A stretch of DNA of 32,852 bases from Segeticoccus rhizosphaerae (GCF_009192725.1 NZ_VOHR01000011.1:1-32852); one strand, 5' to 3'; shown: positions 1 to 32,852, numbered from the stretch's first letter. A program made the numbers and translations. Notes: generated by a model from the letters alone, not told the origin.

Positions 1-666
1 CGCGGCGCGCGCGTCGTGGCGGTCGAGCCGTCGGCGGACATGCTGAGGGTGCTCGCGGGCCGGTTGGCGGACGAGGGGCGGCAGGCCGCAGTCGAGCCGC
101 GGCAGGCCACCTTCGAAGACCTCTCCCCTGGCGCCGGGTCGTTCGGCGTCGTGGTCGCGGCGCAGTCCTTCCACTGGGCGGACCCGCAGACCCGGTGGTC
201 GCGGCTGGCCGGCCTGCTGGCGCCGGACGGCGTCGCCTTCCTGTGCTGGAACGGCTGGCGGCTCGACCCGCAGGCCCACGACCTCGGCGCCGTGCGCGGC
301 CTCTACCGTGTCGATGGCCCGGGCCTGGTGCCCGACATCGACGACGAGCGCAGCCTGACGAGCTGGGCCGAGGACGAGATCGGTGCCGAGCCCCTCCTCG
401 GGGAGACCTCCGCCTCCCACTACTACTGGGACTGGGCTCTCCCCGTGGATGACTACTTCACGCTGCTGGCCACCACGTCCCAGTATGCCGTGGCCGCACC
501 GGACGTCCGCGCGCGTCTGTTCGAGGGGCTCGGCCGCGTCCTCGGCGCGCAGGTCCGGCTCGAGGGCCGCACACTGTTGCTCACCGTTCGCCCTTCGACG
601 ACGAGCACCCGCACCCGCACTCGCACTCGCACTCGCACCCGGAGGGGGACCACATGGCCAGGCTGA
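1..666 (+). CDS. Class I SAM-dependent methyltransferase, 5' end missing
   Basis: The reading frame is open from the first base, so the N-terminus lies outside the window; 221 codons are visible. It begins inside motif I/II (GARVVAVEPSADML), where the acidic residue usually binds the SAM ribose. The motif QSFHWAD at about residues 55-61 and the following LLAPDGVAFLCWN are typical of the Methyltransf_11/UbiE-like group. The substrate cannot be told. The conserved core ends near LLLTVRP. The last ~25 residues are an odd Thr-Arg repeat encoded by a hexanucleotide repeat, so the tail was probably created by repeat expansion. The stop overlaps the next gene by 13 bases, implying co-transcription. 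Confidence 0.8.
   Translation, partial: RGARVVAVEPSADMLRVLAGRLADEGRQAAVEPRQATFEDLSPGAGSFGVVVAAQSFHWADPQTRWSRLAGLLAPDGVAFLCWNGWRLDPQAHDLGAVRGLYRVDGPGLVPDIDDERSLTSWAEDEIGAEPLLGETSASHYYWDWALPVDDYFTLLATTSQYAVAAPDVRARLFEGLGRVLGAQVRLEGRTLLLTVRPSTTSTRTRTRTRTRTRRGTTWPG
606..641 (+). repeat. Hexanucleotide repeat (CAC[C/T]CG)x6
   Basis: Six perfect-length units, CACCCG or CACTCG, lie inside the 3' end of the methyltransferase gene. In that frame they encode Thr-Arg repeats. In the frame of the downstream reductase they would read His-Pro/His-Ser. The repeat ends exactly where the GGAGG ribosome binding site of the next gene starts (641-645). Confidence 0.9.
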
Positions 667-1211
667 TCTACTCGGCGATCACGTCGCTGGACGGCTACGT
701 CGAGGACGAGCAGGGGCAGTTCGACTGGGCCGAGCCGGACGCCGAGGTGATGGCGGCCGTCAACGAGCTCGAGCGGCCGATCGGCACCTACCTGTACGGG
801 CGGCGGATGTACGACACCATGGTCTTCTGGGAGACGGCCGACACCGGCCCGGACCAGCCTCCCGAGGACCGCGACTTCACGCAGCTGTGGCGGGCGGCCG
901 ACAAGGTCGTCTACTCCCGGACGCTCCGGTCGGTCGCGAGCGCACGGACGCGCATCGAGCGCGAGTTCGACCCCGCCGCGGTGCATCGGCTCAAGGAGGC
1001 CTCGCCAGCCGATCTCAGCATCGGTGGTGCGGAGCTCGCCGGCCAGGCGATGGCTGCGGGCCTCGTCGACGAATGCCACCTCTTCCTCAACCCCGTCATC
1101 GTCGGCGGCGGGAAGGGCGCGTTGCCCCGCGGAGTGCGCGCTCGGCTCCAGCTGGTCCACGAGCGCCCCTTCGCCGGCGGTGTCGTCCACCTCCACTACC
1201 GCTGCGTCTGA
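654..1211 (+). CDS. Dihydrofolate reductase / RibD C-terminal domain family protein
   Basis: This 185-residue protein belongs to the DHFR-like fold group usually annotated as 'dihydrofolate reductase family' or RibD C-terminal domain. The N-terminal MARLIYSAITSLDGYVED matches the family's first strand and the SLDG motif. GRRMYDTM (about 45-52) and the late LSIGGAELAGQAMAAGLVDECHLFLNPVIVGGG (about 120-155) match the NADPH-binding segment. Members reduce small heterocycles or remain uncharacterised; a true folate role is unlikely because these are paralogues. The ATG has a strong GGAGG eight bases upstream and overlaps the methyltransferase end. Confidence 0.88.
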   Translation: MARLIYSAITSLDGYVEDEQGQFDWAEPDAEVMAAVNELERPIGTYLYGRRMYDTMVFWETADTGPDQPPEDRDFTQLWRAADKVVYSRTLRSVASARTRIEREFDPAAVHRLKEASPADLSIGGAELAGQAMAAGLVDECHLFLNPVIVGGGKGALPRGVRARLQLVHERPFAGGVVHLHYRCV

Positions 1212-1231
1212 TCTGCCCGCGTCGGACTGAC

Positions 1232-1636
1232 TCAGCCGCCCCGGTTCTCGCCACTGCCGCCCGCGCCCGCGGACCATGCGGGCAGCTCCTGCAGCGCCCA
1301 GCGATTGCCGTCCGGGTCCGAGAAATGGACGAACCGGCCCCACGGTTGCTCGTCCACCTCACTGACCTCGATGCCGCGCCCGGCCAGCTCCGCACGGACC
1401 GCCTCGGCGTCGCCGATCACCATCTGCAGGTTGTCCAGCGACCCGGGGGTCATCGCGGTGAGGCCCTTGCCGATCGCGATCGAGCATGCCGACCCGGGCG
1501 GAGTCAGCTGCACGAAGCGGATCTCGTCGCTGACGGTGTGGTCGTGGTCGGCGTTGAAGCCGGCCTTGACGTAGAAGTCCTTGGCCCGGTCGATGTCGCT
1601 GACCGGGACGCTCACCAGTTCCAATTTCATGTCCAT
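1232..1636 (-). CDS. VOC (glyoxalase/bleomycin-resistance) family protein
   Basis: This 134-residue single-module vicinal-oxygen-chelate protein begins MDMKLELVSVPVSDIDRAKDFYVKAGFNADHD and ends with the hallmark FVHFSDPDGNRWALQELP. Such proteins are metal-dependent lyases, dioxygenases or antibiotic-binding proteins. Nothing here fixes the substrate. I chose the ATG at 1636 because a TACCGT -10 element lies exactly six bases upstream and there is no Shine-Dalgarno sequence; an in-frame ATG at 1630 is possible. It converges on the reductase gene (20-base gap) and diverges from the YjbR-like gene. Confidence 0.85.
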   Translation of the reverse strand: MDMKLELVSVPVSDIDRAKDFYVKAGFNADHDHTVSDEIRFVQLTPPGSACSIAIGKGLTAMTPGSLDNLQMVIGDAEAVRAELAGRGIEVSEVDEQPWGRFVHFSDPDGNRWALQELPAWSAGAGGSGENRGG

Positions 1637-1642
1637 GCGGCC

Positions 1643-1648
1643 ACGGTA
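1643..1648 (-). promoter_or_regulatory. -10 element of the VOC gene (leaderless)
   Basis: TACCGT on the minus strand is followed by six bases and then the ATG at 1636. The transcript would start at or next to the start codon. Confidence 0.5.
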
Positions 1649-1702
1649 GGGCGCTTTCCGGTCAGGTTTCGTCCTGATATTCACGGCTTCCGGGTCCTGT
1701 CG

Positions 1703-2107
1703 GTGCCCAGTGCCAAGATCGTCGGTGTGGCCGAGCGTCCCCTGGTTCCCGAAGCGTGGGTGGAGCGCATCGGCGCCGTGCTGGAGTCGTTCCCACGCTG
1801 CCATCGCGAGGACGCCTGGGTCGGTGTGCGCTGGCGCGTCGGCCAGGCGACCGTGGCGCACGTGTTCGGCGGCGAGGACCAGGTGTTCCGGATCACCTTC
1901 CGCGCCGACGCCGACGAGGTCATGGCGCTGGAGCACCTGGGCCCGCCGTACTTCCGCAGCGAGTGGGGCCGCAACGTCGTCGGCGTCTACCTCGACCCGG
2001 ACACCGACTGGCAGGAGCTCGCGGAGCTGCTCACCGACTCCTACTGCCTCCAGGCCCCTGCCCACCTGGCCCGCCTCGTCGAGCGGCCGGACGCGCCCGA
2101 GGGCTGA
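1703..2107 (+). CDS. MmcQ/YjbR-like small protein
   Basis: The protein has 134 residues if it starts at the GTG at 1703. The sequence WVGVRWRVGQATVAHVFGGEDQVFRITFRADADEVMALEHLGPPYFRSEWGRNVVGVYLD, followed by a Trp-Gln-Glu-Leu helix and a SYCLQAP tail, matches the CyaY-like fold of the YjbR/MmcQ 'DNA-binding' family. That family's DNA-binding role is poorly established. A later GTG at 1727 is an alternative start. A TGATAT sequence at 1675-1680 could be its -10. It stands alone, divergent from the VOC gene. Confidence 0.72.
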   Translation: MPSAKIVGVAERPLVPEAWVERIGAVLESFPRCHREDAWVGVRWRVGQATVAHVFGGEDQVFRITFRADADEVMALEHLGPPYFRSEWGRNVVGVYLDPDTDWQELAELLTDSYCLQAPAHLARLVERPDAPEG

Positions 2108-2187
2108 CTCCGCGACGTGCGGATTCGCCCGCGAGATGGTCGGGCACCCGGACGGCATACGCGACGCGCGGCATGCGGAGCCCGTCG

Positions 2188-2193
2188 TAATCT
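2188..2193 (+). promoter_or_regulatory. -10 element of the LanC-like gene (leaderless)
   Basis: TAATCT followed by exactly six bases and then the ATG at 2200. There is no Shine-Dalgarno sequence, which is consistent with a leaderless mRNA. Confidence 0.5.
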
Positions 2194-2199
2194 CGTCAC

Positions 2200-3399
2200 A
2201 TGCCGGAAGCGGGAGAGTCGAGGGCGTCGGAGGCGGCGCGCCTCGCCCGCGGAGCGGTGGACTGGCTGGTGGACGGGCCGTCGCCGGAGTCGGAGGATCC
2301 GTCGCTCTACAGCGGACTGGCCGGAGTGGTCCTGATACTGCACGAGGCGCACCACCATTTCGATGAGGACCGCTATGCGCGCGCCGCCGAGCGGGGAGCC
2401 GACCGGCTGACCGGGATGCTCGACAGTCTGGAGGACTGCTCGCTCTATGGCGGGCTCGCCGGCATCGCCGTCGCCCTGCGCGCACTGGGCCGGGACGAGG
2501 CCGCCGACCGTGCGCTCCACCGGGTCCGGGATGGATTCGACGGGGAGCGTTGGAACCAGATGTTCGAGCTGCTCCAGGGCAATGCCGGCATCGGGCTCGG
2601 CGCCCTGCTCGCGGGTGACGTCGATCTCGCCGTGGCGGCGGTCACGCCCTACCTGACCTCCGCGGATCCCACTGCAGGTGGGGTCAACTGGGCGGTGCGC
2701 CCCACGGCACCGCGGTCGCACCACGTTGCGCACGGCACGCTGGGGATCGCTTATGCGCTGGCCGCGATCGGGGACGCAGCCGGCCGCGAGGACCTGGTCG
2801 CGATGGCGCTGACCGGAGCCGCCGACGTGGTCAGCCGCAACGAGGCCGGCCCGGAGGGCTTCCTGGTCCCGCACTCCGACCCGCCGCACCGTCCCGAGCT
2901 GATCGAGCGCTACAGCTATGGCTGGTGCAACGGACCCGCCGGTGACGCCCAGGTGTTTCGCCTGCTGGCCCGGATCACCGGGGACCACCGGTGGACGGTG
3001 CTCGTGGATCGCTGCTGGCACACCATCAGACGGTCCGGGCTGCCCACCCGGATCCGACCGGGCTTCTGGGACAACAGTGGTCGGTGCTGCGGCACGGCCG
3101 GGGTGTTGGCCTTGGCCTGCGACCGCCTGGTCGAGCGCGGTGACGACGTCGGCTTCGCCGAGGTACTCGTCGACGACCTCGCCGCTCGAGCGACCGTCGA
3201 CGAGGCTGGTGCCAGATGGTCCAACTTCGAGCACCGGGTCACGCCGAGCGAGTTGGAACCCGAGCCTGGTTGGGCGATGGGCAACGCCGGGATCGCCCGG
3301 GAGCTGATGCGGTACGCGCGGCTCCGGGGCGGTGGCGCCCCCGGCTACGCCGTCACCTGGCCGGACCACCCACCGACCGAGCCAGCCGGCCGCGATTGA
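2200..3399 (+). CDS. Stand-alone lanthionine synthetase C-like (LanC) protein
   Basis: This 399-residue protein has the seven Gly-x-x-Gly motifs of the LanC alpha/alpha barrel, in order: SGLAG, GGLAG, GNAG, HGTLG, CNGPAG, CGTAG and GNAG. The zinc site is visible: C243 in GWCNGPAG, then C296-C297-G in GRCCGTAG. Classic LanC uses Cys-His-Gly at the second position; Cys-Cys-Gly is the variant known from ProcM-like enzymes. LanC enzymes add cysteine thiols to dehydroamino acids, and the eukaryotic LanCL relatives add glutathione. No dehydratase, precursor peptide or transporter is in the window, so a lanthipeptide role is not supported; a thiol-addition role on another electrophile is inference. 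The N-acetyltransferase starts nine bases downstream, so the two are probably co-transcribed. Confidence 0.88.
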   Translation: MPEAGESRASEAARLARGAVDWLVDGPSPESEDPSLYSGLAGVVLILHEAHHHFDEDRYARAAERGADRLTGMLDSLEDCSLYGGLAGIAVALRALGRDEAADRALHRVRDGFDGERWNQMFELLQGNAGIGLGALLAGDVDLAVAAVTPYLTSADPTAGGVNWAVRPTAPRSHHVAHGTLGIAYALAAIGDAAGREDLVAMALTGAADVVSRNEAGPEGFLVPHSDPPHRPELIERYSYGWCNGPAGDAQVFRLLARITGDHRWTVLVDRCWHTIRRSGLPTRIRPGFWDNSGRCCGTAGVLALACDRLVERGDDVGFAEVLVDDLAARATVDEAGARWSNFEHRVTPSELEPEPGWAMGNAGIARELMRYARLRGGGAPGYAVTWPDHPPTEPAGRD

Positions 3400-3407
3400 C
3401 TGGTCCC

Positions 3408-4238
3408 ATGTCATCCGACCCCTGGCAGATCGACCGGCTCGACCTGGACGGCTACCTGCGCCGGCTCGGCATCGCCGCGCGGCAGCCGAGCAGGGCGGCA
3501 CTCGACGAACTGCACGAGGCGCACGTGCACACGTTCACCTTCGACAACATCGACGTGCTCCTCGGTGACCACCCCGGTGTCGGGCTGGACGCCATACAGG
3601 ACAAGTTCATCGGCCGCGGACGAGGCGGCTACTGCTTCGAGCACTCCACGCTCGTCGCGGCCGCCCTGGAGCGGCTCGGCTACCGGGTCCGGCGCCATCT
3701 GGGGCGAGTCGGCGACCCCGAGGCCGGCGCCCAGCAAGGACGCACGCACATGGTCGTCGAGGTGGTCCTCGACGGCGAGCGGCTGCTGTGCGACCCCGGC
3801 TTCGGGATGAGCCTGCTGCGACCGATCTCGATGATCGACGGAGCCGAGGACGACTACCCGCCGGGCTGGCGCCACCGACTGCGTCGCACCGATGACGGCG
3901 CCTGGGCGCTCGACCGGGCGCGGGAAGACGGCTGGCAGGTCACTCACACCACCGACGAGCTGGAGGTGAAGCCGGTCGACGTCCGCATGGGACACCACTA
4001 CACCAGCACCTACCCGGGCTCGCACTTCACCACTGGCTTGATGGTCGCCAAGCACCTTCCCGGCCGGCACGTCACCGTGACCGGCGACTCACTCACCGTG
4101 CGCAGACCCGGCGCGCCGACCGAGCACCGGCCGTTGGGCGACGGCGAGGTCGAGGAGTGGCTCGAGACGCTTGCGACAGGCCTGACGCCCGACGAGCGGG
4201 TGCGCCTGCTCGCCACGCTGGGGGCACCGGGCTCGTAG
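3408..4238 (+). CDS. nat: Arylamine N-acetyltransferase
   Basis: This 276-residue protein matches the usual bacterial NAT length. The catalytic triad is intact: C76 in RGGYCFEHS, H114 in RTHMVVEV and D129 in LLCDPGFG. NATs transfer an acyl group from acyl-CoA to arylamines, hydrazines or related amines by a ping-pong mechanism through the cysteine. In some actinomycetes NAT homologues act on pathway intermediates (for example in sterol catabolism or amide formation in natural products). The start ATG is nine bases after the LanC-like stop, without a strong ribosome binding site, suggesting translational coupling. Confidence 0.93.
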   Translation: MSSDPWQIDRLDLDGYLRRLGIAARQPSRAALDELHEAHVHTFTFDNIDVLLGDHPGVGLDAIQDKFIGRGRGGYCFEHSTLVAAALERLGYRVRRHLGRVGDPEAGAQQGRTHMVVEVVLDGERLLCDPGFGMSLLRPISMIDGAEDDYPPGWRHRLRRTDDGAWALDRAREDGWQVTHTTDELEVKPVDVRMGHHYTSTYPGSHFTTGLMVAKHLPGRHVTVTGDSLTVRRPGAPTEHRPLGDGEVEEWLETLATGLTPDERVRLLATLGAPGS

Positions 4239-4290
4239 CCACCAGACCCGGACCCGCGCCCGGTAGCTACTGCAGCGAAACCCCAGGGCC

Positions 4291-4324
4291 GTCCCCCGAC
4301 AGCGACAACAGACCGTCGGGGGAC
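4291..4324. terminator. 10-bp-stem hairpin between convergent genes
   Basis: GTCCCCCGAC (4291-4300) pairs perfectly with GTCGGGGGAC (4315-4324) around a 14-base loop containing CGACAACAGACC. It sits between the 3' ends of the nat and YceI genes, so it can serve both as terminator. The loop resembles those of the hairpins at 14230-14330 and 16739-16786. Confidence 0.7.
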
Positions 4325-4359
4325 GCGGCGACCGCTGGAGCGGAGGTCGTGCGGAGAGC

Positions 4360-4992
4360 TCAGGCGTCCTGCGTCGCGACGGCGATCGCCGAAACCTCGA
4401 ACTCGAGCTTGACCTTCTCGCTCACCAGCACGCCGCCCGTCTCGAGGGCCGCGTTCCAGCTGAGGTTCCAGTCCTTGCGGTTGATCGTGGCGCTGCCCTC
4501 GAAACCGGCGCGCAGGTTGCCGAACGGGTCACGCGCGGTGCCGCTCGCCTCGAAGTCGATGGTCACCGGCTTGGTGACGTCCTTGATCGTCAGGTCCCCG
4601 GTGACCCGCCAGGTCGAGGCGTCCACGCGGGAGACGTCGGTCGAGATGAAGGTGATCTCGGGGTAGGTCTCGACCTCGAAGAAGTCGGCCGACCGCAGGT
4701 GGCCGTCACGGTCCGCCGAGTGCGTGTCGATGCTGGCGGTCTTGATGGTGACCGAAGCCGACGACGCGGCCGGGTTCGACGCGTCGATCTGGGCGGTGCC
4801 GTCGAAGTCGTTGAACTGGCCGCGCACGGTGGTGACCATCGCGTGCTTGGTCGAGAAGCCGATGCGGGTGTGCGCCGGGTCGAGGGTCCAGCGCCCGGCG
4901 AGCTCGTCGGCCGAGGGCAACTCGGCACGCTTGGGGGCCACCGTCGTGGTGGCGTCGGGACGGGCGGTGCGGTTGCGACGGAACAGTGCCAT
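4360..4992 (-). CDS. YceI family lipid-binding-fold protein
   Basis: This 210-residue protein carries the YceI beta-barrel signature: LAGRWTLDPAHTRIGFSTKHAMVTTVRGQFNDFDG (about 33-67), then IDTHSADRDGHLRSADFFEVETYPEITFIST, and VTGDLTIKDVTKPVTIDFEASG. YceI proteins form lipocalin-like barrels that bind polyisoprenoid-like molecules and are often stress-induced. No signal peptide is seen; the N-terminus MALFRRNRTARPDATT is basic and polar, so a cytoplasmic location is likely. The start at 4992 is set by AAGGAG eight bases upstream (5000-5005 on this strand). The promoter region holds three alternating copies of TCAACT/AGTTGA, probably a MarR-type operator. Confidence 0.92.
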   Translation of the reverse strand: MALFRRNRTARPDATTTVAPKRAELPSADELAGRWTLDPAHTRIGFSTKHAMVTTVRGQFNDFDGTAQIDASNPAASSASVTIKTASIDTHSADRDGHLRSADFFEVETYPEITFISTDVSRVDASTWRVTGDLTIKDVTKPVTIDFEASGTARDPFGNLRAGFEGSATINRKDWNLSWNAALETGGVLVSEKVKLEFEVSAIAVATQDA

Positions 4993-5047
4993 GTGAAGAC
5001 TCCTTGTTTGGTGTGACCCGGGTGCGGGTCTGCGTGCTGACACTCCC

Positions 5048-5070
5048 TCAACTTAGTTGATTGTTCAACT
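5048..5070. promoter_or_regulatory. Three-half-site operator upstream of the YceI gene
   Basis: TCAACT (5048-5053), one base, AGTTGA (5055-5060), four bases, TCAACT (5065-5070). The second pair forms a perfect TAGTTGA-N4-TCAACTA palindrome (5054-5071). Size and symmetry fit a MarR-family dimer site. No MarR-like gene is in the window. Confidence 0.65.
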
Positions 5071-5105
5071 ATTCCCTCGATGATCACTTTCTTTGTGCAC
5101 GCCGG

Positions 5106-5132
5106 TGTCGATCGGCGGCGGCCTGAATCGTC
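5106..5132 (+). promoter_or_regulatory. Putative ECF42 promoter
   Basis: TGTCGA (5106-5111), 17 bases, CGTC (5129-5132), located 38 bases before the DGPF gene. As I recall, ECF42 sigma factors use a TGTCGA-type -35 and a CG(A/T)C-type -10, so this would make the DGPF-sigma unit autoregulated. Confidence 0.62.
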
Positions 5133-5170
5133 ATCTCCACGAACCGCCCGCGACGAGGAAGGATGAGCCC

Positions 5171-5560
5171 ATGCGTTACACGCTGCTGTTGCACTACCCG
5201 GAGATGACTGCCGAAGAGCTCGGTGAGGACGCCCTGACCGAGGGGATGGCCGCCTTCGACGCCTACGCGAAGGCCCTCGACGACGCCGGCGCGTTGCTGT
5301 CTGCGGAGGTCCTTGCCCCGAGCTCGGCGACGACGACCATCAGCCGCAAGACGGGCGAGCTGCTCGTCCAGGACGGCCCGTTCGCCGACACGAAGGAGCA
5401 GCTCGGAGGCACCTTCGTGATCGAGGTGCCGGACCTGGATGCCGCGCTCGCCTGGGCGGAGCAGGCTCCGTCTGCCGTTTACGGCGATGTCGAGATCCGT
5501 CCGACTGCGACCCGATTCGTCGACGGCGCCTGGACGCAGTGGACCTTCCCCGGCGAATGA
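5171..5560 (+). CDS. YCII/DGPF-domain protein, ECF42 partner
   Basis: This 129-residue protein begins MRYTLLLHYPEMTAEELGED, has the defining VQDGPFADTKEQLGGTFVIEVPDLDAALAWAEQ (about 73-103) and ends in a short C-terminal strand. DGPF proteins are ferredoxin-like-fold dimers of unknown chemistry. They are almost always encoded next to ECF42 sigma factors, as here. GGAAGGA at 5156-5162 is its ribosome binding site. Its stop TGA overlaps the sigma factor ATG (ATGA at 5557-5560), so expression of the two is coupled. Confidence 0.92.
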   Translation: MRYTLLLHYPEMTAEELGEDALTEGMAAFDAYAKALDDAGALLSAEVLAPSSATTTISRKTGELLVQDGPFADTKEQLGGTFVIEVPDLDAALAWAEQAPSAVYGDVEIRPTATRFVDGAWTQWTFPGE

Positions 5561-6798
5561 CGGGGGACCTGAGCGACGTGCAGGTGCGGGCGGCGGAGCT
5601 CGCCCGCACCTCCTACGGGCGCTTGCTTGCCCTCCTCGCGGCATCCACACGTGATCTCGCCCTCGCCGAGGACGTGCTCGCCGACGCGTTCGAACGCGCG
5701 CTGCGGACCTGGCCCACCGGAGGCGTGCCAGATCGCCCGGAGGCTTGGTTGCTCACCGTGGCGCGGAATCGCGCCCGCGACGCACAGGGCTCGGCGGCCG
5801 CGCGCACCTCGGTGCCGATCGATGCAGTGGACCGCCGCATCGCCGTGATCATGTCGGTCGACCCCGAAGCCATTCCCGACAAGCGGCTGGAACTGCTCTT
5901 CGTGTGCGCCCACCCGGCCATCGACCCCGGCATTCGCACGCCCCTCATGCTCAACACGGTGCTCGGGCTCGATGCCGCTGCCGTCGCCGCGGCGTTCGCC
6001 CTGCCCCGCGCGACCATGGCGCAACGCCTCGTGCGGGCCAAGCGGAGGGTCCGTGAGGCGGGAATCCCGTTCGCGGTGCCGTCACGCGCCGAGCTCCCTG
6101 CCCGCCGCGCCGCGGTCCTGGAGGCCATCTACGGCGCCTACGCGATCCAGTGGCAGGTCGCGGGCGCTCAGGAGCGCACCTCGCTGGCGGACGAAGCCCG
6201 CTACCTGGCGGTCCTGCTCGCCTCGCTGCTCGACGATGCGGAGGCCTGCGGTCTCGCATCGCTGATCTCGTTCGCCGCGGCGCGGGCGGACGCGCGTGAG
6301 GTCGACGGCGTCTTCGTGCCCCTGGACGACCAGGACATGACCCAATGGGATCCCGCACTGATCACCGACGGCGAACGACTACTGCGCGGGGCAACGCAGA
6401 TCCGCGCGCGAACGAAGGAACCCATCGGCCGCTTCCAGCTCGAGGCTGCCCTCCAGGAGGCTCACGCCGCACGCCGGTATGACGACCGGATCGACTGGCA
6501 GGGGGTCCTGCAGCTCACCGAGGCGCTCACCAGGGTCGCGCCGACGCTCGGAGCCCGGGTCGCCCTGGCGGCCGCCCGCGCACGGGTCGACGGGCCGGAC
6601 GCCGGGCTGGGCGAGCTCGAAGGCATCGACGATCCACTGGTCGAACGATTCCAGCCTGCCTGGGCCACCCGTGCCCAACTCCTCCTCCAGAGCGGACGCC
6701 GCCAGGAGGCCGCCCTCGCCTACGAGCGGGCGATCTCGCTGACGACCGAACCCGCACTCCGCAGGTTCCTCCAACACCGGCGCCACACCCTGGGGTGA
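5557..6798 (+). CDS. ECF42-type RNA polymerase sigma factor with long C-terminal extension
   Basis: This 413-residue protein is far longer than a minimal ECF sigma (about 180). Region 2 is near LAEDVLADAFERALRTWP (about 35-52) with PEAWLLTVARNRARD. Region 4 is near LNTVLGLDAAAVAAAFALPRATMAQRLVRAKRRVREAG (about 132-168). The rest is a helical TPR-like extension including VFVPLDDQDMTQWDPALI (about 252-270), which corresponds to the DQDRxxWD motif of the ECF42 group with Met in place of the usual Arg. In this group the extension is needed for activity and there is no anti-sigma factor. It is translationally coupled to the DGPF protein. Confidence 0.9.
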   Translation: MTGDLSDVQVRAAELARTSYGRLLALLAASTRDLALAEDVLADAFERALRTWPTGGVPDRPEAWLLTVARNRARDAQGSAAARTSVPIDAVDRRIAVIMSVDPEAIPDKRLELLFVCAHPAIDPGIRTPLMLNTVLGLDAAAVAAAFALPRATMAQRLVRAKRRVREAGIPFAVPSRAELPARRAAVLEAIYGAYAIQWQVAGAQERTSLADEARYLAVLLASLLDDAEACGLASLISFAAARADAREVDGVFVPLDDQDMTQWDPALITDGERLLRGATQIRARTKEPIGRFQLEAALQEAHAARRYDDRIDWQGVLQLTEALTRVAPTLGARVALAAARARVDGPDAGLGELEGIDDPLVERFQPAWATRAQLLLQSGRRQEAALAYERAISLTTEPALRRFLQHRRHTLG

Positions 6799-6810
6799 CG
6801 AGCACCCGGA

Positions 6811-6837
6811 TGTCACAGGCTGCCGCGCTGCCTCGTC
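6811..6837 (+). promoter_or_regulatory. ECF41 promoter, exact consensus match
   Basis: TGTCACA (6811-6817), exactly 16 bases, CGTC (6834-6837). This is the published ECF41 motif TGTCACA-N16-CGTC as I recall it. It lies 42 bases upstream of the epimerase-ECF41 operon, so the sigma factor should drive its own operon. Confidence 0.85.
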
Positions 6838-6879
6838 TTCGATGGTGACAGGCAAGCAGCGAAACGGGAGCGTGACGAG

Positions 6880-7794
6880 ATGCGAGTGTTCGTGGCAGGT
6901 GGGACCGGGGTCGTCGGGCGTCGTCTGGTGGAGCAGCTGGTGGGCCGTGGCCATCAGGTGGTCGCCACCACGACGAGCACCGGCAAGCTGGCGCAGCTGG
7001 AGGGGTTGGGTGCCGAGGGCATCGTGATGGACGGCTTGGATGCGGCCTCGGTGGGCGAGGCGGTGGCCCGCGCGCAGCCGGACACGATCGTGAACGAGAT
7101 GACGGCCCTGTCCGTGGCACACGCCGGCAAGCCCAACCCCAGGAGGCCCGCTCACTTCTTCGCCACCACCAATCGGCTGCGCAGCGAGGGGACCGACCAT
7201 CTCCTGGCCGCGGCCGAGGCGGCCGGCGTTCCCCACGTCGTCGCCCAGGGGCACGCCAGCATGAACGGCGTCCGCCAGGGCGGGTGGGTGAAGAGCGAGG
7301 AGGACGGTCTGGAAGTCGTGGAGGGCACGAGGGCGATCCGCCATCTCGAGGAGGTGGTCGTCAGAGCCGGCGGCGCGGTCCTGCGCTACGGCGGTTTCTA
7401 CGGGCCGTGCGCCAACGAGGACCAGGTCCGGCTCGTGCGGAAGCGCCTGGTCCCTCTCGTCGGGGCCGGCAGCGGGTACTTCTCCTGGGTGCACGTTGAC
7501 GACGCGGCGAGCGCTACGGTCCTTGCGGTGGAGCAGAAGGCGAGGGGCGTGTTCAACATCGTCGATGACGAACCGGCACCGGTCAGCGAGTGGCTGCCCT
7601 ATCTCGCCGAGTGCGCGGGGGCCAAGCCTCCGCGTCGGGTCCCTTACTGGCTGGCCAGGCTGCTGGCCGGCGAGATGATGGCGGGCGTGATGGTCGAAGG
7701 GCGTGCCTTCTCCAACGCCAAGGCAAAGCGGGAGCTCGGCTGGGAGCCGCAATACCCCTCGTGGCGACAGGGCTTCAAGGAAACCCTCCGATGA
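6880..7794 (+). CDS. NAD-dependent epimerase/dehydratase, ECF41 partner
   Basis: This 304-residue atypical short-chain dehydrogenase has MRVFVAGGTGVVGRRLVEQL (GGTGVVG dinucleotide-binding loop, 7-13), a sugar-epimerase-like middle (RTYGGFYGP-type LRYGGFYGPCANEDQ, about 167-181) and VFNIVDDEPAPVSEWLPYLA (about 225-245). I do not see a clean YxxxK pair, so catalysis is uncertain. ECF41 operons typically pair the sigma with a carboxymuconolactone decarboxylase, oxidoreductase or epimerase; this gene fills that slot. GGGAG (6866-6870) is its ribosome binding site. Its stop overlaps the sigma ATG (7791-7794). Confidence 0.88.
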   Translation: MRVFVAGGTGVVGRRLVEQLVGRGHQVVATTTSTGKLAQLEGLGAEGIVMDGLDAASVGEAVARAQPDTIVNEMTALSVAHAGKPNPRRPAHFFATTNRLRSEGTDHLLAAAEAAGVPHVVAQGHASMNGVRQGGWVKSEEDGLEVVEGTRAIRHLEEVVVRAGGAVLRYGGFYGPCANEDQVRLVRKRLVPLVGAGSGYFSWVHVDDAASATVLAVEQKARGVFNIVDDEPAPVSEWLPYLAECAGAKPPRRVPYWLARLLAGEMMAGVMVEGRAFSNAKAKRELGWEPQYPSWRQGFKETLR

Positions 7795-8717
7795 CGCAGG
7801 CAGAGGAGTTCGAGGAGCTGCGACCCCTGCTGTTCGCGATCGCCTACCGCATCCTCGGCAGCGTGGCTGAGGCCGAGGACGCGGTCCAGGAGACGTGGAT
7901 GCGCTATGCGACCTCCTCGACCCGGCCCACGTCGACCAGGGCCTTCTTGTCGGCGGTGGTCACGAGGGTTTCCATCGACGTGCTGCGTTCGGCGCGCGTC
8001 CGACGGGAGACGTACGTCGGGCCGTGGTTTCCCGAGCCGTTGGTCAACGATCCGTATGACGACCCGGAGCGCTCGGCGGAGCTGGCCGACTCCGTGTCGA
8101 CGGCGGCCCTGTTGCTGCTCGAGCGGCTCACCCCGCTCGAGCGGGCCGTCTTCGTGCTGCGGGAGGTGTTCGGGTTCGGCTTTCCCGAGGTCGCAGTGGC
8201 CGTCGAGCGCTCCGAGGCAGCGTGCCGCCAGCTCGCGACCAGGGCACGGCGTCACATGGACCTCGGGCGCCCTCGGTTCGAGGCGGACCGCCGCGAACGT
8301 GAGGAGCTTGCGGCACGCTTCTTCGAGGCGCTCCGAAATGGCGATGTCGACGGATTGAGGCGGTTGTTGGCCGCCGACGTGCAGATGGTGGGCGACGGCG
8401 GGGGGAAGGCGCCGGCATTTGCTCGAGGTGTGATCGGTGCCGACAACGTCGCGCGAGTCCTTGCCTCGACCTTCCCATGGCTGACCCGGATCGACGCGAG
8501 GGTGGAGGCGCACACGTTGAACGGGCACCCGGGTGCGATCCTGCGCGATCGGGACGCCAAGGTCATCGGCACGTTGACGCTGGACGTGCTCGACGGGCAG
8601 ATCCAGATGATCCGCTCGGTGATCAACCCCGACAAGCTCGGGCACCTGGGTCCCGTGGCGGACGCCTGGGCGCTCGACAGCGAGGTGAAGCGGGCCCGCC
8701 GGTCGTCCAAGGACTGA
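7791..8717 (+). CDS. ECF41-type sigma factor with SnoaL-like C-terminal domain
   Basis: This 308-residue sigma factor has region 2 in YRILGSVAEAEDAVQETWMRY (about 19-40) and region 4 in LERLTPLERAVFVLREVFGFGFPEVAVAVERSEAACRQLATRARRH (about 108-153). The linker has WFPEPL at W79, and the SnoaL-like C-terminal domain contains DGGGK (D202) and NPDKL (N279). All three are hallmark motifs of the ECF41 group, whose C-terminal domain both supports and restrains activity in place of an anti-sigma factor. It follows the epimerase with an ATGA overlap. Confidence 0.95.
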   Translation: MTQAEEFEELRPLLFAIAYRILGSVAEAEDAVQETWMRYATSSTRPTSTRAFLSAVVTRVSIDVLRSARVRRETYVGPWFPEPLVNDPYDDPERSAELADSVSTAALLLLERLTPLERAVFVLREVFGFGFPEVAVAVERSEAACRQLATRARRHMDLGRPRFEADRREREELAARFFEALRNGDVDGLRRLLAADVQMVGDGGGKAPAFARGVIGADNVARVLASTFPWLTRIDARVEAHTLNGHPGAILRDRDAKVIGTLTLDVLDGQIQMIRSVINPDKLGHLGPVADAWALDSEVKRARRSSKD

Positions 8718-8730
8718 GCCCGAACGGCCG

Positions 8731-8940
8731 TCACTCGTCGATGCGGAACCCGACCTTCATCCCGACCTGGTAGTGCTCGACCTGCCCGTCCTCGAGGTGC
8801 CCACGGATCTGGGTCACCTCGAACCAGTCCAGGTTGCGGACCGTCGCCGACGCCCGCTGCAGCCCGCTGCGGATGGCGTCGTCGACGCCGTCCTGGGACG
8901 TGCCGACGATCTCGGTGACGCGGTAGGTGTGCGTGGACAT
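8731..8940 (-). CDS. Dodecin-like flavin-binding protein
   Basis: This 69-residue protein, MSTHTYRVTEIVGTSQDGVDDAIRSGLQRASATVRNLDWFEV plus VEHYQVGMKVGFRIDE, matches dodecin in length and pattern. Dodecins assemble into hollow dodecamers that store flavins. The central Trp in the NLDWFEV strand is the residue that stacks on the isoalloxazine ring. A GGGAGAG ribosome binding site precedes the ATG. It converges on the ECF41 gene with a 13-base gap and no clear terminator. Confidence 0.9.
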   Translation of the reverse strand: MSTHTYRVTEIVGTSQDGVDDAIRSGLQRASATVRNLDWFEVTQIRGHLEDGQVEHYQVGMKVGFRIDE

Positions 8941-8953
8941 GGGCTCTCCCGGA

Positions 8954-8992
8954 TGCTCGACGTGGTTGCTCGACGTGGTTGCTCGACCTGCT
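8954..8992. repeat. 13-bp tandem repeat (about 3 copies) upstream of dodecin
   Basis: TGCTCGACGTGGT occurs at 8954-8966 and 8967-8979, with a diverged third copy TGCTCGACCTGCT at 8980-8992. It lies 14 bases upstream of the dodecin start, in its presumed promoter region. The rest of the 8941-9073 gap shows no gene. Confidence 0.85.
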
Positions 8993-9073
8993 CATCGATG
9001 CTGACCCGGCCATTTCACCGTGCCCCCGCGATCTTGTCCACGGCCAGGGAAGGGCTGCCAGGTTGCCCACCCG

Positions 9074-9976
9074 CTAGATGCCCAGCGCTGCCACAGCAGT
9101 CCGGGTCCGGGTGACGAAGTCGAGCGCGGTGGGCGGCGGGCCCTGCGCGAGGTGCGCGAGCAGGATGCTGCGGAAGGGCAGAGCCGGTTCGATCTGCAGC
9201 ACCCGCACCCCCGGGTCGGCCATGTTCACCGACAGCGCGGGCATCACCGCCGTCCCGATCCCGGCGCGCACCATCGCCTGCACCGCCGCGTTGTCGTTGC
9301 TGCGGAAGGCGTAGGACGGTCGGATGCCCGCGGCGGCGAAGCCCTGTTCGGCCAGGTCATGGCACACGCAGTGGTCGTGCCCGATGACGGGACGTCGCGC
9401 GACCTCGCTGATCGGCAGCACGTCGCGCGCCGGGTCGTCGACCGGCACCATCGCGACGAACGGGTCGCGCACGATCTCGTGGACGACCAGCTCGTCGGAC
9501 TCGACGGGGCCGACCAGGAAGCTCACGTCGAGCCGGGAGCTGCGCAGCGCCCTGGTCAGGACCTCGTTGTCGTCGCTCTCGAGGACACTGACCTCGACCT
9601 CTGGACGCTCCCGCCGGACCTCGCTGAGGATGCCCGGGAGCAGTCTCGCCGACACCGACTGGAAGGTGCCGATCGCCAGACGTCCCCAGGCGCCCTCCCG
9701 CACCGAGGCGACTCGCACGTCGAGCAGGTCGGCAGCGGCCAACATCTCCCGTGCGGTCGCGAGCACCTCCCTGCCGGCCGCGGTCAACACAGCTGCTCGT
9801 GGACCGCCGCGGCGGTCGAACACCCGCGCGCCCAAAGCCTTTTCGAGTGTCGCGACCTGGCTGGTGATCGCAGCAGCAGAGTAGCCGAGGCGCTCCGCGG
9901 CACGCCGGTAGGAACCCTCCTCCTCGATCGCGACGACCGCCGCGAGGTGGCGCAGACTGAGCTCGGAGGCGGACAC
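9074..9976 (-). CDS. LysR family transcriptional regulator
   Basis: This 300-residue LTTR has an N-terminal winged helix-turn-helix: LRHLAAVVAIEEEGSYRRAAERLGYSAAAITSQVATLEKALGARVFDRRGG (about 8-58). A linker helix follows, then a substrate-binding domain: LAIGTFQSVSARLLPGILSEVRRERPEVEVSVLE (about 99-132) and GIGTAVMPALSV (about 240-252). The GTG start at 9976 is six bases after a TATGCT -10 on this strand. A T-N11-A box covers its -35 region, which fits negative autoregulation and control of the divergent dioxygenase gene. The inducer is unknown. Confidence 0.93.
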   Translation of the reverse strand: MSASELSLRHLAAVVAIEEEGSYRRAAERLGYSAAAITSQVATLEKALGARVFDRRGGPRAAVLTAAGREVLATAREMLAAADLLDVRVASVREGAWGRLAIGTFQSVSARLLPGILSEVRRERPEVEVSVLESDDNEVLTRALRSSRLDVSFLVGPVESDELVVHEIVRDPFVAMVPVDDPARDVLPISEVARRPVIGHDHCVCHDLAEQGFAAAGIRPSYAFRSNDNAAVQAMVRAGIGTAVMPALSVNMADPGVRVLQIEPALPFRSILLAHLAQGPPPTALDFVTRTRTAVAALGI

Positions 9977-9982
9977 GCGCCC

Positions 9983-9988
9983 AGCATA
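9983..9988 (-). promoter_or_regulatory. -10 element of the LysR gene (leaderless)
   Basis: TATGCT on the minus strand, six bases before the GTG at 9976. Confidence 0.5.
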
Positions 9989-9991
9989 GTG

Positions 9992-10014
9992 AGTGTTCGC
10001 TTTTATCGAACGCT
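9992..10014. promoter_or_regulatory. LysR-type operator (T-N11-A) in divergent promoter
   Basis: AGTGTTCG (9992-9999), seven bases, CGAACGCT (10007-10014): eight-base arms with one mismatch. The inner TCG-N7-CGA is a classic T-N11-A LTTR box. It lies between the LysR gene and the dioxygenase gene. Confidence 0.75.
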
Positions 10015-10098
10015 ACGGATGTAAATGGCCACTTTTCCTGCCCGCTCGCTTCTGTCACGCTGAGGTCGTCCGCCCCGAGAGCACGAAGGATGACCATA

Positions 10099-10932
10099 GT
10101 GACCATGACCGCTCCCCACCCCGCATCCGTCATCGACGACGCCTCCGTGACCGAATTCGCCGAGACGGGGTCGGTCCTCGTGCGAGGTCTGTTCAGCCCT
10201 GACGAGGTCGCCACCATCGAGCAGGGCATCGAGAAGGTCCTCGCCGACCCCAGCCCCCGCTTCAAGGTGGCCAGCAGCGACACCGACCCGGGCAGCTTCG
10301 TCGAGGACTTCTGCAACTGGCAGCGGATCGAGGAATTGCGGCAGATCGCCTTCAGCTCACGTGCGGCCGACGTCGCTGCGGCACTCACCGCCAGCCGTCA
10401 GGTGCGCCTCTACCACGACCACGTGCTGGTGAAGGAGCCACGCACCCGGCAGGAGACGCCGTGGCACCAGGACCAGCCCTATTACAACGTCGACGGTTTC
10501 GCCAACTGCTCGATGTGGGCGCCGGTCGACTCCGTGCCCGCCGAGTCGACGCTGGAGTTCCTGTCCGGGTCACACCGTCAGGGCTGGCTGATGCCGCGCT
10601 CCTTCATGACCAACGAGGCCAAGTGGTTCCCCGAGGGCTCGCTGAACGACCTGCCCGACGTCGAGGCCGATCGCGGCGCCCACGACATCCGCGGCTGGGC
10701 CATGGAGCCGGGGGACGCCGTGTTCTTCCACATGCTCACCCTGCACCACTCGTATGGCGTACCCGGCACCTCGCGACGCCGCGCGTTCTCGTTGCGGTTC
10801 CTCGGCGACGACATGGTGCATGCCCCACGCCGCTGGGTCACCTCCCCGCAGTTCGACGGCCTCGAGGACGAGCTGCCCGGCGGATCGCCCATGGACCACC
10901 CGCTCTTCCCCGTCCTGCGCGAGACCGCCTGA
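10099..10932 (+). CDS. Phytanoyl-CoA dioxygenase (PhyH) family protein
   Basis: This 277-residue non-haem Fe(II)/2-oxoglutarate-type oxygenase has an iron triad that can be assigned: H123 and D125 in TPWHQDQPYYNVDG, and the distal His (H216 or H217) in HMLTLHHSYGVPG, followed by RRAFSLRFLGDD with Arg for 2-oxoglutarate. The segment LRLYHDHVLVKEP before the HxD is typical of the family. Substrate is unknown; such enzymes hydroxylate lipids or secondary metabolites. I prefer the GTG at 10099 because GAAGGA (10085-10090) is eight bases upstream; ATG 10090 and ATG 10105 are alternatives. It is divergent from the LysR gene that probably controls it. Confidence 0.88.
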   Translation: MTMTAPHPASVIDDASVTEFAETGSVLVRGLFSPDEVATIEQGIEKVLADPSPRFKVASSDTDPGSFVEDFCNWQRIEELRQIAFSSRAADVAAALTASRQVRLYHDHVLVKEPRTRQETPWHQDQPYYNVDGFANCSMWAPVDSVPAESTLEFLSGSHRQGWLMPRSFMTNEAKWFPEGSLNDLPDVEADRGAHDIRGWAMEPGDAVFFHMLTLHHSYGVPGTSRRRAFSLRFLGDDMVHAPRRWVTSPQFDGLEDELPGGSPMDHPLFPVLRETA

Positions 10933-11110
10933 GGTCCCCGCCGCCGGGAGACCAAGGGTGGCTGCCAATCCCCGGGACCGTATGGACGAAATGGGCCGTT
11001 CGGCCGATGTGGCGGTGCGAGCAGGAGATCTAGCCTCGGTCCGGGGCAAGTCGACCGACCGCCCTAGAACTCACCGCACCGCACGCACGCCGGAAGAAGA
11101 GACGCCACTG

Positions 11111-11749
11111 ATGAGTACCACCAAGTCCAAGGTCATCAACGGCGTCGCCGGAGCTGCGCTGCTGTTCGTCGGCGTCGGTATCGGGGCGGCGGGCAACTCC
11201 CCGGCCGCACCGGCTGCCGCTGAACCGGCCCCGACCGTCACCAAGACGATTTCGGTCCCCGGGCCAACCGTGACCGAACCCGCCGAGGCCGCCGGTCCGG
11301 TCACCACCAAGACGGTCAAGGTCCCCGGTCCGGTCACCACCAAGACGATCAAGGTCCCCGGTCCGGTCACCACCAAGACGGTCACCGTCAAGGTCAAGGC
11401 CGCCGCGCCCCAGGCGCCCGCGGTCGAGGACAAGCCCGCTGCGGTCGACACCTCCGGGGAGACGGCTTCCCAGAGAAATGCTCGCGACAAGGCCGGTGAG
11501 TACCTGGAGTACACGTCGTTCTCTCGCAGCGGTCTGATCGACCAGCTGAAGTTCGAGGGGTTCAACACCAGCGATGCCACGTATGGGGTCGACGCCGCAC
11601 ACGTCGACTGGAACAAGCAGGCGGCGCTCAAGGCCAAGGAGTACCTGGAGTACACGTCGTTCTCTCGCAGCGGTCTGGTCGACCAGCTCGAGTTCGATGG
11701 CTTCACCACCGCACAGGCCACCTACGGGGTGGCCCAGACCCGTCTCTGA
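11111..11749 (+). CDS. Ltp-repeat (host cell surface-exposed lipoprotein domain) membrane-anchored protein
   Basis: This 212-residue protein has a hydrophobic N-terminal segment (8-28) that can be an anchor or signal. There is no cysteine, so it is not a true lipoprotein. Next come three 11-residue repeats of the form GPVTTKTxKVP (62-94), a likely extended stalk. Two Ltp modules of about 45 residues follow (118-163 and 166-210), each with YLEYTSFSRSGLxDQLxFxGF and ATYGV. Ltp modules are small helix-turn-helix-like units, first known from phage superinfection-exclusion lipoproteins and common in actinobacterial surface proteins. GAAGAAGAGA upstream is a plausible ribosome binding site. The exact role is unknown. 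Confidence 0.85.
   Translation: MSTTKSKVINGVAGAALLFVGVGIGAAGNSPAAPAAAEPAPTVTKTISVPGPTVTEPAEAAGPVTTKTVKVPGPVTTKTIKVPGPVTTKTVTVKVKAAAPQAPAVEDKPAAVDTSGETASQRNARDKAGEYLEYTSFSRSGLIDQLKFEGFNTSDATYGVDAAHVDWNKQAALKAKEYLEYTSFSRSGLVDQLEFDGFTTAQATYGVAQTRL
11498..11677 (+). repeat. 39-bp identical direct repeat within the Ltp gene
   Basis: Positions 11498-11536 and 11639-11677 are identical over 39 bases, encoding EYLEYTSFSRSGL in both Ltp modules. Synonymous positions have not drifted, pointing to a recent duplication or gene conversion. Confidence 0.9.
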
Positions 11750-11791
11750 CTCCGACTCGGACCTGATGCCTTGGCGAGGCGCTGAGCCAGT

Positions 11792-11809
11792 CCTCGGCTC
11801 GAACCGAGG
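11792..11809. terminator. 6-bp-stem hairpin between convergent genes
   Basis: CCTCGG (11792-11797), loop CTCGAA, CCGAGG (11804-11809). It lies between the Ltp gene end and the aminotransferase gene end. No T-run, as is common in actinomycete terminators. Confidence 0.45.
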
Positions 11810-11889
11810 CGATCCATCAGCAAGCCCATCGCAGTGTGCAGTGACGGCCTGCGCACGGCCAACGCCGCTGTGGCCGGCCCGCTGCAGGA

Positions 11890-12981
11890 TCAGCCGCGGC
11901 GGTCGCGGAAGGCTGCCGCCACCTCGATCAGCCGGTCGTTGGCCTCGGTCTCGGCCACCGAGCAGCGGCACCCCTCGCCGGCGAAGGGCCGCACGGTCAA
12001 ACCGGCCTCGTCCGCTGCGGCGGCGAAGTCCATGGTGTCCTCACCGAGTGGCAGCCAGACGAAGTTGGCCTGCGTCTCGGGCAACTCCCAGCCCTGGCCG
12101 CGCAGCGCCTTCCACATCCGGTCGCGTTCGAGGACCAGCGCATCCACGCGTTCGGCCAGCTCGTCGTAGGCCCGCAAGCTCGCGATGGCGGCGCGCTGGC
12201 CCAGGTCGGTCACGCCAAACGGCACGGCCGCCTTGCGGAGTGCTGTCGCGACCGGCTCCTGCGCCACGGCATACCCCACCCTCAGCCCGGCGAGCCCGTA
12301 GGCCTTGCTGAAGGTGCGCAGCACCGCCACGTTGGGATGCGCGCGGTAGAGGGCCAGCGCGTCGGGCACCCGCTCGTCGCGCCCGAACTCGAGGTAGGCC
12401 TCGTCGATGACCACCAGCACATCGGACGGCACCTTCCCGAGGAAGGTGTCGAGCTCGTCGGCGTGCACGGCCGGCCCGGTGGGGTTGTTGGGGGTGCACA
12501 CGAGGATCAGCCGCGTCTTGTCGGTGATCGCGGCAGCCATGGCGGGCAGGTCGTGACGCGCGTCGGCGTCGAGCGGCACCTGCACCGAGGTCGCGCCCGA
12601 CAGTGCGACCACGATCGGGTAGGCCTCGAACGACCGCCAGGCGTAGACCACCTCGTCGCCCGGCTCGCAGGTGATCTGGATGAGTTGCTGCAGCACTCCC
12701 ACGCTGCCGGTGCCCGTGGCGAGGTGTTCGACGGGAACGCCGAGGTGCTGGGCGAGCGAACCGGTCAGCGCACTCACCGACATGTCGGGATAGCGGTTCA
12801 CCAGGCCGGCAGCGTCACGCAGGACCTCCACGACGCTGGGCAACGGCGGGTAGGGGTTCTCGTTGCTGCTCATCTTGTAGGCCGTGATGCCTTCGCGCTC
12901 AGCGGCGGGCTTGCCCGGCTTGTAGGCGGGCACCGCGTCCAAGGTGCTGCGCAGACGGACCTTGCCATCGGGAGAGCTCAT
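11890..12981 (-). CDS. pat: Aromatic/histidinol-phosphate aminotransferase (Pat/HisC2)
   Basis: This 363-residue fold-type-I PLP aminotransferase has the [13 protein letters not shown] motif (about 39-51) and [10 protein letters not shown] (about 160-169). VIDEAYLEF follows (about 194-202), then the PLP lysine K226 in [17 protein letters not shown] and [13 protein letters not shown] near the end. The segment [31 protein letters not shown] closely resembles the mycobacterial HisC2/Pat group, which transaminates aromatic 2-oxo acids. No his genes are nearby, so an aromatic aminotransferase is more likely than a histidine-pathway enzyme. The ATG at 12981 is six bases after a TACAGT element. Confidence 0.9.
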
Positions 12982-12987
12982 ACCTGC

Positions 12988-12993
12988 ACTGTA
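12988..12993 (-). promoter_or_regulatory. -10 element of pat (leaderless)
   Basis: TACAGT on the minus strand, six bases before the ATG at 12981; identical to the galE element. Confidence 0.5.
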
Positions 12994-13065
12994 TTGCGAC
13001 CGCCCACCCGGTGAGCCAAGGCCCACCGCCACCTCGAGGGGGGTTTCACCTGTCACGATGGGCGC

Positions 13066-13464
13066 ATGAAATCGTTCGCCATCAAGGTCCTGGTCAACGC
13101 AGTCGCCCTCTGGGTCGCTGCGCTCGTGATCAAGGGCATCGAGTTCGATTACCACGACAGCTCGCTGACCAGCAAGATCGGCACCATCCTCGTGGTCGCC
13201 GTGATCTTCGGTCTGATCAACGCGGTCATCAAGCCCGTGGTGAAGTTCTTCGCCTTCCCCTTCATCATCCTCACCCTGGGGCTGCTCACGCTGGTCATCA
13301 ACGCGGCCATGCTCGAGCTGACGTCATGGGTAGCGGGTGGGCTCAGGCTGGCGTTCCACGTCGACGAGTTCTTCTGGGACGCGGTGCTCGGCGGCATCAT
13401 CATCACGTTCGTGAGCATGATCTTGCACCTCATCCTGCCGGACGGTAACGATGTCCACCGCTGA
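13066..13464 (+). CDS. Phage holin superfamily IV-like membrane protein
   Basis: This 132-residue protein has four predicted membrane segments: about 6-24 ([15 protein letters not shown]), 38-58 ([18 protein letters not shown]), 64-90 ([23 protein letters not shown]) and 105-127 ([23 protein letters not shown]). The [29 protein letters not shown] core is the signature of the 'mycobacterial four-TMS phage holin' family. Despite the name, these are chromosomal membrane proteins of unknown function in most actinobacteria; no lysis genes are near. Its 3' end overlaps the hydrolase gene by 14 bases, so the pair forms an operon. Confidence 0.85.
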
Positions 13465-14182
13465 CTCCGCGGGCGGGCGCCCGGAGCCCTCGGCCGTGCC
13501 CGTCCCGACCGCCGACGGATCGATGCCGGCGCACCTTTGGCGGCCGGCTCCCGGCACCGCCTCCGGCGCGGGTGTCCTCGTCTTCCAGGAGATCTTCGGC
13601 GTCACCGACTACATCCGTTCGCGGTGCGCCGACCTGGCCGCGCTCGGCCACACCGTGCTCGCGCCGGAGATCTACTGGCGTCTCGACGACACCGACGTGG
13701 ACGAGTCGCACCCGGACTTCCTGCAGCACTCCATGGCGATCGTCGGTCGGCTCGACTGGGACCTCGCCGTGTCCGACGGACAGGCAGCGTTTGCCCACCT
13801 GCGCGGTCTCCCCGGAGTTGACCGGGTCGGCCTGCTCGGCTTCTGCTTCGGCGGCGGCCTGGCGTGGAGCGTCGCGGCAAGGGAGGACGCCGACGCACTG
13901 GTCAGCTACTACGGTTCGGCGATCCCCCAGTTGCTGCACCTCGCGCCGGAGATCCAGACCCCGAGCCTGCACCACTTCGGGCTGGCCGACACCTTCATCG
14001 ACCAGGAGACGGTGGAGCGGATCCGGGACGCCGTGGCGGGACCGACCACACGGTTCGAGACCTACGAGGGCGCCGGGCACGCCTTCGACAACCCGCACCC
14101 GGTGTTCCACCACGCGCAGGCCTCCGAGGCCGCCTGGCAGGTGACGATCGACTTCCTGGCCGCGCACCTGGCTGGCGGCTGA
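13451..14182 (+). CDS. Dienelactone hydrolase family protein
   Basis: This 243-residue alpha/beta hydrolase has the nucleophile Cys132 in LLGFCFGGGLAW, the acid Asp in HFGLADTFID (about 182) and His in EGAGHAFDNP (about 217). This is the Cys-Asp-His triad of dienelactone hydrolases. The N-terminal GVLVFQEIFGVTDYIRSRCADLAALGHTVLAPEIYW is typical, including the conserved Glu that helps activate Cys. Classic members open the lactone ring in chlorocatechol breakdown; many relatives act on other esters. It starts inside the end of the holin-like gene. Confidence 0.9.
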   Translation: MSTADSAGGRPEPSAVPVPTADGSMPAHLWRPAPGTASGAGVLVFQEIFGVTDYIRSRCADLAALGHTVLAPEIYWRLDDTDVDESHPDFLQHSMAIVGRLDWDLAVSDGQAAFAHLRGLPGVDRVGLLGFCFGGGLAWSVAAREDADALVSYYGSAIPQLLHLAPEIQTPSLHHFGLADTFIDQETVERIRDAVAGPTTRFETYEGAGHAFDNPHPVFHHAQASEAAWQVTIDFLAAHLAGG

Positions 14183-14229
14183 GCCACACAGAGCGACACG
14201 GCCCAGCCCCTCCCGTCCCCTCCCAGGGC

Positions 14230-14340
14230 GTCCTGCGGTCTGGCGACCCCGACAACCACACCGCAGGACCTCCCCCAAGACGTCCTGCGCCCCGGCGGCC
14301 CCGGCGGCCCCGACAACCACACCGCAGGACCTCCCCAAGA
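14230..14340. repeat. Tandem pair of hairpin repeats between convergent genes
   Basis: Copy 1 pairs GTCCTGCGGT (14230-14239) with ACCGCAGGAC (14260-14269). Copy 2 pairs GTCCTGCG (14282-14289) with CGCAGGAC (14323-14330). The right halves, 14247-14280 and 14308-14340, are identical apart from one C. A related hairpin lies at 16739-16786. The pair fills most of the gap between the dienelactone hydrolase and the GNAT-Nudix gene (14183-14373) and probably acts as a terminator; no gene is seen there. Confidence 0.85.
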
Positions 14341-14373
14341 CACCCTCTGGTCAACGCGGGGCGGAGCGTGCCT

Positions 14374-15474
14374 CTAGCCGCCCTCGGGCTGCAGCGTGCC
14401 GCCGATACCGTCCTCGAGGTACAGCGTGTCGCGGGCACCCGTCCCCGCCTGTGCCTCGGCCGCGGCCGCATCGAGGCTGCGCAGGAAGCGCATCACGTAG
14501 GGCGCCACGTGTGCCTCCGCGTCGTCGAGGGTGCACCAGTGGAGGGCCTGGATCTCGCGACGCTCCAAAGTGACGGTCTCCTGCAGTCGCGCCGGCGTGA
14601 CGCCGACCAGTTCGAGGTCGAACACGAAGAGCACGGCGTCGGACCAGGCGCGGTAGGGCGGCAGCCAGTTGACCGCGGCGAGCCGGGTCGGGCGGACGTC
14701 GACCCGCAGTTCCTCGGCGATCTCACGGACGAGCGCGAGTGCGGGTGACTCGAGGGGGTCCACCACTCCGCCCGGCAGGTCCCACTCCCGCTTGTAGGTC
14801 AGCTCGCACAGCAGGACCCGGCCCTGCCCGTCGCGCAGGATTCCTTGCGCGATCACGCGTTTGGTCGGCAGCGCGGCGTTGAGGATGCCGAGAAACCCGT
14901 CCCGGCTCTGCGGCTCCGGATCGGTCGCGAGGCGCCCGAGCAGGACGTAGTCGTGCCGCTCGCCCCGTGTCGCGGCCGCACCGCGAAGGACCCCCTCGCG
15001 GCGCAGCCCGGCTCGTCCTGCGGTGCGCAGGGACGGCAGGTTGTCGGGCTCTACCTCGGCGAAGACACGTGCCAGACCAAGGGATTCGAATGCGTAGCCG
15101 ATGAGCAGGCGCACCGACCGTGACGCGACGCCGAATCCCCGGTGCCGCGGAAACACCGCCCACGAGAGCCGTCCGGTATTCCCCTCCAGCCGACGCACCT
15201 CGACGGCGCCGGCCACCTCGCCGCGGTGCTCGACCAGGAAGCTGACGATCCGTCGATCGTCGGCGTAGGAGGCGTGCCAGCGCTCGATCGCCTGGCGCTG
15301 CGTCTCGGCCGACGGCACGATCCCGTCGAACCCGAACCAGTAGGCGATCTCCTCGTCATGCTGCAACCGAGCGTGCTCGACGTCGTTGAACGTCCACGGC
15401 CGGATCGTCACGTCACCGTCGCGCAGTGTCGGCTGCGGCGGCGGCGAGGTGCCTGGTGCGGAGGGTTCGGCCAC
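14374..15474 (-). CDS. GNAT acetyltransferase-Nudix hydrolase fusion protein
   Basis: This 366-residue two-domain protein has a RimJ-like GNAT domain at about 17-180: VTIRPWTFNDVEHARLQHDEEIAYWFGF, then LSWAVFPRHRGFGVASRSVRLLIGYAFESLGLARVFAEVEPDNLPS, where the acetyl-CoA loop is RHRGFGVA. A Nudix domain follows at about 200-345 with a complete box: GGVVDPLESPALALVREIAEELRVDV fits GX5EX7REUXEEXGU except for the final Gly (Arg here). One domain would transfer an acetyl group and the other hydrolyse a nucleoside-diphosphate-linked compound. Their joint substrate is unknown. The GTG start at 15474 is six bases after TAGAGT. Confidence 0.88.
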   Translation of the reverse strand: MAEPSAPGTSPPPQPTLRDGDVTIRPWTFNDVEHARLQHDEEIAYWFGFDGIVPSAETQRQAIERWHASYADDRRIVSFLVEHRGEVAGAVEVRRLEGNTGRLSWAVFPRHRGFGVASRSVRLLIGYAFESLGLARVFAEVEPDNLPSLRTAGRAGLRREGVLRGAAATRGERHDYVLLGRLATDPEPQSRDGFLGILNAALPTKRVIAQGILRDGQGRVLLCELTYKREWDLPGGVVDPLESPALALVREIAEELRVDVRPTRLAAVNWLPPYRAWSDAVLFVFDLELVGVTPARLQETVTLERREIQALHWCTLDDAEAHVAPYVMRFLRSLDAAAAEAQAGTGARDTLYLEDGIGGTLQPEGG

Positions 15475-15480
15475 GTCCGC

Positions 15481-15486
15481 ACTCTA
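15481..15486 (-). promoter_or_regulatory. -10 element of the GNAT-Nudix gene (leaderless)
   Basis: TAGAGT on the minus strand, exactly six bases before the GTG at 15474. Confidence 0.5.
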
Positions 15487-15505
15487 GGCGAGCGAACGGC
15501 TCGCC
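15487..15505. terminator. 7-bp-stem hairpin after the oxygenase gene
   Basis: GGCGAGC (15487-15493), loop GAACG, GCTCGCC (15499-15505). It lies downstream of the isopenicillin-N-synthase-like gene (minus strand) and directly abuts the -10 of the next gene. Confidence 0.5.
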
Positions 15506-15578
15506 ACCCCGGGCGGTAGCGGCAACCGCGGGGCTGGCCCTCAGGGGCGCCTCAGCCACTGAAGTGGCCGGCTCGAGC

Positions 15579-16652
15579 TCAGCGGCCGTGCTCCATCCGG
15601 CGGACGAGCTCGGGGTGGTGGCGGGCGGCCACGTCGGGGTGGGCGCGCATGCGGCTCTTGAGGGCGTTGGCGCCATACGTGTCGTGGATCGGGTTGTCGG
15701 CGTCGACGGTGACCCCGCGAGACTCCCGGGCGAGCTCCTGGGGCAGGGTGAGGCGCGGGATCCGCGCAGACAGGGCGGGGTTGAAGAAGAACGGGATCGA
15801 GATGCGGTCGGTGTCCGGCTGCGGGGTGATGACGCGGTGCACGGTCGCCTTGAGGTAGCCGTCGGTGGCGACCTCGAGCAGCTCGCCGATGTTGACGATG
15901 AGGGCGCCGTCGACGGGGGGCGCGTCGATCCACTCACCGTCCCGCTCCACCTGGAGGCCGGCCTTGCCCGGCTCCACGAACAGCAGCGTCAGGACGCCGG
16001 AGTCCTTGTGCTCGCCGACGCCCTGATCGCTCTCGCCGGCAGGGCGGCCGGGGTAGCGAACCACCTTGGTCAGTGTGGAGGGACGATCGGCGAAGGCCGG
16101 GTCGAAGACGTGCCGGTCCTGCCCGAGCGACTCGGCCCACTCCCGCAGCAGCTGCAGGGCCACGCCACCGAGGGTCTCGTTCCACCGGGTGAGCACCTTC
16201 TCGAGCTCCGGCAGTGCCGGCGGCCACTGGTTCGGCCCCTCGAGGATGTCCCAGTCGGCCTCCCCGGGCTCCCGGGCCGGGCGCTCGGGGCCGACGTCGA
16301 CCTGCTCACGCCAGTCCTGACGCCCCTTGGTCCGCTCGCCTCCGAGACGGGTGTAGCCGCGGAAGTGGGGGCTGCGCACGTTCTCGATGGCGAGCTTGTC
16401 GGCTTCCGGCAGGGCAAAGAACCTCCGTGCCACGTCGAGCAGCTCGTGGCGCAGCGCAGGGTCGATGCCGTGGCCCACCAGGTAGAAGAAGCCGTAGTCG
16501 TGGGTCGCCCGCCGCAGGTCCTCGCGGAACTGCGGGGCGGTTGCCCGGTCGGCGGCCAGACTCAGGTCGAGCACCGGCAGGGAGGACATGAGGGATATAG
16601 GCGACCCGGCTGCGCGCGCCCCCGAGTCCGTCGGGTGAACTGTGACGTGCAT
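15579..16652 (-). CDS. Isopenicillin N synthase-like Fe(II)/2-oxoglutarate oxygenase
   Basis: The protein has 357 residues from the ATG at 16652. The DIOX_N region (SSLPVLDLSLAADR to DYGFFYLVGHGIDPALRHELLDVARRFFALP) is followed by the catalytic domain. Iron ligands are H215 and D217 in GEHKDSGVLTLLF and H272 in ATVHRV; the co-substrate motif R283-x-S285 is in DRISIPFFFNP. The family includes IPNS, ACC oxidase and gibberellin oxidases. No NRPS or beta-lactam genes are near, so the product is unknown. The upstream ATG is preferred because TAACGT lies exactly six bases before it; ATG 16589 (MSSLPVLDLS) is the alternative and starts right at the domain. Confidence 0.9.
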   Translation of the reverse strand: MHVTVHPTDSGARAAGSPISLMSSLPVLDLSLAADRATAPQFREDLRRATHDYGFFYLVGHGIDPALRHELLDVARRFFALPEADKLAIENVRSPHFRGYTRLGGERTKGRQDWREQVDVGPERPAREPGEADWDILEGPNQWPPALPELEKVLTRWNETLGGVALQLLREWAESLGQDRHVFDPAFADRPSTLTKVVRYPGRPAGESDQGVGEHKDSGVLTLLFVEPGKAGLQVERDGEWIDAPPVDGALIVNIGELLEVATDGYLKATVHRVITPQPDTDRISIPFFFNPALSARIPRLTLPQELARESRGVTVDADNPIHDTYGANALKSRMRAHPDVAARHHPELVRRMEHGR

Positions 16653-16658
16653 AAGCCG

Positions 16659-16664
16659 ACGTTA
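16659..16664 (-). promoter_or_regulatory. -10 element of the oxygenase gene (leaderless)
   Basis: TAACGT on the minus strand, six bases before the ATG at 16652. It supports the longer reading frame. Confidence 0.45.
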
Positions 16665-16738
16665 GAAGATCGGAAACTCCCGCGCATACGAGGTCACATC
16701 ATGAGACCGTCCCGGCGAAGGAGGCGGTTGCCAGAAGC

Positions 16739-16786
16739 GGACGTCCTGCAGACGGGTCGCTCAGGCAACCAGAACGCAGGACGTCC
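16739..16786. terminator. 11-bp-stem hairpin downstream of paaN
   Basis: GGACGTCCTGC (16739-16749) pairs perfectly with GCAGGACGTCC (16776-16786) around a 26-base loop containing CAGGCAACCAGAAC. It lies 25 bases past the paaN stop (minus strand). The stem and loop resemble the pair at 14230-14330. Confidence 0.7.
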
Positions 16787-16811
16787 CGGCTTGGGGGGCG
16801 ACCGGGGCGGG

Positions 16812-18515
16812 TCAGATGTGGCGGCGGGAGGTGATCACCCGGAACCGGTTGGCGACGAAGGCGGCGTCGGTGTAGGCCGCGTTGGCCGCCGGGTTGGCGC
16901 CGGTGCCGTGGTAGTCGCTGAACGCCGCGGTCTGGTTGACGAAGACGCCGGCGGTGAGGTTCTCCGACAGCGCGACCCCGGCATCGGCGGCCGCCTCACG
17001 CGCATCCTCCAGGACCGGCTCCGAGGTGGAGTAGACCGACGCCGTCATGGCTCCGTGCTCGCGGATGGTGTCCCGCATCCGCTCGAGCGACTGCCCGGTC
17101 GAGTCGGTCGAGATGAGGAACGAGACCGGCCCGAAGCACTCCTGCGTGTATGCCGTGTCGTTGGCCACGTCGACCGACACCAGTCCGGGGGTTCGCACCA
17201 CGGCATCCGGGTAGGTCGGGTGGCTGACGGCGCGGGTGTCGAGCACCACCTCGCCACCGAGCCGCTGGGCCAGCCCGGGCAGGTCCGTGGCGCGCGCCCG
17301 CACGTCGTCGTTGACCGTGGCGCCCAGCACCTCGACGGCCTTGGCGTCGTCGGCGTTGAACGCGGTCAGGGCCTCCCCGAGGTGGTGGCCGAACTCCTCG
17401 AACGTCAGGTGGCCCTCGTCGGTGTCGACGCCGTCCCGCGGGAGGTAGACGTTCTGCGGCGCCGTGCACATCTGCCCCGAGTAGAGGGACAGCGAGAAGG
17501 CGAGGTTGCCGAGGAGGCCCCGCAGGTTGTCGGTCGAGTCGACCACGATCGTGTTGACCCCCGCCTTCTCGGTGTAGACGAGCTTGCCGAGCGCGGCGCC
17601 CTCCCGCTCGAGCCACCCGCCGAACCCGGGCCCACCGGTGTAGTCGACGATCGCGACCTCGGGCCGCTCCACCAGGTCCTTGGCGAGGCCCTCGCCGTCG
17701 TCCTCAGCGGCCAGCTGCACCAGCGCACGGTCGAATCCGGCCTCGGCCAGCACGTCGCGGGCGACCGCCACGGTGATCGCGAGCGGCAGCACCGCCCGCG
17801 GGTGCGGTTTGACGACCACCGGGTTGCCGGTCGCGAGCGAGGCGAAGATGCCGGGGTAGGCGTTCCACGTCGGGAACGTGTTGCAGCCGATGACCAGCGC
17901 CACCCCGCGCGGCACGATCCGGTAGTCCTTCTGCATCCGCAGCGGGCCCTTCTTGCCCGGCTTCTCCCACACGACCGACTCCGGCACCCGCTCCTGCTCG
18001 ACGAGCGCCGCGACCACCGCCTCCAGGGCGCGGTCCTGCGCGTTGGGACCGGCGGCCTGGAAGCTCATCACGAACGGCTGCCCGGAGGTGTGCATCACGG
18101 CGTTGGCGATCTCGAACGACCGCTGGTTGATCGAGTCGATGATCTCGACGCACACCGCCGCCCGCGTGAGCGCGCCGGCGTCACGCCATACCGGCATGGC
18201 TGCCTGGGCGGCGGCCATCGCGGCGGGCACGTCGAGGTGCGGGTAGCCGATCCGCAGCTCGGGCCCGTAGGGCGAGACCTCGCTGCCGACGGTGCGCCCG
18301 TCACCGGGCTGGTCCGCCAGCGCCGTGAAGCCCTCCGTGAGCCGCCCCTCGAAGGCGGTCTTGCCCTCGCTGGCCGCGGTCTCGCCGTAGACCCGCGGGG
18401 AGGGCGACTCGGGGTAGCGCGAGTAGTAGGTGCGCCCGGCGAGTGCGGCCTTCGCCTCCTCCAACGTCTCGCGGTGCTTCCCGATCAGGGGGTGAACGGT
18501 GGCGGTGGTCGTCAC
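16812..18515 (-). CDS. paaN: PaaN-type aldehyde dehydrogenase of phenylacetate degradation
   Basis: This 567-residue ALDH-superfamily protein lacks the MaoC hydratase domain that PaaZ carries. Its length and sequence (GLVIGCNTFPTWNAYPGIFASLATGNPVVVKPHP, then SGQMCTAPQNVYLP) match the actinobacterial PaaN group. The catalytic Cys is C350; the Glu in VYTEKAGVNT is the likely general base. In the paa pathway this activity oxidises the semialdehyde formed after opening of the oxepin ring; PaaN is the non-fused candidate. I chose the GTG at 18515 because GAGGA lies five bases upstream; a GTG at 18527 would add four residues. It is divergent from paaH. Confidence 0.88.
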   Translation of the reverse strand: MTTTATVHPLIGKHRETLEEAKAALAGRTYYSRYPESPSPRVYGETAASEGKTAFEGRLTEGFTALADQPGDGRTVGSEVSPYGPELRIGYPHLDVPAAMAAAQAAMPVWRDAGALTRAAVCVEIIDSINQRSFEIANAVMHTSGQPFVMSFQAAGPNAQDRALEAVVAALVEQERVPESVVWEKPGKKGPLRMQKDYRIVPRGVALVIGCNTFPTWNAYPGIFASLATGNPVVVKPHPRAVLPLAITVAVARDVLAEAGFDRALVQLAAEDDGEGLAKDLVERPEVAIVDYTGGPGFGGWLEREGAALGKLVYTEKAGVNTIVVDSTDNLRGLLGNLAFSLSLYSGQMCTAPQNVYLPRDGVDTDEGHLTFEEFGHHLGEALTAFNADDAKAVEVLGATVNDDVRARATDLPGLAQRLGGEVVLDTRAVSHPTYPDAVVRTPGLVSVDVANDTAYTQECFGPVSFLISTDSTGQSLERMRDTIREHGAMTASVYSTSEPVLEDAREAAADAGVALSENLTAGVFVNQTAAFSDYHGTGANPAANAAYTDAAFVANRFRVITSRRHI

Positions 18516-18602
18516 AGGAATCCTCACGCGTCATGGATTGGCAGGTGTCCGTCGTCCGAACTCGTCTTACCGAAACTCTACGCGTCTGCGAACATGTGTC
18601 AC

Positions 18603-19808
18603 ATGGCTCCCTCAGACGAACCAGAACTCGAGCACATCGCCGTCGTCGGCACCGGCGCGATGGGCACGGGAATCGCCCAGGTGGCGGCGCAGGGCGGCCA
18701 CCCGGTCCACCTCGTCGACACGATGCCCGGCGCGGCCGAGGCGGCCCGCGACCGCCTGGCCACGACGCTGAACCGGCTGGCGAACAAGGGCAAGATCACC
18801 CTCGCCGAGGCGGACACCACGATCGCCAACCTCAACGTGGCCGACGACCTCGCCTCGCTGCCACCGTGCCTGCTGGTCATCGAGGCGATCCGGGAGGATC
18901 TCGGCGACAAGTGCCAGCTGTTCGGCGAGCTGGCCGACCACCAGCCGCGCACCACCATCCTCGCGAGCAACACCTCCAGCCTGGACATCACCGAGATCGC
19001 GAGCGCCATCCCCGATCCCGAGCGCGTCATCGGCCTGCACTTCTTCAACCCGCCCCCGCTGATGCGCCTCGTGGAGATCATCCGCGGCGACCAGCACGAC
19101 GACGAGGCGAGCAGCGCGCCACTGCGCACCGCCGACGCCCTGATGCGCGAGTGGGGCAAGACACCGGTCCACTGCACCTCGACGCCCGGCTTCATCGTCA
19201 ACCGGGTCGCGCGCCCCTTCTACGGCGAGGCGCAGCGGATGGTGGCCAACGGGGTCGCCGACGCGGCGACGATCGACCTCGCCCTGCGCGAGTACGCCGG
19301 CTTCCGCATGGGGCCGCTGGAGCTGACCGACCTGATCGGGCAGGACGTCAACCTCGCGGTCGGCACGTCCGTCTGGGAGCAGACCGGGCGCGACCCGCGC
19401 TATGCCCCCACCGACTTCCAGCGCGAGCTCGTCGCCGGGGGTCGCCTCGGTCGCAAGAGTGGGCGGGGCATCTTCACGTATGACGAGTCGGGCCGAGCGC
19501 TCGATGCGTCACCCGACGCGGCGCGCGCCCAGGAGCTCGTGGGTGGGCCGGTGGACACCGACCCCGTGGCCCGGACCCTGGCCATGCTCGTGAACGAGGC
19601 CGTCGACCTCGTGGCCCGGGGCGAAGCCACTGCCGACGACGTCGATACCGCGATGAAGCTCGGGACCAACTACCCCAAGGGGCCGCTCGAGTGGGGGCGG
19701 GAGATCGGCTACGACGTGGTGGCGGCGCAGCTGGCCGAGCTGGACCGGGTCTTCCCCGGCGGCCGCTACCGCGCCAGCGCGGCGCTGACGGAGGCGACGA
19801 CAGCGTGA
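18603..19808 (+). CDS. paaH: 3-hydroxyacyl-CoA dehydrogenase
   Basis: This 401-residue protein has an NAD-binding Rossmann domain (IAVVGTGAMGTGIAQVAAQGG, about 11-31). The catalytic region includes ASNTSSLDITEIA and the motif HFFNPPPLMRLVEII (about 141-155; the His is catalytic). Two 3HCDH C-terminal modules follow: PGFIVNRVARPFYGEAQRM and a second from about 310 with AMLVNEAVDLVARGEATADDVDTAMKLGTNYPKGPLEW. This two-module arrangement fits PaaH, which oxidises 3-hydroxyadipyl-CoA. An ATG at 18594 is an alternative start. The stop overlaps a GTG (GTGA) that opens a micro-ORF. Confidence 0.92.
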   Translation: MAPSDEPELEHIAVVGTGAMGTGIAQVAAQGGHPVHLVDTMPGAAEAARDRLATTLNRLANKGKITLAEADTTIANLNVADDLASLPPCLLVIEAIREDLGDKCQLFGELADHQPRTTILASNTSSLDITEIASAIPDPERVIGLHFFNPPPLMRLVEIIRGDQHDDEASSAPLRTADALMREWGKTPVHCTSTPGFIVNRVARPFYGEAQRMVANGVADAATIDLALREYAGFRMGPLELTDLIGQDVNLAVGTSVWEQTGRDPRYAPTDFQRELVAGGRLGRKSGRGIFTYDESGRALDASPDAARAQELVGGPVDTDPVARTLAMLVNEAVDLVARGEATADDVDTAMKLGTNYPKGPLEWGREIGYDVVAAQLAELDRVFPGGRYRASAALTEATTA

Positions 19809-19915
19809 GAGTCGCTGCCAAGCAGGGATCCGAGGGTCGAGGAACGCACCCGGACGGCGTGGACGGCACGGACGCCACGGACGCCACGGACGCCACGGAC
19901 GGAAGCCTGGCGTGA
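19805..19915 (+). CDS. Possible 36-residue repeat-rich micro-ORF between paaH and paaI
   Basis: GTG at 19805 overlaps the paaH stop by GTGA, and the micro-ORF's own TGA (19913-19915) overlaps the paaI GTG start by GTGA. It reads MRVAAKQGSEGRG, THPDGVDG, then Asp-Ala-Thr repeats and GSLA. No ribosome binding site is needed if translation is coupled. The composition is acidic and low-complexity with no known domain. It could be a real coupling leader, or chance created by the 9-bp repeat. Confidence 0.35.
   Translation: MRVAAKQGSEGRGTHPDGVDGTDATDATDATDGSLA
19853..19897 (+). repeat. 9-bp tandem repeat, five units
   Basis: Five in-register units of GACG(C/G)C(A/G)(C/T)G end in three identical GACGCCACG copies. 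The repeat lies in the paaH-paaI gap, and the unit length (nine) preserves the reading frame of the micro-ORF. Confidence 0.9.
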
Positions 19916-20340
19916 CCTCGACCGCGGACCTCGCGCACGTCCACGCGATGTGGCAGGACGACCTCGCCTCGAGGTCGTTGGGCATGGAGGCCCTGGAGGT
20001 CGACCACGACGGGTCGCTCGGCCGCTCGAGGGTGCGGATGCCGGTGACCGAGACCATGGTCAACGGGCACCGGATCATGCACGGCGGGCTGATCTTCACC
20101 CTGTGCGACTCGGCGTTCGCGCTGGCCTGCAACGCGGGCGGCCGTCTGACCGTGGCCTCCGGCTGCGACATCACTTTCGTCACCTCGGCGCGGCTCGGCG
20201 ACGTCCTCGTGGCCGACGCCCGCGAGCGGACGACATACGGGCGCAGTGGCATCACCGACGTCACGGTGACCCGAGAAGCCGATGGCGCGGTGATCGCGGA
20301 GTTCCGCGGCCGGTCGCGCAACCTGTCGCCCCGGACGTGA
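19912..20340 (+). CDS. paaI: PaaI-type hotdog-fold acyl-CoA thioesterase
   Basis: This 142-residue protein has HAMWQDDLASRSLGMEALEV (about 10-29), then MVNGHRIMHGGLIFTLCDSAFALACN (about 50-75), the PaaI hotdog signature with the catalytic Asp of the CDSAF helix and the HGG turn. FVTSARLGDVLVADARE follows. PaaI hydrolyses hydroxyphenylacetyl-CoA-type dead-end thioesters during phenylacetate breakdown, releasing CoA. GTG at 19912 has GGAAG six bases upstream (19901-19905). Confidence 0.92.
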   Translation: MTSTADLAHVHAMWQDDLASRSLGMEALEVDHDGSLGRSRVRMPVTETMVNGHRIMHGGLIFTLCDSAFALACNAGGRLTVASGCDITFVTSARLGDVLVADARERTTYGRSGITDVTVTREADGAVIAEFRGRSRNLSPRT

Positions 20341-20377
20341 CGCCATCGCCCCGACCGCACAGCAAGGAGTCCCCGGC

Positions 20378-21691
20378 ATGAGCAACCTGCCCGTCATCGA
20401 GCCCCGGCCAGACCTCTACGACGAAGCCGAGCGCTGGTCGCTCGATGAGATGCGGGCGCACCAGCTCGAGCGGCTCCAGTGGTCGGTGCGGCAGGCCTAC
20501 GAGCACGTGCCGCACTACCGGGCTGCGTTCGAAGAGAAGGGGATCCATCCGGACGACGTCAAGGCACTCGAGGACGTGCGGATCCTTCCGTTCACGACCA
20601 AGGCCGATCTGCGGGCCAACTACCCGTTCGGGATGTTCGCCGTCCCGCGGGAGCAGGTCAACCGGGTGCACGCCTCCAGCGGCACGACGGGCAAACCCAC
20701 CGTGGTCGGCTACACCGCGGAGGACATCCGCACCTGGTCCTCGGTGATGGCGCGGTCGCTGCGCGCATCGGGAGTCGTGCCCGGCGACGGGGTGCACGTG
20801 TCCTACGGCTACGGCCTGTTCACCGGTGGGCTGGGCGCCCACTACGGCGCGGAAGCCCTGGGGTGCATGGTGATCCCGATGTCGGGCGGCCAGACGGAGA
20901 AGCAGATCCAGCTGATCACCGACTTCCGGCCGCGCGCGATCATGGTCACCCCTTCCTACTTCCTGTCGTTGCTCGACGAGATGGAGCGGGTGGGCCTCGA
21001 CCCTCGCGAGTCGTCGCTCGAGATCGGCGTGTTCGGCGCCGAGCCGTGGACGCAGGCGATGCGCGAGGAGATCGAGCAGCGAGCGGGCATGCACGCCACC
21101 GACATCTACGGCCTGTCCGAGGTGATGGGTCCGGGTGTCGCCCAGGAGTGCGTCGAGACCAAGGACGGGCTGCACGTCTGGGAGGACCACTTCTACCCCG
21201 AGATCGTCAACCCGCTGACCGACGAGCAGGTGGAGGAGGGGCAGGTCGGCGAGCTGGTCTTCACCTCGCTGACCAAGCAGGCGATGCCGGTGCTGCGCTA
21301 CCGCACCCGTGACCTGACCAAGCTGATGCCCGGCACCGCGCGCCCTGCCTTCCGGCGGATGGAGAAGGTGACCGGGCGCACCGACGACCTGATGATCGTG
21401 CGCGGTGTCAACGTCTTCCCGACCCAGATCGAGGAGATCGTGCTCGAGGAAGAGGGGCTCACGCCCTACTTCCAGTGCGTGCTGACGCGCCCGGGCCGGA
21501 TGGACGAGCTCACCGTCAACGTCGAGGCGGAGCCGAGCGTCGCGCCGGAGACCCGGGCCGAGATCGCGCGGCGGCTCCAGCACGACATCAAGTCCCGGAT
21601 CGGCACGACCGCGAAGGTGAACGTGGTCGAGCCCGGCGGGGTCGAGCGGTCAGTCGGCAAGGCGCGCCGCATCGTCGACCAGCGCGGCTGA
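20378..21691 (+). CDS. paaK: Phenylacetate-CoA ligase
   Basis: This 437-residue adenylate-forming enzyme has the P-loop-like ASSGTTGKPTVVGYT (about 102-116), then SYGYGLFTGGLGAHYGAEALGCMVIPMSGG and DIYGLSEVMGPGVAQEC (about 242-258). The hinge RTDDLMIVRGVNVFPTQIEEIV (about 331-352) and the C-terminal Lys in SVGKARRI follow. It activates phenylacetate to phenylacetyl-CoA, the first step of the paa pathway. AAGGAG (20364-20369) eight bases upstream gives a strong start. It is last in the paaH-paaI-paaK unit. The ring-epoxidase genes paaABCDE are not in the window. Confidence 0.96.
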   Translation: MSNLPVIEPRPDLYDEAERWSLDEMRAHQLERLQWSVRQAYEHVPHYRAAFEEKGIHPDDVKALEDVRILPFTTKADLRANYPFGMFAVPREQVNRVHASSGTTGKPTVVGYTAEDIRTWSSVMARSLRASGVVPGDGVHVSYGYGLFTGGLGAHYGAEALGCMVIPMSGGQTEKQIQLITDFRPRAIMVTPSYFLSLLDEMERVGLDPRESSLEIGVFGAEPWTQAMREEIEQRAGMHATDIYGLSEVMGPGVAQECVETKDGLHVWEDHFYPEIVNPLTDEQVEEGQVGELVFTSLTKQAMPVLRYRTRDLTKLMPGTARPAFRRMEKVTGRTDDLMIVRGVNVFPTQIEEIVLEEEGLTPYFQCVLTRPGRMDELTVNVEAEPSVAPETRAEIARRLQHDIKSRIGTTAKVNVVEPGGVERSVGKARRIVDQRG

Positions 21692-21717
21692 CCCCCCGTC
21701 CCGACTTCGGGGGGTCA
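21689..21717. terminator. Bidirectional terminator holding both stop codons
   Basis: TGACCCCCCG (21689-21698) pairs perfectly with CGGGGGGTCA (21708-21717) around a nine-base loop. The outer TGA is the paaK stop and the outer TCA is the argS stop on the other strand. Confidence 0.88.
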
Positions 21718-23448
21718 CATCTGGTCGGGGGCCTGGACGCCGAGCAGGTCGAGACCCTGCACCAGCACCCGGAGCGTGGCCGCCGAGAGCGCCAGGCGCG
21801 AGGCACGCACCACCGGGTCCTCCGCCCCCAGCACCGGGCAGTGCTCGTAGAACGCCATGAACGACTGCGCCAGCTCGAACAGGTAGGTGCACAGCCGGTG
21901 CGGCTCCAGCGCGTCGCCGACCTGCGCCACCACCCGCCCGAAGCCCAACAGCCGCAGCGCCAGTGTGTGCTCGGCCTCGTGCCGTATGACGACCGGTCCC
22001 GTCGCCGACGCCGGCTCGGCCCCCGCCTTACGGAAGATGGAGCGGACTCGCGCCGCGGCATACTGCAGATAGGGCCCCGTGTTGCCCTGCAGGGCCAGCA
22101 TCCGGTCGAAGTCGAAGACGTACTCGCTGTCGTGGGCGACGGACAGGTCGGCATACTTCACCGCGCCGATCCCCACCTGGTGGGCGATCTGGGCGCGGGT
22201 GTCGCCGTCGAGGTCGGAGCGCGCCTGGTCCACCACCGCCGTGGCCCGCTCCACGGCCTCGTCCAGCAGCGCACGCAGCCGGATCGGCGCGCCACTGCGG
22301 GTCTTGAGGATCTTGCCGTCGCTGCCGAGGACGTTGCCGATCTGCACGTGCACGGGCTCGACGGTGTCGGGCAGCCACCCGGCCTTGCGTGCCGTGGCGT
22401 AGACCATCTGCAGGTGCAGGTGCTGCGGCGCACCGATGACATAGAGGATCCGGTCTGCGTGCAGCTCCCTCACCCGATGCCGGATCGTGGCGAGATCGGT
22501 GGTGCCGTAACCGTATCCGCCGTCGCTCTTGCGGATGATCAGCGGCACCGGCTTGCCCTCGCGGCCGGTGTAACCCTCGAGGAAGACGCAGAGCGCCCCC
22601 TCGTCGACCACGGCGATTCCCCTGCGCTCGAGGTCATCGCAGATCCCGGCCAGCTCGTCGTTGTAGGTCGACTCCCCCGCGAGGTCGTCGTCGGTGAGGG
22701 TCACGTCGAGCTGCTCGTAGATCGAGTTGAAGTAGGCCGTCGAGAGGGCGATCAGCTCGCGCCAGAGCCGCCGGGTGTCGGGATCGCCGGCCTGCAACGC
22801 GACGACCCGGGCCCGCGACCGCGTCGCGAAGTCCGCCGAGCCGTCGAACTTGGCGCGAGCGGCTTGGTAGAACGCGTTGGGGTCCGAGCGCAGCAACCCG
22901 GCCTCCTTCGAGCCCTCCCCCACCTCGAGCAGGTGCTCGATGAGCATGCCGAACGGGGTGCCCCAGTCGCCGATGTGGTTCTGCCGGATGACGTCGTGCC
23001 CCAGGTGCTCGAGGGTCCGGGCCAGCGCGTCGCCGACGACCGTCGTGCGCAGGTGCCCGACGTGCATCTCCTTGGCCACGTTGGGCGCCGAGTAGTCGAT
23101 CGGGATGACCTGGCGCTCCTCGCGGGCCACGCCGAGCCGGTCGTCGGCGAGCAGCCCCTCGACCTGCCCACCCAGCCACTCGTCGCGCAGCGTCAGGTTG
23201 AGGAAGCCGGGCCCGCTGACTTCGACACTCGCGCACACGTCATCGAGCTGCAGCTGCGCGAGCAGGGCTGCCGCCACCTCGCGGGGAGGCCGGCCGAGCC
23301 GTTTGGCGAGGGCGAGCGCCGCGTTGACCTGGTAGTCGGCGAACTGCGACGGGCGGATCGCCGGATCCGCGTCGGCGAGCTCGGCGCCGAAGGCAGCGCC
23401 CAGCCCGGCCCGGACACGTTCGGCGAGGAGGTGCGAAGGGTCGGCCAC
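21715..23448 (-). CDS. argS: Arginyl-tRNA synthetase
   Basis: This 577-residue class I synthetase starts with an Arg-tRNA-synt N-terminal (Add-1) domain (about 1-95). The HIGH motif appears as HVGH at H129 in NVAKEMHVGHLRTTVVGD. The KMSKS position reads K379-I-L-K in GSDGKILKTRSG, as in other ArgRS that lack a canonical KMSKS. A C-terminal anticodon-binding helical bundle includes GNTGPYLQYAAARVRSI and ends at QAPDQM. It charges tRNA-Arg. The common actinobacterial partner lysA is not adjacent. The GTG start is six bases after TACCGT. Confidence 0.97.
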   Translation of the reverse strand: MADPSHLLAERVRAGLGAAFGAELADADPAIRPSQFADYQVNAALALAKRLGRPPREVAAALLAQLQLDDVCASVEVSGPGFLNLTLRDEWLGGQVEGLLADDRLGVAREERQVIPIDYSAPNVAKEMHVGHLRTTVVGDALARTLEHLGHDVIRQNHIGDWGTPFGMLIEHLLEVGEGSKEAGLLRSDPNAFYQAARAKFDGSADFATRSRARVVALQAGDPDTRRLWRELIALSTAYFNSIYEQLDVTLTDDDLAGESTYNDELAGICDDLERRGIAVVDEGALCVFLEGYTGREGKPVPLIIRKSDGGYGYGTTDLATIRHRVRELHADRILYVIGAPQHLHLQMVYATARKAGWLPDTVEPVHVQIGNVLGSDGKILKTRSGAPIRLRALLDEAVERATAVVDQARSDLDGDTRAQIAHQVGIGAVKYADLSVAHDSEYVFDFDRMLALQGNTGPYLQYAAARVRSIFRKAGAEPASATGPVVIRHEAEHTLALRLLGFGRVVAQVGDALEPHRLCTYLFELAQSFMAFYEHCPVLGAEDPVVRASRLALSAATLRVLVQGLDLLGVQAPDQM

Positions 23449-23454
23449 CGCCTC

Positions 23455-23460
23455 ACGGTA
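23455..23460 (-). promoter_or_regulatory. -10 element of argS (leaderless)
   Basis: TACCGT on the minus strand, six bases before the GTG at 23448; the same hexamer as the VOC gene. Confidence 0.5.
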
Positions 23461-23476
23461 TCGATCCGCTCACTGG

Positions 23477-23516
23477 TGCTGGGAGAGGGCGTCAGATCTG
23501 ACGCCCTCTCCCAGCA
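23477..23516. terminator. Perfect 40-base palindrome between MBL gene and argS
   Basis: Every base from 23477 to 23496 pairs with 23497 to 23516; the centre is AGATCT and the arms include GGGAGAGGGCGTC. It lies between the MBL gene end and the argS promoter, both on the minus strand, so it most likely stops MBL transcription. There is no T-tract. Confidence 0.85.
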
Positions 23517-23537
23517 ACAAGCGGGTATGGCGGGTGG

Positions 23538-24206
23538 TCAGCGGCCCGCGTCGTGGCGCCACCGCCCGGTGGAACCCCAGAAGGTCGGGTCCCACCGCAC
23601 CGAGCCGATGCGGGTGTCCTCGCCGTGGCCGGGGTGCACGACCGTGTCGGTGGGCAGCGTGAACAGGCTCTTGCGGATCGAGGACTGCAGCGAGTCGTAG
23701 TCGGAGTCGGCGTGGTCGACGCCGCCGGGCCGGCCGGGTCCGAGGGTGTCGCCGGTGAAGACGACGCCGAGGTCGGGGGCATACCAGCACACGCCGCCGG
23801 GTGTGTGCCCCGGCGTGTGCAGTGCGCGCAGGCGAACCCCACCCATCACCAGGGACATGCCGTCGACGACGTTGACGTCGGGCCGCCGGGAGGGATACTG
23901 CACGACCCAGAGCGGGAAGTCGTCCTGGTGCAGGAAGATCAACCCGCCGGTGGCCTCGGCCAGCCCGACGGCGGCGCTGATGTGGGCGTCGTGGGCGTGG
24001 GTGACCAGGATCGCCTTGACCGGCGTGGCACCGGCCAGCTCCAGCAGCGCCGAGACGTCACCCGTGGGGTCGATGACGGCGCACTCCCGTTCGTCACCAC
24101 AGCACCAGACGTTGGTGTCGTGGGCACAGGTGTCACCGTCGACCCCGATCCGCCCGGGGACGACGAGCCGTTCGACCCGCGAGGTCACGCGCCCGGTCCA
24201 GCACAC
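23538..24206 (-). CDS. Metallo-beta-lactamase-fold hydrolase with altered metal motif
   Basis: This 222-residue glyoxalase II-like protein has the MBL metal motif VTHAHDAHISAA (about 68-79). Canonical HxHxDH would place Asp just before the last His; here that residue is Ala and an Asp sits one position earlier. The other ligands look intact: His in LHTPGHTPGGV, Asp in VFTGDTLGPG and His in VVHPGHGEDT. The substrate is probably a thioester or a related small molecule. The GTG at 24206 is taken; a GTG at 24188 (VTSRVERLVV) is equally possible. It is divergent from galE with a 16-base gap. Confidence 0.85.
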   Translation of the reverse strand: MCWTGRVTSRVERLVVPGRIGVDGDTCAHDTNVWCCGDERECAVIDPTGDVSALLELAGATPVKAILVTHAHDAHISAAVGLAEATGGLIFLHQDDFPLWVVQYPSRRPDVNVVDGMSLVMGGVRLRALHTPGHTPGGVCWYAPDLGVVFTGDTLGPGRPGGVDHADSDYDSLQSSIRKSLFTLPTDTVVHPGHGEDTRIGSVRWDPTFWGSTGRWRHDAGR

Positions 24207-24210
24207 GTCA

Positions 24211-24216
24211 TACAGT
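24211..24216 (+). promoter_or_regulatory. -10 element of galE (leaderless)
   Basis: TACAGT, then CACCCT, then the ATG at 24223; no Shine-Dalgarno sequence. Confidence 0.5.
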
Positions 24217-24222
24217 CACCCT

Positions 24223-25233
<1,011 letters not shown>

Positions 25234-25239
<6 letters not shown>

Positions 25240-25266
25240 CGCCACCGTGGCGCGAGCGCCTCAGGC
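25234..25266. terminator. Bidirectional terminator with both stop codons in the stem
   Basis: The outer stem is GCCTGA (25234-25239) with TCAGGC (25261-25266), which contains the galE TGA and the stop of the opposing gene. Inside lies CGCCAC-C-GTGGCG (25240-25252), with GGCGC-GA-GCGCC (25249-25260) as an alternative. Confidence 0.75.
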
Positions 25267-26307
25267 CTGGGCGAGCTCGCGGTCGCCTGCCGAGCTGCCC
25301 TCGACACCGGATTCCTCGCCGGTCTCCCGTCGCCGCCGGGAGCGGATGACGAGCCGCCAGACGAGGATGATCACGCACGAGTAGAAGGCACCGACCAGCA
25401 GGTCGATGACGTAGTGCTCGCCGCAGTAGACCAGCACCGTCCCCATCGCGAGGGGATACAGCGCGAGCAGGACCCGGCGCCACCACGGGGCACCGATCAT
25501 GAAGAACAGCGCCACCATCGTCGCGAAGCCCATGTGCAGCGACGGCATCGCCGCGACAGGGTTGAACAGGGCCTGGCCGTCGTGCAGCATCCGCTCCGCG
25601 ACGCCCAGCCCGAGCCGGTTCCACCCGATCCCGGTGATCCGGTGCACCGGCTCCGAGATGACCCCGTCCTGGTAGGCCATCCACGGCGGCGCCATCGGGT
25701 AGACCATGTAGGTCGCGATGCCGACCACCGCGAGGGGCACGATCACCGCGACCCACTGGCGGAAGCGACGACGGTTGGTGATCCACAGGATCATCGCGAT
25801 CAGCGGGGTCGCGATGAAGTGGGTGATGTAGACGAGGATGGCGGCCGCGTCATACCAGTGCGACTGGCCGGCGACATAGAAGTGCTGCTGCATCCAGGCG
25901 TTCGGCAGCACCCCGCCGAACAGCCAGGTGTCGAAGGTGACCGGCGCCTGGATGTGCAGCGGGAAACCGACCGCGTTGTGCGACCCCTCGACCATGACTC
26001 CCCCGGCGTAGTGGCCGAGCGCACCGTAGGAGTAGTCGTAGGCGAACATCACCAGCGTGAAGGGCATCCAGTCGAGGATCATCCACAGCCAGGCCCGCCA
26101 CCCCTTGCCGAGCACGGCGATGGTGAGCCCGATGAAGATCCACAACGTGATGGCGCCGCGGTCGAGCGGAATGCCCTCGGTGCTGACGAAGTAGACGATC
26201 GCCGCGACGTAGAGCACCGCGAGAACCCATCTCGTGACACGCCAGACCGGGCGGCGGTCCCCCGTCGCCGGCTCCGACCTGCGGTCCTCCCGGGCTGCCT
26301 GCAGCAC
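25261..26307 (-). CDS. PAP2 / inositolphosphotransferase-like membrane protein
   Basis: This 348-residue polytopic protein has about six to eight membrane segments. The PAP2_3 (Ipt/AUR1-like) catalytic motifs are present: P-S-L-H with H258 in VAAMPSLHMGFAT, and H298 and D302 in GEHYVIDLLVGAFYS. The N-terminal part includes DWMPFTLVMFAYDYSYGALGHYAGG and WMQQHFYVAGQSHWYDAAAILVYITHFIATP, typical of actinobacterial 'inositol phosphorylceramide synthase-like' proteins. It probably transfers or removes a phospho-group on a lipid at the membrane. GTG 26307 is chosen because TATCGT lies six bases upstream; GTG 26325 is the longest frame. Confidence 0.88.
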   Translation of the reverse strand: MLQAAREDRRSEPATGDRRPVWRVTRWVLAVLYVAAIVYFVSTEGIPLDRGAITLWIFIGLTIAVLGKGWRAWLWMILDWMPFTLVMFAYDYSYGALGHYAGGVMVEGSHNAVGFPLHIQAPVTFDTWLFGGVLPNAWMQQHFYVAGQSHWYDAAAILVYITHFIATPLIAMILWITNRRRFRQWVAVIVPLAVVGIATYMVYPMAPPWMAYQDGVISEPVHRITGIGWNRLGLGVAERMLHDGQALFNPVAAMPSLHMGFATMVALFFMIGAPWWRRVLLALYPLAMGTVLVYCGEHYVIDLLVGAFYSCVIILVWRLVIRSRRRRETGEESGVEGSSAGDRELAQA

Positions 26308-26313
26308 CCCTGA

Positions 26314-26319
26314 ACGATA
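26314..26319 (-). promoter_or_regulatory. -10 element of the PAP2 gene (leaderless)
   Basis: TATCGT on the minus strand, six bases before the GTG at 26307. It decides the start within a longer open frame. Confidence 0.45.
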
Positions 26320-26445
26320 GGTCACCTCGCCGGGCGCCGCGCCACGGACACGGAGATCGCGCCGGGGAGGGACGACAGGGGTATGCCGCGTCGCCGCCTA
26401 CCTACGGGTAACCGGATCCGCCGTGCCGAGACGCGGAGGATAAGG

Positions 26446-26451
26446 CAACCT
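26446..26451 (+). promoter_or_regulatory. Possible -10 element of bioF (leaderless, weak)
   Basis: CAACCT followed by six bases and the GTG at 26458. The first base departs from TANNNT, but the spacing is the same as in the other leaderless genes. Confidence 0.35.
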
Positions 26452-26457
26452 TGGAGA

Positions 26458-27582
26458 GTGAGCTCGTTCCTGGACGACCTGGCGCGCCAGGCCCTCGACC
26501 GCGAATCCCGTGGCATGACGCGTCGTCTCGTGGTCCAGACCCACGACCAGCAGCTGGACCTCGCCGGCAACGACTACCTCGGTCTGCGTCAGCACCCGCA
26601 CGTCCAGTCCGGCGCGATCGCGGCGGTCGAGGACTTCGGGACCGGCTCGGGTGCGCCGCGGTTGATCACCGGGACGCTGCCGATCCACGCCGAGCTCGAA
26701 GAGGCCCTCGCGGACCACCTCGACGTGGAACAGGCCCTCGTCTTCTCGACCGGCTACCTGGCCAACCTCGGCGCGATCTGCGCGCTCGCGGAAGCCGACA
26801 CCACGATCATCTCGGACGCGCACAACCACGCCTCGCTGATCGACGGGGCCAGGCTGGCGCGCGCCGAGGTGGCGGTCTTCCCGCACGGCGACCTCGACGC
26901 GGTCGAACGGCTGCTGCGGCAGCGCACCACTCCCCGCGCGATGGTGGTGGTCGAGTCGGTCTCCAGCATCCTGGGTGACGCGGCACCGCTGACCGAGCTG
27001 GTCGAGCTCACCGACCACCATGACGCGACCCTGCTCGTCGACGAGGCCCACGCCGTGGGCGTCCGCGGACCGCGCGGCGGGGGCCTGCTACGGCAGCTGG
27101 GGCTGGCTGGCCTCGACCACGTCGTGGTGACCGCGAGCCTGTCGAAGGCGCTGGCGGCGCAGGGCGGGGTCGTCCTCGGGCACCGGATGTTGTGCGAGCA
27201 CCTGGTCAACACCGCGCGGCCGTTCCTGTTCGACACGGGGCTGGCCCCCGCGAGCGCCGGCGCGGCGCTCGCCGCCCTCGACGTCATCGAGGACGAGCCG
27301 CAGCTGGGGGAGCGGGCCATGGCCCACACCGCCCGCCTGGCCGAGGCCTGTGGTCTCGAGACACCGGCCGGGCCGTTGATGTCGGTCCTGTTGCCCGGCT
27401 CCCGCGAGGCCCTGGTGGCCGCCGATATCTGTGCCGCGCACGGCGTGCGCGTCGGCTGCCTGCGACCGCCGTCCACCCCGGACGGCACCTCGCGGCTGCG
27501 GATCACCGCGCACGCCAACCACACCGAGATCGATGTCGCGCACGCCGCCAAGGTGCTCTCGGAGATCACCCAGCCCCGGTGA
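26458..27582 (+). CDS. bioF: 8-amino-7-oxononanoate synthase-like PLP enzyme
   Basis: This 374-residue alpha-oxoamine synthase has LDLAGNDYLGLRQHPHV (about 32-48) and GTGSGAPRLITGTLPIHAELEEALADHL. FSTGYLANLGAI, SDAHNHASLIDGARLARAEV and VDEAHAVGVRGPRGGG follow, and the PLP lysine is K230 in ASLSKALAAQGG. These match BioF, which condenses pimeloyl-ACP/CoA with alanine in biotin synthesis. No other bio gene is in the window, so a relative with another acyl substrate is possible. The start at 26458 fits the domain beginning; an ATG at 26383 would add a basic, poorly conserved extension. Confidence 0.85.
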   Translation: MSSFLDDLARQALDRESRGMTRRLVVQTHDQQLDLAGNDYLGLRQHPHVQSGAIAAVEDFGTGSGAPRLITGTLPIHAELEEALADHLDVEQALVFSTGYLANLGAICALAEADTTIISDAHNHASLIDGARLARAEVAVFPHGDLDAVERLLRQRTTPRAMVVVESVSSILGDAAPLTELVELTDHHDATLLVDEAHAVGVRGPRGGGLLRQLGLAGLDHVVVTASLSKALAAQGGVVLGHRMLCEHLVNTARPFLFDTGLAPASAGAALAALDVIEDEPQLGERAMAHTARLAEACGLETPAGPLMSVLLPGSREALVAADICAAHGVRVGCLRPPSTPDGTSRLRITAHANHTEIDVAHAAKVLSEITQPR

Positions 27583-27610
27583 CCCGGTTGCGCTGGAGTT
27601 CAATGAGCGC

Positions 27611-28111
27611 ATGACGACCCACTCGCCATACCGGATCTCCTTCGTCTGCACCGGAAACATCTGCCGGTCGCCGATGGGCGCCGTGATCCTGCGCCGGCTG
27701 CTGGAGGACGAGGGGCTGCAGGGTCAGGTCGAGGTGGACTCGGCCGGCACCGGCGACTGGCACGTGGGCAACGAGGCCGACGAGCGGACCCTGCGGGCCC
27801 TGACCCAGCACGGCTACGACGGGGCCACCCACCGGGCGCAGCAGCTGGACCAGGCCTGGGTCGCCGACCACGACCTCGTCCTCGCCGCGGACCGCTCCCA
27901 CCTGGAGCAGCTGAGGGACAGCGCGCCCGACCTGGCGGAGCGGGTGCGGCTGCTGCGGGAGTTCGACCCGGAGGCGGTCGCCGCGGGCCAGCTCGAGGTC
28001 GACGACCCCTACTTCGGCGACGCGGCCGGCTTCGACCGCTGCCTGGCGGAGGTCGAGCGGGCCTGCCGCGGTCTCGTCGAGCACGTGCGGGAGCGGTTCG
28101 CCGCGGGGTGA
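27611..28111 (+). CDS. Low-molecular-weight protein-tyrosine phosphatase
   Basis: This 166-residue protein has the CX5RS P-loop VCTGNICRSPMG with nucleophile C13, near the N-terminus as in all LMW-PTPs. The general acid is in VDDPYFGD (about 136). DSAGTGDWHVGNEADERTLRALTQHGYD is the conserved following segment. It removes phosphate from tyrosine (or arginine) residues of proteins; in actinobacteria such enzymes also regulate surface polysaccharide export or are secreted. It starts 28 bases after bioF and may be co-transcribed. Its stop lies inside the hairpin at 28107-28126. Confidence 0.93.
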   Translation: MTTHSPYRISFVCTGNICRSPMGAVILRRLLEDEGLQGQVEVDSAGTGDWHVGNEADERTLRALTQHGYDGATHRAQQLDQAWVADHDLVLAADRSHLEQLRDSAPDLAERVRLLREFDPEAVAAGQLEVDDPYFGDAAGFDRCLAEVERACRGLVEHVRERFAAG

Positions 28112-28126
28112 CCGGGCCAGGTCACC
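28107..28126 (+). terminator. 7-bp-stem hairpin at the phosphatase stop
   Basis: GGTGACC (28107-28113), loop GGGCCA, GGTCACC (28120-28126). The TGA stop of the phosphatase is inside the left arm. It separates the phosphatase from purB. Confidence 0.6.
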
Positions 28127-28172
28127 GGGAGCAGGCGTTCGGCTGCTGGCGGCCTCTGGGAGGATGAGGACC

Positions 28173-29597
28173 ATGGCTCGTCTCGCTGACGCATCACCCC
28201 CGATCGCCCTGGGCGCCCTCGACGGCCGCTACCGCGCCGCGGTGGCGCCGCTGGTCGATCACCTCTCGGAGGCGGCGCTCAACCGCGAACGGGTGCGGGT
28301 CGAGGTCGAGTGGTTGATCCACCTGACCGACCACGCGGTCGTGCCCGGCGTGCCGGCGCTCACGCCGGACCAGCAGTCGAGGCTCCGTGCCGTGGTCGAC
28401 GACTTCGGGCCCGACGAGATCGCCGAGCTGGCGCAGATCGAGCGGGAGACCGTCCACGACGTCAAGGCGGTCGAGTACTTCCTCAAGCGCCGACTGGCGA
28501 GCATCCTCGGCGAGGAGGCACACGGCATACCGGAGCTCGTGCACTTCGGCTGCACCAGCGAGGACATCAACAACCTGTCCTACGCGCTGATGGTGCGCGG
28601 CGCGGTCACCGCGGTCTGGCTCCCCCGTGCGACCGCACTGGCCGACACGGTCGGCGAGCTCGCCCGCGATCTGCGTGACGTGCCGCTGCTCGCGCACACG
28701 CACGGGCAGCCGGCGACACCGACGACCATGGGCAAAGAGCTGGCAGTCCTCGCGTTTCGACTCGACCGACAGCTGCGCCGGGTGCGGGGCGCGGACTACC
28801 TCGGCAAGCTGAACGGCGCGACCGGCACGTATGGCGCGCACGTCGCCGCGGTGCCGGACGCGGACTGGCCCGCGATCTCACGCGAGTTCGTCGAGGGCCT
28901 GGGCCTGACGTGGAACCCGCTCACCACCCAGATCGAGAGCCACGACTGGCAGGCCGAGCTGTATGCCGACGTGGCGCGGTTCGGTCGGGTGCTGCACAAC
29001 CTGTGCACCGATGTCTGGACCTACATCTCGATGGGCTACTTCGCCCAGGTGCGGGGTCAGGGCACGGTCGGTTCGTCGACGATGCCGCACAAGGTCAACC
29101 CGATCCGCTTCGAGAACGCCGAGGCCAACCTCGAGGTGTCGGCAGCCCTCCTCGATGTGCTCGCGTCGACCCTGGTGCAGTCGCGGCTGCAGCGCGACCT
29201 CACCGACTCCTCGATGCAACGCAACATCGGCACGGCGTTCGGCCACTCGCTGCTCGCGATCGACAACGTCGCCCGCGGCCTGGCCGGGCTCGATGCGGTG
29301 CCGGAGGCGATGGCGGCCGACCTCGAGGCCAACTGGGAGGTGCTGGGCGAGCCGATCCAGTCCGCGATGCGCGCGCTCGGGGCCCAGGGGGTCGCCGGGA
29401 TGGAGAACCCCTACGAGCGGCTCAAGGAGCTCACCCGTGGGCGACGGATCAACGGCGAGCTGCTGCGCGAGTTCGTGCGCGGGCTCGGGCTGCCGGCCGA
29501 CGTGGAGAAACGCTTCCTGGAGCTGACGCCGCAGACGTATGTCGGGTTGGCACCTCGCCTGGTCGACTTCCTCGCGCCGCGTGGCGCCTCCGAGTGA
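28173..29597 (+). CDS. purB: Adenylosuccinate lyase
   Basis: This 474-residue protein is of the E. coli-like PurB type. It begins SPPIALGALDGRYRAAVAPLVDHLSE. HFGCTSEDINNLSYAL and HTHGQPATPTTMGKELA carry catalytic His residues, and the fumarase-superfamily signature GSSTMPHKVNPIRFEN starts at about 300 with the mobile catalytic Ser. It splits SAICAR and adenylosuccinate, releasing fumarate, in purine synthesis. ATG 28173 has GGAGG nine bases upstream (28159-28163); an ATG at 28164 overlaps that site and is less likely. The next gene begins 38 bases downstream. Confidence 0.97.
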   Translation: MARLADASPPIALGALDGRYRAAVAPLVDHLSEAALNRERVRVEVEWLIHLTDHAVVPGVPALTPDQQSRLRAVVDDFGPDEIAELAQIERETVHDVKAVEYFLKRRLASILGEEAHGIPELVHFGCTSEDINNLSYALMVRGAVTAVWLPRATALADTVGELARDLRDVPLLAHTHGQPATPTTMGKELAVLAFRLDRQLRRVRGADYLGKLNGATGTYGAHVAAVPDADWPAISREFVEGLGLTWNPLTTQIESHDWQAELYADVARFGRVLHNLCTDVWTYISMGYFAQVRGQGTVGSSTMPHKVNPIRFENAEANLEVSAALLDVLASTLVQSRLQRDLTDSSMQRNIGTAFGHSLLAIDNVARGLAGLDAVPEAMAADLEANWEVLGEPIQSAMRALGAQGVAGMENPYERLKELTRGRRINGELLREFVRGLGLPADVEKRFLELTPQTYVGLAPRLVDFLAPRGASE

Positions 29598-29622
29598 CCC
29601 GGGACACCGTGAGCCGCGCTGC

Positions 29623-29628
29623 TAACCT
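29623..29628 (+). promoter_or_regulatory. Possible -10 element of the methyltransferase gene
   Basis: TAACCT followed by seven bases and the ATG at 29636; a near match to the leaderless pattern. Confidence 0.4.
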
Positions 29629-29635
29629 CCGCGAC

Positions 29636-30382
29636 ATGATCGTGCACGAGGCGACGTACAGCCCGAGCAACGTCGTCTCGGTCATCCACCGGACCCGGCT
29701 GCGGGCCATCCTCAAGGAGCTCAAGGCCCTGCCGCTGCCGCAGACCGGGCGCTACGCCGACTTCGGGTGCTCGAACGGCTACATCCTCGACCTGGTCCGC
29801 TCGAGCGTCCTCTCGCCGCAGTGGCGCTGCGTCGGCTACGACCGCAATCGCCGGCTGCTCGAGCTCGCCCGGGCGCGGGGGCTGGACAACACGCGGTTCG
29901 CAGCCCTCAACCTCAACAAGGGCCGGATCCCGCCGGTGCCACCCTTCACGCTCTGCACGAGCTTCGAGACGCTGGAGCACACCGGCAACTTCCGCGCCGC
30001 GATCACCACCATCGTCGAGTCCTGTGCTCCGGAGGGGTGGATCCTGGTCAGCATCCCCGTCGAGAAGCGGCTGCCCGGGTTGCTCAAGCTGCTGAGCCGG
30101 CCGCTGGTGCGCCGGCGCCCTTACGGCGACTTCTTCGAGGGGCGCAGCCGCTGGGAGTACGCCCGCGACGTCGCGCTGGGCCGCGACATCGAGCGCCACC
30201 GCGCGCCGGTCCAGGACGGGTGGGGCCCCCACCTCGGGTTTGACTGCGACCGGTTCGAGGAGTTCCTCCAGGCGGAGCTGATCGAGACCGGTCGCTGCAC
30301 GCTGCTGCGGGCGGTCCGCACGTTCGGCGGCTTCAACCGGCTCTACCTGCTGCGTCGCCCCGCCGATCTCGCTGCTCGTTGA
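29636..30382 (+). CDS. Class I SAM-dependent methyltransferase
   Basis: This 248-residue protein has a SAM motif I YADFGCSNGYILDLV (about 41-55; DFGCSNG in place of the usual DxGCGxG) and motif II WRCVGYDRNRRLLELARARGL (about 64-84). FTLCTSFETLEHTGNFRAAI is the motif with the post-II Glu-His pair, followed by APEGWILVSIPVEKRLPGLLKLLSRP. The long basic RPLVRRRPYGDFFEGRSRWEYARDVALGRDIERHRAP insert and the membrane-like flavour suggest a lipid or polysaccharide-linked substrate, but this is inference. In-frame GTGs at 29594 and 29609 are alternative starts. Confidence 0.85.
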   Translation: MIVHEATYSPSNVVSVIHRTRLRAILKELKALPLPQTGRYADFGCSNGYILDLVRSSVLSPQWRCVGYDRNRRLLELARARGLDNTRFAALNLNKGRIPPVPPFTLCTSFETLEHTGNFRAAITTIVESCAPEGWILVSIPVEKRLPGLLKLLSRPLVRRRPYGDFFEGRSRWEYARDVALGRDIERHRAPVQDGWGPHLGFDCDRFEEFLQAELIETGRCTLLRAVRTFGGFNRLYLLRRPADLAAR

Positions 30383-30412
30383 GGTCCGACTCCCCCTCAC
30401 ATTCGGCCGGAA

Positions 30413-30429
30413 ATACCCCATAGGGGTAT
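30413..30429. promoter_or_regulatory. CsoR copper-responsive operator
   Basis: ATACCCC (30413-30419), ATA, GGGGTAT (30423-30429) is a perfect palindrome of the known CsoR/copper-box type. A TATGCT -10 candidate (30427-30432) overlaps its end, so bound repressor would block RNA polymerase until Cu(I) binds. Confidence 0.85.
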
Positions 30430-30513
30430 GCTGGTTGGCAGTGGTGGGACCACGCCGGACGCCCCCGGGCTCCGACGCACCGACCGACCCGCTCAGACCC
30501 ACAGGAGGCAGCA

Positions 30514-30795
30514 GTGACCGGATACTCCGGCAGCAAGGACGACTACCTCAAGCGGTTGCGGCGGATCGAGGGCCAGGTCCGTGGCATCCACAAGATGGTC
30601 GAAGAGGACACCTACTGTATCGACGTGCTGACCCAGGTCAGCGCGGTCACCAAGGCGCTGCAGGCGGTCAGCCTCGGCCTGCTCGAGGACCACGTCGGTC
30701 ACTGCGTCGTCGACGCGGCCCGCGAGTCCGACGAGTCCGCCCAGGTCAAGGTGCGAGAGGCCTCGGACGCCATCGCGCGCCTGGTCCGCAGCTGA
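30514..30795 (+). CDS. csoR: CsoR-family copper-sensing repressor
   Basis: This 93-residue all-helical DUF156 protein has the Cu(I) ligands C35 (TYCIDVL), H60 (LEDHVGHC) and C64, in the same spacing as M. tuberculosis CsoR (Cys36/His61/Cys65). DYLKRLRRIEGQVRGIHKMVEED is the conserved DNA-contact helix. It represses the csoR-copZ-copA operon and releases DNA when Cu(I) is high. The GTG start has an AGGAGG site upstream. Confidence 0.95.
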   Translation: MTGYSGSKDDYLKRLRRIEGQVRGIHKMVEEDTYCIDVLTQVSAVTKALQAVSLGLLEDHVGHCVVDAARESDESAQVKVREASDAIARLVRS

Positions 30796-30847
30796 GCCGG
30801 CCGCGGACACCCCACGCAACCGGACCACCCGACATACCGGAGGAATC

Positions 30848-31063
30848 ATGAACAGCACGACCGTCACCGTCTCGGGGATGACCTGCGAGCACTGCGTGCG
30901 CGCGGTGACCGAGGAGCTCACGGCACTCGACGACGTCACCGACGTGACGATCGACCTGCACGCCGGCGGCGACTCACCGGTCACGATCACCAGCTCCGCG
31001 CCCCTCGACCCCAGCGCCGTGCGCGCGGCCGTCGAGGAAGCCGGATACACCGCCACCGCCTGA
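30848..31063 (+). CDS. copZ: CopZ-like copper chaperone (HMA domain)
   Basis: This 71-residue single HMA domain has MTCEHC with metal ligands C13 and C16, and ends EEAGYTATA. It carries Cu(I) to the ATPase CopA. GGAGGA sits directly upstream of the ATG. It lies between csoR and copA, eight bases before copA. Confidence 0.95.
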   Translation: MNSTTVTVSGMTCEHCVRAVTEELTALDDVTDVTIDLHAGGDSPVTITSSAPLDPSAVRAAVEEAGYTATA

Positions 31064-31071
31064 GGACTCCG

Positions 31072-32852
31072 ATGGGCACCACCGCCAGCCAGACCGCCAA
31101 CCACCCCGCCACCGAGCACGAGCTCGACCTGGCCATCACGGGCATGACGTGCGCGTCCTGCTCGGCCCGGATCGAGCGCAAGCTGAGCAAGCTCGCCGGG
31201 GTCGAGGCCAGCGTCAACCTCGCCACCGAGAAGGCACACGTGCGGTATGCCGACCCGTTGACCGCGGAGGACCTCGTCGCCGAGGTGGGCAAGACCGGCT
31301 ACGGCGCGACGGTCATCGGTCCGCGGCCTGCGGACGGCGCGCGGCCGGCGGCCCAGGAAGGCCGTGCCGCCAGTCAGCAGGTTCGGCCACCGCGGACCTC
31401 CGATGCCGACCCCGACGGCCAGCTCCCGCAGCGCCCTGTCGCCGGCGACGAGAGCCTGCGCCGGCGCGCGCTCGTCTCCCTCGCGCTGGCGGTGCCCGTG
31501 GTGCTGGTCGCCATGGTCATGCCGCTCGGCCGCGCCCTCGGCCCTGCCGCTCCGTGGATCGAGCTGGTGCTCGCGACACCGATCGTGCTCTGGGCCGCCC
31601 TGCCCTTCCACCGCGCGGCCGCGATCAACGCGCGGCACCTGGCCTCCACGATGGACACGCTCGTCTCGCTGGGTGTCACCGCGGCCTACCTCTGGTCCTT
31701 GGTGGCCGTGCTCACCGGATTCACCGACCACCTCTACTTCGAGGTCGCGGCAGTCGTCACCACCTTCCTGCTCGGTGGCCGGTATGCCGAGTCGCGCGCC
31801 CGCGCGTCGGGTAAGTCCGCGCTGGAGTCCCTGCTCCAGCTGGGCGCCAAGGACGTCGCGGTGCGCAGGATCGACCCGCGCACCCGCGTCACCACCGAGC
31901 AGCGGATCCCCATCGACCAGCTGCAGGTCGGCGACCAGTTCTTCGTGCGGCCTGGCGAGAAGGTCGCCACCGACGGCGTTGTCCTGGACGGACAGAGCGC
32001 GCTCGACACCGCGCTGGTCACCGGCGAGTCCATGCCGGTCGACGTCGGTCCCGGCGATGAGGTCATCGGCGGCACCGTCAACTCCCACGGGCGGCTGATC
32101 GTCGAGGCGCGCCGCATCGGCGCCGACACCACGCTCGCGCAGGTCACCCGCCTCGTCGAGCAGGCCCAGCAGGGCAAGGCGCCCGTGCAACGGCTGGCCG
32201 ACCGGGTGTCGGCGGTCTTCGTCCCCGTCGTCCTCGGCATCGCCGTCGTCACCTTCGTGCTGTGGCTCGTCACCGGTCACGACCTCAGTGCCGCGCTGTC
32301 GGCCGCCGTGGCGGTCCTGATCATCGCCTGCCCGTGTGCCCTCGGCCTGGCCACGCCGACCGCTCTGCTGGTCGGCACCGGCCGCGGCGCCCAGCTGGGC
32401 GTCCTGATCAAGGGTCCGCAGGTGCTCGAGAGCACCCGCCGTGTCGACACCGTCGTGCTGGACAAGACGGGCACGGTCACCAGCGGCGAGCCGGTGCTGG
32501 TCGACGTGGTGGCGGCCGGCAACCTCGATCCGGTCGCCGCACTTCGGGCGGCTGCCGCCGTCGAGTCCGGCAGCGAGCACCCGATCGCCCGGGCGGTCGT
32601 CGACGCGGCCACGGCTCGTGAGCTGTCGGTGCCCGCGATCAGCGACTTCACCAACCTCCCCGGCTCAGGCGCCCGCGCCACCGTGAAGGACACCCCGGTG
32701 ACGGTGGGCAAGCTCGACCTCTTCGACCGCGTGCCGGGGGAGCTGCAGACCGCCTCGGGCCGTCGCGCGGGCACCACGGTCTACGTCGGCTGGGAGGGCA
32801 GCGCGCGTGCGGCCCTGACCGTCGCCGACCAGGTGCGGCCGACCTCCGCAGC
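31072..32852 (+). CDS. copA: Copper-translocating P-type ATPase, 3' end missing
   Basis: 593 residues are visible before the window ends. The N-terminal HMA domain has MTCASC (C27, C30). A proline/arginine-rich linker follows (about 82-125), then membrane helices. The actuator domain contains VTGESMP, the ion-transport motif is C420-P-C422 in IIACPCALGLATPT, and the phosphorylation site is D464 in DKTGTVTSGEP. The nucleotide-binding SEHPIARA motif is present. This is a P1B-1 exporter that pumps Cu(I) out of the cytoplasm. The ATG is eight bases after the copZ stop, with GAGGA close by. Confidence 0.96.
   Translation, partial: MGTTASQTANHPATEHELDLAITGMTCASCSARIERKLSKLAGVEASVNLATEKAHVRYADPLTAEDLVAEVGKTGYGATVIGPRPADGARPAAQEGRAASQQVRPPRTSDADPDGQLPQRPVAGDESLRRRALVSLALAVPVVLVAMVMPLGRALGPAAPWIELVLATPIVLWAALPFHRAAAINARHLASTMDTLVSLGVTAAYLWSLVAVLTGFTDHLYFEVAAVVTTFLLGGRYAESRARASGKSALESLLQLGAKDVAVRRIDPRTRVTTEQRIPIDQLQVGDQFFVRPGEKVATDGVVLDGQSALDTALVTGESMPVDVGPGDEVIGGTVNSHGRLIVEARRIGADTTLAQVTRLVEQAQQGKAPVQRLADRVSAVFVPVVLGIAVVTFVLWLVTGHDLSAALSAAVAVLIIACPCALGLATPTALLVGTGRGAQLGVLIKGPQVLESTRRVDTVVLDKTGTVTSGEPVLVDVVAAGNLDPVAALRAAAAVESGSEHPIARAVVDAATARELSVPAISDFTNLPGSGARATVKDTPVTVGKLDLFDRVPGELQTASGRRAGTTVYVGWEGSARAALTVADQVRPTSA

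Follow-up and report, generated by a model that had tools for sequence, protein, structure and literature searches.

An ECF42-ECF41 sigma factor operon tandem in Segeticoccus rhizosphaerae and its recurrence, apparently by independent assembly, in other bacteria

Background

ECF41 and ECF42 are widespread groups of sigma factors that are controlled by C-terminal extensions, and we know of no natural signal for either group. The ECF41 extension is characterized by the motifs DGGGK and NPDKL, while for ECF42 we took as criterion a TPR-rich C-terminal extension of about 200 residues.

A WLPEP motif in the linker also marks ECF41 (PMC3426412), the promoter consensus of this group is TGTCACA-N16-CGTC (Wecke et al. 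2012, PMC3426412), and its sigmas are reported to act on no locus but their own (PMC3426412). The mapped promoters of S. meliloti display TGTCACA for ECF41 and TGTCG for ECF42, with N16 spacing in both (PMC6180224). In the same organism the ECF41 sigma has a single target, which is not an ECF42 gene, and the YCII-sigma operon of the ECF42 sigma was not activated when that sigma was overexpressed (PMC6180224).

We describe here a 32,852-nucleotide stretch of S. rhizosphaerae DNA (GCF_009192725.1, NZ_VOHR01000011.1; hereafter the window), in which an ECF42 operon is directly followed by an ECF41 operon. The first-pass annotation of this DNA knew of no described linked pair, and we found no description of one either in the literature searched, to which neither key ECF42 papers nor the 2021 reclassification of ECFs belonged. 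The new point is that the ECF42-ECF41 tandem is recurrent and has apparently been assembled independently.

Results

The DGPF-ECF42 operon (5171-6798) and the epimerase-ECF41 operon (6880-8717) lie head to tail on the + strand, with the following elements:

5106-5132, + strand: ECF42-type promoter TGTCGAT-N16-CGTC (from the sequence), whose -35 lies 65 nt before the start codon of DGPF
5171-5560, + strand: YCII/DGPF partner protein, 129 aa (Pfam PF03795, 64.6 bits, E 1.2e-17), containing VQDGPF
5557-5560, + strand: ATGA overlap of the DGPF stop and the ECF42 start (from the sequence)
5557-6798, + strand: ECF42 sigma factor, 413 aa (Pfam Sigma70_r2, DUF6596 and a weak TPR_2), with sigma domains plus a TPR-like C-terminal extension
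6811-6837, + strand: ECF41 promoter TGTCACA-N16-CGTC, the exact ECF41 consensus (PMC3426412), upstream of the epimerase gene
6880-7794, + strand: partner of the NAD-dependent epimerase/dehydratase family, 304 aa (Pfam PF01370, 56.9 bits, E 2.7e-15)
7791-7794, + strand: ATGA overlap of the epimerase stop and the ECF41 start (from the sequence)
7791-8717, + strand: ECF41 sigma factor of the SigJ type, 308 aa (TIGR02957, 361.6 bits), with a SnoaL-like C-terminal extension
8731-8940, - strand: dodecin, convergent with ECF41, with 13 bp between the gene ends

The partner-ATGA-sigma layout of two co-directional operons, as first annotated, is confirmed here by the open reading frames and the two ATGA overlaps, and the assignment to ECF42 with DGPF and ECF41 with epimerase is supported for all four genes by Pfam and NCBIfam. 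Likewise, no anti-sigma gene was found next to either operon, the flanking genes (YceI, arylamine N-acetyltransferase, dodecin and LysR, according to Pfam/NCBIfam matches) containing none; Rfam and tRNA scans gave no matches. The suggestion that the dodecin might belong to the unit had to be abandoned: the gene is on the opposite strand and convergent, and therefore not co-transcribed with ECF41, and no dodecin was found in the loci of the 80 closest ECF41 relatives (up to 8 kb on each side).

Both operons are ordinary members of already known sigma groups. The ECF41 protein exceeded the TIGR02957 cut-off of 323 and matched Pfam Sigma70_r2, Sigma70_r4_2 and, with a score under the Pfam cut-off, SnoaL_2, and the PDB chain nearest to it was that of SigJ (5xe7, E 5e-48, residues 3-283 aligned). 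It carries WFPEP (WLPEP with one conservative change), DGGGK and NPDKL, the latter two being common among 210 aligned ECF41s, and has both the COE partner (the epimerase) upstream and the promoter of its group. In identity, genes of other actinobacterial orders (85%, Qaidamihabitans) come as close to it as those of its own family, which includes Terrabacter (83%). The ECF42 protein likewise joins sigma domains to a TPR-like extension, next to a YCII/DGPF gene and behind a promoter of the ECF42 type. Its AlphaFold model (pLDDT 86) predicted confident paired helices for the C-terminal half, and a fold search with this model placed TPR proteins on top, with no match reaching E 0.001. The DUF6596 score was 74.1 bits in the Pfam annotation, and 78 bits in the comparison with the other ECF42s of the genome, which scored 105-125.

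The TGTCACA-N15-17-CGTC motif occurs at 4 sites across the 4.4-Mb genome, and of the 80 closest ECF41 loci, 66 carried the ECF41 element when TGTC was allowed at the -10. The ECF42-type promoter agrees with the mapped target promoters of S. meliloti RpoE10 (PMC6180224), and TGTCGAT-N16-CGTC was found in 7 of 20 ECF42 orthologue loci, 62-154 nt ahead of the ATG of DGPF. In these loci (583 kb of strand-bases in all) the seven sites were the only exact ones; an eighth locus had the same element with CGTT, and it was not found in the remaining 12. Genome-wide, TGTCGAT-N15-17-CGTC gave 26 matches, of which only that of the window stood at one of the ECF42 or ECF41 operons examined; definition of a regulon by this motif was rejected, as it is too common in GC-rich sequence. 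In the upstream regions scanned, neither window operon was preceded by the promoter of the other class. Since the -35 elements are different and class-specific (TGTCGAT and TGTCACA), the ECF42 and ECF41 operons are most simply interpreted, by analogy with studied members, as each being autoregulated from its own promoter, and the motifs predict no cascade. For ECF42, the overexpression result in S. meliloti calls for caution on this point.

We counted seven ECF42 and three full-length ECF41 genes in the source genome (761 contigs, 95% complete, 4.4 Mb), and in two cases the ECF41 is preceded by an ECF42 of the same strand. One is in the window and the other on a second contig (C131), where the order is also ECF42 then ECF41, with an LLM-type oxidoreductase (by our own reading of the sequence) in between. 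In view of the identities between the two loci (36% for the ECF42s and 52.5% for the ECF41s), a recent duplication was rejected as the source of the C131 pair. By a uniform-placement approximation that is rough and post hoc, the chance that at least one of the three ECF41s has a same-strand upstream ECF42 within 3 kb is P ~0.007, and that two of the three have one is P ~2e-5. None of the 73 ECF41 loci from 51 further genomes of the family lay within 7 kb of an ECF42 (expected 1.04), and in a random class-level sample one of 52 did, which is about chance (0.67 expected). Among the 80 closest ECF41 relatives (GTDB genomes), 8 loci from about six lineages had an ECF42 within 8 kb, as compared to ~1.1 expected, a value scaled from 50 genomes that included all 8 linked ones. 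When pooled, seven lineages were linked and 2.8 were expected (P ~0.02). By these results, ECF42-ECF41 linkage is uncommon on the whole, with a modest enrichment around the ECF41 subgroup of the window. Its absence from most relatives means that there is no general obligatory link; adjacency was conserved only inside Georgenia and recurred, apparently independently, elsewhere. It had been proposed at the outset that a functional link would fall if the operons were unlinked in all relatives and independently expressed: most relatives are indeed unlinked, but three Georgenia species and the C131 locus are not. In the class sample ECF41s were also found to cluster with each other, 3 pairs lying within 7 kb as compared to 0.18 expected. 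A plasmid search yielded only distant ECF42s (~50% identity or less), mostly from large Paraburkholderia/Caballeronia replicons, and these matches give no sign of a mobile ECF42-ECF41 pair.

The tandem of G. thermotolerans (L134), G. ruanii (L177) and Georgenia sp. EYE_87 (L136) is DGPF-ECF42-epimerase-ECF41, in the order and orientation of the window and with both promoter classes, the ECF42-type element being TGTCGAG-N16-CGTC at the position matching that of the window. While the ECF41 cassette is homologous to that of the window, the ECF42s (33-35% identical) and DGPF proteins (27-29%) belong to another subfamily, the gap between the operons is 145-166 bp instead of 81 bp (from the end of the ECF42 stop codon at 6798 to the epimerase start at 6880), and in Georgenia sp. 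EYE_87 the epimerase is partly duplicated. Consistent with this, the G. thermotolerans locus aligned with the window in a single block (78.4% DNA identity over 1909 nt) that starts immediately upstream of the ECF41 -35 box and ends within ECF41, its ECF42 half giving no DNA alignment. G. subflava has the ECF41 cassette with no ECF42 nearby, so that the tandem is present in three of the four Georgenia ECF41 loci sampled. In a Catenulispora MAG, a YCII-ECF42 pair is convergent with an ECF41 cassette, and in four genomes of one other genus in the order (g66) a convergent ECF41-like sigma is found one gene away from an orthologue of the window ECF42; in the one annotated locus, this sigma has a divergent epimerase. 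The linked cases are scattered over the ECF41 tree, many branches of which are modestly supported. A conserved ancestral pair was rejected, as Georgenia and the window share the ECF41 cassette alone and the linked ECF41s are scattered. Since the ECF42 parts are different and the linked cases dispersed, the pairing was most likely assembled several times out of different parts, as judged from these comparisons.

Discussion

In the window, 12 bp lie between the ECF42 stop codon, which ends at 6798, and the ECF41 -35 box, which begins at 6811, and no terminator-like site was detected within 4900-9100 by a scan that requires a T run, which is weak evidence because GC-rich actinobacteria can end transcription without one. 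The 12-bp spacing and the lack of a terminator-like site make read-through into the epimerase-ECF41 operon plausible. We believe, at a probability of roughly 0.5, that the locus consists of two autonomous autoregulated modules in tandem, joined by a one-way read-through link from ECF42 to ECF41. Each sigma would be under the control of its own C-terminal extension and, judging from promoter conservation and the members studied, ECF42 would drive its own operon through TGTCGAT-N16-CGTC and ECF41 through TGTCACA-N16-CGTC. A transcript started by ECF42 would continue into epimerase-ECF41, and active ECF42 would supply more ECF41, a one-way dosage link rather than a promoter cascade. ECF42 modules of differing subfamilies have been set directly upstream of an ECF41 cassette more than once. 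It could further be that they were repeatedly recruited there for the sake of read-through, which would yield a two-sigma unit coupled in one direction, but that the link brings such an advantage is speculative and, in our opinion, rather unlikely.

Insertion into shared hot spots is a serious rival reading. Widespread multi-copy cassettes may have landed in the same variable regions, and the operons would then be independent neighbours whose adjacency has no function. This agrees with the family and class-level surveys, which disclosed no excess over chance, with the dispersion of the linked ECF41s on the tree and with the window ECF41 being as near to other orders as to its own family; the mutual clustering of ECF41s favours hot spots, and the convergent orientation in Catenulispora and g66 and the extra gene between the C131 modules count against a link. 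However, a neutral juxtaposition does not readily account for a same-strand upstream ECF42 at two of the three ECF41s of the source genome (P ~2e-5 under uniform placement), for the maintenance of the tandem in three Georgenia species or for the enrichment of ECF42 near the 80 closest ECF41 relatives, and the constant upstream position of ECF42, twice in the source genome and in Georgenia, favours a directional link. We consider a neutral juxtaposition possible rather than probable.

The first-pass annotation had suggested a cascade or a shared stress input, neither of which is borne out, given that the class-specific -35 elements differ and that linkage is missing from most relatives. For one sigma to read also the promoter of the other operon, it could take advantage of the 8 of 11 bases that the two elements share (TGTC and CGTC, with N16), but the last three -35 bases, in which they differ, are conserved separately for each class in relatives and in the mapped S. 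meliloti promoters, and neither the single target of the S. meliloti ECF41 sigma, which is not an ECF42 gene (PMC6180224), nor the reported restriction of ECF41 sigmas to their own locus (PMC3426412) fits such a cascade, which we regard as highly improbable. That both sigmas answer the same signal, with the DGPF protein and the epimerase acting in one detoxification or oxidative-stress response, seems also quite improbable: the pairing recurs with different ECF42 subfamilies and a connection with oxidative stress has been reported for some ECF41 and some ECF42 members (PMC8103513, PMC8999054), but the DGPF protein and the epimerase have here no known ligand or substrate and the ECF41 cassette lacks a nearby ECF42 in most relatives.

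The recurrent assembly of the tandem reflects either a selected functional link or common insertion sites. If the tandem is functional, it would tie two sigma systems to one transcript, and Georgenia would provide a culturable test case in which inducing one system should raise the other. Were the recruitment of ECF42 modules for coupling true, the result would be a composite signalling module made from two systems that each have their regulator as a fused domain. If, on the contrary, only insertion into hot spots is involved, the case would be a caution against inferring function from sigma factor neighbourhoods.

As compared to the known ECF42 operons (S. venezuelae Sven_0747, Sven_4377 and Sven_7131, P. 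putida ECF-10 and S. meliloti RpoE10), that of the window has the same YCII/DGPF gene directly upstream, TPR-like extension, TGTCG-type promoter and lack of an anti-sigma, but its sigma represents a divergent subfamily and an ECF41 operon lies directly downstream. Similarly, the window ECF41 operon shares with those of M. tuberculosis SigJ, Ecf41Bli, Ecf41Rsp and S. meliloti RpoE9 a co-directional upstream partner, the lack of an anti-sigma, a SnoaL-like extension, a WLPEP-type linker motif and TGTCACA-N16-CGTC, the sole difference being the ECF42 operon directly upstream.

ECF41 genes group together in the random class-level sample of 52 ECF41 loci, where three pairs (genome:contig G458:C1, G453:C91 and G445:C3) lie no more than 7 kb apart versus 0.18 expected. 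The Segeticoccus genome itself carries, on contig C4 (4472-6236, locus coordinates), a third ECF41-like sigma factor that is divergent in sequence, with degenerate motifs (LPDP, DGGGS and DPERL) and an NAD-dependent epimerase oriented divergently from it. The epimerase gene of Georgenia sp. EYE_87 shows an apparent partial tandem duplication (6420-7959, locus coordinates), the first copy being truncated and preceded by a degenerate promoter, and the second intact and preceded by the ECF41-type consensus TGTCACA-N16-CGTC at 6905.

Further genes in the window are:

3408-4992, arylamine N-acetyltransferase (+) and YceI-like protein (-)
9074-10932, LysR-type regulator (-) and PhyH dioxygenase (+), mutually divergent

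The YceI-like gene and the DGPF operon point away from each other, which makes the intergenic region between them, 4993-5170, two-way. The LysR/PhyH layout is a classic regulator-target arrangement.
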